A stretch of 64,000 nt of DNA from an uncultured Roseivirga sp. (lineage in GTDB: Bacteria > Bacteroidota > Bacteroidia > Cytophagales > Cyclobacteriaceae). Shown piece after piece: positions 1 to 64,000 of the stretch; position 1 is the stretch's first letter, and each line of letters opens with the position of its first letter. Under the pieces are notes generated by a model that had not been told where the DNA came from, made no database searches, and saw nothing but the letters and a program-made list of their open reading frames with translations. The stretch lies in NCBI GenBank assembly GCA_947493005.1, contig CANLOY010000006.1, positions 1 to 64,000 on the forward strand, in the 5' to 3' direction. The position numbers and the translations under genes were made by a program.

Positions 1-2
1 AA

Positions 3-34
3 AAGAGTTGTTCAGGATAGCCTGAACAACTCTT
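3..34. terminator. Perfect 14-bp hairpin at the window edge
   Basis: Arms at 3-16 and 21-34 are exact reverse complements around the loop ATAG. A-rich bases precede it and a short T-rich stretch follows, so it could end transcription in either direction. It probably terminates a gene lying to the left of the window; the T tract is interrupted. Confidence 0.6.
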
Positions 35-107
35 CTTAATCTTTTATAAAACCGTCAACTTATTTTAGGACGGGTCAACATTCCAAAAAAAATTGACGAT
101 CACTCAT

Positions 108-132
108 AAAAAAAGCCACCTTTTCAGGTGGC
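108..132 (-). terminator. Rho-independent terminator of the 85-residue protein gene
   Basis: Read on the minus strand, GCCACC (from 132-127) pairs with GGTGGC (from 120-115), and seven T residues follow (114-108). It lies about 80 bases past the stop of the minus-strand small gene and would end that transcript. Confidence 0.7.
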
Positions 133-214
133 CTCCAAAAGCACTGCATCATTTACACTACTTCCACTCAACTTCACTTTCTCAAATCGTTAAACACACA
201 AATTCTCAACCAAA

Positions 215-472
215 CTAAGTCAAATCGGATTTGAGATTCCTCAATGCTATTTTCAGGTCTTGCAACAAACGATCCATCCTCTGCGCCTCTTCCACCATCT
301 CATCCAGCATAGGACGATGTTTGTTTATCACAAACGGTTCATCTCTCAATTCCTTCGCTTGCTTTTCCAAGTGCTTCAAGGTGAAAAGGAGCTCCTTAGA
401 TAGTTTTGTAACCAAAGCTGGTTCTACCGAAACTTCTGATTCAGTGTTAGTCTGATTTAGCTGTTTGTCCAT
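215..472 (-). CDS. Small acidic helical protein, function unknown
   Basis: The 85-residue product has no signal peptide or membrane segment. After a polar N-terminus (about 1-20) it is predicted by eye to be almost wholly helical: alternating Leu, Glu and Lys with heptad-like spacing (residues 22-45 and 58-82) suggest a short coiled coil or helical hairpin. A purine-rich GAAGAGGAG abuts the ATG. A terminator follows at 108-132. The gene lies 115 bases downstream of the two-component regulator on the same strand, so it may be the tail of that transcript, or separate. I recognise no family. The open frame, terminator and sensible start make it likely real. Confidence 0.65.
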   Translation of the reverse strand: MDKQLNQTNTESEVSVEPALVTKLSKELLFTLKHLEKQAKELRDEPFVINKHRPMLDEMVEEAQRMDRLLQDLKIALRNLKSDLT

Positions 473-587
473 CTCCTCTTCCTCACTTCAATTACACTAC
501 AAAGGTATGGTGAGGCAAAAGACTAGAAATCAGTCGAATACCTAAATAATAGAATAGGCGATTCCCTTACTCGGAATTAATACCCAA

Positions 588-1244
588 TCAAAACTCTTCA
601 AAAAGCTGATTATCTATGGCATAAATGACCAGCCCTGCTACATTCTTACTCCCTGTTTTTTCCAATAGGTTTCTTTTGTGTGCTTCAACAGTTCTTGGGC
701 TAATGAAGAGCTCTTCGGCAATTTCCTGATTCGATTTTTGTCTAAGAATGAAGTGCAGGATTTCTTTTTCGCGTTGGGTGAGCACAATCACTAATTGATT
801 AAGGGCTTTTTTTCCGCTCCCTCTTAGCTTATTCATAATCACTCCGGTAACTTCTGCTGAATAATACTGACCTCCCTGAGCAACAAGGTCGATTGCTTGC
901 CTGAGTTCAGCCTTACTGGCATTCTTCAATACATAGCCCATCACGCCCAACTGGAGCATTCTTTTAATAAACTGTGCTTCGCTGAACATGCTCAATACAA
1001 TAATTTTCTGATCTGGTTTTTCCAGTCTGAGCTTTTTGACCAACTCAATACCATCCATTATCGGCATTTGAATATCCGTCAATAAAATATCGACATCCAT
1101 TTTCATCAGTTGATTGTATGCATCTATACCATTTGATGCCACTCCCTTTATTTCATACAATGATGTATCGTCCAGATAGCCCAATAGACCATCTTTGATC
1201 ATTGGATGGTCATCAACAATAAAAATACTGGTAGGCGTGCTCAT
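588..1244 (-). CDS. LuxR/NarL-family response regulator
   Basis: Cytoplasmic DNA-binding response regulator of 218 residues. The receiver domain (about 6-122) has the acidic pair DD at 11-12, the phosphoacceptor Asp57 (TDIQMPIMDG context), and a conserved Lys near residue 106 (VLKNA). The LuxR-type helix-turn-helix (about 152-215) carries the typical LTQREKEIL and NQEIAEELFISPRTVEAHK signatures. It starts two bases after the stop of the upstream kinase gene, so the pair is surely co-transcribed and the kinase is its partner by position. Targets cannot be read from the sequence. The length is normal for NarL-type regulators. Confidence 0.93.
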   Translation of the reverse strand: MSTPTSIFIVDDHPMIKDGLLGYLDDTSLYEIKGVASNGIDAYNQLMKMDVDILLTDIQMPIMDGIELVKKLRLEKPDQKIIVLSMFSEAQFIKRMLQLGVMGYVLKNASKAELRQAIDLVAQGGQYYSAEVTGVIMNKLRGSGKKALNQLVIVLTQREKEILHFILRQKSNQEIAEELFISPRTVEAHKRNLLEKTGSKNVAGLVIYAIDNQLFEEF

Positions 1245-1246
1245 TT

Positions 1247-3226
1247 TTAATCTATTATAGGTATTAATGCGATTACACTTGTGCCATGATCTGGTGTAGA
1301 ATCAATGGTAAGATTTCCTGACAAGGCACTTATTCTGCTTTTCATACTTGTTAAACCAAAGCCTGTTTTATAAAAATCCAGTTTGTTTTTATCAAAGCCT
1401 ACTCCATCATCCTCAACCATCAACTGTACACCTTCTTCAATTCTGATTAGCTGAACATTTACATGTTTAGCCTTTGACGATTTCCAAACATTATTCAGTG
1501 CTTCCTGAACAATCCGAAACAATCCTATTTCTATTTTACTATCTAAACGTCCTCTAAGGTTGCAATAATAATTACACGCTATTCCAGAAGCTTCTTGTAA
1601 CTCCGACACCAAATCTTGTAATGCTTTATCTAAACCCATTTTTTCTATCGACTTGGGCATCACCCTATGCGCTATACTTCTGCTTTCCTTGATTCCCTTT
1701 TCCAAGAATTCCTTGCTCTTCTCAAAACGCTCCTGGCAACTCCTGGATAAATTTTCTATTTCATCATCCAGATATTGTAAGTTCAAAGCGCTCACCCCTA
1801 AAGTTTGTTGCAACCCGTCATGCAAATCCGAAGCAATGCGCTTTCTCTCCTCATTTTCAGCATTGTAAATCGCTTGACTCTGCTCTTCATGGTTTTTAAC
1901 CATAGGACTAATATCAAAAATGCACCCCTCCAGGGCATCTAGCTCTCCATTCTCACCAAAAACACCATTTCCCTGTTCCCATAGCCATTTTTCCTTGCCC
2001 TCTCTATTGATAATTCGATATACTACTCTGAAGGATTCTTTATTTCTGACACAACGTTGGACCTGCTCCCATACATCTGCCTGATCATCTGAGTGAATCA
2101 AATCTCCAAATGCAACCGAACTAGACATTCCATAAAACGCTTCTGCATCATATCCTGTAATAACTTTGCAAGCCGCACTGATGTATTCCATAGACCATTT
2201 CTGATCGTTTAAGCAGCGATAAACCATACCAGGTAAATTATTAACCAGATCGTCCATCCTTCTATGGGTTTCTTTAAGAGCCATTTCAGCTTCTTTCCGA
2301 TCATGTATATCCTCATGGCTACCTACTACTCTTACAGGTAATCCATCTTCATCCCACTGTGCTTGCCCAGTAGACTTGAACCATCTGTATTTACCACTCT
2401 TTGTTTTCAATCGAAACTCTACCTCATAAGGAGTTTTATCATTCAGGTGGTTGTTAAACCTGTTGATTGCTTCAGCAGCATCACTGGGATGCACCATATC
2501 AAAGAAGTTTTCCTCTGGCGCTGGAAACTCATCAGCCTCAAACCCTAGCTGCTCATACATTCGCGGAGACCAATAGGCCTTTCCCTCCTTTGGCTGCCAA
2601 TCCCAAATTCCATCTTGAGAACCTTCTACTGCCAACTGAAATCTCTTTCGGCTATTTTCAAGCTGTATGGTTCTTTCTTCCACTAAATGCTCGAGGTTAT
2701 CTTCCAGCCGATTTCTACAGACCGCATTGCCTATGGAATTAGCAAAAGAAAGCAGCAACAGTTTCTCAGCTACCGTCCAATTACGCTCTTGCTCAAAATC
2801 AATTAAAGCCAGAATACCCCAAAACATTCCTTCAACATTAACAGGAAAAAGAATTACAGATTTAGTTCCATCCAGTCCCATATGGGACCTGAATGCCTCG
2901 GTGCTGTCAGAAAAACGCATTTCATATGAATCGCCTTTTAACAATACCGGTAAAACATCCTTTAGAACAGTTTCATCAATATTTTGATTGCGAGCTCCTC
3001 TACCATCCAAAATCTGATTAGACCAGAAATACCGTGCTGAAGTAAGAAAATCACCTTTCGAATCCTGATGGTTAACATAGATAACTCCGGCACTAACCTT
3101 AAGTGGCTTTGCTAGGGCTTCCAAAGCCAGTTTCATCCCCACCTCTAACTTCTCAGCAATAAGGGCATTGGTAGCGTTAGCCACTCCAAAAATCAGGTGA
3201 TCAATATGCCCCTTATCTAGATTCAA
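1247..3226 (-). CDS. GAF-PAS-PAS sensor histidine kinase (HisKA_3 type)
   Basis: Cytoplasmic sensor kinase of 659 residues with no membrane segment. Order: an N-terminal GAF-like domain (about 15-170), a short coiled coil (about 172-195), a PAS_3/PAC unit (about 195-312, YWSPRMYEQLGFEADEFP), a second PAS (about 325-445), then a NarX/DegS-type core. The phosphoacceptor His lies in ERKRIASDLHDGLQQTLG (about residue 465), the N box in EALNNVWKSSKAKH, and the nucleotide loops in VEDDGVGFD and GFGLTSMKSR. All catalytic motifs appear intact. GAF and PAS domains suggest an intracellular or redox cue, but no ligand can be named. The response regulator follows two bases downstream. Confidence 0.93.
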   Translation of the reverse strand: MNLDKGHIDHLIFGVANATNALIAEKLEVGMKLALEALAKPLKVSAGVIYVNHQDSKGDFLTSARYFWSNQILDGRGARNQNIDETVLKDVLPVLLKGDSYEMRFSDSTEAFRSHMGLDGTKSVILFPVNVEGMFWGILALIDFEQERNWTVAEKLLLLSFANSIGNAVCRNRLEDNLEHLVEERTIQLENSRKRFQLAVEGSQDGIWDWQPKEGKAYWSPRMYEQLGFEADEFPAPEENFFDMVHPSDAAEAINRFNNHLNDKTPYEVEFRLKTKSGKYRWFKSTGQAQWDEDGLPVRVVGSHEDIHDRKEAEMALKETHRRMDDLVNNLPGMVYRCLNDQKWSMEYISAACKVITGYDAEAFYGMSSSVAFGDLIHSDDQADVWEQVQRCVRNKESFRVVYRIINREGKEKWLWEQGNGVFGENGELDALEGCIFDISPMVKNHEEQSQAIYNAENEERKRIASDLHDGLQQTLGVSALNLQYLDDEIENLSRSCQERFEKSKEFLEKGIKESRSIAHRVMPKSIEKMGLDKALQDLVSELQEASGIACNYYCNLRGRLDSKIEIGLFRIVQEALNNVWKSSKAKHVNVQLIRIEEGVQLMVEDDGVGFDKNKLDFYKTGFGLTSMKSRISALSGNLTIDSTPDHGTSVIALIPIID

Positions 3227-3376
3227 TGTTTAAAAGATAAAATAGAACTCATCCTTCTTAAAAATAAAGAATAAGCCCGCCAATCATAAGCATTCGCCTT
3301 ACTTAAATTAACAATCTTTAACGCAAGTAAATAGTAAGGTATTGACAAACGGTGTTAATAAAGTATCGAGCTTCCT

Positions 3377-3384
3377 TATATTTG
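3377..3384 (+). promoter_or_regulatory. Bacteroidota -7 promoter element upstream of batB
   Basis: TATATTTG matches TAnnTTTG, the known -7 motif for the primary sigma factor in this phylum. Transcription would begin near 3390. This argues that batB starts at ATG 3406 rather than at an in-frame GTG at 3352, which lies upstream of the element. No clear -33 box is seen at the usual spacing. Confidence 0.5.
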
Positions 3385-3405
3385 CTTGTTGTTCTAAGAG
3401 TAGTT

Positions 3406-4374
3406 ATGACCTGGTTTAAAAGTATTGGATTAGAAGAAGGGATTTTTGTCGGTTTGTTCGTGCTGGCCTACTTGATATATACCTTTCGTTTGATCACTGT
3501 TGCGAAACGGATGAACACTACTTTCAGACCGCTTTTATTCAAGATGCTCATAAGGTCTCTTGCACTCGCCCTTTTGATTATTGCCTTACTTGGTCCTTCT
3601 TTTGGGGAAACAACTAAAGAGGTTAAATCTGAAGGAAAAGATATTTACGTAGCGGTTGACCTTTCTCAATCCATGAATGCCTTTGATGTTCAACCAACAC
3701 GATTAGAAAAAGTCAAATATGAGCTTAAGAAAATCGTAGAAGCTTTTAACTCAGACCGAATTGGCTTAATCATCTTTTCTTCAGAGGCATTTGTGCAATG
3801 TCCGCTGACTTACGACCAAAGCGCATTAAACCTTTTTATTAATACGCTAAATACTGGCCTGGTACCTAATGCCGGTACCGATTTTGGTTCCCCTCTTAAC
3901 ATTGCTCTTGAAAAGCTAGAAGAATCTGAGAGCCCTGTAACTCAACAAAAAGCCAGAATCGTTTTAATGATCAGTGACGGAGAAGATTTTGGTGACGAAA
4001 CTGATGAAGCGGTCGACAAAATAGTCAAATCAGGAGTTCAGCTTTTTGCCTTAGGTGTTGGTACAGAAAAAGGCTCCAAGATCAGACAGGGAAATGCTTA
4101 CAAAAGAGATAGAGAAGGCTCTGATGTAGTAACTAAATTGAACTCCAAGTCGTTGAGAAAACTAGCTGTAGATACTGGCGGTAAGTATTTCGAGATTAAC
4201 GAAAGCCAAAATGACGTTAATCGCCTGATAAGGGCCATTAATGAAGTTGAAGGTGAATTGCGAGATGCCCGGGTGATAGACGCTTCCGCTAATAAGTTTT
4301 ATTACTTTTTAATTGCTGCTATTGCGCTGATCTTACTGGACGCAATGATTAGAAGAAAGACATTGAGAATATGA
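3406..4374 (+). CDS. batB: BatB-like von Willebrand factor A membrane protein
   Basis: Membrane-anchored VWA protein of 322 residues, a member of the Bacteroidota aerotolerance (Bat) proteins. Two N-terminal hydrophobic segments (about 10-28 and 45-63) precede the VWA domain (about 78-275) and a C-terminal membrane segment (about 297-315). The metal-binding MIDAS is complete: DLSQS (DxSxS), a Thr in PNAGTDFG, and Asp in MISDGED. I chose ATG 3406 because a -7 promoter element lies at 3377-3384; a GTG at 3352 would add 18 residues. It overlaps the next gene by ATGA. The moxR, DUF58, batA, batD and batE genes usual in this operon are not next to it. The role in stress tolerance is family knowledge. 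Confidence 0.88.
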   Translation: MTWFKSIGLEEGIFVGLFVLAYLIYTFRLITVAKRMNTTFRPLLFKMLIRSLALALLIIALLGPSFGETTKEVKSEGKDIYVAVDLSQSMNAFDVQPTRLEKVKYELKKIVEAFNSDRIGLIIFSSEAFVQCPLTYDQSALNLFINTLNTGLVPNAGTDFGSPLNIALEKLEESESPVTQQKARIVLMISDGEDFGDETDEAVDKIVKSGVQLFALGVGTEKGSKIRQGNAYKRDREGSDVVTKLNSKSLRKLAVDTGGKYFEINESQNDVNRLIRAINEVEGELRDARVIDASANKFYYFLIAAIALILLDAMIRRKTLRI

Positions 4375-5327
4375 AGTACGTATTGAGCATTATCCTTCTG
4401 TTTACAAGTTTCACTGACCCTGTTACAAAAATTGCCAAGGTCAACAAGTTGAAAAAAGCAGCTAGTAGAGCTTACGCAGATGGTGACTTTGAATCGGCTA
4501 TCCAATCGTACAATGAACTTCTTGATTCCTTAGAAGTAGATGATGATAAAGCCCGGTTAAACCTGGCAAATGCTGCATATATTATGTCATATGGAGGGGA
4601 TAATATGGGGCTACTCAACGATATAAGCTCTGGTAATAAAATGATTGAGGATACTGCTGCTTTGAATGCCATAAGTGGTGATCTTCAGTATTTTGATATT
4701 GCTGAAAGGAACTATAATGATGTAAAAGAAAGTAGTGACAACCTATTAGCCTCTATGGCTCACAACCAATTAGGTGTCATTTCATATAAAATGGGAGAAC
4801 AATCTCCTGATGAGAAAGAGTCTTTTACTCAATCCGCTCTGAAAAACTTCAAAGAGGCATTAAGGAAAAACCCACAGAACGATCAAGCTAGATACAACTA
4901 TGAGTTGTTAAAGAAACTCATTCGTCAACAAGAAAAGCAACAACAGCAGGATCAGGATCAAAACAAAGACCAACAACAAGAGCAAGACAAGAAAGATCAA
5001 GAGCAAAAGGACCAGGACAAGAAAGACCAGGAACAGAATAAAGACAAGCAAGACCAGGAAAAAAAGGATCAGGAGCAGAAAGAGCAGGAAAATCAAGAGC
5101 AGAAAAAAGACGATAAAAAGGGTCAGGAAAATCAGGAGCAAAAGGAGGGTGAAGAAAAAAAGGATGACCCTATGGAGAAGCTCAAAGAGAAACTAAAAGA
5201 AATGAACATCCCTTTGGAAAAAGCTCAGATGATTCTTGAGGCCATGAAGAACAACGAGACCCAGTATGTTCAGCAGAAAAAACGTAAGGCCACACAGCGT
5301 AGAGACAGCAGCAAACCTGATTGGTAG
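4371..5327 (+). CDS. batC: BatC-like TPR protein with a Lys/Asp/Gln/Glu-rich tail
   Basis: The 318-residue product starts with a hydrophobic segment (1-16) that may be a signal peptide or anchor. TPR-like repeats follow (about 20-180), ending in the typical NPQNDQARYNYELLKK element. A striking low-complexity stretch (about 185-265) is built almost only of Q, D, K, E and N in DQEQKK-type repeats, then comes a short conserved C-terminus (about 268-318, ending in RRDSSKPDW). This order, TPR then charged linker then short tail, is that of BatC/BatE partners of BatB. It overlaps batB by four bases, so translation is coupled. The repeat-rich DNA (4922-5160) is prone to length change. Confidence 0.82.
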   Translation: MKYVLSIILLFTSFTDPVTKIAKVNKLKKAASRAYADGDFESAIQSYNELLDSLEVDDDKARLNLANAAYIMSYGGDNMGLLNDISSGNKMIEDTAALNAISGDLQYFDIAERNYNDVKESSDNLLASMAHNQLGVISYKMGEQSPDEKESFTQSALKNFKEALRKNPQNDQARYNYELLKKLIRQQEKQQQQDQDQNKDQQQEQDKKDQEQKDQDKKDQEQNKDKQDQEKKDQEQKEQENQEQKKDDKKGQENQEQKEGEEKKDDPMEKLKEKLKEMNIPLEKAQMILEAMKNNETQYVQQKKRKATQRRDSSKPDW

Positions 5328-5329
5328 AG

Positions 5330-5409
5330 TTAGGTGATTAGGTGATTAGGTGATTAGGTGATTAGGTGATTAGGTGATTAGGTGATTAGGTGATTAGGTG
5401 ATTAGGTGA
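5330..5409. repeat. 9-bp tandem repeat, about 8.9 copies
   Basis: The unit TTAGGTGAT repeats without a mismatch from two bases after the batC stop: eight full copies plus eight bases. It is a perfect minisatellite in the intergenic gap before the thiolase gene. The 9-bp period would preserve frame, but no gene reads through it. Its perfection implies recent expansion. Confidence 0.95.
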
Positions 5410-5483
5410 AAAATCAAATCTTCAGAACTTACTATCAACTATTCATTGTTAATTCTTCATTAACACCTCCTCTATGGAGACAC

Positions 5484-5518
5484 ATTCTTAATTCTTAATT
5501 CTTAATTCTTAATTCTTA
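5484..5518. repeat. 7-bp tandem repeat, five copies
   Basis: Five perfect copies of ATTCTTA, 44 bases upstream of the thiolase -7 element. Related AT-rich words (ATTGTTAATTCTTCATTAA) lie just upstream at about 5444-5463. It lies where upstream promoter sequence could be, so copy number might affect thiolase expression; that is inference. Confidence 0.9.
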
Positions 5519-5561
5519 ATTAAACATTCCATTTCCGGGAACGATTTCTGAAAGCTTTTGT

Positions 5562-5569
5562 TAAATTTG
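5562..5569 (+). promoter_or_regulatory. -7 promoter element of the thiolase gene
   Basis: TAAATTTG fits TAnnTTTG and lies 30 bases before the ATG at 5600, giving a leader of roughly 25 bases. The -33 element is not obvious. Confidence 0.5.
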
Positions 5570-5599
5570 CTAACAGTCGTTAGGTAAATAATTATTCGA

Positions 5600-6778
5600 A
5601 TGAACGAAGTATATATAATATCAGCTGTCAGAACCCCAATTGGCAGCTTTGGAGGAAAATTAGCTGGTTTCTCAGCAACACAATTAGGCTCACTAGCTAT
5701 TAAAGGAGCCATTGAAAAAGCCAATATTAAGGCAGAAGAAGTTCAGGAAGTATTTATGGGCAATGTGGTTTCAGCAGGCCTGGGCCAGGCACCTGCCAGG
5801 CAAGCAGCACTAGGCGCTGGTGTTGGCGAAAATGTTCCATGTACCACAATCAATAAAGTATGTGCTTCAGGTATGAAGTCAATTATGCTGGCAGCTCAAT
5901 CAATCATGGTTGGGTCGCAGGATGTAATTGTAGCGGGTGGAATGGAAAGTATGAGCAACATCCCCTACTACATTCCTAAGGCACGTTACGGATACAAGTA
6001 TGGAAATGGAGAGTTAGTTGACGGCCTTGTAAAGGATGGGCTTTGGGAGGTGTACAATGAATTCCCAATGGGCAACTGTGCTGACAATACTGCTAAAGAG
6101 ATGAATATCTCACGTGAGGCACAGGATGAGTACGCTATTAACTCCTACAAAAAAGCTGCAGCCTCTACCGAAGCTGGTAAGTTCAACAACGAAATTATAC
6201 CCGTTGCCATTCCACAAAGAAAAGGTGATCCAGTAATGATGACCGAAGACGAAGAATTCAAAAACGTATTCTTCGAAAAGATACCTAATCTCCGTCCTGT
6301 ATTTAATAAAGATGGCAGTGTTACTGCGGCCAACGCGTCTACCATCAATGATGGAGCTTCGGCAATGGTATTAATGAGCAAAAAGAAAGCTGATGAATTA
6401 GGCCTGAAACCTTTAGCTAAAATCAGAGGCTTTGCAGATGCAGCACAAGACCCGCTTTGGTTTACCACTGCTCCTGCTAAGGCAATTCCAAAAGCGATGG
6501 ACATGGCTGGAGTAAGCAAAGAGGATGTAGACTTCTATGAGATCAATGAAGCATTTTCTGTAGTGGCTATTGCCAACAATCAAGAGTTGGGTATAGACCC
6601 GGAAAAAGTAAACATTAATGGTGGAGCGGTAGCACTAGGACACCCACTTGGGGCTTCTGGTAACAGAATTGTAACTACACTTTGTCATGTATTAGATCAA
6701 AATAATGGAGCTATTGGCGTGGCGGGTATTTGCAACGGAGGTGGCGGTGCATCAGCTATCGTTGTTGAGAAAATGTAA
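5600..6778 (+). CDS. Acetyl-CoA C-acetyltransferase (thiolase)
   Basis: Cytoplasmic thiolase of 392 residues, a full-length type II (biosynthetic/AtoB-like) enzyme that condenses or cleaves acetoacetyl-CoA. The nucleophilic Cys88 is in the TTINKVCASGMKS motif. The C-terminal catalytic motifs are intact: the His in GGAVALGHPLGASG and the second Cys in GICNGGGGASA. The ATG at 5600 gives the standard N-terminus (EVYIISAVRTPIGSFGG). It is followed directly by a strong terminator, so it is probably transcribed alone from the promoter at 5562. Direction (beta-oxidation, ketone-body or polyester metabolism) cannot be decided from the sequence. Confidence 0.95.
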   Translation: MNEVYIISAVRTPIGSFGGKLAGFSATQLGSLAIKGAIEKANIKAEEVQEVFMGNVVSAGLGQAPARQAALGAGVGENVPCTTINKVCASGMKSIMLAAQSIMVGSQDVIVAGGMESMSNIPYYIPKARYGYKYGNGELVDGLVKDGLWEVYNEFPMGNCADNTAKEMNISREAQDEYAINSYKKAAASTEAGKFNNEIIPVAIPQRKGDPVMMTEDEEFKNVFFEKIPNLRPVFNKDGSVTAANASTINDGASAMVLMSKKKADELGLKPLAKIRGFADAAQDPLWFTTAPAKAIPKAMDMAGVSKEDVDFYEINEAFSVVAIANNQELGIDPEKVNINGGAVALGHPLGASGNRIVTTLCHVLDQNNGAIGVAGICNGGGGASAIVVEKM

Positions 6779-6797
6779 TATTAACATACTATTTACT

Positions 6798-6830
6798 AAA
6801 GCCTTGCGTAATTTTACGTAAGGCTTTTTT
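6798..6830 (+). terminator. Terminator after thiolase, ending directly at the next start codon
   Basis: AAAGCCTTGCGTA (6798-6810) pairs with TACGTAAGGCTTT (6815-6827) with one G-T pair, followed by T residues to 6830. The ATG of the MORN-repeat gene is the next base, so any read-through message would hold that start at the foot of the hairpin. Confidence 0.85.
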
Positions 6831-8147
6831 ATGCGTTCTTCAATCTACATATTACTCATTGTGCTAACTGTTCATCAAAGTTGGGCACAACAACAAATCA
6901 CCAAATATTACCCACCAGAATTTAAGGTTAAGAAAGAGGTTTACACCATTCTGAATGGGGACTCCTCCCAACTCCATGGGGCTTACACAAAATATTTTGA
7001 AACTGGCGGTGTAGCCATGAAAGGTCAATTTGCAAATGGCAAGCCAAATGGTACTTTTTCCGAATACTATGAGAACGGAAAACCGCTATCACAAACCACC
7101 TATAAAGAGGGGGTTAAAACAGGCGCTTTCAAAGTACTCTCAAAGACTGGTGTTCCTATACAAAAGGGGAATTACCTAAATGGGAAACTACATGGTATTG
7201 TAGAGTCTTACTTCGAAAATGGAAAGGTCAAAAAGAAAACCAGTTTCGACTCAGGAGTACCTAATGGTAAAACTCAAGAGTTCTTTAAAAACGAGAAAAT
7301 AAAGCAGGAGTTCATTTATGTAAATGGTAAACAGCACGGATCCGCCAGCACCTATTATAATAATGGGCAGCTTTCATCAGAATTCACTTACAATAATGGC
7401 GTAATCAATGGCCTCTATCAAACTTACTATAGTAATGGTAAGAGAGAGTGGGTTTACAACTATGTGAATGGTTACAAGAATGGACAATACCAACATTTTA
7501 ATACCAATGGAGATCTAATAGATAAAGGCACTTATGTTGATGGCATAAATGATGGCAGTAGAAAAACATATTATGACAGTGGCTCAAAAAAGGAAGAGTT
7601 CACCTATCAGAAAGGTGCCAAAACCGGAAAGAACTATACCTATTATGAAAGTGGGAAAATCATGTGGCTGGAAAACTACACCAAAGTGACCAAAGATGCT
7701 GAGATCACAGAGTACTATGAAAACGGGCAAGTAAAAACCGAACAGCACTTTGTTAATGGGCGGAAAACAAAAAAATGGAAAACCTACTATGAGAATGGCA
7801 ATATCAAAACCGAAACTCCATACCTGGAAGGAGTAATCAATGGTAATGAAAAAGTTTATAGCAAAGATGGTTTTTTAGAAAGAACAAACCCTTATCAATT
7901 CGGGCGCAAAACAGGCCTTAGTACTACTTATTATCAAAGTGGAAAGAAACACACAGAGACTAAAATATTGAACGGCCAAAAATCCGGGAGGTACTTTGAT
8001 TATTATGAAAATGGAAAGGTAAAAGTTAAAGGAAATCACCTCTATGATGTCAGGCAAGGCACATGGCAATACTACGATCAAGAAGGAAAACTGATTAAAA
8101 CAGAAACATACTCCAGAGGCAACCTAATGAGTAGTTCAGAAAATTAA
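6831..8147 (+). CDS. Secreted MORN_2-repeat (YwqK-like) protein
   Basis: The 438-residue product has a signal peptide (1-19, cleavage after SWA before QQQ). The rest is about 16 repeats of 22-24 residues of the form YYENGKxxxxxxYxxGxxxG, the MORN_2/YwqK repeat, which folds as an extended beta-hairpin array. NCBI often names these YwqK-family antitoxins, but nothing here suggests a toxin-antitoxin role. The start ATG directly abuts the thiolase terminator, so its promoter must lie inside or before that hairpin, or expression relies on read-through; an alternative start would remove the signal peptide. Likely periplasmic or surface exposed; partner unknown. Confidence 0.85.
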   Translation: MRSSIYILLIVLTVHQSWAQQQITKYYPPEFKVKKEVYTILNGDSSQLHGAYTKYFETGGVAMKGQFANGKPNGTFSEYYENGKPLSQTTYKEGVKTGAFKVLSKTGVPIQKGNYLNGKLHGIVESYFENGKVKKKTSFDSGVPNGKTQEFFKNEKIKQEFIYVNGKQHGSASTYYNNGQLSSEFTYNNGVINGLYQTYYSNGKREWVYNYVNGYKNGQYQHFNTNGDLIDKGTYVDGINDGSRKTYYDSGSKKEEFTYQKGAKTGKNYTYYESGKIMWLENYTKVTKDAEITEYYENGQVKTEQHFVNGRKTKKWKTYYENGNIKTETPYLEGVINGNEKVYSKDGFLERTNPYQFGRKTGLSTTYYQSGKKHTETKILNGQKSGRYFDYYENGKVKVKGNHLYDVRQGTWQYYDQEGKLIKTETYSRGNLMSSSEN

Positions 8148-8189
8148 ATTCAGGTATCCTACGTTCCTTTTTTTAACTATTTTTACCCG

Positions 8190-9134
8190 ATGATTGAAGG
8201 CGTTAAGGAAACCAATTTTCAATTTCCAAATCAACAAGATTTTTACAGGGGAAAAGTCAGAGACATTTACTTCTTTGAAGACCTTTTAGTAATGGTTGCC
8301 TCCGACAGAATTTCAGCTTTTGATGTAATACTCCCAAGGCCTATTCCTTTCAAAGGACAAGTATTAAATCAACTCGCCTCAAAGTTTCTGAAAGCTACCA
8401 GCGACATAGTTCCCAATTGGATTGCTTCAAGCCCGGACCCTAATGTGAGTGTTGGTTTAAAATGTGAACCTTATGCTGTTGAAATGGTAATCAGAGGTTA
8501 TTTGGCAGGACACGCATGGAGAGAATACAGAGAAGGTAAAAGAACCCTTTGTGGAGTAGCCTTACCTGATGGATTAAAGGAAAACGACAAGCTACCCGAG
8601 CCAATCATCACCCCTTCTACTAAGGCCAAAGAAGGGCATGACGAAGATATCTCGCGCGAGGAAATTATTGCTCAAGGGATTGTAAAAGAAGACGAGTATA
8701 TTCGTTTGGAGGCCTACACAAAGGCGCTATTTCAAAGGGGTACAGAAATGGCAGCTCAACAGGAACTCATTCTGGTAGATACCAAATATGAGTTTGGAAA
8801 ACTCAACAATGAGATCATCCTGATAGACGAAATTCATACACCCGATTCTTCCCGATATTTCTATAAAGAGGGATATGAGGAAAGGCAGCAGAAAGAAGAA
8901 AAGCAAAAGCAGCTTTCTAAAGAATTTGTAAGACAGTGGCTTATTGAGAATGGCTTTCAGGGAAAAGATGGCCAAGAGATTCCTGAAATGACTGACGAAG
9001 TTGTAAATTCTATCTCTGAAAGATATATTGAACTTTATGAAAAGGTAGCTGGCGAACCATTTCATAAAGACGGGAACCAAAACATCGCCAACAGAATTGA
9101 AAACAATATCAGCAATTACTTATCAAACCGATAA
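8190..9134 (+). CDS. purC: SAICAR synthetase (phosphoribosylaminoimidazole-succinocarboxamide synthase)
   Basis: Purine biosynthesis enzyme of 314 residues joining aspartate to CAIR with ATP. The N-terminus has the family motifs [13 protein letters not shown] and [20 protein letters not shown], followed by [17 protein letters not shown], and the C-terminal half carries LVDTKYEFG and [15 protein letters not shown]. The length matches the approximately 300-residue form common in Bacteroidota and eukaryotes rather than the 240-residue E. coli form. It begins 42 bases after the MORN gene and heads a tight run with the STAS, rnz and transporter genes. Confidence 0.95.
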
Positions 9135-9144
9135 TTAAGACATT

Positions 9145-9510
9145 ATGAAGTTTAGCATAGATAAACAAGAACTATATACCATATTCAAACTAGAGGAAGA
9201 GAAACTTGACTCTACGCTGTCTCCTGATTTAAAATCAGAGTTAGTTTCCCTACAAGCGCAAGGCACCAAAAATCTGATCTTAAACCTATCAGGCACTAAG
9301 TATGCAGACTCTTCCGGTTTAAGTGCATTATTAACCGGCAACAGAGCTTATACTGAAAGCGGAGGTGCATTCATACTTTCGGAAATTACTCCTTTTGTAG
9401 ATAAGCTATTGACTATCTCGCAATTGAATAATGTATTGACCATTTTGGCAACGGATGAAGCTGCTCAGGATCTGATCCTGGCAAACAGCCCAGATGAAGG
9501 AGGAGAATAA
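9145..9510 (+). CDS. STAS-domain anti-sigma factor antagonist-like protein
   Basis: Single STAS domain of 121 residues, cytoplasmic. The conserved loop GTKYADSSGLSALL (about 51-64) carries the Asp-Ser-Ser that is the phosphorylation site in SpoIIAA/RsbV-type proteins. No cognate anti-sigma kinase or phosphatase gene is nearby. It lies 10 bases after purC and 8 before the ribonuclease Z gene, so it is in that operon. The acidic tail (SPDEGGE) is short. Role in partner switching is family knowledge; the actual partner is unknown. Confidence 0.85.
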   Translation: MKFSIDKQELYTIFKLEEEKLDSTLSPDLKSELVSLQAQGTKNLILNLSGTKYADSSGLSALLTGNRAYTESGGAFILSEITPFVDKLLTISQLNNVLTILATDEAAQDLILANSPDEGGE

Positions 9511-9518
9511 ACTCCGTT

Positions 9519-10436
9519 TTGGGTATTAGAATAAAAATATTAGGATCTAACTCCGCAGCGCCTGCACATCGCAGACATCATACTTCCCAACTCATTAACA
9601 TTGAAGGGAAGTATTATTTGATGGACTGCGGAGAAGCTACCCAACTTCAGTTAAAGCGATATAAACTAAGGGCTCAACGTATCAATAATATATTTATATC
9701 GCACTTGCATGGTGACCATTACCTTGGATTAATGGGGCTGCTCTCTACAATGCACTTGATGGGCAGAACAAAGGAAATTAATCTTTATGGACCAAAAGGT
9801 CTTTCAGAGATTATCACCATGCAAATGAAGTACTCTGAAACCGTTCTCAACTACCATATCAACTTTGTTGAAGTAGATACAACCATCAACAAAGTAATTC
9901 ATGAAGATGACTTTGTTAAGGTTTACAGTATCCCTCTAAACCATAGAATCCCTTGTAGTGGGTATCTCTTTGAAGAGAAAAAGAAGAATAGAAGGGTAAT
10001 CAAAGACAAGCTACCAAACGATTTTTCTATCAGAAACATCATCAGGTTAAAGCATGGTGAGGATATTTTTGATGATGATGGAAAGCTTATTTTCAAGAAT
10101 GAAGACCTAACATTGGCACCCAAAAAGTCCTGGAGTTATGCTTTCTGCTCAGACACTAAATACGATGAATCTATCATTCCATTGATAAAGGGGGTCGACT
10201 TACTATATCACGAATCCACATTTCTGGATGAACATGCTGATAGAGCTGCCAATACTTATCACAGTACGGCAAAAGAAGCAGCAACTATTGCACTCAAAGC
10301 AAATGCTGGACAATTACTTCTTGGTCACTTTTCAGTAAGATATAAAGAGCTCGAGCCAATTCAGAACGAAGCAAGAAGTATATTCGAAGAGTCTCATCTG
10401 GCACTGGAAGGTGAAGAGTTTGTACTAGATCATTAA
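9519..10436 (+). CDS. rnz: Ribonuclease Z (tRNA 3'-end endonuclease)
   Basis: Metallo-beta-lactamase-fold nuclease of 305 residues that trims tRNA 3' ends. Zinc motifs are visible: SHLHGDHYLG (HxHxDH, about 63-72), the later His in PLNHRIPCSG, Asp in YAFCSDTKYD, and the C-terminal LLGHFSVRY. The only start near the conserved N-terminus (IKILGSNSAAPA) is TTG 9519, eight bases after the STAS stop; the next ATG would delete the glycine-rich start. Pairing with a STAS gene and purC suggests an operon but not a functional link. Confidence 0.92.
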   Translation: MGIRIKILGSNSAAPAHRRHHTSQLINIEGKYYLMDCGEATQLQLKRYKLRAQRINNIFISHLHGDHYLGLMGLLSTMHLMGRTKEINLYGPKGLSEIITMQMKYSETVLNYHINFVEVDTTINKVIHEDDFVKVYSIPLNHRIPCSGYLFEEKKKNRRVIKDKLPNDFSIRNIIRLKHGEDIFDDDGKLIFKNEDLTLAPKKSWSYAFCSDTKYDESIIPLIKGVDLLYHESTFLDEHADRAANTYHSTAKEAATIALKANAGQLLLGHFSVRYKELEPIQNEARSIFEESHLALEGEEFVLDH

Positions 10437-10439
10437 ACC

Positions 10440-11240
10440 ATGAGTAAATCCATTCTGAGCGATAAAAAAACAAACCTCTTTATCATTCTGAGTGGTATCT
10501 TCATTACAAACGCCCTTATAGCGGAACTCATTGGAGGAAAGATTTTTTCAGTTGAAAAAACCCTCGGTTATGCACCCTTAGACATCCCTCTTTTCGGTGA
10601 CTTTGTACTTCAATTCAACTTGACTGCAGGTGTAGTACTCTGGCCGGTAGTGTTCATTACAACCGATTTGATCAATGAGTACTTCGGAAAAAAAGGAGTT
10701 CGTAAAATCACCTTCATTACCGTGGGCTTAATAGCCTATGCTTTCCTTGCTATATACCTGGCTATGAAACTGGCTCCGGCTGACTTCTGGCTAAACGTAT
10801 TTGCGACAGATGAAAACGGAGCTCCTTTTGATATCAATTATGCATTTCAACAAGTACTCACTCAAGGACTCAATATTATTTTTGCTTCTCTGGTAGCATT
10901 TATCATCGGGCAGTTTGTCGATGTCTATGTCTTTCACAGGCTAAGAAAGATTACCGGAAAAAAGAAAATCTGGCTAAGGGCTACAGGTTCTACTCTAATT
11001 TCTCAACTGGTAGATAGTTTTGTAGTGCTAGTAGTAGCTTTCTTTTTGCTCGGTGGCTGGTCTCTAAGCCAGGTATTGGCAGTAGGTACAACCAATTATA
11101 TTTATAAATTCTTAATTGCTGTAGGCCTCACTCCTCTCATATATGTTGCTCACTATTTTATAGACCGATACCTCGGCAAAGAAAATGCTGAAAAGCTAAT
11201 GCAGGAAGCCAGTGACGAAAGTGGAAAATCTCTTTTTTAA
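10440..11240 (+). CDS. Queuosine precursor transporter (VUT/YhhQ family)
   Basis: Inner-membrane protein of 266 residues with six to seven hydrophobic segments. The family signature is clear: NALIAELIGGKIF near the start, TDLINEYFGKKGVRK (about 77-91), and a C-terminal YIYKFLIAVGLTPLIYVAHY. YhhQ relatives import preQ0/preQ1 for queuosine in tRNA; the alternative is another small-molecule uptake in the vitamin uptake-like family. It starts three bases after rnz, another tRNA-related gene, and overlaps the convergent methyltransferase gene by four bases. Confidence 0.9.
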   Translation: MSKSILSDKKTNLFIILSGIFITNALIAELIGGKIFSVEKTLGYAPLDIPLFGDFVLQFNLTAGVVLWPVVFITTDLINEYFGKKGVRKITFITVGLIAYAFLAIYLAMKLAPADFWLNVFATDENGAPFDINYAFQQVLTQGLNIIFASLVAFIIGQFVDVYVFHRLRKITGKKKIWLRATGSTLISQLVDSFVVLVVAFFLLGGWSLSQVLAVGTTNYIYKFLIAVGLTPLIYVAHYFIDRYLGKENAEKLMQEASDESGKSLF

Positions 11241-11974
11241 CGAAAGAAGTTATCCAGAATCACAGCGGTAGCAATTGATACGTTCAAAGACTCTGCCCCT
11301 CCTCTACCAGGTATATGAACAGGATGGGTAATTAAGGGTTTTAGATTATCTCCTATTCCTTTCGATTCATTCCCCATTAAAATCACTCCCTTTTGTTCAA
11401 GGTTCGATTCATAAATAGTATCACCTTCCAGTAATGCACCGTAAATCGGCAAATCAGCCTCAGAGAGCTTTTTCTCCAGGTCAGTATAATGCAGCCTGAC
11501 ACGAGTGAATGATCCCATTGTCGCATTAATCACCTTCGGATTAAAAACATCTGCAGTTTCAAGGCTACAAAAAATATCTTTGACCCCATACCAGTCAGCC
11601 ACACGAATAATTGTTCCCAGATTACCAGGATCTCTGACATCATCAAGTGCCAGAGAAAGCCGATCATCAGGAATAGAAATTTCTTGCTGGTCTGGTATTT
11701 CAATTACTGCAATTCCAGCATTATTGGTTTTAAAGGTGCCAACTTGTGCAAGGTCCGCTTCTTTTGAAACAATAACTTCGCTGGCGCTACTTTTTATTCG
11801 AGGCTCGATTGACTCTAAAAACGCCTCTGTGCCTAACAAATGAGCTACTTTTAGACCAGATTGCAGGCTTTCCTGAACACCTTTTGCACCTTCGACTAAA
11901 AACTTTCGTTCTTGAAGTCTATATTTCTTTAATTGCAGAGATTTAAAATACTTAATCTGTCGTTTAGAAAGCAT
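11237..11974 (-). CDS. TrmH/SpoU-family RNA 2'-O-methyltransferase
   Basis: SPOUT RNA methyltransferase of 245 residues. An N-terminal substrate-binding domain (about 1-85, starting LSKRQIKYFKSLQ) precedes the knotted catalytic domain with all three motifs: LDDVRDPGNLGTIIRVAD (motif 1), ILMGNESKGI (motif 2) and IPGRGGAESLNVSIATAV (motif 3). It resembles RlmB/TrmH-type enzymes that use S-adenosylmethionine on rRNA or tRNA ribose; the substrate cannot be fixed from the sequence. It is divergent from tamL with only 14 bases between starts, so the two promoters must overlap the opposite coding regions. Confidence 0.92.
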   Translation of the reverse strand: MLSKRQIKYFKSLQLKKYRLQERKFLVEGAKGVQESLQSGLKVAHLLGTEAFLESIEPRIKSSASEVIVSKEADLAQVGTFKTNNAGIAVIEIPDQQEISIPDDRLSLALDDVRDPGNLGTIIRVADWYGVKDIFCSLETADVFNPKVINATMGSFTRVRLHYTDLEKKLSEADLPIYGALLEGDTIYESNLEQKGVILMGNESKGIGDNLKPLITHPVHIPGRGGAESLNVSIATAVILDNFFR

Positions 11975-11988
11975 ATTCTTAGTTGTTC

Positions 11989-14439
11989 GTGAAGTTAGGC
12001 ACTCGTTTTTTTCTATTCCTCCTTTTGGTAGCTCTTTTTTCTTCGTGCTCAGGACTGAGGCATTTGGAAGATGGGGAAAAATGGCTTTACAAACAAAACG
12101 TTGAAGGAATAGAAAATGTCAGAGAGAGTGAGATCAATCAACTTATTACTCTAAAGCCAAATACGCGAATCCCAATTGTTGGCCCAATGGGTGCTGCGCT
12201 CTACGAAGCTGGCGAAAACAAGTTTGACACCGCTAAAATCAATAATAAGAAAAAGGGCTTTATAGCGAGCATAGATAAGAAGATTGCAGAAAGACAAGCA
12301 GAAGGTAAGAGCACCAATAAACTGGAGGCCAAGAAGAAAAGAAGAATAGACAGGTTTGACAGAAAGCTCAGGGATGGAAACTTCAGAATGAAAACAGGAA
12401 GCCCCCTCTCTGTTTACGACAGTCTGGTAGTTGAAGCTTCCAGGAAAAGGATAAATGCTTACCTAATCAATAACAAAGGATTTAAAAAGTCTAACGTTAC
12501 AATTTCCAAGAAAGAGAAAAATAGAAAGATTTCTATTACCTATGTTATTGACGAAGGGCCAAGAAACTACATAGACAGTCTGATTCTAAGAACAGGAGAC
12601 TCTAAAATCACTTCGCTGATTGATGCCAATCAATCGGCTTCTTTCCTTAAAAAGGGAGACTTCTACGATCGTGAAAAAATAGATCAGGAAAGAGATCGAC
12701 TTGACATCCTACTTAGAGAAAACGGCTACTTTGGTTTTAGCAAACGCTATATAGAGTTTCAGGTAATGGAAGATTCAACTAAAACCGACTTATGGATAGC
12801 TACTATCATCAACAAGCCTGCTGACCGAGCTGCTCACAAAGGCTTTCAATTAGACTCCATTGTTATCAATACAAATGGTAATGATGCTATTAAAAGTCAG
12901 GCCGATTATTTTGGGGTGCATTATAATTTTGGAGCGTTCAACTACTCCCCTAAAGCCATCGATGCTCGTTTGATTTTCCATCCAAAGGACATTTACAATT
13001 ACACCGATATTGAAAACACTCAAAAGCAGTTAATAAACATGGACATGTTCAGGTATGTAAACATCAACCTGGATTCTACTTTGCTGCCAGGAAAAATTGT
13101 GGCAAACCTTTACACTGCTCCGCTTCAGAAATTTCAGCTTACACAAGAATTGGGTCTGAATGTAACAGAAGGTTTTCCCGGTCCATTTTACAATGTCACT
13201 TTTAAGAACAGAAACATATTCAGGGGTTCCGAAATATTTGAGTTAAATGGTTTTGTTGGAGTAGATGGTATAAGTTCTGCAGCCAACCAGAGTCAGATAT
13301 TAAGAACGATACAATATGGGGGGAACATGTCCTTAACCTTCCCAAGATTTCTTACCCCATTTAGATCCAGGCGGCTGAATAAGAACACATTTAATCCAAG
13401 AACAAGACTCTCCCTTGGATTTTCATTTACTGACAGACCTGAGTATGTAAGAAGCAATCTCAATGGCGTTTTCGGTTATTCCTGGCAGAATTTAAAAGGC
13501 ACTAAGAACTACACTTTTAATCTCGCAGATATAAATCTGATCAATACAAACAACCTGGATGACGCTTTCAACCAGCAATTGGAAGACTTATTCTCTCAGG
13601 GAAACACTTTGAAATTCTCATTTAACAAGTCATTCGTTTCGAGTTCTTCCTTTACTGCTGCCTATAACTTTGATTATGGTAATCCTAGAAAGGCTTCGAG
13701 CTTTGCGCGTTTTTTCATAGAGTCGGGAGGCACTATTTACGACATTGTGGGAAGAGGACTATTGGAGAACAATGGCCTGGAAAACTATCAGTTCTACAAA
13801 GTACAATTCGACTACCGAAGACACGTACCAATTGCAGAAGAAAAAGCAGCAGTATTTCGAATTAATGCTGGAATAGCCGACCCATATGGTGCTAATAATG
13901 CACTACCTTATGAAAAGTACTTCTTTTCTGGTGGTAGTAGTAGTAACAGAGCATGGAACCCCAGGCGTTTAGGGCCAGGGTCTTCCTTCCCTTACCTCCT
14001 GAAAGACGGGCAGAATGTAATTGAAAATGGTGAACTCGTTCCTAACAGGACTGGTGCTAACAGTTATCAATTTGAGCAGCCAGGGGAAATTTTACTTGAA
14101 ATGAATGCTGAATACCGTGCGAACATATCTGGATTTCTGGACTGGGCATTTTTCATTGATGCCGGTAATATCTGGCGTTTGCAAGAATTCGAAACTCCAG
14201 CTCCGGGTGAAGTAACTCGTATTTCTCCAGGTGCTAAGTTTGAATTGAAAGATTTCCACAATGAAATCGCCATAGGAGCAGGACTTGGTGTCAGGCTTGA
14301 CTTCTCATTCCTGGTATTCAGATTGGATGTGGGACACAAAATCAAAGACCCTAGGTTCCCTTCTGGCAAACGATGGCAAGGATTGTTCACCAGAAAGAAC
14401 CAAACGGTTTATAATATCGCTGTAGGATATGCTTTCTAG
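11989..14439 (+). CDS. tamL: TamL: lipoprotein BamA-like outer-membrane assembly factor
   Basis: Outer-membrane protein of about 816 residues. The N-terminus is a lipoprotein signal (hydrophobic core, lipobox ALFSSC with Cys20 from this start), then POTRA-like domains (about 25-390) and a C-terminal Omp85 barrel (about 440-816) ending in aromatic GYAF as barrel proteins do. The lipidated BamA homologue is the TamL form of Bacteroidota, working with TamB. I chose GTG 11989, which gives a basic start (KLGTR) before the hydrophobic core; TTG 11983 adds two residues. No tamB is adjacent. It ends four bases into the convergent E1 gene. Confidence 0.88.
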   Translation: MKLGTRFFLFLLLVALFSSCSGLRHLEDGEKWLYKQNVEGIENVRESEINQLITLKPNTRIPIVGPMGAALYEAGENKFDTAKINNKKKGFIASIDKKIAERQAEGKSTNKLEAKKKRRIDRFDRKLRDGNFRMKTGSPLSVYDSLVVEASRKRINAYLINNKGFKKSNVTISKKEKNRKISITYVIDEGPRNYIDSLILRTGDSKITSLIDANQSASFLKKGDFYDREKIDQERDRLDILLRENGYFGFSKRYIEFQVMEDSTKTDLWIATIINKPADRAAHKGFQLDSIVINTNGNDAIKSQADYFGVHYNFGAFNYSPKAIDARLIFHPKDIYNYTDIENTQKQLINMDMFRYVNINLDSTLLPGKIVANLYTAPLQKFQLTQELGLNVTEGFPGPFYNVTFKNRNIFRGSEIFELNGFVGVDGISSAANQSQILRTIQYGGNMSLTFPRFLTPFRSRRLNKNTFNPRTRLSLGFSFTDRPEYVRSNLNGVFGYSWQNLKGTKNYTFNLADINLINTNNLDDAFNQQLEDLFSQGNTLKFSFNKSFVSSSSFTAAYNFDYGNPRKASSFARFFIESGGTIYDIVGRGLLENNGLENYQFYKVQFDYRRHVPIAEEKAAVFRINAGIADPYGANNALPYEKYFFSGGSSSNRAWNPRRLGPGSSFPYLLKDGQNVIENGELVPNRTGANSYQFEQPGEILLEMNAEYRANISGFLDWAFFIDAGNIWRLQEFETPAPGEVTRISPGAKFELKDFHNEIAIGAGLGVRLDFSFLVFRLDVGHKIKDPRFPSGKRWQGLFTRKNQTVYNIAVGYAF

Positions 14440-16541
14440 TAATTAAGTAATTCGCCTACTACTTCCTTTACTTTTTCAGCTGTCGGAAGCATTGCTTTTT
14501 CCAGGTCTACATTCAATGGAATTGCTGGTAAACTCTCAGCTCCGTAAGTCATTACAGGAGCATCAAGTTCCTGAAAACAAGTTTTAGAAATTCTTCCCGC
14601 TAATGACTCTGCAAAAGAGTTCATCAAAGGCTCTTCGGTTAGCACCAAGGCTTTATTGTGTCTTTTTACAGAGGCCAGCACACCTTCCCAATCCAATGGG
14701 TTCAATGTTCTCAAGTCAAGAATTTCAACCTGTCCTTCAAAAGACTTACTCGCCTCTTTTGCCCAATAAACACCCATTCCATAGGTTATCACCACGCAAG
14801 ATTCGCCATTGTCAATAGACTCTTCAGAAGCCTCTTGTTCAATTCTTGCTTTGCCCAAAGGAACAATGTATTCACCGTCAGGTTCGAAAGTTTTTGCAGA
14901 CTCAGTTCCCGGTACCTTAGACCAGTAAAGTCCTTTATGTTCCAGCATTACCACTGGATTAGGGTCGTGATAAGCAGCCTTCATCAAACCTTTCATATCC
15001 GCAGCGTTGGATGGATAAACCACTTTGATACCACGAATATTAAGTAGTGTAGACTCCACACTACCAGAATGGTAAGGGCCACCTCCGCCATATGCCCCTA
15101 TTGGCACACGAATAAGCGATTGAATCGGGAACTGTCCTTTTGAAAGATAGCAACTCTTAGAGAGCTCTTCTACCAATTGGTTAATCCCAGGCCATATATA
15201 ATCTGCAAACTGAATTTCAACAATAGGCTTTGCTCCTACTGCACTCATTCCAGCTGTTGAGCCAACAATATAGGCTTCTTGTATAGGTGTGTTAAACACT
15301 CTTCCATCACCATATTTCTGTGCAAGTGTAGCCGCTTCTCGGAATACTCCTCCAAGAGTGCCTCCTACGTCCTGCCCATAAAACAAGGCCTCAGGATTAT
15401 TTCTTAATATATCATCAACTGCATGTAATGCAGCATCAACCATCACCACCTTTTCTGCACCTCTTGGCTTTCTTTCTCCTTTTTCCTCAGTGATGGGAGT
15501 CGGGGCGAATTCATGATCCATGACCGTAGCAGGATCAGGATCTTCAGAATTCAGTGCCCTGGCATATTCCGATTGAACAAAGGCTCTGATCTCATCTTCC
15601 AATTTAACTAAGGCGGTTTCTTTAAAACCGGCCTTTTTCATTGCCTTTCTCAAAGTAGGAATAGGGTCAGACTTTTGATGATCTTCCAGGTCGAAATCAC
15701 TTCGATACCATTCTTTTCTTACACCAGAAGTATGATGCCCTAACAGAGGTGTCTTAGCATGAACTAAAATTGGTGCACGATTATCTCTGGCATAATCAAA
15801 GGCTTTTTGCATTCCTTCGTAAGCCGCCACAAAATCAGCGCCATCAATCCTCATGCGCTCCAACCCTTTAAAACCTGACGCATACTCATATGCATCCATT
15901 GCGCGCATCTCTTTTCCTGTGGCAGAAATACCCCAGTCATTATCCTGAACCAGATAAATAACAGGCAATCTATGAAGTACTGCCATTTGCATAGCTTCAG
16001 CGACTTCCCCCTCTGTCATGGAACCATCCCCCAATGAACAAAGCACAACAGGCTTGTTGTTTGATGCCATTATTCCTTGCGTTTCCAGATAGTGAATAGC
16101 ATGTGCCATCCCTGTAGCCGGAATCACCTGCATTCCTGTTGCAGAACTTTGGTGAGGAATAGTTGGAAAACCTTCCCTTTTTAATGAAGGGTGACCGTAG
16201 TACGTACGCCCTCCTGAAAAAGGATCATTCTTTTTACCCATCAACTGCATCATCAGCTCATGGGGCTGCATACCGATTCCTAACAGAATAGACTCATCTC
16301 TGTAATAAGGAGCAGCAAAATCGTAGGACTTTAATTGAAAGGCTGCCGCCAGCTGAATGGCCTCATGGCCTCTGGAAGTACTATGTACATACTTGCTGCA
16401 AACTGCACGATTTTCATCGTAGAGCACAGCCATATTATAGGCCGTTTGCATTAAGCGGTAGGCTTTTTCAAGTATGGTCTTCGGTACGTTGATTTTAGTT
16501 GATTTGGAAGTATTCTTAGTTTCTTGTTGAGTCAATTCCAT
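14436..16541 (-). CDS. Fused E1 alpha/beta 2-oxoacid dehydrogenase (TPP-dependent)
   Basis: A 701-residue single chain carrying both E1 subunits of a 2-oxoacid dehydrogenase. The alpha half (about 1-350) has the thiamine-diphosphate motif beginning GDGSMTEGEVAEAM and ending DNDWGIS; the beta half (about 370-701) has FYGQDVGGTLGGVFREA, RVFNTPIQEAYIVG and a C-terminal transketolase-like domain (VVITYGMGVYWAKEA). Branched-chain or pyruvate substrate cannot be told. I chose ATG 16541 over a TTG at 16574 that adds 11 residues. No E2 or E3 gene is adjacent, so those subunits must be encoded elsewhere. Confidence 0.92.
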   Translation of the reverse strand: MELTQQETKNTSKSTKINVPKTILEKAYRLMQTAYNMAVLYDENRAVCSKYVHSTSRGHEAIQLAAAFQLKSYDFAAPYYRDESILLGIGMQPHELMMQLMGKKNDPFSGGRTYYGHPSLKREGFPTIPHQSSATGMQVIPATGMAHAIHYLETQGIMASNNKPVVLCSLGDGSMTEGEVAEAMQMAVLHRLPVIYLVQDNDWGISATGKEMRAMDAYEYASGFKGLERMRIDGADFVAAYEGMQKAFDYARDNRAPILVHAKTPLLGHHTSGVRKEWYRSDFDLEDHQKSDPIPTLRKAMKKAGFKETALVKLEDEIRAFVQSEYARALNSEDPDPATVMDHEFAPTPITEEKGERKPRGAEKVVMVDAALHAVDDILRNNPEALFYGQDVGGTLGGVFREAATLAQKYGDGRVFNTPIQEAYIVGSTAGMSAVGAKPIVEIQFADYIWPGINQLVEELSKSCYLSKGQFPIQSLIRVPIGAYGGGGPYHSGSVESTLLNIRGIKVVYPSNAADMKGLMKAAYHDPNPVVMLEHKGLYWSKVPGTESAKTFEPDGEYIVPLGKARIEQEASEESIDNGESCVVITYGMGVYWAKEASKSFEGQVEILDLRTLNPLDWEGVLASVKRHNKALVLTEEPLMNSFAESLAGRISKTCFQELDAPVMTYGAESLPAIPLNVDLEKAMLPTAEKVKEVVGELLNY

Positions 16542-16701
16542 TGAATAGTAATCTTTCGATTCAAAAATAACCAATATTTCAGATGGTTCCAGAAAAACCT
16601 AACGATCGTTTGGTTTTCTTTCTTCAACGCTTAAATATCATAACTGTTCGGTATATATTAAGTTTTCATTCCCTGAGAATTTTTACTTCATATGATTGTC
16701 A

Positions 16702-16709
16702 TATTTTTG
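16702..16709 (+). promoter_or_regulatory. -7 promoter element very close to the hemF start
   Basis: TATTTTTG fits TAnnTTTG. It ends only four bases before ATG 16714, so transcription would begin at or next to the start codon, implying a leaderless or nearly leaderless message. Confidence 0.4.
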
Positions 16710-16713
16710 CACC

Positions 16714-17616
16714 ATGAGCCAAGTTGATAAGGAGCACATTGCCAGTGTTTTCAGAAATATACAGGACCATATTTGCGCCGCACTTGAAAAAGCAGATGGT
16801 TTGGGAAAGTTTCAACAAGACACATGGAATCGCCCTGGCGGTGGTGGTGGCCGAAGCAGAGTAATTCGACATGGCAATATCATTGAAAAAGGTGGAGTGA
16901 ATTTTTCAGAGGTTTATGGAAAAACACCTGAAAAAATCCTTAAATCATTTGGCCTGGATGAAGGTGATTTTTTTGCCACGGGAGTATCTATTGTACTTCA
17001 TCCTGAAAATCCATGGGTACCTATTATCCATATGAATATCAGGTATTTTGAAATGTCTACTGGGACTTACTGGTTTGGAGGTGGCATTGACCTGACACCT
17101 CACTATGTAGATAAAGAGGATGCTTCGCTCTTTCATAGTAAACTCAAAGCGGTATGCGATAAGCATGACCCTTCTTACTATCCTGAGTTTAAAGATTGGG
17201 CAGATAATTACTTTTATATTAAGCACAGGAAAGAAACCCGGGGAATTGGGGGGATATTTTTCGACCACAGATCTGAAGACAAACAGCATAGTAAAGAAGA
17301 TGTATTCAACTTTGTGAAAGATGTTGGGTTGAGCTTCGCTCCTATCTATACGCACTTCATGAATAAAAACTCTCTTAAGCCTTATGGTGAAGAGGAAAAA
17401 GATTGGCAAAACCTAAGACGAGGGCGATATGTAGAATTCAACCTTGTACTGGACAGAGGTACCAAATTTGGCTTGGAAACTGATGGTCGGACAGAATCAA
17501 TATTGATGAGCCTCCCTCCTTTAGCAGGATGGGAATATGACTACTCCCCACCTGCCCAATCCAAGGAAGCAGAAACGATAAAGCTTTTAAAAAAAGGAAT
17601 TGATTGGACCTCATGA
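16714..17616 (+). CDS. hemF: Oxygen-dependent coproporphyrinogen III oxidase
   Basis: Heme biosynthesis enzyme of 300 residues that decarboxylates coproporphyrinogen III to protoporphyrinogen IX with O2. Family motifs include RPGGGGGRSRVI, HMNIRYF, WFGGGIDLTPHY, KETRGIGGIFFDH and RRGRYVEFNLVLDRGTKFGL. ATG 16714 gives the standard N-terminus; a TTG at 16696 would add six residues upstream of the probable transcription start. The enzyme requires oxygen, so the organism has aerobic metabolism. Its stop overlaps the ATG of the PAP2 gene. Confidence 0.95.
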   Translation: MSQVDKEHIASVFRNIQDHICAALEKADGLGKFQQDTWNRPGGGGGRSRVIRHGNIIEKGGVNFSEVYGKTPEKILKSFGLDEGDFFATGVSIVLHPENPWVPIIHMNIRYFEMSTGTYWFGGGIDLTPHYVDKEDASLFHSKLKAVCDKHDPSYYPEFKDWADNYFYIKHRKETRGIGGIFFDHRSEDKQHSKEDVFNFVKDVGLSFAPIYTHFMNKNSLKPYGEEEKDWQNLRRGRYVEFNLVLDRGTKFGLETDGRTESILMSLPPLAGWEYDYSPPAQSKEAETIKLLKKGIDWTS

Positions 17617-18191
17617 TCGATCAACTGGAAAAATGGGATAAGTCGCTTTTTAAGTTTCTAAACGGAACTTACAATGACCTCTTTGATTTTCTGATGCCAT
17701 GGATATCTAACAAATGGGTTTGGATTCCTTTATATGCAGTACTTATTTATTGGTTGGTAAAAAAATCTGAAGGCAATATTGTATTCACACTTATTAGTAT
17801 TGGCTTACTGATCTTAATCAGTGATCAGGTAGCTTCGGGAATCTTGAAACCCTGGGTTGGCAGACTCAGGCCCTGCTACGATCCTGAACTGGCAGATAGC
17901 GTTCATTTATTAAAAGGCTGTGGTGGTAGATTTGGTTTTGCCTCTTCACATGCCTCAAATTCATTTGCCGTTGCTTTTTTCTGCTGGCTCTTACTAAAAG
18001 ATCATTTGAAGTACATCTGGTTGCTAATCCCTTGGGCAGCATTGGTAGCTTATAGCAGAGTATATCTGGGAGTTCATTTCCCGGGAGATATAATTGTCGG
18101 TGCTTTAATTGGAATAGGAAGCGCATATCTAATGTATTTTTGTCTCAAACTCCTTAATAAGTACTTGGGCAACAGAATAAATAATAGTTGA
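17613..18191 (+). CDS. PAP2-superfamily membrane phosphatase
   Basis: Integral membrane phosphatase of 192 residues with about five hydrophobic helices. The three-part active site can be seen: KPWVGRLRPC (KxxxxxxRP), FASSHASNS (in place of the usual PSGH core), and SRVYLGVHFPGD (SRxxxxxHxxxD). Likely acts on undecaprenyl diphosphate or another lipid phosphate at the outer face of the inner membrane. ATG 17613 overlaps the hemF stop (ATGA), and the next small gene begins three bases after the stop, so all three are one transcript. Confidence 0.88.
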   Translation: MIDQLEKWDKSLFKFLNGTYNDLFDFLMPWISNKWVWIPLYAVLIYWLVKKSEGNIVFTLISIGLLILISDQVASGILKPWVGRLRPCYDPELADSVHLLKGCGGRFGFASSHASNSFAVAFFCWLLLKDHLKYIWLLIPWAALVAYSRVYLGVHFPGDIIVGALIGIGSAYLMYFCLKLLNKYLGNRINNS

Positions 18192-18193
18192 TT

Positions 18194-18448
18194 ATGGGTA
18201 AGAAAGACGCAATTGTATATAAGTACTTCAAAAGGGTTTTCGATGATTATCAGGTATTGGTAGCGGTAAATCCAATTGACTATACTGGTATAGAGCTAAT
18301 CATTCATCCTGATGGAAAGGTGGAAAAAACCGATATACAAGTTGATGAGGATATCTATGAAGACCTGGCAATAGACGAATTCAAAGAGAGTAGTCCTTTA
18401 GAGTTTCAGCTCTATATGAAAAACGACTTCTTTGAAAGAAAGGACTAA
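18194..18448 (+). CDS. Conserved small protein, function unknown
   Basis: The 84-residue product is soluble and acidic, with no signal peptide. A basic start (GKKDAIVYKYFKRVF) is followed by alternating beta-like segments and an acidic tail ending in KNDFFERKD. ATG 18194 lies two bases after the PAP2 stop, and a hairpin terminator follows at 18525-18550, making it the last gene of the hemF transcript. I do not recognise a named family. Confidence 0.7.
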   Translation: MGKKDAIVYKYFKRVFDDYQVLVAVNPIDYTGIELIIHPDGKVEKTDIQVDEDIYEDLAIDEFKESSPLEFQLYMKNDFFERKD

Positions 18449-18524
18449 CCCAACACAAGACGATTCAAGAATACAATACAACACCAATCATACAGGCGGA
18501 TCAAGGCTATAAAGTTAAAAGAGT

Positions 18525-18550
18525 CAACCCTTTAATTCCCTAAAGGGTTG
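18525..18550. terminator. Hairpin between convergent transcripts
   Basis: CAACCCTTTA (18525-18534) pairs perfectly with TAAAGGGTTG (18541-18550) around a 6-base loop. It lies between the plus-strand hemF run and the minus-strand regulator gene. There is no T run on either side, so termination may be weak. Confidence 0.5.
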
Positions 18551-18577
18551 TTCAGTTAAGGCGAGTCGTAAATTCAA

Positions 18578-19207
18578 TTAAACTAAACCGTTCTCGATTG
18601 CGAATTTTACCAAACCTGCAAAATTCTTCACACCCAGTTTACTAATAATATTCTTCCTGTGCGTGTCAACGGTATGGGTACTGATCGCTAAGGCAGTGGC
18701 AATCTCATTGGTGGTGTACTCCGAAGAAATCAGCTTAATTATCTGCACTTCACGTTTAGTCAACTGAACCTCCTCCACGGCATCCTGGGTATTCTTAACA
18801 CTCGTAAAAAGTGATTCGGTAACATCTTTTCCGTAATAGCGCTCTCCTTTGCTGACCTCGGTAATGGCCATGATCAGTTCTTTCTTACCAGCATTTTTCA
18901 ACACACAGCCTTCTACATCTAACTGGATTAATTGTTTGGTAAACTGTGGATTGTTATGCATGGTAAGCACTAATATCCGTACCTTATTTCCCTTTTCCCT
19001 TAAGGCTTTAACTACTTCGATACCATCCATCTCTGGCATATTGATATCCAACAAAAGCACATCTACACCAACCGTTTCCAGTTCCTGCAATGCCTCTTTT
19101 CCGTTCTGGGCAGAGCCACAAAACTTTATATTGTCATCATCTGAAATAATTGAAGAAATGCCATCAATGACCACCTGGTGATCATCAACAATAAATACCC
19201 TTATCAT
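18578..19207 (-). CDS. LuxR/NarL-family response regulator (second pair)
   Basis: DNA-binding response regulator of 209 residues. The receiver (about 3-118) has the DD pair at 8-9, phosphoacceptor Asp54 (LLLDINMPEMDG) and Lys in VLKNAGKKE. The LuxR-type HTH (about 145-205) contains LTKREVQIIKLISSEYTTNE and ISTHTVDTHRKNIISK. It overlaps the kinase gene stop by four bases, so it is translationally coupled to that kinase. It is related to the 588-1244 regulator in layout but clearly diverged. Confidence 0.93.
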   Translation of the reverse strand: MIRVFIVDDHQVVIDGISSIISDDDNIKFCGSAQNGKEALQELETVGVDVLLLDINMPEMDGIEVVKALREKGNKVRILVLTMHNNPQFTKQLIQLDVEGCVLKNAGKKELIMAITEVSKGERYYGKDVTESLFTSVKNTQDAVEEVQLTKREVQIIKLISSEYTTNEIATALAISTHTVDTHRKNIISKLGVKNFAGLVKFAIENGLV

Positions 19208-20916
19208 TTTTCTACCGGAATGTCTATAGAAATAGTAGTACCTGCCCCTCTGCCAGAATCAATATGGAAGGTACCATCCAACTTAGTAACTCTGGCCTTT
19301 AAATTACTCAAACCAATACCCGTTTTCTCGCCATTTAGTTTGTTTGGGTCAAACCCAACACCATCATCTTCTACAATCAGGTTCACACTACCCTCATTTT
19401 TGTTCAATTGAATATTGGTTTCTTTTGCTTTAGAATGCTTTAGAATATTACTGATTAATTCCTGAACAATTCTATAAAGTTGCAATTCTTGCTCTCCATT
19501 GAGAGAACCATTCACATTATTGGTGTATAAATTGATTTTTAGTTTCCCTGTTTCCGATATTCTGGTCTTCATATCTTCCAAAGCAGGGATTAACCCAAAC
19601 TTTGCCAATACACCAGACATCAGATCATGAGAAATATTTCTTACTTCTCCTGCTGCAAGGTCCAGCAATTCAGAAGCTGTTAAGAACTTGTTCTTGTTAG
19701 GATTATCTGTGTCTATTTTTTCCTCTACTGCACTAAAATGCAGTTTCACCATGGAAAGAATCCCTCCTAGCCGGTCATGCAAATCAATAGCTACTCGCTT
19801 ACGCTCAGTTTCCTGTCCTTCCAGAACACCTTGAAGTGAAGCTATTTCTTGCTGTTGCAGCAATTCATCGATTTTCTGTTTATTAATCTCATCATTTTTA
19901 TCAGCAATTGCTTTAATATTTTTTCTGCGTTGATCCACTATATATAGCCATATAGAAATGGCTACAACAATAGCAATGGAAATGATAATGATTGTGGTTT
20001 GAGACTCCTTTTGTCTAAGGATTTGGTTTTGTTTCTTTTCATTTTCGAGTTCAAGAGAGGCAGTATTATACTTTTCACGGAACTCAAGTAGTTTATCTTC
20101 TATATTAGCAGAATAGAGCTGTTGAGTAACATCGTTTGACTTATACATATAGTTAAGAGCTCTTTTATAATCTCTCCTACGGTCATAAATAACTGCCAAA
20201 CCTCTTAATGAACTATACTGAGGAACGGGAAAGCCTAGCGAATCACTCCAATACAAAGATTGATTATAGTAGTATTCAGCACTATCAATATAGTATGGAA
20301 AAACATTAGAACTATCTTGATAATCAAGAATCAAATAATTCTCCCCAATCACAAAGTACCTTCTTGCCAAGTAATCATACTTTTTTATACCTAAATACAT
20401 ATTAGCAGAATTGATACTATATTCAATTGCCTCTAATCTATCTCCTCTTTCAGAATACAATGATGCAATTCCAGAAAGCACAATTCCTAAATTTAAGGAG
20501 TCGGAAGCGGTTCTATAGTAATATTCTGCCTGAACATAATAATACATTGCGGAATCAAGCTTCCCTTGCCTTTCCTTTATCATGCCCAAATTATAAATCG
20601 CGGTCATTTTAAGGTAGTCCAAACCAGCTTTATCTGCGTAGAAAATAGCATCATGAATAGCCTCTGTTGCGAAGCTATCCTTTTTTGTGCTTAGATAAGT
20701 GGTGGAAAGCTCAATTGAAGCTCGACTCAAGTACTCATAATTTCCTTTCTTATTAGCTTGAATTATCAGTTCTTCCATTAATAAAAGAGCAGAGTCATAT
20801 TTTGACTCTGCTCTTAAGCGAATACTTTCATTCACATACTCTTTCCACTCACTTTCTTGACCAAAAGCCAAACTCGAAAAGAGGAACAGACATAGCGAAA
20901 GGTAATCTTTTAACAT
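19204..20916 (-). CDS. TPR-sensor histidine kinase (HisKA_3 type)
   Basis: Membrane sensor kinase of 570 residues. A signal peptide (1-19, ending FGQ) leads to a periplasmic array of TPR-like repeats (about 20-270), a short coiled coil, one membrane segment (about 306-328, IIIISIAIVVAISIWLYIV), then the kinase core: phosphoacceptor His in ERKRVAIDLHDRLGG, N-box ELISNILKHSKAKET, and the nucleotide loops VEDDGVGFD and GIGLSNLKARV. Periplasmic TPRs suggest sensing of a protein or peptide rather than a small metabolite. The 70-residue Gly/Ser-rich peptide gene lies 19 bases upstream on the same strand and the regulator overlaps downstream. Confidence 0.93.
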   Translation of the reverse strand: MLKDYLSLCLFLFSSLAFGQESEWKEYVNESIRLRAESKYDSALLLMEELIIQANKKGNYEYLSRASIELSTTYLSTKKDSFATEAIHDAIFYADKAGLDYLKMTAIYNLGMIKERQGKLDSAMYYYVQAEYYYRTASDSLNLGIVLSGIASLYSERGDRLEAIEYSINSANMYLGIKKYDYLARRYFVIGENYLILDYQDSSNVFPYYIDSAEYYYNQSLYWSDSLGFPVPQYSSLRGLAVIYDRRRDYKRALNYMYKSNDVTQQLYSANIEDKLLEFREKYNTASLELENEKKQNQILRQKESQTTIIIISIAIVVAISIWLYIVDQRRKNIKAIADKNDEINKQKIDELLQQQEIASLQGVLEGQETERKRVAIDLHDRLGGILSMVKLHFSAVEEKIDTDNPNKNKFLTASELLDLAAGEVRNISHDLMSGVLAKFGLIPALEDMKTRISETGKLKINLYTNNVNGSLNGEQELQLYRIVQELISNILKHSKAKETNIQLNKNEGSVNLIVEDDGVGFDPNKLNGEKTGIGLSNLKARVTKLDGTFHIDSGRGAGTTISIDIPVEK

Positions 20917-20935
20917 ACTTTATATATTTCATCCA

Positions 20936-21148
20936 TCAAGCACGAGATGGTCCTCCACTTGATCCAGTGCCACCTTCACCTCCAGTTCCGGTTCCACTAC
21001 CTGAACCTCCACTGCCAGACCCTGAGCTTGAACTAGATCCATTTCCATTATCATCTGGATCTGGATCCGTAAAGGCAGCCACTTGGCTATTTAACATCAT
21101 TTTTCTGAATTGCACATCTTCCGATAAGTTTAGTAGTTGCTTTAGCAT
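20936..21148 (-). CDS. Small Gly/Ser-rich peptide in the two-component operon
   Basis: The 70-residue product has two parts. Residues 1-34 are a helix-like leader (MLKQLLNLSEDVQFRKMMLN, then SQVAAFTDPDPDDN). Residues 35-70 are almost entirely Gly and Ser with a few Thr and Glu, ending SSGGPSRA. There is no hydrophobic signal peptide and no Cys. Its gene ends 19 bases before the TPR kinase start and is first in that run. The leader-plus-simple-tail layout resembles exported or modified small peptides, so a signalling or RiPP-like role sensed by the kinase is possible but unproven. It may also be a structural or non-functional small ORF. I recognise no family. Confidence 0.6.
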   Translation of the reverse strand: MLKQLLNLSEDVQFRKMMLNSQVAAFTDPDPDDNGNGSSSSSGSGSGGSGSGTGTGGEGGTGSSGGPSRA

Positions 21149-21323
21149 AACGTTAAGTGTTAAGTTTTAAAAAAAATTAAAAATCTCTTCTCTTGTGCCA
21201 GTAAGTCTTCTATTTCGTGGTGTTAGAAGCGTGTGCCTTCATACAAAATAGTCTTAAATAATTGATAAAAAAAATCACTATAAATGGGTATTTTTTGATT
21301 TATATTTTTTCTGAAAACAAGCC

Positions 21324-21352
21324 TTGCCATTAACATTTTCTTAATACCTTTG
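21324..21352 (+). promoter_or_regulatory. Promoter of the SRP RNA
   Basis: TTG at 21324-21326 and TACCTTTG at 21345-21352 (TAnnTTTG) are separated by 18 bases, close to the Bacteroidota -33/-7 arrangement. Transcription would start near 21358, where the RNA's outer helix begins. Confidence 0.7.
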
Positions 21353-21357
21353 TGCCC

Positions 21358-21447
21358 GGCAAAGGGATGCGACCAGCTCCTACTGAACTCCCCCAGGCTG
21401 GGAACAGAGCAAGGGTAAGTGGTTGAGCGGTGCGACATCCTGATGCC
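21358..21447 (+). ncRNA. ffs: Small bacterial SRP RNA (4.5S-like)
   Basis: The domain IV core is recognisable at about 21389-21412: CCCAGG, then CTG, GGAA tetraloop and CAG, then AGCAAGGG. That gives the asymmetric CAGG/AGCA internal loop that binds Ffh, capped by a GNRA-type GGAA loop. The ends pair as GGCA-(3)-GGATG at 21358-21369 with CATCC-(2)-TGCC-type bases at 21436-21447, and a run of seven T follows (21448-21454). A good promoter lies at the correct distance upstream. About 90 nt is the usual length for a small SRP RNA. A minus-strand ORF across it is spurious. Confidence 0.88.
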
Positions 21448-21500
21448 TTTTTTTATTCCCTCCTATGTCGTATCATTACGGCAACGATTTTTTTCTTTAC

Positions 21501-22292
21501 ATGTCAGTTTACCTAGCAGAATTCATTGGCACTGCCATTCTTCTATACTTTGGAAATAGTATCAATGCCGCCACCTCTTTAAACCACTCTTACGCTAAAA
21601 ATTCAGGCTGGATCATCACCACTATCGGATGGGGTTTAGCTGTTACTTTTGGTATATATGCGGTTGGGCAAATCAGCGGTGCTCATATGAACCCTGCCGT
21701 AACACTATCTTTTGCTATTGCAGGCGAAATTGAATGGAACATTGTTCCTGGTTATATGCTGGCACAGCTGCTTGGTGCTATGTTTGGTGCCGTGCTTACC
21801 TGGATACAATATTTACCACACTGGAGAAAGACAGAAGATCAGGGTACAAAGCTCGGTGTGTTTTGTACCTCAGGAGCCATTGACCAAAAGAGTTCAAATC
21901 TTGTCAGTGAAATGTTGGGTACTATGGTGCTGATTTTTGGTCTGATGATGATAGGTGCGAACGAATTCACTGAAGGACTCAACCCTTTAGTCGTTGGAGG
22001 TTTAATTGCCATTATTGGTATGGCTCAGGGCGGTTCTACCGGATATGCCATTAACCCGGCACGTGACTTTGGGCCAAGGTTGACACACTTTTTACTACCA
22101 ATAAAAGGCAAGGGTGATTCTAATTGGGGGTATAGTTGGATACCTGTTGTTGGCCCACTTTTGGGCGGAGGCACAGGTGCTGCACTTTATTTTATCGCCT
22201 TCAAAGGAGATACAAACTGGATGGGCTGGACTTGCATCCTTATCACCTTGGTTTCAATTATTTATGCAGTAATTGACGAAGCCAGAAAGTAA
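21501..22292 (+). CDS. Aquaglyceroporin (MIP family, GlpF-like)
   Basis: Inner-membrane channel of 263 residues with six transmembrane helices and two half-helices. The two NPA boxes are AHMNPAVT (about residues 58-65) and YAINPARDFGPR; Asp after the second NPAR is the marker of glycerol-conducting GlpF-type members, so small polyols as well as water are likely cargo. ATG 21501 gives the typical start (SVYLAEFIGTAILLYFGN); an in-frame ATG at 21465 would add 12 residues, only about ten bases after the SRP RNA T run. No glpK or glpD is adjacent. Confidence 0.9.
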   Translation: MSVYLAEFIGTAILLYFGNSINAATSLNHSYAKNSGWIITTIGWGLAVTFGIYAVGQISGAHMNPAVTLSFAIAGEIEWNIVPGYMLAQLLGAMFGAVLTWIQYLPHWRKTEDQGTKLGVFCTSGAIDQKSSNLVSEMLGTMVLIFGLMMIGANEFTEGLNPLVVGGLIAIIGMAQGGSTGYAINPARDFGPRLTHFLLPIKGKGDSNWGYSWIPVVGPLLGGGTGAALYFIAFKGDTNWMGWTCILITLVSIIYAVIDEARK

Positions 22293-22346
22293 TCCCGAAC
22301 ATCAGTCAATTTTACCTCACAAATCATTTTCAGAAACTAAGTAGTG

Positions 22347-22354
22347 TATGTTTG
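22347..22354 (+). promoter_or_regulatory. -7 promoter element of the secreted hydrolase gene
   Basis: TATGTTTG fits TAnnTTTG, 42 bases before ATG 22396. It favours that start over the upstream in-frame ATG-like codons (22348 and 22369). Confidence 0.45.
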
Positions 22355-22395
22355 TTTTATTTGCAACGATGTTGCATTTTAAATCAACAAACCCT

Positions 22396-23358
22396 ATGTC
22401 CAAAACGACACTTCTACTACTGACCACATTGCTCATTGCTCACCAAAGTATTTTAGGGCAATCTGCTTTATTCAACATCTCTCGCGCAGAAATCAGCATT
22501 GATTACCAGAGTTCAAGCCCACTTTCCAAATACAGATATGACAGTGCTTCCTATGAACTGGCCAGAACACAAGATGATTACGTGTTTGAAAGTTTTGATT
22601 ATACAAGTGATGGCTTAACAGTGGATGGTTTACTATGCAGGCCCAAAAACTCAGGAAATGTTAAATGGCCTGTAATTATTTACAACAGAGGTGGTACTGG
22701 TAATTTCGGAAAACTGACAGAAGAAGACCTTCCAGATTTTTACGCCCTGGCAAAGCATGGCTTTGTTGTTTTTGCTTCTAACTACAGATATGTTGGAAAA
22801 AGAGGCCCATTCGACCAGATTGGAGGAGATGACATCAATGATGTAATAAACCTGTACGAATCAATTAAAGAGCTAGACTACATTGATAAGGACAAAGTGT
22901 TTATGATGGGGGTATCGAGAGGTGGTATCATGACTTATAAGAGCCTTACAAAAATCAACATAAATGCTGCTGCCGTTGTTGGTGGAGTCGCTGACTACCA
23001 TGAATTAGCGAAAGAGCGCCCGATATTCTTAAGTGGGTGGTCGGATCTTGACGAAGAAAACAACTACAAAGGATTGGAGAACATTATTCCAGACTTTAAT
23101 GAAAAGAAAAGTGAGCACTTATCTAGTCGCTCTGCAGTGGATTGGGCCGACCAAATCAACACACCTATTTTAATACTCCACTCAAGGCAAGACGGGCGTG
23201 TTCCGGTTAATGGAGCACTACGGATGGCATTAAAACTTAGTGAGCAAAACAAGCCTTATAAACTAAAAGTGTACGATAGAAAAAGTCATTCGCTACCCTA
23301 TTCCAAATTCGATTCCTTTGACGAAATCATTGAGTGGTTTAAGCTTCATATGAACTGA
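22396..23358 (+). CDS. Secreted alpha/beta hydrolase (prolyl oligopeptidase-like)
   Basis: Exported hydrolase of 320 residues. Signal peptide 1-22 (KTTLLLLTTLLIAHQSILGQ). The catalytic domain follows, with a nucleophile elbow GVSRGG (GxSxG), an Asp in LHSRQDGRVP and a His in DRKSHSLPY, as in S9-type peptidases and dienelactone hydrolase relatives. No beta-propeller precedes it, so it is the short stand-alone form. Substrate (peptide or ester) unknown. ATG 22396 is preferred because it places the signal peptide at the terminus and lies downstream of the promoter element. Confidence 0.87.
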   Translation: MSKTTLLLLTTLLIAHQSILGQSALFNISRAEISIDYQSSSPLSKYRYDSASYELARTQDDYVFESFDYTSDGLTVDGLLCRPKNSGNVKWPVIIYNRGGTGNFGKLTEEDLPDFYALAKHGFVVFASNYRYVGKRGPFDQIGGDDINDVINLYESIKELDYIDKDKVFMMGVSRGGIMTYKSLTKININAAAVVGGVADYHELAKERPIFLSGWSDLDEENNYKGLENIIPDFNEKKSEHLSSRSAVDWADQINTPILILHSRQDGRVPVNGALRMALKLSEQNKPYKLKVYDRKSHSLPYSKFDSFDEIIEWFKLHMN

Positions 23359-23503
23359 ATTTTTGGCATGAAAAAGCCAGATTCATGTAGCACATAACTA
23401 GAAGTATTTCCCAAATTGGGATAAATCATTCTATAAAAACAGCCTTCACGCTTTAGAATTGGCATGGCAAAGCTTTTGCCTACCTATTGTCCAAAGCGTG
23501 TAT

Positions 23504-23674
23504 ATGACTACTATTATGGCTGATGACTCCCTTGTTCACCACAAGAGAAGAAAGAGAAAAACAACCAGAAAGGGTTCCAAGAGACACTGGACTGTATGGC
23601 TCTTTTTTATACTGACTACATCAATTATACTGTACAAAGCATTTCAAGTGATCGAAAAGGCACTTAACTTCTAA
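23504..23674 (+). CDS. Small basic single-pass membrane protein
   Basis: A 56-residue product: a strongly basic segment (about 14-28, HHKRRKRKTTRKGSKRH) followed by one membrane helix (about 29-47, WTVWLFFILTTSIILYK), so the N-terminus should face the cytoplasm. ATG 23504 is one option; ATG 23516 would remove four residues. The stop codon is inside a strong hairpin terminator at 23655-23685, a sign of a real transcript. No known family recognised. Confidence 0.5.
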   Translation: MTTIMADDSLVHHKRRKRKTTRKGSKRHWTVWLFFILTTSIILYKAFQVIEKALNF

Positions 23675-23685
23675 GTGCCTTTTTT
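23655..23685. terminator. Bidirectional terminator between small membrane gene and lrp-type gene
   Basis: AAAAGGCACTTA (23655-23666) pairs with TAAGTGCCTTTT (23672-23683) around a 5-base loop; T residues follow on the plus strand and mirrored A residues precede it for the minus strand. It overlaps the 3' ends of both convergent genes. Confidence 0.85.
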
Positions 23686-24147
23686 GAAATTGGGAAGTAC
23701 GGTAGATCTTTTGGCTTCATTCAGGACAAAAGATGAACTTACATAACTTACTCTTGGTACTTGAGAGAGTTGCTTTGAGTAAAATTCATGATAAGCATCT
23801 AAGTCTTGCACCATCACTTTTAGCAAAAAATCGTACTCTCCACTCATTAAGTAGCAGTCCAAAACCTCTGGCAATTTCATGATGCCTTCGTAGAATTCTT
23901 CTGTCTGTTCAAAGCGGCTCACTTCAAGCTTTCCAGAAATAAAAACCAGAATGGACGGAGTAAGCTTTTTACGGTTAACTATGGCCACATACTTCTCTAT
24001 AACTCCTTCCCTTTCTAATCTTTTTATCCTTTCATAAATAGGTGTCTTTGTCAGGTTTAAACGGATCGCTATTTCTTTAACGTTCAGCTTAGCATCCTGC
24101 TGAAGTAACACAAGTATCTTCTGATCAATTGTATCTAAAACTGCCAT
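23671..24147 (-). CDS. Lrp/AsnC-family transcriptional regulator
   Basis: DNA-binding regulator of 158 residues. The winged HTH (about 4-60) has DTIDQKILVLLQQDAKLN and IAIRLNLTKTPIYERIKRLE; the RAM ligand-binding domain (about 68-150) ends in the GEYDFLLKVMVQDLDAYHEF motif. Feast-famine regulators respond to amino acids. No amino-acid gene is directly beside it except the downstream-facing adenosine deaminase, so its targets are probably elsewhere and itself. It is divergent from the deaminase gene with a 140-base AT-rich gap. Confidence 0.92.
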   Translation of the reverse strand: MAVLDTIDQKILVLLQQDAKLNVKEIAIRLNLTKTPIYERIKRLEREGVIEKYVAIVNRKKLTPSILVFISGKLEVSRFEQTEEFYEGIMKLPEVLDCYLMSGEYDFLLKVMVQDLDAYHEFYSKQLSQVPRVSYVSSSFVLNEAKRSTVLPNFKKGT

Positions 24148-24287
24148 AGGAACTTTTCCTTTAAATAAGATTTGTACAAAGACAGTAAAGGTAATTATTC
24201 CTTATTAAGTATCATATTCAGGAATCTTTACCAATATTTTCTTTTTCAAAATAAAATCATCTGCAAATGATGAATTTTGAATGAACA

Positions 24288-25727
24288 TTGCTGATAACCA
24301 AACAATACTTGAAAAGACTACTTTTTCTGATTTCTATGACTTCTATACTAGCCTGCCAGGAACCAAAGACAACTGCTCAAAGTCACCTGAACGATTACTT
24401 CGAAAGCATTAAAAATGACAAAGAGTCCCTGAGAGCATTTCTTTGGGCAATGCCTAAAGGAGGTGACATTCATCACCATGCCCTCGGTGCAGTTATGGCA
24501 GAGGACTATCTCTCAATCGCCATAGAAAACAATTTTAGCATTAGTAAGGAGAATTATCGTTTGTATTCTAATCCACCAAGCTTAGAAGAAGATAATTCCA
24601 TTGTATCGATTAACTCACTTTTAGCTGCTGAACCCAAACTAAAAGAGCGAATAATAGACAACTGGTCCATGAGAAATTATATGTCCAATGGCTCTAATGG
24701 ACGAAATCATTTCTTTGACACTTTTTACAAGTTTGAAGAAGCCATGATTGGTCATGAACCTGCCTTATACTCTAAGCTTTGCCAGGTAGCTTCAGAAGAA
24801 AACATTCAGTACCTGGAAACCATGGTTGCTGTTCCCGGAATCATGAAAAGGGTTGGTAAGTTAGCCAATGATAAAGAGTGGCAGCCGGGCACATCTATCA
24901 AAGACTATCTGACTGAATGGTACGCGTATTATGAATCACAAAACATTGACCATTGGGCAGAATACAATGCTGAAGTAATGGATCATTGGATAGAAAAGAC
25001 CAACCTGCACGGTGTTAACCTAAAATTTCAAACAATAGGTCTTAGAATACTTCCCAATCAAGGTGAAATATTTGGTCATTTAATTCTGGCGTTTAAAACT
25101 GCAAACCTCTCTGAGAATGTAGTCGGTGTTAATTTTGTAGCACCCGAAGATGCCCCACTGGCAATTGAAAACTATGATACTCATATGGCCATGTTTCGCT
25201 TTTTGAAAGCCAAATTTCCAAAAGTGAATCTGTCGCTTCATGCTGGAGAATTGAATCCAGAAAAGGACATTACCCAAAATGAAAATGCTACATTCCACAT
25301 TGATCATGCGGTTAGAATTGCAGGTGCTCAACGAATTGGACATGGCTTCGATCTGAGGTACGAAAGTCGCAAACAGGAAGTTCTGAATCTAATGAAGGTT
25401 AAAGGTGTAGCCGTAGAAATCAACCTGGAAACCAATGAAGTGATTCTGGAAAGTGGTTCTGGTTCTCATCCTTTGCGAGATTATCTGGAGGCAGAAGTAC
25501 CTGTTTGTATCTCATCAGATGACCCTGGGATTCTCCGAAGTGACCTTACCAATCAGTTTGTATTGCTCACCGAATACCTGGATCACATCTCTTTCACTGA
25601 CATCAAGAAAATTGCTCTTAACTCTATTAGCTATTCCTTTCTGGAACCAAACCAAAAAGAACAGCAGCTTGAGGAACTCAATAAGCGGTTTGAAATATTC
25701 GAAAAGCAATTTGCGATTAAAAACTAA
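24288..25727 (+). CDS. Exported adenosine deaminase-family lipoprotein
   Basis: Metal-dependent deaminase of 479 residues related to the ADGF/ADA branch. The N-terminus is a lipoprotein signal (lipobox SILAC, Cys about 23). Zinc and catalytic motifs are complete: GDIHHHALGA (HxH), LHAGE, RIGHGFD and SSDDPGI (the DD pair). An insert between the first HxH and HAGE is longer than in cytosolic Add, as in secreted ADGF enzymes. Start is TTG 24288; a nearby ATG (24280) is out of frame. Likely removes amino groups from adenosine outside the inner membrane. Confidence 0.88.
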   Translation: MLITKQYLKRLLFLISMTSILACQEPKTTAQSHLNDYFESIKNDKESLRAFLWAMPKGGDIHHHALGAVMAEDYLSIAIENNFSISKENYRLYSNPPSLEEDNSIVSINSLLAAEPKLKERIIDNWSMRNYMSNGSNGRNHFFDTFYKFEEAMIGHEPALYSKLCQVASEENIQYLETMVAVPGIMKRVGKLANDKEWQPGTSIKDYLTEWYAYYESQNIDHWAEYNAEVMDHWIEKTNLHGVNLKFQTIGLRILPNQGEIFGHLILAFKTANLSENVVGVNFVAPEDAPLAIENYDTHMAMFRFLKAKFPKVNLSLHAGELNPEKDITQNENATFHIDHAVRIAGAQRIGHGFDLRYESRKQEVLNLMKVKGVAVEINLETNEVILESGSGSHPLRDYLEAEVPVCISSDDPGILRSDLTNQFVLLTEYLDHISFTDIKKIALNSISYSFLEPNQKEQQLEELNKRFEIFEKQFAIKN

Positions 25728-25904
25728 AAGAAGAGGAAGCCTATCAAAAGACTATAAGTACAGTCATTCCTGCATTCTCATATCACTGAAGCTTTAGCGA
25801 AAGCATAAGGCAGGATTCCCACTAAAACGTTGCGATGTTTTAGGGAGATTCCCAATCAAGTTGGGAATGACTATGTTTCTGACTTTTGATAGGCTCTTCT
25901 TTTG
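25726..25904. repeat. Palindromic intergenic element with inverted ends
   Basis: Ends are inverted repeats of about 22 bases: 25726-25750 matches the reverse complement of 25883-25904 except for a three-base insert. Inside lie nested inverted words (AGTCATTCC near 25771 and GGGAATGACT near 25863; AAGCTTTAGC-type pairing near 25789-25806). The whole can fold into one long branched hairpin between the convergent deaminase and ssb genes. The GTCATTCC/GGGAATGAC core resembles dispersed palindromic repeats seen in many bacterial genomes. There is no transposase, so it is a candidate non-autonomous element or a bidirectional terminator. Confidence 0.75.
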
Positions 25905-25933
25905 AATTGTTTTATTCAATTACCTAACCAAGC

Positions 25934-26272
25934 TTACTTCTTACCACCTAGCATCAACAGCTCATTCAGGTTGATCTCTGTAACAAAGCGTTTCTCCCCT
26001 TCCTGTGTTTCATAAGAGCGATGAATCAACTTGCCTTCAAGTGCTACCTCTTGCCCTTTGGTCAGATACTCCGCAGCTATCTCGCCTACTTTGCCCCACG
26101 CCACAATGTTGTGCCACTGCGTTTCTTCCACTTTGTCGCCACTTGCGTTTCTATAACTCTCTGACGTAGCCACTGAAAAAGTGGTTAATGTTTTTCCAGA
26201 AGTAAGACTTCTTGTTTCAGGGTTTTGACCTAATCTTCCAATTAACTGTACACGGTTTCTAAGATTTTGCAT
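25934..26272 (-). CDS. ssb: Short single-stranded DNA-binding protein
   Basis: OB-fold SSB of 112 residues beginning QNLRNRVQLIGRLGQNPETR and containing the family strand WHNIVAWGKVGEIAAEYL and KGQEVALEGKL. The product stops at LLMLGGKK, right after the OB fold: the flexible linker and the acidic C-terminal tip (DDDIPF-type) that recruits partner proteins are missing. This is the short paralogue form found in many Bacteroidota; the main SSB is probably elsewhere. ATG 26272 is chosen over an ATG at 26296 because it gives the conserved start. Confidence 0.92.
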   Translation of the reverse strand: MQNLRNRVQLIGRLGQNPETRSLTSGKTLTTFSVATSESYRNASGDKVEETQWHNIVAWGKVGEIAAEYLTKGQEVALEGKLIHRSYETQEGEKRFVTEINLNELLMLGGKK

Positions 26273-26360
26273 GATTATAAAATTTAAGTTTAACATTCAG
26301 TTTTGCGTCTCTTCGGTAACTATCGAATTGACATTGGCAAAGTAACAGCAGTGCCAAAAG

Positions 26361-26392
26361 TGTAGTCGGTTCCTAAATGCTTGTAGTCGGTT
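26361..26392. promoter_or_regulatory. Direct repeat in the divergent ssb/zinc-ribbon promoter region
   Basis: TGTAGTCGGTT occurs at 26361-26371 and again at 26382-26392, a spacing of 21 bases or two helical turns, within the 200-base gap between divergent starts. Partial copies (TTTGTAA) follow at about 26400-26418. The phasing suggests a protein-binding site; no regulator is known. Confidence 0.45.
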
Positions 26393-26471
26393 AACATTCG
26401 TTTGTAAGCATTTGTAATTGGATATATTACTGTAATTCAATAGATTGTAATTATTGATATTTCTCAAGATT

Positions 26472-26834
26472 ATGGAAGAAAGAAAGTGTTTAGAATGCGG
26501 GAAACCAGTTTATGGTCGAAGAGACAAAAAATTTTGTGATGACCAGTGCCGCAATGCGTACAACAACAGGCAAAATTCTGACAGCAATAATTATGTGAGA
26601 AATGTACATAACACGCTCCGAAAGAATCGCAGGGTACTGGAAGAGTTAAACCCCAATGGAAAGTCAAAAACTACACGTGCCAAACTGGTTGAAAAAGGAT
26701 TCGACTTTAACTACCACACCAGTACATATACTACTAAGGCTGGTGCTACTTACTACTTCTGTTACGAGTATGGCTATCTACCACTGGAGAATGACCAGTT
26801 CGCTTTAGTAAAGAAGCAAGAATACGTGAATTGA
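26472..26834 (+). CDS. Zinc-ribbon protein, function unknown
   Basis: A 120-residue cytoplasmic protein with an N-terminal zinc ribbon: CLEC at 6-9 and CDDQC at 22-26 give four Cys ligands in the DUF2116-like layout. A basic linker (about 40-70) and a beta-rich C-terminal half (about 75-118, YHTSTYTTKAGATYYFCYEYG) follow. ATG 26472 is used; a TTG six codons upstream is less likely. Divergent from ssb. Conserved small proteins of this type are common in Bacteroidota but uncharacterised; nucleic-acid binding is a guess. Confidence 0.8.
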   Translation: MEERKCLECGKPVYGRRDKKFCDDQCRNAYNNRQNSDSNNYVRNVHNTLRKNRRVLEELNPNGKSKTTRAKLVEKGFDFNYHTSTYTTKAGATYYFCYEYGYLPLENDQFALVKKQEYVN

Positions 26835-26996
26835 GATGCAAGTTGTGAGTATTGAGTGTTAAGCACTTTTCTTTACATAGAAGATGCCCTATTACACCTT
26901 ATGTGGTTGGTTGATGAAATATTTAAGTGTCTAGGTAATTACAATAACACTTTTTTTGCTTCATTGTACTGTTTTTATTAATGCATTAAGGTATAC

Positions 26997-27206
26997 ATGA
27001 ATACAATTTTTAACGAGTTAGAAAAAGAGGATGGAAGTAAAATAACTATCCCTGAGGGATTTAAACTAACTATTGACGAAACCTCGCAAAGTGTTTACAG
27101 AATTAGCCTAGTAGATTCCGATGGAAGAAGTGTTGAAAATCAAGGGTCAAAATTATACGATATGGTAGAAAAGGCAATCTCAGATTTAGACAAAATCAAA
27201 CGATGA
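26997..27206 (+). CDS. Unrecognised small acidic protein
   Basis: A 69-residue soluble product with an acidic N-terminus, a central beta-like stretch (ITIPEGFKLTIDETSQSVYR) and a helical C-terminus (YDMVEKAISDLDKIKR). Its stop overlaps the next start (ATGA), so it is coupled to the 174-residue protein. AT-rich composition compared with its neighbours and no recognised family suggest accessory origin. Could be a small partner or immunity-type protein; no evidence fixes this. Confidence 0.6.
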   Translation: MNTIFNELEKEDGSKITIPEGFKLTIDETSQSVYRISLVDSDGRSVENQGSKLYDMVEKAISDLDKIKR

Positions 27207-27727
27207 AATATAGACTAAATACATACTTAACACTCAAAGGTAGGATTCAGGCAGCATCATTACCTGACGCAGCATATGGAGAATGGATTGTTAATGAAAA
27301 CAATGAACCAAAATATCATGTGAATATTTTCAACTACGAATCAAAAAGTGACTGTTTAATATTTGCGATAATGAATGAAAGCAAACCAGAAATTAAAGAT
27401 ATCCTGATCGACATAAATAATCGATTTAAGTGTGACTTAACTTTACCTCTAAAAATCAATTTAGGAATTAAAATCAACTCTAAACTTATTGACTCCGAAC
27501 TAAATCCTTTACCATTTGAATGGATTGATCATTATACTAAAATGGTAGAGCCTCCTTGGGAAAAACACCCTCACAAAGACCCAAAAGACATGTTTTGGCG
27601 AATGGGAAAAGGAGAGGACACATTACTTAGATTTAGCAGATATTATAATGCTCTTGACTCAACCGAAAAGAAAGAGTTTGAAAAGACACATAGCCCCACT
27701 AACGAATGGTCTAACTATTATAAATGA
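27203..27727 (+). CDS. Unrecognised protein coupled to the 69-residue gene
   Basis: A 174-residue soluble product with no signal peptide or membrane segment. It is rich in aromatic and acidic residues; notable stretches are EWIVNENNEPKYHVNIFNYE, a Pro/His patch (EPPWEKHPHKDPKD, about 128-141) and a conserved-looking C-terminus (NEWSNYYK). ATG overlaps the stop of the preceding gene. I do not recognise it. The pair looks like a two-gene accessory unit. Confidence 0.6.
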   Translation: MKYRLNTYLTLKGRIQAASLPDAAYGEWIVNENNEPKYHVNIFNYESKSDCLIFAIMNESKPEIKDILIDINNRFKCDLTLPLKINLGIKINSKLIDSELNPLPFEWIDHYTKMVEPPWEKHPHKDPKDMFWRMGKGEDTLLRFSRYYNALDSTEKKEFEKTHSPTNEWSNYYK

Positions 27728-27801
27728 AAAAACTGCAATACTGGATACATTACTTCCAATCTAGCCTAATGTCAATATACAGAACATTATAGAGCATAAA
27801 G

Positions 27802-28371
27802 ATGGAACTAGATTTATCACCTTATTGGATCAAACTAATAAACGAAGAACACTACACTCTGAATTCAGCTGATAATGTTGAATTCTATGATATTGAATAT
27901 TTTCAAGGTGATGTTAATAGTGATGGACATAACCCTACTTCTAAACATGGTATAAGAGTATTTAAGAATGAAGAAGAAATTCGAAGTGCCATTGTTTGCG
28001 AAACAGGAGGAAGTACTGGGATTCATGAAAAATCAGCCTTAACCAATGGAGACAGTCTATATTTATGTTGTTGCGATAGTATTTACTGCCTATCAGTTCC
28101 AAATCTTAATTTAAAATGGAGCAAGAGACTAGATCCAGCAACATGTTTGGGAATCCATCCTTACAAGAGTGGTTTTATAGTTCATGGTGAGCTTCAAATA
28201 TCCAGAATCGATTTTAATGGGAACCAAAAATGGACGTTCGGAGCACACGACATTTTTGTCACAGAAGATGGGTTTGATTCTTTTAAAATAAATGAGAACA
28301 AAATTCACCTCAAGGATTGGGAAGGGTATGATTATATAATTGACGAAAACGGAAAAGAAATCAAGAAATAG
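27802..28371 (+). CDS. Unrecognised beta-rich protein (propeller-like motifs)
   Basis: A 189-residue soluble product. Motifs such as GDSLYLCCCDSIYCLSVPNL and LNLKWSKRLDPAT resemble strands of PQQ/WD-type propeller blades, but there is room for only about three blades, so it is either a fragment or a different beta fold. A tri-cysteine (CCC, about residue 92) is unusual. No signal peptide. It follows the 174-residue gene by 74 bases. Function unknown; such proteins often occur as immunity or orphan genes, which is inference only. Confidence 0.6.
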   Translation: MELDLSPYWIKLINEEHYTLNSADNVEFYDIEYFQGDVNSDGHNPTSKHGIRVFKNEEEIRSAIVCETGGSTGIHEKSALTNGDSLYLCCCDSIYCLSVPNLNLKWSKRLDPATCLGIHPYKSGFIVHGELQISRIDFNGNQKWTFGAHDIFVTEDGFDSFKINENKIHLKDWEGYDYIIDENGKEIKK

Positions 28372-28421
28372 AAATTGATCTGTAGCCATACAAACAGCAG
28401 AGCTAGAAATACCACTTCAAT

Positions 28422-28994
28422 ATGAAAACCGTAACGAGTCACATAAGTGCTTTTTTGGATGGTGTAGACACCGTTTTGAATAGCAATACCTTCCTTCTAA
28501 CTTTTAATATTGAAAAAGAAAGGTTGGAAAAGGGTGTTCGACAGTTCATTGATAGTGGTGGTTTTAAATCTCAAATCCTTGAACAGGATCAAGCTAGAGG
28601 GTGGAACAATTATTCTAAGATCAAAGACGAGCAACTCATTAAGTCAAACTATAAGCTGCAATTCCACCCCTTACCATTGGAGAAAGTAGAAACATACTTT
28701 AGTTCTATGTTGATGGCTGAATCAAATTCATACAATTTCTGGAGCCCATACTCTAAACAGTTCGATAAGCCAAAATCAATTGCTTTGACAAGAGGTTTTC
28801 TATCTGCGCTATCTCAAAACCAGAAAATAAGTACTTGCTTAATGAATACAGACTTCAGTTATTCACATGAGGAAGTTCATAGTAAGAGAGGATATATGAC
28901 TTATTTTGAAGGAGAGTATGGATCGGACAGTGCAACTTTAATAACTCGTGAAGATCATCAAGCATTTATAATTCTTACCAATGGCAGGGATTAA
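28422..28994 (+). CDS. Unrecognised soluble protein
   Basis: A 190-residue product without signal peptide or membrane segment. Mixed helix and strand by eye; residues 45-80 are charged (ILEQDQARGWNNYSKIKDEQ), and a C-terminal beta region (MTYFEGEYGSDSATLITRED) ends the chain. Fourth in a row of small plus-strand genes lacking recognisable families. No further support for a role. Confidence 0.58.
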   Translation: MKTVTSHISAFLDGVDTVLNSNTFLLTFNIEKERLEKGVRQFIDSGGFKSQILEQDQARGWNNYSKIKDEQLIKSNYKLQFHPLPLEKVETYFSSMLMAESNSYNFWSPYSKQFDKPKSIALTRGFLSALSQNQKISTCLMNTDFSYSHEEVHSKRGYMTYFEGEYGSDSATLITREDHQAFIILTNGRD

Positions 28995-29183
28995 AACTAA
29001 AACACTGTAAATATCAACCCCAAATTGAATTAAAAACCATTTAGCAAAACGGTAATATGAGTCCTCTTAGAAAGACTCACCCCTAATACCTCACCCCTTC
29101 TCTCTCCCACCTTAAACCTTCTCCCTTTTTCCAACCTCTTTTAACAATGTTGTGTCAAAGAAGAAAACCCATAGCATAGCACC

Positions 29184-29972
29184 ATGAAAAAGAAACTCTT
29201 CATACTATTACTTCTCTTAGGCTTTATGGCTTGCGAGAATGAAAGCATAAGCCCACTTGAGATTCCTGATTTCAAAATCCAACAGATAATAAGCCGAGAC
29301 AATAATGGAGATATTCATTTGACTAGCGACTTTAGTTATAACACAGACGGCCAACTAATTTCTGTTTCAAATACACGAACCAATGGTACAGAAGAATGGA
29401 CAGAACTAACAGATTTCTTCTACATCAATCAGGCCTTGGCCGGTAAGAAATTTCAGCACTTATCTCAAGGTGACTACTTCACCGAAGATTCCATCACCTA
29501 CCTTCGTAATGGTCTGTTAGACAAAATATATAAGTTCACAAGCTATTCTGGTCAAAGAACCTATTCCAGAATTGTGCAGTTCGAATACAACAATGATGGT
29601 AGAGTAAAGAGCACTACCTCTTATGACCCAAACTCTTCCGATACACAATACTCCAGTCATTTCATCTGGGCAAACGGCAACATTACCAAGACAACAGTTT
29701 ACAATAATCAAGACAAATTCTATGAGGTATTCTACGAATATGATAATGGAGTAAACTATGAGTTAAACAATCCCTATTTCCTGGATTCAGCACCAGCTTT
29801 AAGCAAGAATAATATTATAAAAGCCACTTATCAAGACTTCTCCGGACTGTTGGACTTGTCTTGCAATCCATGCTACTCCAGTTACGAATACAATGAAGAG
29901 AACCTACCAACAAAGGTCACCTATCATTATGCAGAACACGAAATAATATATAAAACCAATTCAGAAAATTAA
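29184..29972 (+). CDS. Lipoprotein with YD-like repeats
   Basis: A 262-residue exported lipoprotein: signal KKKLFILLLLLGFMAC with the lipidated Cys at 17. The mature part has repeated FSYNTDGQLISVSNTR, FEYNNDGRVKSTTSYD and YEYNEENLPTKVTYHY-type units of about 20-40 residues, similar to RHS/YD repeats, forming a beta structure. Single-gene unit, 189 bases after the previous gene; the gap is pyrimidine-rich and holds nothing I recognise. Ends beside a hairpin (29988-30021). Function unknown; likely surface. Confidence 0.75.
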   Translation: MKKKLFILLLLLGFMACENESISPLEIPDFKIQQIISRDNNGDIHLTSDFSYNTDGQLISVSNTRTNGTEEWTELTDFFYINQALAGKKFQHLSQGDYFTEDSITYLRNGLLDKIYKFTSYSGQRTYSRIVQFEYNNDGRVKSTTSYDPNSSDTQYSSHFIWANGNITKTTVYNNQDKFYEVFYEYDNGVNYELNNPYFLDSAPALSKNNIIKATYQDFSGLLDLSCNPCYSSYEYNEENLPTKVTYHYAEHEIIYKTNSEN

Positions 29973-29987
29973 GCTACCTAAGCTATC

Positions 29988-30021
29988 AGAAGTTGGGTTA
30001 TGAAAGCCATGCCCAACTTCT
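29988..30021. terminator. Hairpin between convergent lipoprotein and hydrolase-like genes
   Basis: AGAAGTTGGG (29988-29997) pairs perfectly with CCCAACTTCT (30012-30021) across a 14-base loop. It covers the 3' end of the minus-strand gene. T residues after it are sparse (TGTTCTTT). Confidence 0.6.
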
Positions 30022-30933
30022 GTTCTTTACTTTTAATGTGGCCATGGCCCTGAACTTGTAACTATTTTTTATCTGCTCCCAGGTCCACACTCCCGGCAAC
30101 TCCCACCAGTTTTCAGGTGGTCTGTGATTGAATGCGGCAGCCATACCTATTTTTCTGAATCCCACACCATTTAAACCAAAGGCCTTATTGGATTCTAAGG
30201 TCAACACCTTATCGCTTTCTTTATGATGATCAACAATAATAAAAGTGTGGCCTCCCGTCCATTGCGTTTTCCAGCCTTGCACCAAAGTCCATGGATCAGG
30301 TGCTGCCTCTACATCAGTAACCGACTTTCCCATTCCACTCTCAATAGCCGCAGTTACCGGTGAGAAGTAGTCATCTGCAGAATAAATCATCATCTGCCCA
30401 TGCCGCTTGTTATTCCACTCAAAATCGGGAAAACTATCCATCCATGCCTTCACAGTCAAACCTTCGACAAACGTACAGCAGTTATTCTGTAGTGGTGGAG
30501 TTTGAGGTACGTTAATTCCTTTCAGATTGAACGGATATGTTGGATTATGCAAATCATAAGTAAACCCATCAAATGCCTGAACCAGTGAAGTAAGTTCAGA
30601 TTCTTCAATAGCATCGATATCGCTATCAAAATTCACTCTACTGAGCGCGCCTAAAACATCATTATTGTTTACTGTTGAAGTTATACTTCCTTCCTCGGAA
30701 GCTGCTGAACTCACCTCGGTATAACTCGTATCTTTCCAGCGCGCACAAACCCACACCTCACCCAACTCAGGTGATTCAATTAATGCATAGTCAGTATCTG
30801 CATTGGGAAAGTCCTTTTTGAATTCTTTCAGCTTAAAACTTCCGGCATCCACAAAGCCTTTACTTTCAGAACTTGTGTCGGCATTAAGAAAGCTTTTGAG
30901 CCTCTTTTTAAGCGTTATTCTATCGGTAGACAT
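29998..30933 (-). CDS. Putative papain-fold (NlpC/P60-like) hydrolase beside the MNIO locus
   Basis: A 311-residue product using ATG 30933; an upstream ATG at 31017 would add 28 residues without making a signal peptide. The C-terminal half shows a pattern typical of NlpC/P60-like cysteine hydrolases: a Cys pair at a helix start (NNCCTFVEGL, about 151-160), a His in a strand (GGHTFIIVDHH, His at about 229) and a polar residue in the next strand (LTLESN). The N-terminal half is charged and unrecognised. It faces away from the ferritin-like gene across a 270-base gap. Assignment rests on motif order by eye only; peptide or amide cleavage is inference. Confidence 0.55.
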   Translation of the reverse strand: MSTDRITLKKRLKSFLNADTSSESKGFVDAGSFKLKEFKKDFPNADTDYALIESPELGEVWVCARWKDTSYTEVSSAASEEGSITSTVNNNDVLGALSRVNFDSDIDAIEESELTSLVQAFDGFTYDLHNPTYPFNLKGINVPQTPPLQNNCCTFVEGLTVKAWMDSFPDFEWNNKRHGQMMIYSADDYFSPVTAAIESGMGKSVTDVEAAPDPWTLVQGWKTQWTGGHTFIIVDHHKESDKVLTLESNKAFGLNGVGFRKIGMAAAFNHRPPENWWELPGVWTWEQIKNSYKFRAMATLKVKNRSWAWLS

Positions 30934-31205
30934 ATAACGTGGTGTGTTTAAAGTGTGAACTAATAATATAGGGTAATTTAAACCATTTATATGAACCGAG
31001 AAAGATGCTGTACCCATTTCAATAATTGTTATATACAGTCATTCTGGCTCTAGTGGTTGAAATTTGGTTGTTTTCAGCCAGTAAAAAACAGGCTTCAGCG
31101 CTTTACAATGATTATCAAAAAACATAAATTGGATAATTACTTCAGAGCTTGTCGAGATTGACATTTTCTGAACACTGTTAATTACACACACTTTAACTTT
31201 TTACA

Positions 31206-32789
31206 ATGAACACACCCTTTAAGGCTCCCAAGTTGCTTGGGGATGAATCTGTTGTCACCAAGGAGAATTTTCCTGAAGCGATCCAACAGGCTATTGGTAT
31301 TGAAATAGCCACGATACCCGTTTACCTCTTTACATATTATAGTATAAATCGTACTCCTTCTGAAGATGTACTAAAAAAGCAGCTATATGATAAGTTAGTA
31401 GCCTCTGGCAAGGACTACACGCAAGCTGAGTTAGATAATTATGTAAAAGAACTGAATGCCGATATTCAGGTATTTGCCAACAAGGCTGGCGCTATGGTAA
31501 TGAGTGTAGCAATTGAAGAAATGCTGCATATGTCATTATCATCAAATGTAATGCAAGCCATAGTTGGTAATCCAAAACATGTGGGACAAGCGCCCAATTC
31601 CTGGCCTGCATACCTTCCTGGGCATAACCCTGAATTTCCTATTAATCGGGGTAAGTTATCACTTAGAACGCTGTACACTTTCTTACAAATAGAATCTCCA
31701 TTTTCTATTGAACCTGTTGAAGGAGACCCAGACTCAAACTCATTCAAGGCACTTAATTACACAACCATTGGAGAGTTCTATTACCAGATTGAGCGTTACG
31801 TATGTAGTTTATCATCAGGCGATTTTAACACAGAAAGGCCGCAATTAATCCCTGGTAAGGGTTTCTATACTCCTAACACTGTTGACACGATTTACTACGA
31901 CAGAGAGCACCAGGCCAAAATGGAAAATGCCGGTGATAGCGGAGGTTTGGTTTATGTAACAGATGCTAAGTCGGCTATAAAGGCGATGGAAGAAATTGTT
32001 GAGCAAGGTGAAGGATACAGCGATGATCCAAGAGACCCATGTGCTGGTTTAGCCGAGCCAGAGCCTCAACAAACGGAAACGGATAAAGGACTAAACCCTA
32101 ATGGCACTGTAAAGTGTACTCCGCCATCTCCTGACAATACAGATAATCCAGAACACACTGAAGCTTCTCACTATGAAAAGTTCAACGAGATTTTCTGTGA
32201 GTACCATGAATTGAAAAACAAGTTTGCAGAACTCATGGGAGTTGCTCCTGATTTGAATCCTGAATATATGGATGCTAATCTTCAAGGATATTTTAACCCT
32301 GATGATTGTAAGGACTTCAACTCTGCTGCCGAACAGTTATTTCAATCATTCTTTGTAATCGATATTGAAAAGAACCCTTCAACAATGGATTACGATACAC
32401 CAGCGGCCAGAGCAGTTTCTGATTTCACCAATGCAATGTACTCTTACTTGTATGTAATGACAGAAAACTGTTACAAAAGGAAAGGGAATACTCAATATGA
32501 AATATTCATGTTCGGGATTCACAAAAGTATGATCTTCATTCTTAACTCGGTCTGTGGTGAGTTAACAGCTCTGACTTACAAGAAGAATGGGAAAACATAC
32601 AACTGTGCACCAACATTCGAGGAGTTTGAATTCAATACTTATTCAAGTCCTAAATCACAGGTAGTAAAAGCTTATGAAAATGCTGTGGAATTATATCCTG
32701 GTATAAGCTACATGGGTCAAAGAGTTCACGATCTGCCAGATGTACCATTGGATCCATACACTACACCTGAAAAACCTGTAACCTTTTAA
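31206..32789 (+). CDS. VioB-like ferritin-fold protein heading the MNIO cluster
   Basis: A 527-residue soluble protein. The N-terminal third is a ferritin-like four-helix domain (about 20-240) of the type found in VioB/iminophenylpyruvate dimer synthase: Glu33 in IGIEIATIPVYL and Glu104, Glu105 and His108 in AIEEMLHM are plausible metal ligands. The C-terminal half (about 290-527) has a Pro/Glu/Thr linker, then a helical domain with several Cys. No signal peptide. It is 23 bases upstream of the cysteine-rich gene, so it is in the same run. Established: ferritin-like domains of this group occur in biosynthetic enzymes. Inference: it acts on or with the Cys-rich product. Confidence 0.8.
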   Translation: MNTPFKAPKLLGDESVVTKENFPEAIQQAIGIEIATIPVYLFTYYSINRTPSEDVLKKQLYDKLVASGKDYTQAELDNYVKELNADIQVFANKAGAMVMSVAIEEMLHMSLSSNVMQAIVGNPKHVGQAPNSWPAYLPGHNPEFPINRGKLSLRTLYTFLQIESPFSIEPVEGDPDSNSFKALNYTTIGEFYYQIERYVCSLSSGDFNTERPQLIPGKGFYTPNTVDTIYYDREHQAKMENAGDSGGLVYVTDAKSAIKAMEEIVEQGEGYSDDPRDPCAGLAEPEPQQTETDKGLNPNGTVKCTPPSPDNTDNPEHTEASHYEKFNEIFCEYHELKNKFAELMGVAPDLNPEYMDANLQGYFNPDDCKDFNSAAEQLFQSFFVIDIEKNPSTMDYDTPAARAVSDFTNAMYSYLYVMTENCYKRKGNTQYEIFMFGIHKSMIFILNSVCGELTALTYKKNGKTYNCAPTFEEFEFNTYSSPKSQVVKAYENAVELYPGISYMGQRVHDLPDVPLDPYTTPEKPVTF

Positions 32790-32812
32790 TTAAAGCATTA
32801 ACACACAATATC

Positions 32813-33496
32813 ATGTTTATACTAAATAATCAAGACATCCTATTAGATAGCTGTGGTGGCAGCGGAGGTGGCTGTTCAAGCCCAAGTACTCCTAGCACAA
32901 CAGGTGAAAAGGGTGTGGTAACTACACCAATAGAACTTCATGCCTGTGCTGGGCTAAATGCCTGCAAAGGACACGATCGTTTTGGCACAAATGACTGTGC
33001 AGGCACTGGCAAGTGCGCTACGCAAATGCACGTATGCCACACGTTAAATAACTGCCGTGGTCAAGGTGGCTGCGGACTTTATGGAGACCCTGAAGAACAA
33101 TGCAAGCCCGCAGCCAATAGCTGTTCTTGGCAAGGAAGCTGTGCTACTCCAATCCAGCGAGAAAGGATAAGTACCGCAGGGCCAAACGCTGGAAAAAGTA
33201 CCTGGCTACTAGCAAGAAAGTTGTTTGAAGAAAGAATGACTGACTCAAAAAGAACAATTGGTGATTCACCTTTTCCTGCTGGGCCTCCTCAGGCATGGCT
33301 CAATGCCGTTTCTGCCACCGGAGAGTATGATTCTTGTGGAAACAGTGGAAACAAGTATTGTTCTTTTGGGTACAACAACCCTGAAGTTCCCATTAAGGAA
33401 ATGATTGACAAGAGTATGGCTGAAATGCCTGAAACCCTGAAAGATTGCGCATGTACTGATGCCAAAGAAAATCAGGAAAGTAAAGCACAAGGATAA
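32813..33496 (+). CDS. Cysteine-rich putative MNIO substrate (RiPP-precursor-like)
   Basis: A 227-residue soluble product with 16 cysteines and no signal peptide. A short head (1-13) leads to SCGGSGGGC and a Ser/Thr/Pro spacer, then a core (45-110) with Cys at 45, 51, 62, 68, 75, 81, 87, 97, 104 and 110: five C-x5-C steps, as in CAGLNACKG and CHTLNNC. A C-terminal domain (115-227) holds Cys 175, 183, 212 and 214 and a Trp/Pro-rich section. It lies directly between the ferritin-like and MNIO genes, and Cys-rich proteins beside MNIO genes are the usual substrates. Differences from known bufferins: larger, cytoplasmic start, C-terminal domain. It may instead be a metal-binding protein. Confidence 0.78.
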   Translation: MFILNNQDILLDSCGGSGGGCSSPSTPSTTGEKGVVTTPIELHACAGLNACKGHDRFGTNDCAGTGKCATQMHVCHTLNNCRGQGGCGLYGDPEEQCKPAANSCSWQGSCATPIQRERISTAGPNAGKSTWLLARKLFEERMTDSKRTIGDSPFPAGPPQAWLNAVSATGEYDSCGNSGNKYCSFGYNNPEVPIKEMIDKSMAEMPETLKDCACTDAKENQESKAQG

Positions 33497-33527
33497 GTAT
33501 TTCTCAGATTCAGTTAATAATAATGTC

Positions 33528-33556
33528 CATATCACTTTCATACGGAAGGTGATATG
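33528..33556 (+). other. Intercistronic hairpin between substrate and MNIO genes
   Basis: CATATCACTTTC (33528-33539) pairs with GAAGGTGATATG (33545-33556) with one G-T pair and a loop of five bases. It sits in the 76-base gap after the Cys-rich gene and 16 bases before the MNIO start. TTTTA follows but no long T run, so it could act as a partial terminator or message-processing site that lowers enzyme expression relative to substrate. Confidence 0.55.
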
Positions 33557-33572
33557 ACTTTTACCTAAAGAA

Positions 33573-34511
33573 ATGAACCGAAACCTACTTGACAAAATCA
33601 TCGCAGAACTACCCAACCTTGGCTTAGGGCTAGGGCTGCGTAGCCAACACTTTAAGCACATAACAGAAACCAAACCTAAGGTTGACTGGTTCGAGATAAT
33701 TTCAGAGAACTTTATGGACTCAGGAGGCAGACCGGGATACTTTCTGGATCAAATAGTGGAACATTACCCTATTGTAATGCATGGTGTTTCCTTATCAATC
33801 GGGAGCACAGATTCATTAGACTTTAACTACCTTAAGAAATTAAAAAAATTGGCCTCCGAGGTAAATCCAAAGTGGATCAGCGATCACCTTTGCTGGACAG
33901 GTGTTCTGGGGCTGAATACTCATGACCTGTTGCCGGTTCCCTTAACTGAAGAAAGCCTAAAACACATTTGCAATAGAATAAATACTGTTCAGGATTTCTT
34001 AGAACGGCCATTGATTCTTGAAAATCCAAGTACATATCTTAGCTTTCAGCATTCCACAATCCATGAAGCCGATTTTCTAAGGTTAATGACTGAAGAAACA
34101 GGATGTGGTCTTTTATTGGATGTAAACAATGTCTACGTCACCTGTTTCAATAATGAAATTGATCCCATTGAGTACATAGAAAAATTACCTCATGAACAAG
34201 TTGTTCAAATGCACCTTGCTGGTCATTTGCATTGTGGAACGCATATTGTAGATACACACGACAGTCATGTGATTGACAGCGTCTGGGAGCTTTTCCGTTT
34301 TGCATGGAAAAAAACCGGTGGATGCGCTGTTTTACTCGAATGGGACAACCATATCCCCTCCTTTGATGAATACCATGCAGAAGTATTAAAGGCAAAGAAC
34401 TACATGTCGGGAGAAATGGGAAAAGTAAATATGGATACTCCTGAAATACAACAGACAGAAGTTTCCAATCCGGTTAGCTTTATGGTTCCAGAGATAATTC
34501 AAGAAATATGA
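33573..34511 (+). CDS. MNIO-family (DUF692) multinuclear iron oxidase
   Basis: TIM-barrel oxidase of 312 residues. Metal ligands typical of the family are present: His in IVMHGVSLSIG, Asp/His in WISDHLCWTG, Glu in LILENPSTY, Asp in LLLDVNNVYV, His in QMHLAGH, Asp/His in DTHDSHV, and Glu in LLEWDNHIP. MNIOs (MbnB, TglH, BufB, HvfB) use two or three irons and O2 to rework peptide cysteines into oxazolone-thioamide, 5-thiooxazole or related groups. The neighbouring Cys-rich protein is the likely substrate and the overlapping DUF2063 gene (ATGA) is the likely recognition partner. The chemistry here is unknown. Confidence 0.92.
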   Translation: MNRNLLDKIIAELPNLGLGLGLRSQHFKHITETKPKVDWFEIISENFMDSGGRPGYFLDQIVEHYPIVMHGVSLSIGSTDSLDFNYLKKLKKLASEVNPKWISDHLCWTGVLGLNTHDLLPVPLTEESLKHICNRINTVQDFLERPLILENPSTYLSFQHSTIHEADFLRLMTEETGCGLLLDVNNVYVTCFNNEIDPIEYIEKLPHEQVVQMHLAGHLHCGTHIVDTHDSHVIDSVWELFRFAWKKTGGCAVLLEWDNHIPSFDEYHAEVLKAKNYMSGEMGKVNMDTPEIQQTEVSNPVSFMVPEIIQEI

Positions 34512-35347
34512 ATGATGAATTATCACTTCAGGCTACTCAAAAGTGGATGCAACAGATTTTAATATCTCCTCTGACCTTTGATACCGATCCCTCCTTTTTT
34601 TTACCAACCGAGTACAGAGATGATCTGGAAAAAATAATAGCACCAAACAAAAGACTAAGTGGAAAACAAAGGTTGGAAATTTACCAAAACAGTTATCTGG
34701 CTCGGCTAAGAGACTGTATGGAAAAACAGTTTACTGCCTTGAAACATGCATTAGGATCAGAAATATTTCAGGCTTTTGCCGATGACTACCTTCAACGTTA
34801 CCCCTCTACCAGTTACACATTAAATACACTTGGAGATCGACTTGCTCAATTCCTAAATGAAACTCGTCCCGACAGAGACCTACCTGATGATAAAAAAGAA
34901 GAATGGCCGGGCTTTATCATAGAACTTGTCAAATTTGAATTTGCCATTAATAAAATATTTGATGCCATACTAAATAGTGATTTCGAGTATGCCACACCAA
35001 AGACACCAGATTATGAATTGGATTTAGTTGATTCTTTAAAATTGTTTTCGTTTCAATTTCCAGTCAATCAATACTATCAGGATATTTTAAAAGGCAACTC
35101 TCCTCAACTGCCCCTCTCAAAACCAACGTTTACGGCAATTCTGAGAAAGAAGAGCTTTCAAATAGGACTGCTGGACTTAAATCATTCTCAATACCAGTTT
35201 CTTGTACACTGGATAGTATCAGGGAGTTTTGAAGATGCTAAATCGGCAATCATTAATTCCACTGGTGATAATCACGGAAGGTTTAATCAAATATGGCCTT
35301 CATGGAAAAAATTCTTTATAGAAAACCGATTCTTGAAAGTACTTTAG
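34508..35347 (+). CDS. DUF2063 partner protein of the MNIO enzyme (BufC/HvfC-like)
   Basis: A 279-residue soluble protein. The N-terminal domain (about 1-110) matches DUF2063: LQATQKWMQQILISP, a K-R-L-S-G-K-Q-R stretch followed by LEIYQNSYLARLRDCM, then FTALKHALGSEIFQAFADDY. Its C-terminal domain (about 120-279) is the usual alpha/beta half. The start overlaps the MNIO stop, which is the standard arrangement. In related systems the partner binds the precursor and presents it to the oxidase. No DoxX-like membrane gene follows, unlike many bufferin operons. Confidence 0.9.
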   Translation: MNDELSLQATQKWMQQILISPLTFDTDPSFFLPTEYRDDLEKIIAPNKRLSGKQRLEIYQNSYLARLRDCMEKQFTALKHALGSEIFQAFADDYLQRYPSTSYTLNTLGDRLAQFLNETRPDRDLPDDKKEEWPGFIIELVKFEFAINKIFDAILNSDFEYATPKTPDYELDLVDSLKLFSFQFPVNQYYQDILKGNSPQLPLSKPTFTAILRKKSFQIGLLDLNHSQYQFLVHWIVSGSFEDAKSAIINSTGDNHGRFNQIWPSWKKFFIENRFLKVL

Positions 35348-35433
35348 TCCAACTCTCAGCCTCTCTCAGGTATACTTAAGCTTGATTTCAAAACTTATCC
35401 AACAAGAAGGCTTACACAAAGGGTCAAAAGTTT

Positions 35434-35454
35434 TAGATTTGTGCATCCACAAAT
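35434..35454 (+). promoter_or_regulatory. Promoter element and overlapping palindrome before the transaldolase gene
   Basis: TAGATTTG (35434-35441) fits TAnnTTTG, 31 bases before the ATG. A palindrome ATTTGTG-catc-CACAAAT (35437-35454) overlaps it and would cover the transcription start, so it may be an operator or a short leader hairpin. Confidence 0.5.
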
Positions 35455-35472
35455 TTTTAGACAAAATCCCCT

Positions 35473-36129
35473 ATGAAATTCTTTATCGATACCGCAAACC
35501 TTAATGACATTCAGGAAGCCTATGATCTTGGTGTTTTAGATGGAGTTACCACCAACCCTTCTTTAATGGCAAAAGAGGGAATATCTGGTCAGGACAATGT
35601 TTTGGCTCACTATAAAGCTATTTGCGACATTGTTGATGATAATGTAAGTGCCGAAGTAATTGCTACTGACTATGAAGGTATGGTGAAAGAAGGTAAAGAA
35701 CTTGCCAAAATTGATGATAAGATTGTGGTAAAGGTACCAATGATCAAAGACGGTGTTAAAGCCATTAAGCACTTTACTTCTGAAGGAATAAGAACTAATT
35801 GTACTCTTGTATTTTCCGCAGGGCAAGCAATTCTTGCTGCCAAAGCCGGTGCTTCTTATGTATCCCCTTTCATCGGAAGGCTTGACGACATCAGCTACGA
35901 TGGGCTACAATTGATTGAGCAAATCGTGCACATTTATGATAACTACGGCTTTGCTACCGAAGTATTAGCAGCATCAGTTCGTCACACCATGCACCTGGTT
36001 CAATGTGCAGAGATTGGTGCAGATGTAGCTACATGCCCACTGAAGGTTATCACCAGCTTATTAAAGCACCCATTAACTGATTCAGGCTTAGCACAATTCC
36101 TTGCCGATCATGCCAAATCAAATGGATAA
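35473..36129 (+). CDS. fsa: Transaldolase / fructose-6-phosphate aldolase (short form)
   Basis: TIM-barrel aldolase of 218 residues, the short TalC/FSA type. Conserved segments: [32 protein letters not shown], the Schiff-base Lys in [14 protein letters not shown], and [20 protein letters not shown] with [10 protein letters not shown]. It moves a three-carbon unit between sugar phosphates (pentose phosphate pathway) or cleaves fructose 6-phosphate; length alone does not separate the two. Starts at ATG 35473 with its own promoter. Its last codons overlap the following small gene. Confidence 0.95.
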
Positions 36130-36385
36130 AACATTTTCTTCAACTTCGGGTTATTCTACTAATCCGAAGTTATATAAGGAAATGTATATCATCAAGGTCA
36201 AAGGAAAAGCCAAAATACCTGACTATATCCAGCTCAGAGATGAAAACTTTGTGCTCATAGCCTATTTCAGGGCAGACCGTCCTTTAAAAAAGTTGGAAAA
36301 ATATGGACTTGAAGGCAAGGAAGTTGCGTTAGAAAAAGTAATTAATAACTTGCCTTTCGGTAAACTTCAAAAACTAGATATTTAA
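36122..36385 (+). CDS. Conserved small protein upstream of ftsE
   Basis: An 87-residue soluble product. The conserved-looking part begins at [20 protein letters not shown] and ends [10 protein letters not shown], a compact alpha/beta domain. ATG 36122 overlaps the aldolase stop; ATG 36182, just before that conserved part, is equally possible and would give 67 residues. It ends one base before the ftsE start, so it is coupled to FtsE. I know of no characterised homologue; a role linked to the ABC ATPase is inference. Confidence 0.7.
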
Positions 36386-36386
36386 C

Positions 36387-37079
36387 ATGCCTTTTTCCGG
36401 AGAACCAATTGTCCAAATAACTGACGCCAGCATATTTCAGGAAGACAAAACGGTTTTAAACAACATAAGTCTTAAGATAGATAAGGGTGAGTTTGTTTAT
36501 CTGGTAGGTAGAACCGGAAGCGGAAAAAGCTCCTTGTTAAAAACATTGTACTGCGACATTCCTCTCCACATGGGACAAATCCGAGTTGCGGGTTTCGATA
36601 TTGATAAAATAAAAAGAAAAGAGGTTCCGCTGCTTAGAAGAAAGCTTGGAATAGTATTTCAGGACTTTCAATTGCTTCCCGACAGAACAGTTGCTGAAAA
36701 CATTCATTTCGTTATGAAAGCGACTGGGTGGAAGGATAAATCTAAAATGAAGAGTCGACTTTCTGATATTCTTATGAGGGTTGGACTTGGAGCAGTATCT
36801 GGGAAAATGCCTCATCAGCTCTCAGGGGGCGAGCAACAACGTGTTGTGATTGCCAGAGCACTGATCAATGAGCCTACCATGTTGATTGCTGATGAACCTA
36901 CAGGAAACCTGGACCCGGAAGTGTCTGAAGGCATCTTCCAAACTTTTCTGGACATTAATAAAAGTGGAACTGCCGTGCTAATGGCAACACACGACTTTAA
37001 ACTAATTGAGAATTACCCTAAGAGAACACTTCGCTGTGATAGTGGCAACGTAAAAGACTCAGCAGCAGTTCAGGACTAG
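36387..37079 (+). CDS. ftsE: FtsE-type ABC transporter ATPase
   Basis: ATP-binding protein of 230 residues. Walker A GRTGSGKSS (about 41-49), Q-loop FQDFQLLPDRTVAEN, signature [15 protein letters not shown], Walker B MLIADEPTGNLD and the H-loop ATHDF are all intact. The Q-loop QLLPDRTVxEN wording is typical of FtsE. FtsE works with FtsX to control peptidoglycan hydrolases at division. No ftsX gene is adjacent: the next gene is convergent, overlapping by four bases. Confidence 0.9.
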   Translation: MPFSGEPIVQITDASIFQEDKTVLNNISLKIDKGEFVYLVGRTGSGKSSLLKTLYCDIPLHMGQIRVAGFDIDKIKRKEVPLLRRKLGIVFQDFQLLPDRTVAENIHFVMKATGWKDKSKMKSRLSDILMRVGLGAVSGKMPHQLSGGEQQRVVIARALINEPTMLIADEPTGNLDPEVSEGIFQTFLDINKSGTAVLMATHDFKLIENYPKRTLRCDSGNVKDSAAVQD

Positions 37080-37636
37080 ATAGATCGGTTTAGGTCTTGT
37101 TTCATATCATAAGGTAATCTATCTCTATCCAAAATATCAAGTTGGCTATTCAACATATGTATCTTTTGTCTTAATAAGTGAATAAGCCTATCCAAGATTT
37201 CATCTGATTGCTGGCTTTCTATAAACACTTCTTTCAAATCCTTATAAATCACATCAAGTTCTTCAATATCAGCTTCCAGGTAATTGAAAATATCATCGCT
37301 CTCTGAAAGTTCCTGAGAGAGTTTCTCACTCTTATTCGAAATAATAGAGGCGTAGAACATTTCCAACTCTTCGAACTTCTCCAGATTGGACTCCTGAGCT
37401 AACTCTTCCACACCAGCTACCTGATTCTTCTTAGTCGAATATTTATTAGCCAATAAGAACCCTACTGCACCTATTAACAAAAACACAGCTGCTTTCCAGT
37501 ACCATAAAGTTGGTTGTGCCTTTGATTCAAGTTTAGACTCTATATTAGACCAAACCCGCTCATTTGGCTCTTTGCCATCAAATGCCGCTCGGTTCTCTAC
37601 TATAAATTGTTCCAGATTATCTTTATCCTGCTGCAT
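37076..37636 (-). CDS. Putative anti-sigma factor (membrane)
   Basis: A 186-residue protein with one membrane segment (about 43-61, LWYWKAAVFLLIGAVGFLLA). The N-terminal 40 residues contain the helical part (FIVENRAAFDGKEPNERVW) that in such proteins binds the sigma factor; the C-terminal, periplasmic part is a long acidic helical region (about 75-170) with coiled-coil character. It overlaps the ECF sigma gene by 14 bases, the usual sigma/anti-sigma arrangement. There is no zinc-binding ZAS motif, as expected for this Bacteroidota type. Confidence 0.78.
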   Translation of the reverse strand: MQQDKDNLEQFIVENRAAFDGKEPNERVWSNIESKLESKAQPTLWYWKAAVFLLIGAVGFLLANKYSTKKNQVAGVEELAQESNLEKFEELEMFYASIISNKSEKLSQELSESDDIFNYLEADIEELDVIYKDLKEVFIESQQSDEILDRLIHLLRQKIHMLNSQLDILDRDRLPYDMKQDLNRSI

Positions 37637-38186
37637 ACTTCAGTTCTTCTCTTAATATCTCTCTTAACTTTTTCTTCGATCTATTAAACTGTGATTTTGA
37701 GGTGGACTCTGTAATTCCCAGAATTTCTGCTATCTCTTTGTGATCATAGCCTTCTAACAAATACAACGTCAATACCAATCGATAACCATCAGGTAACCTT
37801 GATATACCTTCTGTCACCATTTTCACATCATAAGACAGGTCGTTATCTTCTCGAACCTCAACCAGTTCATCATACTCACCAACATCATCCATCGATTCTA
37901 AGTCCAATCTTCTTTTTTTCGCCAGATTAATAGCATTATTAACAACAATACGCTTAAGCCAACTTCCAAAAGAGGCAGTTCCTTTATAACTTTTTAGATT
38001 CTTAAAAGCACTCAAAAACGAGTCCTGAAGTACATCTTCAGCATCCATTTCGCTCGAGGTTATCCGTAAGCAAGTATTGTACATTGCTTTAGAATAAAGC
38101 TTGTACAATTCATACTGTGCTGAACGTTCACCTGTCAAGCATCGATCTATAATCGATTGATGTATATTTTGGTAAGAAGTCTCCAA
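37623..38186 (-). CDS. ECF-type sigma factor
   Basis: RNA polymerase sigma-70 family protein of 187 residues. Region 2 is about 18-88 (LYSKAMYNTCLRI, DAEDVLQDSFLSAFKNLKSY, FGSWLKRIVVNNAIN), region 4 about 125-180 (RLPDGYRLVLTLYLLEGYDH, KEIAEILGITESTSKSQFNR). Encoded just before its probable anti-sigma partner, so it controls a stress or surface regulon when released. The start ATG 38186 is the first in frame. Target genes cannot be read here. Confidence 0.92.
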   Translation of the reverse strand: METSYQNIHQSIIDRCLTGERSAQYELYKLYSKAMYNTCLRITSSEMDAEDVLQDSFLSAFKNLKSYKGTASFGSWLKRIVVNNAINLAKKRRLDLESMDDVGEYDELVEVREDNDLSYDVKMVTEGISRLPDGYRLVLTLYLLEGYDHKEIAEILGITESTSKSQFNRSKKKLREILREELKYAAG

Positions 38187-38293
38187 TTTTCGAAATCACT
38201 ATAAAGACCACCCTTATGCTAAAGGGTTGCATCCATTAAGATAGATAAAAAAAAGACTTGGAGATTAACAGATGAAAGATGAAACCTTAATAA

Positions 38294-38644
38294 TCAAAAG
38301 TTGCTGCCTTTTGGATCCGGTCCGTACTTGTTACTACCATGATCTCCCTCTGTCGCAAGTAATATTAACATTATGATACTACCAACGAGAGGAATAAATG
38401 AGACTAATATATATACTCCGGATTTGCCTGTATCATGTAACCTTCTAACACAAACAGCAATACTAGGAATAATTATGGCTATAGTGTACAAATAATACAA
38501 GACCATAGTTTGGTAGGTGATATCTATTAAAACCAAGAGTACGGCTATAAACATGTTAATAAGAACAAACGTCCAATACTCTTTCCTTCTAGCTCTTCCT
38601 GTAAAATCAGCGTACTTCTTCAACACTCTACCATACCATTTCAT
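38294..38644 (-). CDS. DUF805 inner-membrane protein
   Basis: A 116-residue membrane protein with three to four helices. It matches DUF805 (YhaH/YhaI-like): the basic start FTGRARRKEYWTFVLINMF, the CVRRLHDTGKSG loop (about 66-77), then SFIPLVGSIIMLILLATEGD and the KYGPDPKG ending. Function is not established. Stand-alone gene in an AT-rich patch, 107 bases after the sigma gene start. Confidence 0.88.
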   Translation of the reverse strand: MKWYGRVLKKYADFTGRARRKEYWTFVLINMFIAVLLVLIDITYQTMVLYYLYTIAIIIPSIAVCVRRLHDTGKSGVYILVSFIPLVGSIIMLILLATEGDHGSNKYGPDPKGSNF

Positions 38645-38811
38645 ACCAAATAAATTTTAAATATTTTAATTATAAAAATAATTTAAATTAGTTTATAACA
38701 AATAGTACGAATTACCATATAAACGTTCCAATAGCACCGTTTTCTATTTAAGGTTGATATAGTTAAGTACCTATCTAACAAAACTCAGGTCATCCTTAAG
38801 TTTTTTTGCAC

Positions 38812-38836
38812 AAAAAAAGCACCTTAAAAAGGTGCT
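38812..38836 (-). terminator. Terminator of the TPR-protein transcript
   Basis: On the minus strand AGCACCTT (38836-38829) pairs with AAGGTGCT (38825-38818) and is followed by a run of seven T residues. It lies 27 bases beyond the TPR gene stop. Confidence 0.85.
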
Positions 38837-38863
38837 CTTAATTGGTTGTATATTATTAGTCTA

Positions 38864-39559
38864 CTACCCCTTATTTAAGGCATCAAGACTTTTCTTTGCA
38901 ATTTCAAAATCAGGGTTCAATTTCAAAGCATTGGAAAAATTAGTCTTTGCTTCTTCATTTTTTCCTTGTTCCACAGCAATCAAACCCTTCAGGTTAAAAA
39001 CAGCGGCTTTAAATGACACTTCCTGAGCAGAACCATCACTTTTACTCAACGCAATTTTGTCTTCATCTTTCAACTTGGTATCCAGAATACCCAAGTTGGC
39101 AATCGACTCATCATATCTTTTCAGTGAATACTGAAGGTAAGCAATTTGATAAAGTGTATTGGAGTTATCAGATTGCAACCACAATTTCTCATAGTACTCA
39201 ATCGCTTTGTCGTTTAACCTTAAGTTCTCATAACTTAAAGCAATCACTTCCAAGGCAATCATATTGCTTGGGTATCGCTGTAAAAAATCCAACCCAACGA
39301 GTGCACTTGATGTAAACTGAGAGTTGTTATAGTAAAGCTCAGCAAGACTCCTCAATGCAGAAGAATCATTTGGATTCAAAATCAATATCTCATACAATGC
39401 CTGCTTGGTGATAACCGCATCATTATATTTTTGAGACTTATCAAAAAGTGCCAATGCCTTAGCATATTCGTTAGACAGGTATGTACTATCCTGTGCCATT
39501 ACACACTGGCTCCCTAGTGTTAGGACAAATACCAGCGTGAAGAACTTAATTTTTCTCAT
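38864..39559 (-). CDS. Exported TPR protein
   Basis: A 231-residue protein with a signal peptide (1-22, KIKFFTLVFVLTLGSQCVMA) and about five TPR units through the mature chain (LYEILILNPNDSSALRSLAE, ALVGLDFLQRYPSNMIALEV, AIEYYEKLWLQSDNSNTLYQ, etc.), ending FSNALKLNPDFEIAKKSLDA. Probably periplasmic protein-binding scaffold. It is 20 bases after the CCA-enzyme gene stop and ends with its own terminator, so it may be the last gene of that transcript. Confidence 0.88.
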   Translation of the reverse strand: MRKIKFFTLVFVLTLGSQCVMAQDSTYLSNEYAKALALFDKSQKYNDAVITKQALYEILILNPNDSSALRSLAELYYNNSQFTSSALVGLDFLQRYPSNMIALEVIALSYENLRLNDKAIEYYEKLWLQSDNSNTLYQIAYLQYSLKRYDESIANLGILDTKLKDEDKIALSKSDGSAQEVSFKAAVFNLKGLIAVEQGKNEEAKTNFSNALKLNPDFEIAKKSLDALNKG

Positions 39560-39579
39560 CTTATTTTAGTAACAGTAAA

Positions 39580-41004
39580 TTATCTCAGTGATTTAACAAC
39601 ATTCAGGCCATGTTCCCTACCCAGCTCGAGCATGAAATCATATGCCTCATCAAATTCGTTTCTGATTTTGCCTTCCAAAACCGCCTCTTTCAACGCTTCT
39701 TTGATATCACCAATGACTCTGCCTGGCTTTAGATCAAAGGTCGACATTATCATTTCTCCAGTGATTACGGGCTGAAAGTTACGAACTTTATCTTTCTCCT
39801 CTACCTCCTCCATTCTACTTTCCACTTTGTCGAAATTCTGAAGGTAACGTTTTACTTTATTATTGTTCTTAGAGGTGATGTCTGCACGGCACAACATCAT
39901 TAATGCTTCAATATCATCTCCAGCCTCAAATAACAGCCTGCGCACTGCAGAATCAGTTATTTCATCCTTAACCAAGGCAATAGGCCTCAAATGAAGCCTC
40001 ACCAGTTTCTGAACAAACCTCATCGATTCTCCCATTGGTAGTTTCATTCTCCGGAAAATACCCGGAGTCATTCGAGCACCCTTGTCCTCATGCCCGTGAA
40101 ATGTCCACCCACTTCTTTTGTTGAATCGTTTGGTTGCTGGTTTTGCTATGTCGTGCATAATAGCCGCCCATCTAAGCCATAGATCATTAGTATGCTTACT
40201 TATATTGTCCAGCACCTGAAGTGTATGATAAAAATTATCCTTATGAGACTTATCCTCTATACTATCAACTCCTTGAAGCGCCACCAACTCGGGAAAAATC
40301 TCTTTCAGTAAACCACAATAAAACAATAGTTTGAAACCATAAGATGGCTCGCTTGAAAGAATAATCTTGTTCAATTCAACAATGATACGCTCTTTAGAGA
40401 CAATCCTAATCCTCTCCCCCATATCAGTTATTCCCTGAAAAGTATCCGCATCAATATCAAACTTTAGCTGTGCAGCAAAACGAACAGCCCTCATCATTCT
40501 TAAAGGATCATCCGAAAAAGTAGTTTCTGGTTCAAGCGGTGTTCTGATTAGTTTCTCCTTTAAGTCATTTACACCATTAAAAGGGTCAATTAATTCTCCG
40601 TAGTTGCTCTTATTCAAACTAATCGCCAAAGCATTGATGGTGAAATCCCTTCGGTTTTGGTCGTCTTCCAGAGTTCCATCTTCCACAATAGGCTTTCTGG
40701 AGTTTCTTTGATAAGACTCTTTTCTTGCTCCAACAAATTCAAGTTCCTGATCTCCATTTTTGATCATGGCAGTACCAAAATTCTTGAACACCGACAATGG
40801 CAAATCACCCCCTAAAGCTTCCTTTACACTTTCTGCCAGTTTTATTCCGCTTCCAACACAAACAAAGTCAATATCCTTTGAAGCTCTGTTCAATAGCAAA
40901 TCCCTGACATAGCCGCCCACCACATAGGTTTCTAAGCCCTCTTTTTCAGCAACTTGGCTCAGGGTTTTAAAAATCGGGTCGTTCAGCTTTTTGGCAAGAT
41001 TCAT
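39580..41004 (-). CDS. cca: CCA-adding tRNA nucleotidyltransferase with HD domain
   Basis: A 474-residue enzyme of the class II poly(A) polymerase/tRNA nucleotidyltransferase family. Catalytic head: YVVGGYVRDLLLNRASKDID with the DxD pair (KDIDF), followed by RRDFTINALA and DPLRMMRAVRFAAQL. An HD domain (HDIAKP, about residue 270) and RNA-binding C-terminus follow. It adds or repairs the CCA end of tRNAs. Length is right for the HD-containing form. In the opposite direction from pyrG, sharing a 158-base promoter region. Confidence 0.93.
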   Translation of the reverse strand: MNLAKKLNDPIFKTLSQVAEKEGLETYVVGGYVRDLLLNRASKDIDFVCVGSGIKLAESVKEALGGDLPLSVFKNFGTAMIKNGDQELEFVGARKESYQRNSRKPIVEDGTLEDDQNRRDFTINALAISLNKSNYGELIDPFNGVNDLKEKLIRTPLEPETTFSDDPLRMMRAVRFAAQLKFDIDADTFQGITDMGERIRIVSKERIIVELNKIILSSEPSYGFKLLFYCGLLKEIFPELVALQGVDSIEDKSHKDNFYHTLQVLDNISKHTNDLWLRWAAIMHDIAKPATKRFNKRSGWTFHGHEDKGARMTPGIFRRMKLPMGESMRFVQKLVRLHLRPIALVKDEITDSAVRRLLFEAGDDIEALMMLCRADITSKNNNKVKRYLQNFDKVESRMEEVEEKDKVRNFQPVITGEMIMSTFDLKPGRVIGDIKEALKEAVLEGKIRNEFDEAYDFMLELGREHGLNVVKSLR

Positions 41005-41122
41005 TCTATGGATTTCTTAAAAGGCAGGCAAAGTTAGCAGTTTATAGCAGGGAGTTCAAAATCATTGAAAACACATGTCTCGAAAGAATAGAAATTCGAC
41101 CAAAAGATTAAATGGAAATCCT

Positions 41123-41130
41123 TACTTTTG
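41123..41130 (+). promoter_or_regulatory. -7 promoter element of pyrG
   Basis: TACTTTTG fits TAnnTTTG, 32 bases before the pyrG ATG. No clear -33 box. Confidence 0.5.
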
Positions 41131-41144
41131 TACCCCATAAGTAA

Positions 41145-42776
<1,632 letters not shown>

Positions 42777-42787
42777 TTTCTAAAAAC

Positions 42788-44626
42788 ATGGATAAAAATC
42801 AGACCATTGGTCTTGTTTTAATAGCAGGTATACTCATAGTATACTCTATCTTTTTTACCCCTCCCAAGCAGGAAGAGCCTATCGTTAATACTGATTCAAC
42901 ATCAGTTGAGCAAGTTGACCCAGGACAGCCTATTGAGCAAATTGCTCCTGCAGCCACTTCAGTTATTGAAGAAGACACCAGCAAACTATCCGAAAAATTC
43001 GGACTATTTGCCGGAGCAATGCAGGGAGAGGAAAAAAACTTTATTGTAGAGACCCAAAACGCAAAATATACTTTCTCCAATAAAGGAGGGGGAATTGAAT
43101 CTGTTGAACTTAAGGACTATGTTACATTCGATAATAAGCCTCTTATACTATTCGATAAAGAGTCAAGTAATAAGTCTTTGAACATTGCTACTACCAAAGG
43201 CAATATTGACCTAAGTTCACTATACTTTAATAGCAAGAATACCAATCAGACTATATCTGAAGGTGACAGTACTATAATAAGGTTTAGCGCAGATTTAGGA
43301 AACGGTAATTCCATCGAACAAACCTATGTAATTCATTCTGGCAAGTATGACGTTGACTATGAACTTAAAGTTAATGGGCTCAGAAACGATATCATAGGAA
43401 AAGATTTAACCCTTACTTGGGTTAATGCTATGAGACGATTCGAAAAGAACATCGATGACTCTCGTAACAAAACCACTATTCGCTATTATACGCTAGATGA
43501 AGATTCTGATAACCTCAAAGCAATTTCTTCAGACCCACAGCAAGAAACGTTAACCGAAGGAATCAAATGGTTGAGTTTCTCTCAAAAGTTCTTTAATGCG
43601 GGTATAATTGCCAAAAATGCTTTTACTCAAGCCACTATTGAAACCATTCCTGCTACTGATACCACAGTAGTAAAAAATGGCCTGATGCAGTTAACAGTGC
43701 CAATAGCCGATGTTTATGATGGTGCTGACTTCAAATACTATTATGGCCCTCAGAGTTATTTGGGACTTAAAAAAGTAGCAGAAGGCTATGAAGATAATGT
43801 TTACATGGGTTACAAATTGGTTAGCTGGGTAAACAAGTACATCATAGTTAACCTGTTTGCTTTCCTTGAAAAATACATTGGCAATTATGGGCTGATCATC
43901 ATGATCATTGTATTGATTGTGAAACTGGCGCTTTTCCCTCTGACCAGAAAGTCTTACTTGTCTATGGCCAAAATGAAGGCCTTGAAGCCTGAGTTAGATG
44001 CTTTGAAAGAGAAGTTCGGTAAAGACCCTCAGAAGATGCAACAAGAGCAAATGGCATTGTACCGCCAATTTGGAGCCAACCCTCTTCAAGGTTGTTTACC
44101 AATGGTACTACAAATGCCAATTCTGTTTGCCATGTTCTTTTTCTTTCCTAACTCTATTGAATTAAGGCAGCAGTCTTTCCTGTGGGCAAATGATCTTTCA
44201 ACATATGATGTGTTGGTTAACTTACCTTTCACTATTCCATTTTATGGTGCTCATATTAGTGGTTTCACGCTATTGATGACTGTTTCTACTATATTATATA
44301 CATGGTCTAACAATCAGGTTAGTACTGTTCAAGGACCTATGAAAAGTATTGGGTATGTAATGCCAGTCATTTTCATGTTTGTATTAAACAGCTACTCTTC
44401 AGGTTTGACTTTCTACTATTTTGTATCGAACATTATCACGTTCAGTCAACAAACACTGATCAGAAAGTTTGTAGATGAAGATAAAATCAGAGCTACCTTA
44501 GAGGAGAACAAAAAGAAGAATTCCAATAAGAAAAAATCTAAGTTTGCTCAAGGCCTGGAAGAAGCAATGAAGGCTAGTAGAGAAGCTCAGAAGCAAAAGC
44601 AACTTCAGAAAAAGAAGAAAAAGTAA
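42788..44626 (+). CDS. yidC: Membrane protein insertase YidC
   Basis: Membrane insertase of 612 residues. An N-terminal anchor (about 6-23) precedes a large periplasmic beta domain (about 60-355), then the conserved five-helix core (about 365-570): VKLALFPLTRKSYLSMAKMK, QEQMALYRQFGANPLQGCLP, LQMPILFAMFFFFPNS. The cytoplasmic tail is very basic (KKKNSNKKKSKF and a KQKQLQKKKKK end), suited to ribosome binding. A terminator follows. Confidence 0.96.
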   Translation: MDKNQTIGLVLIAGILIVYSIFFTPPKQEEPIVNTDSTSVEQVDPGQPIEQIAPAATSVIEEDTSKLSEKFGLFAGAMQGEEKNFIVETQNAKYTFSNKGGGIESVELKDYVTFDNKPLILFDKESSNKSLNIATTKGNIDLSSLYFNSKNTNQTISEGDSTIIRFSADLGNGNSIEQTYVIHSGKYDVDYELKVNGLRNDIIGKDLTLTWVNAMRRFEKNIDDSRNKTTIRYYTLDEDSDNLKAISSDPQQETLTEGIKWLSFSQKFFNAGIIAKNAFTQATIETIPATDTTVVKNGLMQLTVPIADVYDGADFKYYYGPQSYLGLKKVAEGYEDNVYMGYKLVSWVNKYIIVNLFAFLEKYIGNYGLIIMIIVLIVKLALFPLTRKSYLSMAKMKALKPELDALKEKFGKDPQKMQQEQMALYRQFGANPLQGCLPMVLQMPILFAMFFFFPNSIELRQQSFLWANDLSTYDVLVNLPFTIPFYGAHISGFTLLMTVSTILYTWSNNQVSTVQGPMKSIGYVMPVIFMFVLNSYSSGLTFYYFVSNIITFSQQTLIRKFVDEDKIRATLEENKKKNSNKKKSKFAQGLEEAMKASREAQKQKQLQKKKKK

Positions 44627-44646
44627 CTAGTTAAAAACAATCATAA

Positions 44647-44687
44647 AACAGCACCATCTTCTTATTGAAGGTGGTGCTGTTTCTTTT
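44647..44687 (+). terminator. Terminator of pyrG-yidC
   Basis: AACAGCACCATCTTC (44647-44661) pairs with GAAGGTGGTGCTGTT (44667-44681) with one G-T pair, then TCTTTT. Confidence 0.85.
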
Positions 44688-44799
44688 CAGGGCTAGTTCA
44701 TTTCTTATGCTTCACCTCTTTCTAACGTGAGTTTAAAATACCTTCTGGAGAATTTCGCATAGACAACACAATCCGACATTAAACTTTCGCTGATTCTTA

Positions 44800-44807
44800 T
44801 ATCTTTG
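44800..44807 (+). promoter_or_regulatory. -7 promoter element of the metal-hydrolase/parAB run
   Basis: TATCTTTG fits TAnnTTTG, 36 bases before the ATG at 44844. Confidence 0.5.
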
Positions 44808-44843
44808 TAGGCTATTGATTAATCAACCATAACTGACCTTTTA

Positions 44844-45524
44844 ATGAAATTTACCTTCTACGGTCACGCTTCATTTCTAATTGAAACTAAAGGAAAAAAG
44901 CTACTTTTCGATCCGTATATTACTCCAAATGAAATGGCAAAAGACATTGATATAGACGCTATTAAGCCAGACTATATCCTGCTAAGTCATGGACATGGAG
45001 ATCATGTGGCTGACGTAGAAAGAGTTTACAATAATTCTGAAGCAACCATTATTTCAACTTTTGAAGTAGTAAGTTGGTTTGGAGCTAAAGGCCTGGAAAG
45101 AGGACATCCAATGAATCATGGAGGTTCCTGGAATTTCGATTTTGGACGTGTAAAACTTGTAAATGCTATTCACTCCAGTTCTATGCCTGATGGAAGTTAT
45201 GGAGGACACCCAGCTGGCATAATTGTTCAAAATGAAGAAGGTTGCTTTTACTATGCCGGAGACACTGCACTTACCAAAGATATGGAGCTAATTGGGGAGG
45301 AGTTTGAGTTGGATTTCTCTGTAATGCCAGTGGGTGATAATTTCACTATGGGCGTAACTGATGCTTTAAAAGCAGCAAAAATGGTAAGGTGTAACAAAGT
45401 AGTCGGAGTACACTTCGACACGTTTCCCTATGTAGCCATTAATCATAACGATGCAATGTCAGAGGCCAAGGCTAATGACATAGATTTGATATTACCTAAA
45501 ATAGGACAAACCCTTTCACTGTAG
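44844..45524 (+). CDS. UPF0173 metal-dependent hydrolase
   Basis: Metallo-beta-lactamase-fold protein of 226 residues. Motifs: [10 protein letters not shown] at the start, [16 protein letters not shown] (HxHxDH, about 49-64), His in [20 protein letters not shown], Asp in [12 protein letters not shown] and a late His in [12 protein letters not shown]. Typical of the UPF0173 family, substrate unknown. It ends seven bases before parA and may share its transcript. Confidence 0.92.
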
Positions 45525-45531
45525 AAATCAA

Positions 45532-46299
45532 ATGGGCAAAATTATTGCAATAGCAAACCAAAAAGGTGGTGTAGGAAAAACCACATCGGCCATGAATCTG
45601 GCTGCTAGTTTAGCTGTGCTTGAATATAAAACTTTGGTAGTAGATGCCGACCCTCAGGCCAATACTACTTCTGGATTAGGTCATAATCCAAGAGATGTTG
45701 AAATCAGCATATATGAGTGCATGGTAGGTAAAGCCGATATCCATGACTCTATTCTTGAAACAGACCTCCCCTACTTGAGTCTGGTTCCATCCCATATTAA
45801 CTTAGTTGGAGCCGAAGTAGAAATGGTTAACATCTCGAATAGAGAAGAAAAAATGAGGAATGAACTAAACAAGGTAAAAGACGATTACGATTATATTTTA
45901 ATTGATTGTGCTCCGTCACTTGGCCTTATTACAGTTAACTCCCTTACAGCTTCTAATTCAGTGGTTATCCCTGTACAATGTGAATACTTTGCACTGGAAG
46001 GTTTAGGCAAACTGTTAAACACCATTACCATTATTCAGAAGCGGCTGAATTCAAACCTTGAAATTGAAGGCATATTACTAACAATGTATGATGTAAGGTT
46101 GCGTTTATCTAACCAGGTAGTTGAAGAAGTTCAAACACACTTCAAAAACATGGTTTTCGAAACCATAATTCCAAGAAATGTAAAACTAAGCGAGTCGCCA
46201 AGTTTTGGTGTACCGGCTATTGTCCATGATGCTGATAGTAAAGGCGCACTGGCATATTTAAATCTGGCAAAAGAAATTGCCGACAAGAACAAAGGATAA
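45532..46299 (+). CDS. parA: Chromosome partitioning ATPase ParA
   Basis: ParA/Soj ATPase of 255 residues. Deviant Walker [19 protein letters not shown] with the signature lysine, [14 protein letters not shown], and Walker B-type [15 protein letters not shown] are intact. No N-terminal HTH, so it is the chromosomal type. It cooperates with the ParB encoded nine bases downstream in origin segregation. In many bacteria parAB lie near the origin; no parS site was seen by eye in this window. Confidence 0.96.
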
Positions 46300-46308
46300 T
46301 TTTTTGAT

Positions 46309-47217
46309 ATGGCAGCTAAAACTCCAAAAAAGAAGAACGCATTAGGAAGAGGTTTGGGAGCACTTTTGGAGGATTCCTCAAACAATTCAGAACATTCATT
46401 GAGCAGCAACCCTGTTGGCTCAATGAATGAAATACCCTTGGAGCAGATTCAAGTTAATCCTTATCAACCAAGGACACATTTTGACCGAGAGGCATTGGAA
46501 GAACTTGCTGAATCCATTAAGGTTCAGGGCATCATTCAACCAATCACTGTTAGAAAACTTAGTGATTCAGAGTATCAGCTGATATCAGGAGAAAGAAGGT
46601 TTCAGGCCTCTAAAATCGCAGGCTTAGAAACTGTTCCGGCCTATGTAAGAACTGCCGATGACCAGCAAATGCTGGAAATGGCTTTAATCGAAAACATTCA
46701 GCGTGAAAATCTGAATGCCATGGAGATTGCCCTGAGTTACCAGCGCCTATTGGAGGAGTGCGACCTTAAACAAGAGCAGCTAGGCGAACGTGTAGGTAAA
46801 AACAGAACCACTGTCAATAATTACCTTCGTTTATTAAGGCTACCTCCTGACATTCAAGCTGGAATCAGAGATAAACAGATTTCAATGGGGCATGCCAGAG
46901 CCATTATAAATGTAGATGATGTTGATAAACAGCTTCATATCTATAAAAAGATTATCGAAGATGAACTTTCGGTAAGAAAAGTAGAGCAACTGGTACGGGA
47001 TTTGATGTCAAAAAGCAACGATAAACCTACCAGTACTGAGAAGAAAGGAAATAGTCAACACAGAAACTATGAAGTTCAACAAGTGGAACAAAAACTTTCT
47101 TCACATTTCGGTACAAGGATTAGGCTTAAAGCGGATAATCAGTTCAGAGGAGAAATAAAAATACCTTTTGTTTCAACCGAAGACCTTAACCGTATTTTGG
47201 AAATCATTGACATGTAA
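46309..47217 (+). CDS. parB: Chromosome partitioning protein ParB
   Basis: ParB/Spo0J-like CTPase and DNA-binding protein of 302 residues. N-terminal LGRGLGALLED, then the nuclease-like domain with SIKVQGIIQPITVRK, the GERRFQASKIAG CTP-binding box, ENIQRENLNAMEIALSYQRL and the HTH (EQLGERVGKNRTTVNNYLRL). The C-terminal dimerisation end is about 240-302. The stop overlaps the start of DUF5683 (TAATG). Confidence 0.96.
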   Translation: MAAKTPKKKNALGRGLGALLEDSSNNSEHSLSSNPVGSMNEIPLEQIQVNPYQPRTHFDREALEELAESIKVQGIIQPITVRKLSDSEYQLISGERRFQASKIAGLETVPAYVRTADDQQMLEMALIENIQRENLNAMEIALSYQRLLEECDLKQEQLGERVGKNRTTVNNYLRLLRLPPDIQAGIRDKQISMGHARAIINVDDVDKQLHIYKKIIEDELSVRKVEQLVRDLMSKSNDKPTSTEKKGNSQHRNYEVQQVEQKLSSHFGTRIRLKADNQFRGEIKIPFVSTEDLNRILEIIDM

Positions 47218-47783
47218 TGCGCCTAGTAGCATCTTTCTTTCTTTTAGTAATCACCTGCTCTTTTGCCTGGTCACAAGACAAAAATGCTGTATTGAATAAT
47301 GGAACCATTGTAGGAGATCCTGTTATCGTTAAGAAAGAGGAGAAAATCTATAACCCCAAAAAAGCTTCTAGCCGGTCTGCAATAATTCCAGGGTGGGGTC
47401 AGATATACAACGACAGTTGGTGGAAAGTCCCAATTATTTATGGAGGTTTCGGTTTAGCCATTCACTTTGTAGGTGTAAATGAAGGTTTTAGAAATGATAA
47501 TCTGGCATTAGTTGAGCAAGAATTGGCTAAAGATGAGCCTAATGATAATCTTGTTCGAATTTATCGAAGGCGTGCTGACAACTGGCGTAAAAACAGAGAC
47601 TTAGTGTTTTTGACAATGGCAGGATTATATGCGCTACAAATAATTGATGCTGCTGTTGATGCCCACCTTAAAGGCTTCAATGTTGATGAAAATCTGGCAT
47701 TGAACATTAAACCAAAACTTGGTGTTATTTCTAACGGAGCCGCCTACATAGGCGTTGGTATTACACTTCCCATAGGAAAATGA
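47217..47783 (+). CDS. DUF5683 membrane protein
   Basis: A 188-residue protein with a signal peptide or N-terminal anchor (1-17, ending FAWSQ) and the conserved SSRSAIIPGWGQIYNDSWWK segment (about 51-70), followed by a hydrophobic stretch and a second near residue 135. The gene is fixed between parB and dapB in many Bacteroidota, but its role is unknown. Overlaps both neighbours (ATG in parB stop; ATGA with dapB), so all four are one transcript. Confidence 0.9.
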   Translation: MRLVASFFLLVITCSFAWSQDKNAVLNNGTIVGDPVIVKKEEKIYNPKKASSRSAIIPGWGQIYNDSWWKVPIIYGGFGLAIHFVGVNEGFRNDNLALVEQELAKDEPNDNLVRIYRRRADNWRKNRDLVFLTMAGLYALQIIDAAVDAHLKGFNVDENLALNIKPKLGVISNGAAYIGVGITLPIGK

Positions 47784-48499
47784 GAATTCTATTATTAGGC
47801 TACGGCAAAATGGGCCAACTTATTGATAAGTTAGCCACCCAAGACGGACACGAAGTTGTCGCAAGAATCAACATTGACAACAGACACGAATTAGAAGGAC
47901 TTGACAATAAAAAGGTGGATGTAGCCATAGAGTTTAGTCAACCCGAAGCAGCTGTAGATAATATCAAATGGTGTTTGGACCGTCAAATTCCTGTTGCAGT
48001 CGGAACAACCGGGTGGTTAGATAAAAAGTCACAGATAGATCAATATTGCAATGACAAGAAAGGCACCTATCTGGTAGCTTCAAACTTTAGCATTGGAGTA
48101 AACCTCTTTTTCAAACTAAATGAACACCTGGCCAGACTGATGAATGCTCATGAACAGTATGATGTAAAAACCAAAGAGATACATCACACTCAAAAGCTTG
48201 ACTCACCGAGTGGCACTTCTATTACTATAGCTGAAGGAATTCTAAGTAACCTATCCAGAAAGTCTGAATGGGTAAATGAGGAAGCAAAAGAGGGCTCAAA
48301 CCTTGAAATTATATCGGAGAGAGTTGACCCTGCTCCTGGGACTCATGAGGTAAACTATTCTTCCGAAGTTGATACTATAGAAATTATTCATACAGCTCAC
48401 TCAAGACAAGGTTTTGCAAAAGGTGCAATAGCAGTAGCTGCCTGGCTTAAAGATCAGGAAGGTGTAAAAACAATGGATGACTTTCTTAGGATTGGTTAA
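47780..48499 (+). CDS. dapB: 4-hydroxy-tetrahydrodipicolinate reductase
   Basis: Lysine and diaminopimelate biosynthesis enzyme of 239 residues. NAD(P) loop ILLLGYGKMGQL, VAVGTTGW, the catalytic HHTQKLDSPSGTS segment (His and Lys), and the C-terminal FAKGAIAVAAWL match DapB. Somewhat shorter than the E. coli enzyme (273), as is normal for Bacteroidota. Last gene of the parAB run. The ung gene faces it with two bases between stops; lepB, which often follows dapB in this phylum, is absent. Confidence 0.95.
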   Translation: MRILLLGYGKMGQLIDKLATQDGHEVVARINIDNRHELEGLDNKKVDVAIEFSQPEAAVDNIKWCLDRQIPVAVGTTGWLDKKSQIDQYCNDKKGTYLVASNFSIGVNLFFKLNEHLARLMNAHEQYDVKTKEIHHTQKLDSPSGTSITIAEGILSNLSRKSEWVNEEAKEGSNLEIISERVDPAPGTHEVNYSSEVDTIEIIHTAHSRQGFAKGAIAVAAWLKDQEGVKTMDDFLRIG

Positions 48500-48501
48500 A
48501 A

Positions 48502-49164
48502 TCACCAATTAACCCCCGTTAGGCCTTGTGCTTTAAGGTAAGCATTAGCTTTACTAAAATGGCCAGATCCAAAATACCCTCTGTGTGCTGACAATGGAGA
48601 AGGGTGCGGTGATTTCAAAACGAGATTTTCGTTTGGATTAACAATTGCTGCTTTCTTCTGTGCATAACTACCCCACAACATATACACCACCTGCTTCTTT
48701 GATTCAGCCAATCTATTCACTACAGCATCAGTAAACATTTCCCATCCTTTCTTCTGATGCGAACCTGCCTGATGAGCTCTCACCGTCAAAGTTGCATTGA
48801 GCAATAGCACTCCCTGGTTTGCCCACCTTTCAAGAGAACCATTCGGGGGAATTTCTTTACCAAGGTCATTCTTAATCTCTTTGAAAATATTAACCAACGA
48901 AGGAGGAAAAGGGATTCCTTCATGAACAGAAAAGCATAGTCCATTAGCCTGTCCAGGACCATGATATGGGTCTTGTCCTAGAATAACTACCTTAACATCA
49001 TCAAAAGGGCAAGCGTCAAAAGCCCTGAAGATATCTTTACCTTTCGGGTAAATTGCATGCTGATTGTACTCTGATTTCACAAAGTCCACTAACTGATTGA
49101 AATAAGGCTTTTCAAACTCCTCTGATAACACTTTAGCCCAGCTATCTTCTATTTTAACGCTCAT
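48502..49164 (-). CDS. ung: Uracil-DNA glycosylase
   Basis: Family 1 uracil-DNA glycosylase of 220 residues. The water-activating GQDPYHGPGQANGLCFSV (about 64-81) and the DNA-intercalation loop HPSPLSAHRGYFGSGHFSKA (about 188-207) are both intact. Removes uracil from DNA by base-excision repair. Single gene, convergent with dapB, divergent from apaG with 71 bases between starts. Confidence 0.97.
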   Translation of the reverse strand: MSVKIEDSWAKVLSEEFEKPYFNQLVDFVKSEYNQHAIYPKGKDIFRAFDACPFDDVKVVILGQDPYHGPGQANGLCFSVHEGIPFPPSLVNIFKEIKNDLGKEIPPNGSLERWANQGVLLLNATLTVRAHQAGSHQKKGWEMFTDAVVNRLAESKKQVVYMLWGSYAQKKAAIVNPNENLVLKSPHPSPLSAHRGYFGSGHFSKANAYLKAQGLTGVNW

Positions 49165-49235
49165 TGAATTTTCTTTTACCCCATTAGTTATTATCGAACT
49201 AATCTATAACTTTAAACGTCAGAAGTAAACAAGAA

Positions 49236-49625
49236 ATGATTGTTACTGCAATTACAAATGGGATTAAAGTTTGTGTAGAAACAAACTATCAGGCGGAGTA
49301 CTCCAGCCCTGGGCAATTCCACTATGTGTTTACTTACAGGATTACAATAGAAAACAATGGCGACTACACCATCAAGCTTCATCGTAGGCATTGGTACATC
49401 CATGATGCTAACAATGTGATGAGAGAAGTTGAAGGTGAAGGTGTTGTTGGCCAACAGCCAATTCTTGAACCAGGTGAAAAGCATCAGTATGTTTCTGGAT
49501 GTAACCTAAGATCTGGTTTTGGTAAGATGTATGGTACTTACCTAATGGAAAAAATAGTTGATGGCAAAGAGTTCGAAGTTGCTATTCCCGAGTTCAATAT
49601 GGTTGTCCCCTATCTTCTGAACTAA
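49236..49625 (+). CDS. apaG: ApaG-domain protein
   Basis: ApaG/DUF525 protein of 129 residues, an immunoglobulin-like beta sandwich. Motifs: FTYRITIENNGDYTIKLHRR, HWYIHDANNVMREVEGEGVV and GEKHQYVSGCNLRSGFGKMY. Sometimes called a Co/Mg efflux protein from older genetics, but the biochemical function is unclear. Coupled to a methyltransferase gene three bases downstream. Confidence 0.94.
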   Translation: MIVTAITNGIKVCVETNYQAEYSSPGQFHYVFTYRITIENNGDYTIKLHRRHWYIHDANNVMREVEGEGVVGQQPILEPGEKHQYVSGCNLRSGFGKMYGTYLMEKIVDGKEFEVAIPEFNMVVPYLLN

Positions 49626-49628
49626 GCT

Positions 49629-50396
49629 TTGTTCCAGATTTTTGCATTTATTAACTATTGGCTAAAACAGGTAGACAAACACTCTCTACACTCTCCTTTC
49701 CTATTTGAATTCTATACAAAGGTTTTATCTGTAGATGACGAAGTATTAAAAGATGTAGAAGCACTCAGAAAAGAGCTACTCAACAATAAGGAGATGGTTG
49801 AAATAAAAGACTTTGGAGCGGGATCGAGAGTCTACAAAGGAAACAAACGCACGATTGCCTCTATTGCCAAGTATGCAAGCACACCAAAAAGGTTCTCTCA
49901 ATTTATTCTCAGGCTCATCCAATATTACCAACTTACCAATATAGTTGAACTAGGAACCTCTCTGGGTTTAAATACATTGTACCTAAGTGAAAACAGTAAA
50001 TGTAAGGTTTTGACTTTCGAAGGAGATCCTACCATTGCCAGGTTAGCAGAAGCACACTTTAAAAAACATAGGCGTAGCAATATCAAAACAGTTGTTGGAA
50101 ATATTGACCAAACCTTAGAACCCGCTCTTAAGCAATTAGACCAAGTTGATCTTGCTTATCTGGATGCCAATCACAAATACAAACCAACGCTTGAATACTA
50201 TGATTTGATAACTACTAAAACACATGATCAAAGTATAGTAATTGTCGATGATATCCACTGGTCAAAAGAAATGTCCTCCGCCTGGGAACAACTGAAAACA
50301 AAACCTGAAGTAACTCTTTCTGTTGATGTCTTTGAAGCAGGCATTCTCTTCTTTAATCCAAAGCTTGAAAAAGAGGAATATGTTTTAAAGTTTTAA
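49629..50396 (+). CDS. SAM-dependent O-methyltransferase-like protein
   Basis: A 255-residue class I methyltransferase. The start is TTG 49629, three bases after apaG; the conserved N-terminal region DKHSLHSPFLFEFYTKVL begins at residue 13. SAM-binding motif IVELGTSLGLNTLYLSE (about 113-129), followed by VLTFEGDPTIARLAE, and the acidic DLAYLDANHKYKPTLEYY and IVIVDDIHWSKEM segments resemble catechol-O-methyltransferase types. Substrate unknown. It overlaps the convergent methyltransferase gene by 12 bases. Confidence 0.82.
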   Translation: MFQIFAFINYWLKQVDKHSLHSPFLFEFYTKVLSVDDEVLKDVEALRKELLNNKEMVEIKDFGAGSRVYKGNKRTIASIAKYASTPKRFSQFILRLIQYYQLTNIVELGTSLGLNTLYLSENSKCKVLTFEGDPTIARLAEAHFKKHRRSNIKTVVGNIDQTLEPALKQLDQVDLAYLDANHKYKPTLEYYDLITTKTHDQSIVIVDDIHWSKEMSSAWEQLKTKPEVTLSVDVFEAGILFFNPKLEKEEYVLKF

Positions 50397-50999
50397 TGGA
50401 GCAGCCTTTATAAAAACTTCGTTCCCGGCTCTTTGAGGTATTGAATTGTAACACTCTTCAATTATCTCCAACTTAAAAAATTTCGAAAACAGCAGTTTAT
50501 AATCAGATACATGCCCCCCAAATGGAGGATGGTCATCAAACAGTGGTATGTTGAACAATACCCCAACTAGTTTGCCGGTTGGGTTGAGAAGAGAGTACAT
50601 TTTTTTAATATAGGCTACCCTCTCTTGAGGGTGCAATGCACAAAAAAAGGTTTGCTCCAGAACCAAATCGAACTTCTCGTTTAAATCAAAAAAGTCTCCA
50701 TGAATAAGCTTGTCCTTTGGGAAATCTGTTACCCGATCAGCTAAATTTGTTAAAGGTGGCTTCGAAATATCAATTACGTAAACGTTTTTAAAACCGGCTT
50801 TCCATATATACTCAGCTTCATAACTATTACCAGCTCCTGGGATAAGAATTTTAAGGTTCTTGTCTTCAACTTGATCTATATAAGTACTCAGCGGAGGAGA
50901 TACATAACCTATGTCCCATCCTACTTCCTCATTATCATACCTTTCTGTCCAGTACTGCTGATCCAGATTAACATTTACCCGATCTGTATTTTTGTCCAT
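50385..50999 (-). CDS. TPMT-family methyltransferase
   Basis: A 204-residue class I methyltransferase of the thiopurine methyltransferase family. Start QQYWTERYDNEEVGWDIGYV, SAM loop ILIPGAGNSYEAEYIW (about 50-65), VYVIDISKPPLTNLA, LVLEQTFFCALHPQER. Family members methylate sulfur, selenium or halide ions. Which substrate is not clear. The start at ATG 50999 is natural. Confidence 0.88.
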   Translation of the reverse strand: MDKNTDRVNVNLDQQYWTERYDNEEVGWDIGYVSPPLSTYIDQVEDKNLKILIPGAGNSYEAEYIWKAGFKNVYVIDISKPPLTNLADRVTDFPKDKLIHGDFFDLNEKFDLVLEQTFFCALHPQERVAYIKKMYSLLNPTGKLVGVLFNIPLFDDHPPFGGHVSDYKLLFSKFFKLEIIEECYNSIPQRAGNEVFIKAAPLKL

Positions 51000-51084
51000 T
51001 GAATTTTGAAAAAAGTTTAATTACTTCGCCCAATAATTAAGTGGCTAATCGTTGTTTAGTTGGATCAAGTAATCCCTTAGGAGC

Positions 51085-51996
51085 ATGAGTGAAGTGAAAG
51101 GTAAAAATAAGAGAGATCAAATCAGAATCATCTTAATAGTTATTCTTGTTTTAGTAATAGCTGGTGCTGGGTATAAAATATATTCAGATAATCAGGCTAA
51201 ACAGGAACTACAAAACGAGTATGACACTACTCGTGCTAACCTGACCTCAAAGCTAGACAGCATTTCTTTTGAACTAAGTGATAAGATATCTGAGATAGCC
51301 GAACTAGGTGGAGATATAGATTCATTAGTGATATTAAAAGACTCTATAGCAGCCGAAAGAAATCAGCTTCAAAGAACCAGAAGAGCCAACAAAGCATTAA
51401 TCCAAAGACTTGACAGAAAAGTCACGGGTTATCAAGAACTGTTGCTGGCTAAGGATGAAGAAATCGTTGAATTAAAGAAACTCAATACACAACTATTAGA
51501 AGAGAACACTGAGCTCAAAGTTGATAAAAATGAGCTTAACAAATCATTGAATGAAGCTGCACAACGTGAAAGAGAATATCAGCAGCAAATCTCTCTGGCA
51601 GCTAAACATAGGGCTGAAAACATCAAGATTTTCAATATTAACAGCCGTGGAAGAGAGAAGGAAGGAAATTTCAGAAGACGGCAGGCACAAAAAGTAAAGG
51701 TGACTTTTAACATGGCTCAGAATGATGTTGCCCCAGTGGCAGGCCATAAAATCATGATCCAGATTGTAGACCCTGTTGGCAACGTTGTTTTTGATGTAGC
51801 AAGGGGTTCTGGTTCCTTTCAAGTTGATGGCAAAGAGCAGTTTTATACTGCTATGCAGGAAATTGTTTTCGATAACTCTAAACAGGAATTGAGTTTTGTT
51901 TATGACAAAGGTTCGGAGTTTGACAAAGGAGATTATAAAATCGTTATTCTTGCAGACACTTATGAAATTGGTCAGGCAATCTTTAACGTAAGGTAA
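51085..51996 (+). CDS. Membrane-anchored coiled-coil protein
   Basis: A 303-residue protein. A short basic cytoplasmic start (KGKNKRDQ) leads to one membrane helix (about 11-28, IRIILIVILVLVIAGAGYKI), then a long coiled coil (about 32-172) with heptads of Leu and Glu/Lys, followed by a beta-rich C-terminal domain (about 185-303, VKVTFNMAQNDVAPVAGHKI). Probably periplasmic after the anchor. No known enzymatic motif. Stand-alone gene. I do not recognise a characterised homologue. Confidence 0.85.
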   Translation: MSEVKGKNKRDQIRIILIVILVLVIAGAGYKIYSDNQAKQELQNEYDTTRANLTSKLDSISFELSDKISEIAELGGDIDSLVILKDSIAAERNQLQRTRRANKALIQRLDRKVTGYQELLLAKDEEIVELKKLNTQLLEENTELKVDKNELNKSLNEAAQREREYQQQISLAAKHRAENIKIFNINSRGREKEGNFRRRQAQKVKVTFNMAQNDVAPVAGHKIMIQIVDPVGNVVFDVARGSGSFQVDGKEQFYTAMQEIVFDNSKQELSFVYDKGSEFDKGDYKIVILADTYEIGQAIFNVR

Positions 51997-52042
51997 ATTT
52001 CAAAGAGAACTCTTACTCATTTCCAGCATTCCCAGATTCCGG

Positions 52043-52894
52043 TTATGCATTGGTTTTACTTTTACCCTTAAAAAACACATTCAATACTACTCCCACCATA
52101 ACTGCAGTCATTCCCAGGTAGGTTTGGAGATTGAAAGTTTCATCAAAAAGTACATAGCCAAATCCCAGCGCATACAAGATTCCTATAAAATTGATGTTTG
52201 CCACTTTTGCCAATTGTTCTGACTGATACGATTTAGTCATGAAATATTGAGCCAATTGTGTTAGTACACCAATAGCAACCAATAAAGACCATTCCACTAT
52301 CCCTTCAGGCATAACCCAGTTAAGTGCAGTGTAAGTACCAACTATTGGTAAAGTCACTAATGGAAAGTAGAAGATAATTACAAGTGGGTGTTCTGAGGTT
52401 TTAAGCTTTCTGATCATATTATAAGCTACACCTGAGAAAAATGCGGCTCCAATTCCTAAGAGAGCCATTTCAATGGAGATTCTGGTATCGAACCCTTTTA
52501 TCATAACAATCCCTATAAACGATATTGCAAAGAATATCCATTGAACTGAATTAACCTTTTCCTTTACTATCCAAATTCCAAGAATTGCTGTGAATATTGG
52601 CCCTAAAAACATCAGAGTAACTGCACTTGCCAAGGGAATTTCCTGTAGCGTGGTAAAAAACATCATTAATGCTATAGCTCCGGCAAGTCCTCGCATGAAA
52701 AGAACTTTCCTATTAGTACCTAGGAGTGGTACCTTTTGTAGCTTCAGGCTAACACCCGACATTATCAAGGACACTATAGACCTAAACAAAATGATCTCTA
52801 TTGCAGGAATATTTGGCAAATACTTGATCAGCACATTCATTACAGCAAAAATGAATGTTGCTAACAGCATATAGACTACTCCTTTCGAAATCAT
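52043..52894 (-). CDS. EamA/DMT-superfamily transporter
   Basis: Inner-membrane protein of 283 residues with ten hydrophobic helices in two EamA repeats (about 5-130 and 145-275). Starts KGVVYMLLATFIFAVMNVLI; contains the family-type loop ILFRSIVSLIMSG, a second-repeat start LLGIGAAFFSGVAYNMIRKL and ends with basic KGKSKTNA. Export of a metabolite is the usual role; the cargo cannot be told. Confidence 0.9.
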   Translation of the reverse strand: MISKGVVYMLLATFIFAVMNVLIKYLPNIPAIEIILFRSIVSLIMSGVSLKLQKVPLLGTNRKVLFMRGLAGAIALMMFFTTLQEIPLASAVTLMFLGPIFTAILGIWIVKEKVNSVQWIFFAISFIGIVMIKGFDTRISIEMALLGIGAAFFSGVAYNMIRKLKTSEHPLVIIFYFPLVTLPIVGTYTALNWVMPEGIVEWSLLVAIGVLTQLAQYFMTKSYQSEQLAKVANINFIGILYALGFGYVLFDETFNLQTYLGMTAVMVGVVLNVFFKGKSKTNA

Positions 52895-52947
52895 GCGCGA
52901 AGATGGATTTTTAGTACAGATTAAAAAATTTATTACTATACTTAATA

Positions 52948-53391
52948 ATGCCGTTAAAACCCGGAACCAAAGCCCCTGACTTTACACTGCCTAGTACTTC
53001 TGGTGAAAACCTGAAACTGAGTAATAACGTTCCTTGCATATTGTATTTCTACCCTAAAAATTTTACTCCCGGGTGCACACAAGAGGCTTGTAGTTTCAGA
53101 GATGGATTTTCAGAACTCAGAAATCTTAACATTAAAGTGTTTGGTATCAGTAGAGACTCAATTAAAAGTCATACTAAGTTTCGTAATGAGCATGCGTTAC
53201 CCTTTCATCTTTTGAGCGACACGAAAGGAGAAATTTGCAAAAGATATGATAGTTTAATTCCTCTTATCAGAATTCCAAAACGTACCACTTACCTCATTGA
53301 TGAAAGGCAAAAAATCAAAGCTGTATATGACGACATGTTTGGAGCTAAAAAACACCTGGAAAAGATGATTTCAGAATTAAATATTGAATAA
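52948..53391 (+). CDS. bcp: Bcp/PrxQ-type peroxiredoxin
   Basis: Thiol peroxidase of 147 residues. The peroxidatic Cys and resolving Cys are in FTPGCTQEACSFRD (Cys about 46 and 51, the C-x4-C arrangement of PrxQ), with FYPKNFTPG before it and the conserved Arg in the IRIPKRTTYLID region. Reduces peroxides with thioredoxin. Divergent from the transporter gene with a 53-base gap. Confidence 0.94.
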   Translation: MPLKPGTKAPDFTLPSTSGENLKLSNNVPCILYFYPKNFTPGCTQEACSFRDGFSELRNLNIKVFGISRDSIKSHTKFRNEHALPFHLLSDTKGEICKRYDSLIPLIRIPKRTTYLIDERQKIKAVYDDMFGAKKHLEKMISELNIE

Positions 53392-53416
53392 AAGGCGAAA
53401 ATATTCGTTCGAATTA

Positions 53417-53424
53417 TAAATTTG
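53417..53424 (+). promoter_or_regulatory. -7 promoter element of the outer-membrane barrel gene
   Basis: TAAATTTG fits TAnnTTTG, 22 bases before ATG 53447, favouring that start over the in-frame TTG at 53432. Confidence 0.45.
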
Positions 53425-53446
53425 TACCTCCTTGACAATTTACTTC

Positions 53447-54319
53447 ATGAGGAAATCGTATTTCATAGCACTCTGTTTATTAATTAGTTCTTTCACATTT
53501 GCTCAACAATATGTGACAACTGGTGACTTCGACAGAATCTCAAAGTTTTCAGTTGGTTTAGGGCTTAACACCTATATAGGTGAATTAAGAAGAATAAACG
53601 ACTCTAAGCTTCAGTCTGGATTAAGTATGTCATTGGGTTACGAACACCTGTTTACTGACCAAATAGCAATTAGAACATCTCTTAGCATTTACAAAATACA
53701 AGCTGATGATTCCTTATCACCAATACCTAATAACAAGACAAGGAACTTGAGTTTTCAGGCAACCAATGCAGAGTTTGTTGTTCAAGCCATGTATTACGCT
53801 TTCAGGCACCCTTCTTCTGGCTATAAAGATAGAGCCTTTGCCAATCCATATTTTCATTTGGGTTTCGGAGTTACATCGAACAACCCTAAAACAGAATTAG
53901 CCGGAGCTGAGTACAAACTAAGACCACTCGCTCTTGAAGGGGTACAATATGGTGGATTGGCTGTGGTCATTCCAATGGGTGCAGGAGTTAACTTCTTTAT
54001 TAACAGAAATATAGATCTTCAATTTGAATTCCAGTATAACATTGCCCTAACAGGTTATTTGGATGATGTAAGTGCCGTCTATAGAGATCCTTCTTCTTTT
54101 TCAGATACTAATGGAGTTGATGCAGCTACTTTGGGTTTGCTTTCAGACCCTAGAACTGCACTCAACCCTCCTGTTGCCGCAGTTCCTGCAGGAACTGCTC
54201 GTGGGGATAACTCAAATGATGCTTATTTGCGATTTGGCTTCAGGTTAGGTTTCTACCTGCCTAAATCACTCTATGGAAAGTCTTCAATAAGATGTAAAGT
54301 TGTTAAGAGGACGCGATAA
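53447..54319 (+). CDS. Outer-membrane beta-barrel protein (DUF6089-like), copy 1
   Basis: Exported protein of 290 residues with a signal peptide (1-20, [17 protein letters not shown]). The mature chain alternates polar and aromatic residues in strand-length blocks ([68 protein letters not shown]). It is a paralogue of the 56723-57676 protein: both share the TYxGE/TYHGD start, Y-DDVSxxY block and late loop with NDAY. The end ([13 protein letters not shown]) is basic rather than a typical aromatic barrel end. Overlaps the convergent ATPase gene by 17 bases. Confidence 0.85.
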
Positions 54320-54971
54320 TACCGTCTACGATTTCTACTTTTCTATCCGACATTTCAGCCAAATCATGATTGTGTGTAACAATCACGAAAGTTTTATCAA
54401 ACTCCTCTCTCAAAGTAAAGAACAATTGGTGTAAATCTTCGGCATTTTTAGAATCCAAATTACCACTAGGCTCGTCAGCAAAAATGATTGCAGGATCATT
54501 AATCAATGATCTGGCAACAGCAACTCTTTGTTGTTCTCCCCCCGATAATTCAGATGGTTTATGATCAAACCGCTCTCCTAATCCCAGCATTTTTAGTAAA
54601 TCACTTGCTCTGTTTCTAACTTCCTTTTCTGGCTTCCCTCCAATAAAACCAGGAAGACAAACATTCTCTAAAGCTGAAAATTCTGGTAACAGGTTATGAA
54701 ACTGAAATACGAATCCAATCTTCTGATTTCTAAAGGTTGCCAATTGTTGCGCAGAAAGCTTAGAAATCGAAGTGCCATCTATAGACATATCTCCTCTATC
54801 AGCCAGGTCCAAAGTACCCAAGATATGGAGCAAGGTACTCTTACCTGCTCCTGATGCTCCAACAATGGAAAGAATCTCCTTTGCATTTACCTGAAGGTCA
54901 ATACCTTTCAATACTTTCAGAGTGCCATAAGACTTCTCAAGGCTGCTTGCTTTAAGAATTGAATCCACCAT
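54303..54971 (-). CDS. lolD: LolD-type ABC transporter ATPase
   Basis: ATPase of 222 residues. Walker [17 protein letters not shown]-loop [19 protein letters not shown], signature [15 protein letters not shown], Walker [14 protein letters not shown] and H-loop VTHNHDL are intact. The [10 protein letters not shown] wording is typical of LolD/MacB-like lipoprotein export ATPases. There is no permease gene next to it; lolC/E must be elsewhere, which is usual in this phylum. Confidence 0.9.
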
Positions 54972-55086
54972 ATAAAGCCAAACATAATCATTAATGTCAT
55001 ATAGTGTTCTTATCTACCTATCTAATAGTCGGATTTCCCTTGTTATTATAAGTCCAAAGATTTAGTTTCGCTGAAAATTTCAGGAC

Positions 55087-56295
55087 ATGAATATTCACGA
55101 GTATCAAGCCAAAGAACTATTAAAAGGATACGGGGTTAAAATACAGGAAGGAATCGTTGCCGATACGGCAGATCAAGCTGTAGAAGCCGCTAAAAAACTA
55201 AATGCTGAAACTGGCACAAGTTGGTATGTTGTAAAAGCCCAAATCCACGCTGGAGGAAGAGGTAAGGGTAAAGTTCAAGAAACGGATTCAAATGGTGTTG
55301 TACTCGCCAAAAGTCTGGACGAAGTTGGCCCAAAAGCGGATGCCATTCTTGGAGGAACCTTGGTAACTCACCAAACGGGCCCTGAAGGAAAGAAAGTAAA
55401 CAAAGTACTTATTGCTCAGGATGTATATTATCCGGGTGATTCAGAGCCTAAGGAATACTATCTGTCAATTCTATTGGACAGAGCCAAAGGATGCAATGTT
55501 ATCATGGCTTCTACCGAAGGTGGAATGGACATTGAAACAGTTGCGGAAGAAACTCCAGAAAAAATAATCAAGGAGTGGATTGATCCTAAAGTTGGGCTTC
55601 AAGGTTTTCAAGCAAGAAAGGTCGCTTTCAAATTAGGACTTGAAGGGCAAGCTTTTAAAGAAATGGTGAAGTTCATTTACTCTCTATACAAAGCGTATGA
55701 AGATAGTGATGCTTCTCAGTTTGAAATCAACCCGGTTCTTAAAACTTCTGACAACCAGATTTTAGCTGTTGATGCCAAAGTTAACCTTGACGACAATGGA
55801 CTTTTCAGACATAAAGACCTTGTTGAATTAAGAGACATCACTGAGGAAGACCCTTCTGAGGTTGAAGCTGGAGAGTACGGACTAAGCTACGTCAAGTTAG
55901 ATGGTAACGTGGGTTGTATGGTTAATGGTGCTGGTTTAGCAATGGCTACTATGGACATCATCAAACTATCCGGGGGAGAACCTGCAAACTTCCTGGATGT
56001 TGGAGGAACTGCTAATGCAGAAACAGTTGAGGCTGGATTTAGAATTATCATGAAAGATCCTAATGTAAAAGCCATACTGATTAACATATTTGGTGGTATT
56101 GTTAGATGCGACAGAGTTGCCAATGGAGTAGTTGAAGCATACAAGAAGATTGGTAATATTGAAATCCCGATCATTGTAAGACTTCAAGGAACCAATGCTG
56201 AAGAAGCTGCCAAAATCATTAATGAAAGTGGATTGGCTGTTCAATCTGCCATTTTGTTGAAAGATGCAGCAGCTCAAGTTCAAAAGGCACTGTAA
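55087..56295 (+). CDS. sucC: Succinyl-CoA ligase, beta subunit
   Basis: ADP/GDP-forming succinyl-CoA synthetase beta chain of 402 residues (TCA cycle). N-terminal ATP-grasp domain [66 protein letters not shown], and the C-terminal CoA-ligase part with [11 protein letters not shown] and [18 protein letters not shown]. The alpha subunit gene sucD is not adjacent. Followed by a tRNA gene after 17 bases. Confidence 0.96.
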
Positions 56296-56312
56296 GTTTT
56301 AAAGTAAAGTTA

Positions 56313-56386
56313 GCACCCGTAGCTCAACTGGATAGAGCACCAGATTTCGGCTCTGGGGGTTGAGGGTTCGACTCCTTCCGGGTGCG
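56313..56386 (+). tRNA. tRNA-Arg (anticodon TCG)
   Basis: A complete cloverleaf of 74 bases. Acceptor GCACCCG pairs with CGGGTGC; D arm GCTC/GAGC; anticodon stem CCAGA/TCTGG with loop TTTCGGC (anticodon TCG, reading CGA); T arm GAGGG/CCTTC with loop TTCGACT. The discriminator is G and CCA is not encoded. It lies 17 bases after sucC and may share its transcript; a terminator follows five bases later. Confidence 0.95.
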
Positions 56387-56390
56387 CAAA

Positions 56391-56426
56391 GGGTAGTATC
56401 ATAAAAAATTGGTACTACCCTTTTTT
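56391..56426 (+). terminator. Terminator after tRNA-Arg
   Basis: GGGTAGTA (56391-56398) pairs with TACTACCC (56413-56420), followed by six T residues. Confidence 0.85.
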
Positions 56427-56623
56427 GTTACCCTAAACTGTAGAATTGTATATTTTTAAGTACCCTATCATAATGACGGCAAACCGTTTTTTCTAATAGG
56501 TTGGTCAATTATTTTTTGGGTTATTTTTCAGTTAACTGCAAGTTAACCCCACACTCAACAACAAAAAAGACACTCTATAACACATTTTTTTTGATGTGAA
56601 ATGCAAATTTCTTGATAGAACTT

Positions 56624-56652
56624 TTTGTTTATCTCAAAACTTCCTATTTTTG
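56624..56652 (+). promoter_or_regulatory. Promoter of the second outer-membrane barrel gene
   Basis: TTTG (56624-56627) and TATTTTTG (56645-56652) lie 17 bases apart, a good -33/-7 pair. Transcription would start near 56658, giving a 65-base leader. The rest of the 296-base gap (56427-56722) is AT-rich with nothing else I can identify. Confidence 0.65.
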
Positions 56653-56722
56653 CATTCCTCTCCTAAGATAGTTTGATCACCAACACCATTTTATTATTTT
56701 TGTAATAATTGAGTATATCTTA

Positions 56723-57676
56723 ATGAGAAAGTTCACCTTTATATTGTGTCTGTTTCTGACGTTCATAGAGTTCGCAGATGCTCAGAGTTTCTATTCCCGA
56801 AGACGTGACAGGCTTTGGATGTTTTCTTACGGTATTGGTTTTTCTACATACCATGGAGATATGCACGATGTTCTATATGACGGACTTTCAGCCGCTCTAG
56901 GACCAAGTTTCGGTGTAGGCCTAAGGAGAAAGTTCGGATCTCAATTATCTGTAAGATTAGATTTAAACTGGTATCAGATAGGAGGAGATGATGCCGAAGG
57001 TGGTGCAAGTGCCATTATTAATAGGCCGGGTGGAAGAGACTCGGGAGATGCGGATGATAGGTTTATCAGAAACCTGAATTTCCGATCTCGCAATATAGAG
57101 ATGTCTCTTATGGCCACTTTCAACCTCATCCCAGTTAATGGCAGCTATACTAGAAGGCCCATTATCAACCCATATTTAATGTTTGGTATTGGTAGATCTA
57201 CAAATCGCCCCAAAACTTTCCTTCCAGGAGAAGAAGGTAATTATACTGTGAACTTGTGGCAAATTCAAACTGAAGCCGCTGCTCCGGTTTCTAGCTACCC
57301 AAAAAACATTACTGTTATCCCTTTTGGCATTGGGTTAAGGTTTAAAGCAAATCGTCAAATAGACATTTTAATTGAAGGAGCCAGAAGGTTCACATTTACT
57401 GATTACCTTGATGATGTAAGTACGAGGTATCCAAGTATAGATCAGGTAGTAGAATGGAATGGTGGAGCTGGCTCTCCTACTGCGGATATTGCGGTTAGAG
57501 TGTATGATAGGTCAGTTGAAGGAGGTTATCCTCAAAGGCAATTGGGAAATACCAGAGGTAACCCAAATAGAAATGATGCCTATTATGTTTTCCAGCTAAG
57601 ACTGGAGATGTATTTACCGGACAACTTTCTTAACGAACTCTTTTCTCCATCCAGAAGAAAGCCAAAATTCAGATAA
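56723..57676 (+). CDS. Outer-membrane beta-barrel protein (DUF6089-like), copy 2
   Basis: Exported protein of 317 residues with a signal peptide (1-20, FTFILCLFLTFIEFADAQ). The mature chain has alternating strands and the blocks FSYGIGFSTYHGDMHDV, SVRLDLNWYQIGGDDAEGG, NPYLMFGIGRSTNRPKTFLP and DYLDDVSTRYPS, shared in order with the 53447-54319 protein. The C-terminus is basic (SPSRRKPKFR). Similar proteins include PorG-like components of type IX secretion, but this link is only a possibility. Own promoter at 56624-56652. Confidence 0.85.
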   Translation: MRKFTFILCLFLTFIEFADAQSFYSRRRDRLWMFSYGIGFSTYHGDMHDVLYDGLSAALGPSFGVGLRRKFGSQLSVRLDLNWYQIGGDDAEGGASAIINRPGGRDSGDADDRFIRNLNFRSRNIEMSLMATFNLIPVNGSYTRRPIINPYLMFGIGRSTNRPKTFLPGEEGNYTVNLWQIQTEAAAPVSSYPKNITVIPFGIGLRFKANRQIDILIEGARRFTFTDYLDDVSTRYPSIDQVVEWNGGAGSPTADIAVRVYDRSVEGGYPQRQLGNTRGNPNRNDAYYVFQLRLEMYLPDNFLNELFSPSRRKPKFR

Positions 57677-57723
57677 CAGATTAATTAGTACTTGAAGCTC
57701 TAATTGACTATTTGATTGGTTTT

Positions 57724-59613
57724 TCAATCAAGAGTTTCGAATCTGGATGCCTTGCTTTTATACTCAATGATAAGCTTTTTAAGCTGGGCGACTAAGTCAA
57801 ACTCTTTTTCAAGGCCTTCCTTATCTAGAATTCCCTTGATAGAGTCTATTGAACTTTTTACTTCAGAAAAGTCAACCTTTCTTGTTTTTGCAATCATGAT
57901 TTTCGGGTGATGCGTGGACATGTTGTTCTCATCATCTCCTAAAAGTTCTTCATAAAGCTTTTCACCAGGTCTTAAACCAGTAAAACTAATATCAATATCC
58001 TTCCCTTCTATTAAGCCAGACAATTGGATCATTCGCTTAGCTAAGTCAACTATCTTAACTGACTTACCCATATCAAAAACAAAGATTTCACCACCACTCC
58101 CCATTGCAGCAGCATCAAGTACAAGACTACATGCTTCAGGTATGGTCATAAAAAAACGCGTTATTTCCGGATGAGTAACAGTTATCGGTCCTCCATTTTT
58201 TATTTGTCTTTTGAAAATCGGTATTACAGAACCATTGGACCCAAGCACATTGCCAAAACGAGTTGTTATAAAGCGCGTACCCGATTTGTCCAAAGTAATT
58301 AAGAATTCATTCAAAGATTGTACATATATCTCTGCGGCTCGTTTGGTCGCTCCCATCACGCTTGTTGGATTAACAGCCTTATCAGTAGAAATCATAACAA
58401 ATCGTTCAACACCATGTTCAACAGAAATATCCGCTAGGTTTTTTGTCCCTAGAACGTTGCAGCTAATGGCCTCAGGCACGTTTATCTCCATCATAGGAAC
58501 ATGCTTATAGGCTGCAGCATGAAATACTATCTGAGGTTTGTGTAATGCAAAGCAGTCTCTGACTCTTTGAATATTTGTTACATCTGAGACAAAACACTGT
58601 AGTTTGTCTCCTAATTTCATAACAGATCTTAGCTCATTTTCTATTTCGAATAAACCAGTCTCAGATTGATCTAACAGAATGACTTTTGCAGGAGAATACC
58701 TCACTATTTGTCTTACTATTTCACTTCCAATCGAACCTGCCGCACCCGTAATCAATACCGACTTGTTTTTTATTTCTTTCGAGACATACTCGTTATTCAA
58801 TACAATGGTATTTCTTCCTAACAAATCTTCAATTCTTACCTCCTTAATTTGCGAAATATCAAACTCCCCTTCTATCCATTTATCTGCCGATGGCACTACT
58901 GACACCTTGACCCCAAACTCCAAACACTTATCTACCAAATTATTCTTTCTATCCAACGTAATATTGTTAGCGGCAATAATAAGTTCAGTAGGTCCATGCT
59001 TTAAAATGATCTTTTCAAATTCCTCCTGAGCCGAATAAATTCTTACTCCTCCCAATATGTTGCCAATTTTCCGAACATTGTCTTCAACAAACCCAACTAC
59101 CCTAATATTGGACTTAGTATCATTGTCCAACAACTGTTTTGTCATCATTCCCGACTGACCAGCTCCAAAAATCAATATCTTTCTTTGTGACTTAGGGTTG
59201 GTTCTATAGAAGGCAAAGAGCTCTTTAACCAAAAGTCTATAACTAACCGATATTACCAGAGAAACCAAAAAAGCAATTAGAGCAACCGAGTAAGGAAGTG
59301 AGTTTTCAGAAAGGTAGTTAACAGCAAAAGCGATCAAAAGGGTAACAATATTTGCATATAATACCCTAAGGGTGTCTTGTAAGCCCGTATACCTAATGAT
59401 TCCCGCAAAACTCCTTGTCAGTAAGGAAGAAATTAAACCTGAGGCTGTAAATATTACAATTCCCCTGAGGAAGTCGAACTCATATAACTCATCTACCTGA
59501 AAATTAAGCCTCAGTAAGTAGGCAACCAGTGCTGCTAGTGAAAACACCATAAGATCTATCAGGACAATTATCCATCTGGGAAGAACATTCAGTGTTTTTA
59601 TCTTACTGATCAT
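57724..59613 (-). CDS. Membrane UDP-sugar 4,6-dehydratase (PglF/WbpM-like)
   Basis: A 629-residue nucleotide-sugar dehydratase. Four N-terminal membrane helices (about 13-135), a CoA-binding-like domain (about 140-270, ILIFGAGQSGMMTKQLL), then the SDR domain (about 285-600): GAAGSIGSEIVRQI, FHAAAYKHVPMME, and STDKAVNPTSVMGATKRAAE, where the usual catalytic Tyr is Met as in PglF, WbpM and FlaA1. The C-terminal FTGLRPGEKLYEELL is standard. Makes a 4-keto-6-deoxy sugar for the aminotransferase encoded next. Start of the glycan run's last gene; convergent with the barrel gene. Confidence 0.93.
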   Translation of the reverse strand: MISKIKTLNVLPRWIIVLIDLMVFSLAALVAYLLRLNFQVDELYEFDFLRGIVIFTASGLISSLLTRSFAGIIRYTGLQDTLRVLYANIVTLLIAFAVNYLSENSLPYSVALIAFLVSLVISVSYRLLVKELFAFYRTNPKSQRKILIFGAGQSGMMTKQLLDNDTKSNIRVVGFVEDNVRKIGNILGGVRIYSAQEEFEKIILKHGPTELIIAANNITLDRKNNLVDKCLEFGVKVSVVPSADKWIEGEFDISQIKEVRIEDLLGRNTIVLNNEYVSKEIKNKSVLITGAAGSIGSEIVRQIVRYSPAKVILLDQSETGLFEIENELRSVMKLGDKLQCFVSDVTNIQRVRDCFALHKPQIVFHAAAYKHVPMMEINVPEAISCNVLGTKNLADISVEHGVERFVMISTDKAVNPTSVMGATKRAAEIYVQSLNEFLITLDKSGTRFITTRFGNVLGSNGSVIPIFKRQIKNGGPITVTHPEITRFFMTIPEACSLVLDAAAMGSGGEIFVFDMGKSVKIVDLAKRMIQLSGLIEGKDIDISFTGLRPGEKLYEELLGDDENNMSTHHPKIMIAKTRKVDFSEVKSSIDSIKGILDKEGLEKEFDLVAQLKKLIIEYKSKASRFETLD

Positions 59614-60752
59614 TAGATTTCAAAAATTGTAGTTAATGTATTTTTAACTCTTTCTAACTCGGCTTCTGTCAAATTAGAACCTGAAGGTAAGCATAAGCCA
59701 GTCTCAAAGAGCTGTTCTGAAAAATGATTTCCATAATATGGATATGACTCAAAAACGGGTTGTTTATGCATTGGCTTCCACAATGGCCTCGATTCAATAT
59801 TCTGATCCATTAAACCCAATCTCACTTTTTCACGATCAATCCCGGTTTCTTTTTCGTCAATTGTTATCGTTGTAAGCCAATAGTTGGAAAAATATTGATC
59901 ACTAGGCTCTGTTAAAAAAGTAACTCCAGGTATCTCTCTCAAAATCTGCCTATAAAACCTGTTAACGTTTCTCCGTTTTTGCACCCATTCATCAAGAACC
60001 AACATTTGACCGCGCCCTATTCCTGCCACTATGTTTGACATCCTGTAGTTATAACCTATTTCGCTATGCTGATAATGTGGAGCTTGATCTCGAGCCTGAG
60101 TAGCCAGAAATCTTGATTTCTCAATCCATCTCTCATTATTTGACAATAATGCACCACCACCTGAGGTAGTAATTATTTTGTTGCCGTTAAAGGAGTAGAT
60201 TCCAAAATCCCCAAAACCGCCTAACTTTTTACCTTGATATGAACTACCTAATGCCTCAGCAGCATCTTCTATAATAGGAATTCCATATTGATTACAAATT
60301 GAAAGTATTTCTTTAAGCTTAGCAGGCATCCCATATAAATGAACCAGAACCAAAGCTTTTGGCTTTTTGCCTTTGCCAATTCTATCTTTAATAGCTTCCT
60401 CCAACGAATCCGGGCAAAGATTCCAGGTATCCGGTTCACTATCGACCATTATCGGTATAGCATTCTGATATAGTATAGGGTTTATAGATCCAGAAAAAGT
60501 AAAAGAAGAAACCAGTACCTCGTCTCCCCTTTCAACACCTAGTAATATTAATGCTAAATGAATGGCAGCTGTACCGCTTGTCAGCGCAGCGGCATGACTT
60601 ACTCCTGAATATCTCTCTAAGTCCTTCTCAAAATCATTCACATTTGGCCCCAGAGGTGCTACCCAATTGGTGTCAAATGCCTCTTGAACAAATTTCTGCT
60701 CCTGTCCTCCCATATGGGGAGAAGACAACCAGATTCTAGGCTTCTCGGTCAT
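59613..60752 (-). CDS. DegT/DnrJ/EryC1/StrS sugar aminotransferase (PglE-like)
   Basis: PLP-dependent sugar aminotransferase of 379 residues. Start PRIWLSSPHMGGQEQKFVQE, ALTSGTAAIHLALILLGVER, IIEDAAEALGSSYQGKKLGG, and the PLP-binding Lys in SFNGNKIITTSGGGAL (about residue 194). It would add an amino group at C4 of the keto sugar made by the dehydratase. The stop overlaps the dehydratase start by one base; the start overlaps the acetyltransferase gene by 17 bases. Confidence 0.93.
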   Translation of the reverse strand: MTEKPRIWLSSPHMGGQEQKFVQEAFDTNWVAPLGPNVNDFEKDLERYSGVSHAAALTSGTAAIHLALILLGVERGDEVLVSSFTFSGSINPILYQNAIPIMVDSEPDTWNLCPDSLEEAIKDRIGKGKKPKALVLVHLYGMPAKLKEILSICNQYGIPIIEDAAEALGSSYQGKKLGGFGDFGIYSFNGNKIITTSGGGALLSNNERWIEKSRFLATQARDQAPHYQHSEIGYNYRMSNIVAGIGRGQMLVLDEWVQKRRNVNRFYRQILREIPGVTFLTEPSDQYFSNYWLTTITIDEKETGIDREKVRLGLMDQNIESRPLWKPMHKQPVFESYPYYGNHFSEQLFETGLCLPSGSNLTEAELERVKNTLTTIFEI

Positions 60753-61344
60753 TATATCTTATTATTCGTCCAGGGTTTCCAACTACTACTGCAAAATCGG
60801 GTACATCCTTAATAACAACTGCTCCAGCACCAATTGTAACCCATTTACCAATGGTAATATTTGGAATAACCGTAGCTCCAGCACCAATATGACTTCCTTC
60901 ACCAACGGATACAGAGCCGCAAAGTGTACTATTGGGAGAAACATGAACATAATCTTTCAAATCACAATCATGGTCAACAGATGCATTTGTATTGATTATT
61001 GAATGATGACCGATATTGGTAGAACTGTTAACAACCGTTCCAGCCATCATTACTGTACCTTGCCCCACCGAAACATCATCTCCTAAAACGGCCGTTGGGT
61101 GAATTGCCCACCCAAATTGAGCATTCAAACTTTCCGCAATTCGCTTTCGAATCTTATTAGAGCCAATCGAAATTATCAATTCATCACTCTTAGTACTGAC
61201 ATAATCACTTTCATTCTTAACCAAGTATGATTGTAGTTCAGAAACAGATGAATCAGCATCTACTAAAAAATCCACTTCCATGCCGCTCTTTTCCAGAATA
61301 TCGATTATCACTTTAGCATGTCCAGAAGCTCCAAAAAGTATCAT
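60736..61344 (-). CDS. Sugar N/O-acetyltransferase (PglD/NeuD-like)
   Basis: A 202-residue left-handed beta-helix acyltransferase. N-terminal nucleotide-binding part (ILFGASGHAKVIIDILEKSG) binds the UDP-sugar in PglD relatives; the hexapeptide-repeat region (about 85-190) has the probable catalytic His in NTNASVDHDC and ends IPNITIGKWVTIGAGAVVIK. Expected to acetylate the 4-amino group using acetyl-CoA. Overlaps the aminotransferase gene. Confidence 0.9.
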   Translation of the reverse strand: MILFGASGHAKVIIDILEKSGMEVDFLVDADSSVSELQSYLVKNESDYVSTKSDELIISIGSNKIRKRIAESLNAQFGWAIHPTAVLGDDVSVGQGTVMMAGTVVNSSTNIGHHSIINTNASVDHDCDLKDYVHVSPNSTLCGSVSVGEGSHIGAGATVIPNITIGKWVTIGAGAVVIKDVPDFAVVVGNPGRIIRYNDREA

Positions 61345-61346
61345 AG

Positions 61347-61949
61347 TTAATTCCCGGTAAACTTTTCTATTGTTGCAGACCCTTCAGCACTTATCCCTTC
61401 AGATTTTACTACCTTCATAAAGGTTGAAAATAAGATTTTCATATCTAATGTAAAAGAAAGGTTGTCCACATACCAGACATCATGTTCAAACTTACTTTTC
61501 CATGAAATCGTATTTCTTCCATTCACTTGTGCCCATCCCGTAATACCAGGCCTAACTTCATGCCTACGCTTCTGCTCATTATCATATAATTCCAAATACT
61601 CTACCAGAAGAGGTCTTGGCCCAATTAAAGACATATCTCCCTTAAGCACATTAATCATCTGGGGCAATTCATCTATGGAAAGCTTTCTCACTATTTTCCC
61701 AAAGGTTGTCAACCTATCAGAATCAGGAAGTAGCTCTCCGTTTTCGTCCTTCCTATCATTCATAGTTTTAAACTTTATGATTTTGAACAGTCTCTCATTC
61801 CTTCCAGGTCTTATTTGAAAAAAGAAGGGTCTTCCATTGTTCAATACCAATAAAACTAATGTAGTGAGAATAAGGATTGGACTTGACACTATAAATACTA
61901 ACAGTGCAACTACGAAATCAAACAGAAATTTACCCAAAGACTTATACAT
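61347..61949 (-). CDS. Initiating sugar-phosphate transferase (PglC-like)
   Basis: Monotopic phosphoglycosyl transferase of 200 residues. An N-terminal hydrophobic membrane-entering segment (about 8-32), then [48 protein letters not shown] and [18 protein letters not shown]. Attaches the first sugar phosphate to undecaprenyl phosphate at the inner face of the membrane. It ends two bases before the acetyltransferase gene start. Confidence 0.94.
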
Positions 61950-63108
61950 ATTGGTTATAAAGTTTTGAATACTCCTCTTCCAAAGCGTTCCAGATAACTC
62001 CTTGCGCGTAACGTTGTTCTATCATACCCCTTGCCTTTGCTTTCATACCCTCATACAGCCCTTGGTCATTAAGCAATCTCAAAATAGCCTCAACCAATGC
62101 TTCCTTGTCTTTCGAAGGTATAATGAGTCCATTGACCTCATCATCGATAATTTCATTGCATCCATTAATATCTGTCACAATGCAAGGTAAACCCAAAGCT
62201 CCTGCCTGCATCGGCACATTAGGAAACCCCTCTCTGTAACTAGGAAACACCAGAAAGTCCGAAGCAATTAAATATGGTCTTACATCATTCTGAAAACCGA
62301 CCCATTTAATATTATCATTGTTGTGAATTTCCTCTACAACAAGTTTGTCCAAAGGATCTAAGTCTTCTTCCATTGGCCCCACGAGAAGGAGTTTAAGTGA
62401 GGGAATATCCTTCATTCCTTTAACTAGCTCATTTATTCCTTTATCACCAGTTACTCTTCCTACAAAGACCGCAACCTTATCATGAGGTGTAATGCCTAGC
62501 TCATTTCTGATTTTTATAGCTAAGGCCTGTAAGTCATCGCTTTTGTTGAAAAAATCGGTATTGATGCCATTACTACTTCCATTGCCTATGACTTTCATCT
62601 TATCAGGTCTACTATAGAAATCATTCTCAATGAAAGCTTTCATAGCAAAAGAGTTTGGATAAATCTTAGTTGCGAAACTATAAACCATTTTTTCAACTAA
62701 GACCAGCACCTTTCTTTTGACTCCGTTTGTTTCCATCAAAGGTAGTCCTGCTACAGTGTGTAATCTTATTGGCACTCTAGCCAAATATGCTGATATCATT
62801 CCTATTAAGCCTGCCTTAGGTGTATGTGAGTGAACAATATGAGGTCGTTCCTCCCTAATAAGCCTGTAAAGCTTGTAAATGCAGTATAAATCCTGAAAAG
62901 GTGTAATTTTCCGAGAGAGTGGAATAGCTCTGTGCCTTACCTGTTCTTCATTTTTGAAATCAGCGATTTCAGGTCCATTTGCTGAAACAGCAACCACATC
63001 ATACCCTATTGAAGAAAAGTGTTTAAGCTGCCCCCTGAGCAGGTATCTTAGTGAGAGTGGAATTGTTGTAATTCTTAGCAGCTTCAAGTCTTCGTTTTCG
63101 TTTTGCAA
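61942..63108 (-). CDS. Group 4 glycosyltransferase (PglA-like)
   Basis: GT-B fold glycosyltransferase of 388 residues. N-terminal acceptor part with [21 protein letters not shown]-terminal donor part with [20 protein letters not shown] and the EREGFPN-type motif [20 protein letters not shown]. Adds the second sugar to the lipid-linked acceptor. The start ATG 63108 lies 86 bases inside the previous gene; a TTG at 63087 is an alternative that would shorten the overlap by seven codons. Overlaps the PglC-like gene by eight bases. Confidence 0.9.
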
Positions 63109-64000
63109 ATTTCTGTTTAAATATCTCCATTCTGATAATAGGAAACATTATCAAGGCTACCCAAAAAATTGTAAACCTCAGTCCCATATGAGTTAACCCA
63201 TAAGCAAAAAGCGGTAGTGAATAGATTACATAGTACCATGGCAACCTTTTAAACAAAGCCAGGACAAACATGGCAAACATAATTGTGCCTGGAATTCCAT
63301 AACAGAAGATTATTGTCCCTATAGAGGAGTGCATTTCATGCCCTTCTATAAATGTATCGAAGCGATTATAAGCTCCTTCTCCTGCTCCGAACACCAGATA
63401 ATAAGGGTGGTTAGAAATTCTATCATACCCCCTATATTCCCATTCTGTAATTTGATCGGGTCTATCAGCTTCATTTTGTTCTCTTTTTTCAAGGTTTGCC
63501 TGAAAAGTCTGACCAAACTCAGTATTTATAAATGCAAAATAGCCAAGCCCTCCCACAACCACTAAAGCAAATATATTCCTCATCGAGATCACCCCATTCG
63601 CAATTAAGTAAACACCAAAAAGGATAATCATTGCTCCTAAAGCAGCCTTTGATACACTAATGGCAGCTAGATAAGTAAACAGGAAAAAGCTTGCATAAAT
63701 AATCAGCTTAGGAATTTTGAGCATCGTTTCCGAAACCAAAACAATTGCCAATCCACAAAGAGAATAATATCCTAACTGATTGGGATTGGTAAAAAACAAA
63801 GATCCCCTTACTCCTTCTCCCCCTGTAGAAAAGACTGTAGAAAGACCTATCTGTAAAACCGCTGCTAATACACAGGAATATATTGTTGTATACAGAAAGG
63901 CTCTTCCGTATTGTTTATAAAGCCCCAAAGCAAAAACCATTACCACTAAATTGAAGTAATAGAATGCACTCATAATATACCAAGGCAGTCCTTTATTAGG
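63023..64000 (-). CDS. O-antigen ligase/polymerase-like membrane protein, 5' end outside window
   Basis: Only the C-terminal 325 or so residues are present; the frame stays open to the window edge (nine more codons before ATG 63973), so the gene continues to the right. Multiple membrane helices with a large loop containing WEYRGYDRISNHPYYLVFGA and RFDTFIEGHEMHSSIGTIIF, the pattern of Wzy/WaaL-type proteins (O-antigen ligase family). The tail ([14 protein letters not shown]) is basic. It precedes the glycosyltransferase with an 86-base overlap and would polymerise or ligate the glycan. Confidence 0.85.
   Translation of the reverse strand, partial: PNKGLPWYIMSAFYYFNLVVMVFALGLYKQYGRAFLYTTIYSCVLAAVLQIGLSTVFSTGGEGVRGSLFFTNPNQLGYYSLCGLAIVLVSETMLKIPKLIIYASFFLFTYLAAISVSKAALGAMIILFGVYLIANGVISMRNIFALVVVGGLGYFAFINTEFGQTFQANLEKREQNEADRPDQITEWEYRGYDRISNHPYYLVFGAGEGAYNRFDTFIEGHEMHSSIGTIIFCYGIPGTIMFAMFVLALFKRLPWYYVIYSLPLFAYGLTHMGLRFTIFWVALIMFPIIRMEIFKQKFAKRKRRLEAAKNYNNSTLTKIPAQGAA

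Follow-up and report, generated by a model that had tools for sequence, protein, structure and literature searches.

A distinct MNIO locus in Roseivirga with genes for a bufferin-like cysteine-rich protein and a ferritin-like protein

MNIOs are iron enzymes best known for making copper-binding peptides. In the window (the whole stretch of 64,000 nucleotides analyzed, from an uncultured Roseivirga sp.), an MNIO gene lies in a run that also encodes a ferritin-like protein, which raises the question of whether this locus is a known MNIO cassette with an unrelated neighbor or a different kind of MNIO system. A sequence-only reading had described four same-strand genes, for a ferritin-like protein, a 16-Cys protein, an MNIO, and a DUF2063 protein, and had proposed a new MNIO subclass with a metal-binding product, possibly made by two enzymes. 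The gene content was borne out by the open reading frames and by Pfam and NCBIfam profiles:

31206..32789, + strand: PF12902 ferritin-like protein, 527 aa (Pfam PF12902, 123.4 bits; cut-off, 22.3)
32813..33496, + strand: Cys-rich protein of 227 aa with 16 Cys, the putative substrate of the MNIO; no Pfam match, and by hydropathy no signal peptide
32939..33154, + strand: conserved Cys core of C-x5-C units (residues 43 to 114 of the Cys-rich protein), from alignment with the one-gene proteins
33164..33364, + strand: conserved C-terminal region of the Cys-rich protein (residues 118 to 184), from invariant columns in 9 aligned members
33573..34511, + strand: BufB-family MNIO (DUF692), 312 aa (PF05114, 355.7 bits; cut-off, 25; NCBIfam BufB [NF050167], 356.6 bits; cut-off, 310)
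34508..35347, + strand: DUF2063 partner with the PME-type 1 signature, 279 aa (PF09836 DUF2063, 65.1 bits; cut-off, 27.2)

The intergenic gaps are 23, 76, and -4 bases, with the DUF2063 start overlapping the MNIO stop by 4 bases. As the earlier reading had stated, no DoxX-like gene follows the run; the next gene 3' belongs to the transaldolase family (PF00923, 203.8 bits). A search of seven proteins against an anti-phage defense library gave no matches.

The neighbor search that the earlier reading had proposed showed that the order ferritin-like protein, Cys-rich protein, MNIO, and DUF2063 protein recurs. It was found in all 13 split cassettes recovered (12 from Bacteroidota and one from a gammaproteobacterium), with the DUF2063 gene present in each of the 12 whose contig continues; the remaining contig ends inside the MNIO gene. 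Because of this recurrence, and because the Cys-rich proteins of the window and of the gammaproteobacterium Cognaticolwellia are 61% identical, we do not regard the locus as a chance arrangement. In a set of 395 Bacteroidota genomes, the ferritin-like protein had full-length relatives (569 to 779 bits; next ferritin score, 84.7) in exactly the 7 that encode the Cys-rich protein. Further, the ferritin-like and Cys-rich parts lie within a single gene in four additional lineages, each time followed by MNIO and then DUF2063 genes. One of these four copies is interrupted near its start, and PF12902 scored above its cut-off in the three uninterrupted proteins (L160, 65.5 bits; L163, 66.8 bits; L168, 78.2 bits). 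The one-gene protein of Pseudoalteromonas has 775 aa. The split and one-gene versions span two phyla. Across 369 gammaproteobacterial genomes, 28 had matches to the Cys profile at an E value of ≤0.001: one is the Cognaticolwellia split cassette, one is a one-gene form (G661), and the other 26 scored 28.4 bits or less and were left out of the cassette counts, many of those inspected being Buf2 bufferins with signal peptides. One Bacteroidota locus (L019), also a Buf2 bufferin, was left out as well. A plasmid search with the Cys-rich protein gave no matches.

The Cys-rich proteins of the split cassettes have 192 to 228 aa and 13 to 19 Cys, and 11 Cys are invariant in the 9 aligned members, including the window protein, in which C-x5-C units start at residues 45, 62, 75, 81, and 104. 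This core resembles Buf2 and is also present inside the one-gene proteins (profile matches, E value of 1.5e-7 for a one-gene protein and 1.7e-6 for a Buf2 bufferin). In the Buf2 profile alignment, five of the six Cys of the CxGxNxCKG pattern were in register and extra Cys were added. The window protein matched BufA2 (NF050166) at 25.7 bits (E value, 9.4e-6), under the cut-off of 60, a score obtained for the window member only. The C-terminal domain attributed to the substrate corresponds to a conserved region outside the Buf2-aligned part, with invariant columns in the 9 aligned members at R118, G123, S129, W131, A134, R135, F138, G157, P158, C175, G176, S178, G179, C183, and S184; the one-gene forms do not retain this region. 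Both the length of 227 residues and the missing signal peptide held up. No signal peptide was apparent by hydropathy in any of the 13 split-cassette members, whose highest mean Kyte-Doolittle value for a 12-residue stretch within the first 40 residues was at most 1.07, versus at least 1.76 in six Buf2 controls. For L056 and L058, this value was taken from the ATG start matching L057; with their longest frames, whose TTG start lies within the ferritin-like gene, the values would be 1.74 and 1.25. Since it lacks a signal peptide, the protein does not fit the role of a periplasmic bufferin. An AF2 model of the Cys-rich protein had a pLDDT of 35.7, and we thus make no statement on its fold.

The MNIO of the window retained all the metal ligands expected by the earlier reading. 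The motifs were kept in an alignment to 3bww, and all eight patterns were found in 16 of 16 clade members: counterparts of HvfB N175, D242, and H244, together with the HG, SDH, EN, H[IL]AG, and ExD motifs, which we take, in part from the 3bww alignment, to be MNIO ligand motifs. The three HvfB residues are described as site-3 residues in PMC13419390. NCBIfam BufB was matched by all six further MNIOs scanned (330.4 to 359.5 bits; cut-off, 310). In the phylogeny that had been suggested, the 16 MNIOs formed a single clade (support, 97/93) beside the Buf2 MNIOs; the window MNIO did not fall within a well-studied clade whose members have the same partners. The rows of this tree were selected, leaving out L004 (contig-cut), five remote Bacteroidota MNIOs (L124 to L128), matches lacking a locus, and the long rows L123 and L162; L137 and L161 denote a single gene. 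At the specificity site the window MNIO reads EWDN and the clade EWD[GNSA], while Buf2 MNIOs mostly read ERDD and EGKCG-type MNIOs ERDF (4/4), with precursor types assigned by sequence patterns and 11 of the 35 comparison rows unclassified. Position 250 (FonB numbering) does not carry the Asp for which pairing with the substrate Lys has been proposed, so the Cys chosen may differ. The DUF2063 signature was detected in all 15 partners scanned (E value of ≤0.01); in the three with inspected scores (window, L160, and L159), it lay above the gathering score. The window partner scored 52.2 bits against the HvfC family (cut-off, 142) and 14.3 bits against the C-terminal RRE-type domain NGO1945_C (cut-off, 27), a domain matched in 2 of the 15 partners.

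These features place the cassettes near, but apart from, known MNIO systems. They share with Buf2 (BufA2/BufB2/BufC2; Cys-Lys type captophorin) the BufB-family MNIO, the DUF2063 partner, and the position of the Cys-rich gene just before the MNIO gene, and they resemble it in the C-x-G-x-N-x-C-K-G motif, with five of six Buf2 Cys aligned. In contrast to Buf2, their Cys-rich proteins are longer (the six Buf2 controls have 84 to 157 aa), lack a signal peptide, carry the additional C-x5-C units and C-terminal region, and come with a ferritin-like partner or in a one-gene form; nor is the window cassette directly followed by DoxX. HvfABC and FonABC (oxazolin, fontiphorin) likewise combine an MNIO with a DUF2063-type partner, but their substrates consist of EGKCG repeats and carry a signal peptide, and the EGKCG-type MNIOs branch elsewhere in the tree. 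Members of the published adjamnio-I group lack a signal peptide, have 122 to 293 residues and 8 to 21 Cys, and are encoded before the MNIO gene (PMC12452194, Table 2). The Cys-rich proteins fit this description in length, Cys count, missing signal peptide, and position, and may coincide with that group, the comparison being by description only. Its main organization, however, has a PME-type 2 partner without the DUF2063 signature, and the portions of PMC12452194 consulted mention no ferritin-like gene there. The putative substrates seen here, which have no signal peptide but go with DUF2063-signature partners, run against a correlation reported in that paper. Its bufferin fusions, in the same portions, involve MerC, cytochrome c, FGE-sulfatase, and EF-hand domains and no ferritin-like one. 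Our literature search found no paper on MNIO, DUF2063, or bufferin systems paired with ferritin-like or PF12902 proteins; ferritin-like appears only in a reference title in PMC8224329 and refers to Dps in PMC7907618, and PMC12372235 and PMC11548865 are, by their titles, medical papers in which the letters MNIO mean something else.

Could the locus be no more than a standard bufferin cassette that has an unrelated ferritin gene as its neighbor? The BufB score of the MNIO is what such a cassette would give, but the linkage in 13 of 13 loci, the exact co-occurrence in 7 of 395 genomes, the four one-gene lineages, and the separate MNIO clade make this very improbable. We rejected the plain cassette on the last of these, on the ferritin linkage, on the missing signal peptide, and on the BufA2 cut-off not being reached. 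An MNIO clade and a predicted substrate of its own, together with a further likely di-metal protein, instead support the locus as a distinct subclass of MNIO system, in agreement with the subclass originally proposed.

The ferritin-like protein itself belongs to PF12902, which we take to be the family of the VioB-type domain (VioB/RebD type). VioB and RebD act on a small amino-acid-derived molecule; the window member differs from such proteins in being paired with a putative MNIO substrate. It gave no matches to NCBIfam, including the VioB and imine dimer synthase equivalogs. Foldseek with a model of the protein returned 3hl1 (two chains; Caulobacter CC_0557) alone under an E value of 0.001, and the 3hl1 chain has 317 aa compared with 527 aa here. 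E33, E105, H108, E163, E269, and H322 are conserved as candidate di-metal ligands.

Outside the four genes, the most frequent neighbor, a gene for an FMP-type heme-binding beta-barrel, was present in 5 of 12 loci. Amine-oxidase-like and TPP-decarboxylase genes lie directly upstream with operonic spacing in 3 of the 12 loci compared. Loci of the L057/L058 type have a run of seven genes. An amine oxidase profile was matched (E value of ≤1e-30) in 5 of 7 cassette genomes versus 5 of 140 others, one of the five (G010) being a partial match within a larger frame; above 500 bits the counts were 2 of 7 versus 2 of 140, and Fisher values on these co-occurrences overstate significance, as they treat related genomes as independent. 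The amine oxidase and TPP decarboxylase pair also occurs without a cassette (G007), and a VioA-like oxidase in a relative (G018) scored 46 bits, under the cut-off of 600. Because the window genome gave no matches to the beta-barrel (E value of ≤0.001), amine oxidase (E value of ≤1e-30), or TPP decarboxylase (E value of ≤1e-40) queries, the core function does not require these three, and we dropped them as core genes.

What, then, might the four genes make? Given the four lineages in which a single gene encodes both the ferritin-like and the Cys-rich part, the ferritin-like protein does not have to be a second modifying enzyme. The locus probably yields a ferritin-like metalloprotein, one domain or subunit of which is modified by the MNIO, and not a free metal-binding peptide. 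The earlier idea of a metal-binding product, possibly made by two enzymes, therefore stands only in part: a second likely di-metal protein is present, but it need not act on the substrate. Taken as a whole, our best explanation, in which we place even confidence, is that a cytosolic di-metal ferritin-like oxidase or oxygenase has a domain or subunit of its own on which the MNIO and DUF2063 protein modify Cys. The four genes would then constitute one cytosolic metalloprotein system, in which the MNIO and its partner oxidize some Cys in the C-x5-C core, most likely to 5-thiooxazoles by analogy with the related BufB and HvfB enzymes. The Cys-rich protein would be a subunit specific to the ferritin-like protein, or a domain of the same chain in other bacteria. 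In the mature product, an MNIO-made domain that binds soft metals would be attached to a ferritin-fold di-metal protein, where it may hold copper or pass electrons or metal to the di-iron site. An enzymatic role is favored by the upstream amine-oxidase-like and TPP genes, by the amine oxidase co-occurrence, and by PF12902 genes that are found close to lodA/lodB amino-acid-oxidase-like genes in fungi (PMC4417212).

Two other readings were weighed against this explanation. The ferritin-like protein could be a second tailoring oxidase, with the Cys-rich protein as its substrate, in a two-enzyme RiPP pathway, with the one-gene forms joining an enzyme to its own substrate, as in borosins. The strict linkage and one-gene forms suit this reading (the one-gene arrangements by themselves fit a modifying enzyme joined to its substrate), as do the conserved candidate di-metal ligands, and the C-terminal conservation seen in the split substrate could reflect a second site there. 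That region is not conserved in the one-gene forms, however, and both the small-molecule substrates of VioB and RebD and the accessory genes point to small molecules, so we consider it possible but unlikely. Less probable still is a cytosolic metal buffer, in which a bufferin-like domain and the ferritin-like protein would bind or oxidize excess copper, iron, or another metal. The Buf2 homology is consistent with it, bufferins being copper chelators (PMC12452194), and metal-transport genes lie near two of nine extended loci: a CusA/CzcA efflux pump at L056 (TIGR00914 above cut-off) and an Nramp-like transporter at L055 (under its cut-offs). However, both were spotted by reading among neighbors only partly annotated, and the extra gene recurring in 5 of 12 loci is not a metal transporter.

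We suggest, more tentatively than the explanation as a whole, that thiooxazole-type groups in a cytosolic ferritin-fold oxidase domain form a permanent metal or redox site operating alongside the di-iron center, such that the MNIO would make an enzyme cofactor and not a secreted peptide. In the literature consulted, MNIO products with described chemistry are peptides; that MNIOs may also modify proteins was already proposed in the landscape paper (PMC12452194). If a ferritin-fold metalloprotein does contain a bufferin-like subunit or domain, MNIO chemistry would reach further, to the building of a metal or redox site within a larger protein.

The cassette at 31206..35347 is a real, conserved, and distinct MNIO system. 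It consists of four + strand ORFs with intergenic gaps of 23, 76, and −4 bases, as follows:

Genes of the cassette in the window (31206..35347, + strand, in order)
Ferritin-like protein: 527 aa; PF12902, 123.4 bits, above the Pfam cut-off
Cys protein (putative MNIO substrate): 227 aa, 16 Cys; no Pfam match
MNIO (DUF692): 312 aa; Pfam 355.7 bits, above cut-off
DUF2063 protein (partner): 279 aa; Pfam 65.1 bits, above cut-off

The MNIO, the only one in its 4.88-Mb genome, exceeded the cut-off of 310 for the NCBIfam bufferin maturase BufB (356.6 bits), and the Cys protein matched the NCBIfam BufA2 bufferin precursor weakly (25.7 bits, below the cut-off of 60). A transaldolase gene directly follows the DUF2063 gene. 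Upstream on the opposite strand (29998-31017, −) lies an uncharacterised 339-aa ORF with no Pfam match above cut-off and no relative among the other loci compared.

A search with the Cys protein found matches in 7 of 147 related genomes. A Cys profile matched 8 of 395 Bacteroidota genomes, including locus L019, which is an ordinary Buf2 (BufA2/BufB2/BufC2) bufferin and was left out of the cassettes; among 369 gammaproteobacterial genomes its one full-length match was in Cognaticolwellia, already found in an earlier search. In all, there were 13 distinct cassettes with separate ferritin-like and Cys genes (split form): the window, L002, L003, L004, G028, G117, G008, G010, G018, G243, G482, G343, and G316. 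The window genome and that carrying the Roseivirga thermotolerans cassette belong to one genus of Bacteroidota. The ferritin-like gene was immediately upstream of the Cys gene and the MNIO immediately downstream in all 13, and a DUF2063 gene followed the MNIO in all 12 with a continuing contig. Beyond these four, no gene recurred in more than 5 of 12 loci compared. Upstream of one split cassette, on the opposite strand (L056, 415-4755), is a metal efflux RND pump of the CusA/CzcA family (TIGR00914, 1150.7 bits; 1446 aa) with a weak TolC-type match at its C-terminal end.

The link between the ferritin-like part and the Cys part is strongly supported. Across the 395 Bacteroidota genomes, full-length relatives of the ferritin-like protein (569-779 bits) occurred in 7, exactly those with the Cys protein, and the best score below them was 84.7 bits. 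In four further lineages, both parts lie within one gene:

One-gene forms
L160 (G661, class of Cognaticolwellia): single ORF, 655 aa; N-terminal PF12902, 65.5 bits
L168 (G935, order of Cognaticolwellia): single ORF, 705 aa; N-terminal PF12902, 78.2 bits
L163/L164 (Pseudoalteromonas piscicida 2515, Pseudoalteromonas sp. NC201): single ORF, 775 aa; N-terminal PF12902, 66.8 bits (L163)
L159 (G037, same family as the window): 442-aa ORF; the Cys core with the bulk of the ferritin-like part

The Cys core is C-terminal in the L160, L168, and L163/L164 ORFs, and MNIO then DUF2063 lie downstream in all four lineages. L163/L164 reside on 1.2-1.3 Mb plasmid records. The L159 copy is interrupted near its start, since the first ferritin-like helix is encoded in a separate overlapping 109-aa ORF. 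The one-gene form is rare (1/179 genomes in the order of Cognaticolwellia).

Five C-x5-C units occur in the core of every split Cys protein (13/13), and 11 Cys are invariant across the nine aligned. The split-form profile matched the L163 core (E 1.5e-7) and aligned with 5/6 Cys of one Buf2 bufferin, L132 (E 1.7e-6). Common to split and one-gene forms are H-x-C-x-G, then H-x-C-x3-N-x4-[QE]-G-G-C-G, then C-x3-G-[GS]-C-[AG]-x-P-I, the last with longer spacing in L159. Conservation of a C-terminal region (window residues 118-184) is seen among the split forms but not in the one-gene forms. The N-terminus is not hydrophobic: the best 12-residue hydropathy mean in residues 1-40 was ≤1.07 in all 13 split members, versus ≥1.76 in six signal-peptide Buf2 controls. 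For L056 and L058 we used the ATG matching that of a third split locus, L057; their longest frames, with a TTG start inside the ferritin-like gene, gave 1.74 and 1.25.

A maximum-likelihood tree of 49 MNIOs placed the 12 split and 4 one-gene MNIOs in one clade (97/93), with split (99/94) and one-gene (99/93) subclades. Its neighbor was the Bacteroidota Buf2 MNIO of L019, followed by gammaproteobacterial Buf2 MNIOs. The same clade appeared in an earlier 50-row tree without L168 (98/90) and, with weaker support (87), in a quick tree minus three long rows; the exact place of L168 is unsure because of its long branch. Eight motif patterns covering the metal ligands were present in 16/16 clade MNIOs, and the window MNIO aligned with 3bww where expected. 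PMC13097082 reports Phe immediately after the catalytic Asp in MNIOs of the EGKCG (Lys-Cys) type, and Asp there in those of the Cys-Lys (Buf2) type. In our set, ERDF was read in 4/4 EGKCG-type MNIOs, and Buf2 MNIOs had ERDD in 13/18, ERDA in 2, EWDE in 1, and no such pattern in 2; in all 16 clade MNIOs, EWD precedes G, N, S, or A. That final residue is not diagnostic by itself, because Asp is also missing there from some Buf2 or unclassified rows (ERDA, ERDS, ERDG). The W also occurs in L019 and the Buf1 row L162. Besides its split cassette, Cognaticolwellia G532 has MNIO clusters of the Buf2 and Buf1-like kinds (L161, L162; three MNIO matches). An EGKCG-type bufferin precursor of the ordinary kind, with a start lipoprotein-like by eye, adjoins its MNIO in another member of the Bacteroidota (G103, L122 1145-2331).

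Some cassettes have accessory genes. In G343 and G316, of one genus, the cassette forms the last four of a seven-gene run, after an FMP-type heme-binding beta-barrel, a TPP decarboxylase (closest to the NCBIfam indolepyruvate decarboxylase model, below cut-off), and a distant amine-oxidase-like protein, which at E 0.01 matches no Pfam family in G343 or G316 and is tied to the other amine oxidases by sequence. In G117, of the window's order, an amine oxidase (PF01593) and a TPP decarboxylase precede the four genes in a six-gene run. A beta-barrel gene adjoins the cassette on the opposite strand in G016, G008, and G018, and amine oxidase and TPP decarboxylase genes lie away from it in G018 and G243. 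The beta-barrel was found in 5/7 cassette genomes versus 1/140 others, the amine oxidase (E ≤ 1e-30) in 5/7 (partial in G010) versus 5/140, or 2/7 versus 2/140 above 500 bits, and the TPP decarboxylase (E ≤ 1e-40) in 5/13 versus 1/14 picked cassette-free genomes. The window genome yielded none of the three (beta-barrel at E ≤ 0.001, the others at the limits above), and the amine oxidase/TPP decarboxylase pair occurs in G007 without a cassette; both points count against a core role for these genes. Separately from the cassette, FAD amine oxidase and TPP decarboxylase genes recur together as a module in Bacteroidota (L084 6638-11442, G018; L110 7523-11270, G007; L109 6673-10424, G243). In L084, an FMP-type heme-binding beta-barrel lies between the two, and the amine oxidase shows a weak match to VioA (46 bits, cut-off 600).

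PF12902 genes occur near lodA/lodB-like genes in fungi, according to part of PMC4417212. An unlinked PF12902 gene adjoins a GMC oxidoreductase (Pfam) in G016 (L088 8560-11712), and another overlaps an annotated GMC oxidoreductase on a Bradyrhizobium plasmid (NZ_CP126037.1 101954-103006). These two neighborhoods hint that PF12902 proteins often partner flavin oxidases. From the accessory genes and PF12902 neighbors (lodA/lodB-like, GMC oxidoreductase), we favor, with moderate confidence, an enzymatic function related to amino acids rather than the storage of metal.

Bufferins are copper-binding peptides exported via Sec. PMC12452194 reports DUF2063-type partners alongside substrates that have a signal peptide, and PME-type 2 partners (no DUF2063 signature) alongside those that lack one. 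The cassette breaks this pattern: its Cys proteins lack a signal peptide by hydropathy (13/13), yet all 15 partners scanned carry the DUF2063 signature. By published description only, the cassette Cys proteins resemble the adjamnio-I group, also MNIO-adjacent, in their length, number of Cys, and missing signal peptide; however, the main organisation given for that group in sections of PMC12452194 has a PME-type 2 partner, in contrast to the DUF2063 signature of the cassette partners. The word "ferritin" is absent from the main text of PMC12452194, whose bufferin fusion list, as excerpted, has no ferritin-like fusion, and by word count from the MNIO papers PMC12636315, PMC13097082, PMC13419390, and PMC12538549. 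We regard the cassette as a new variation on the bufferin/captophorin theme, with the putatively modified Cys domain forming part of a ferritin-like metalloprotein of the cytosol; its chemistry and function are inferred.
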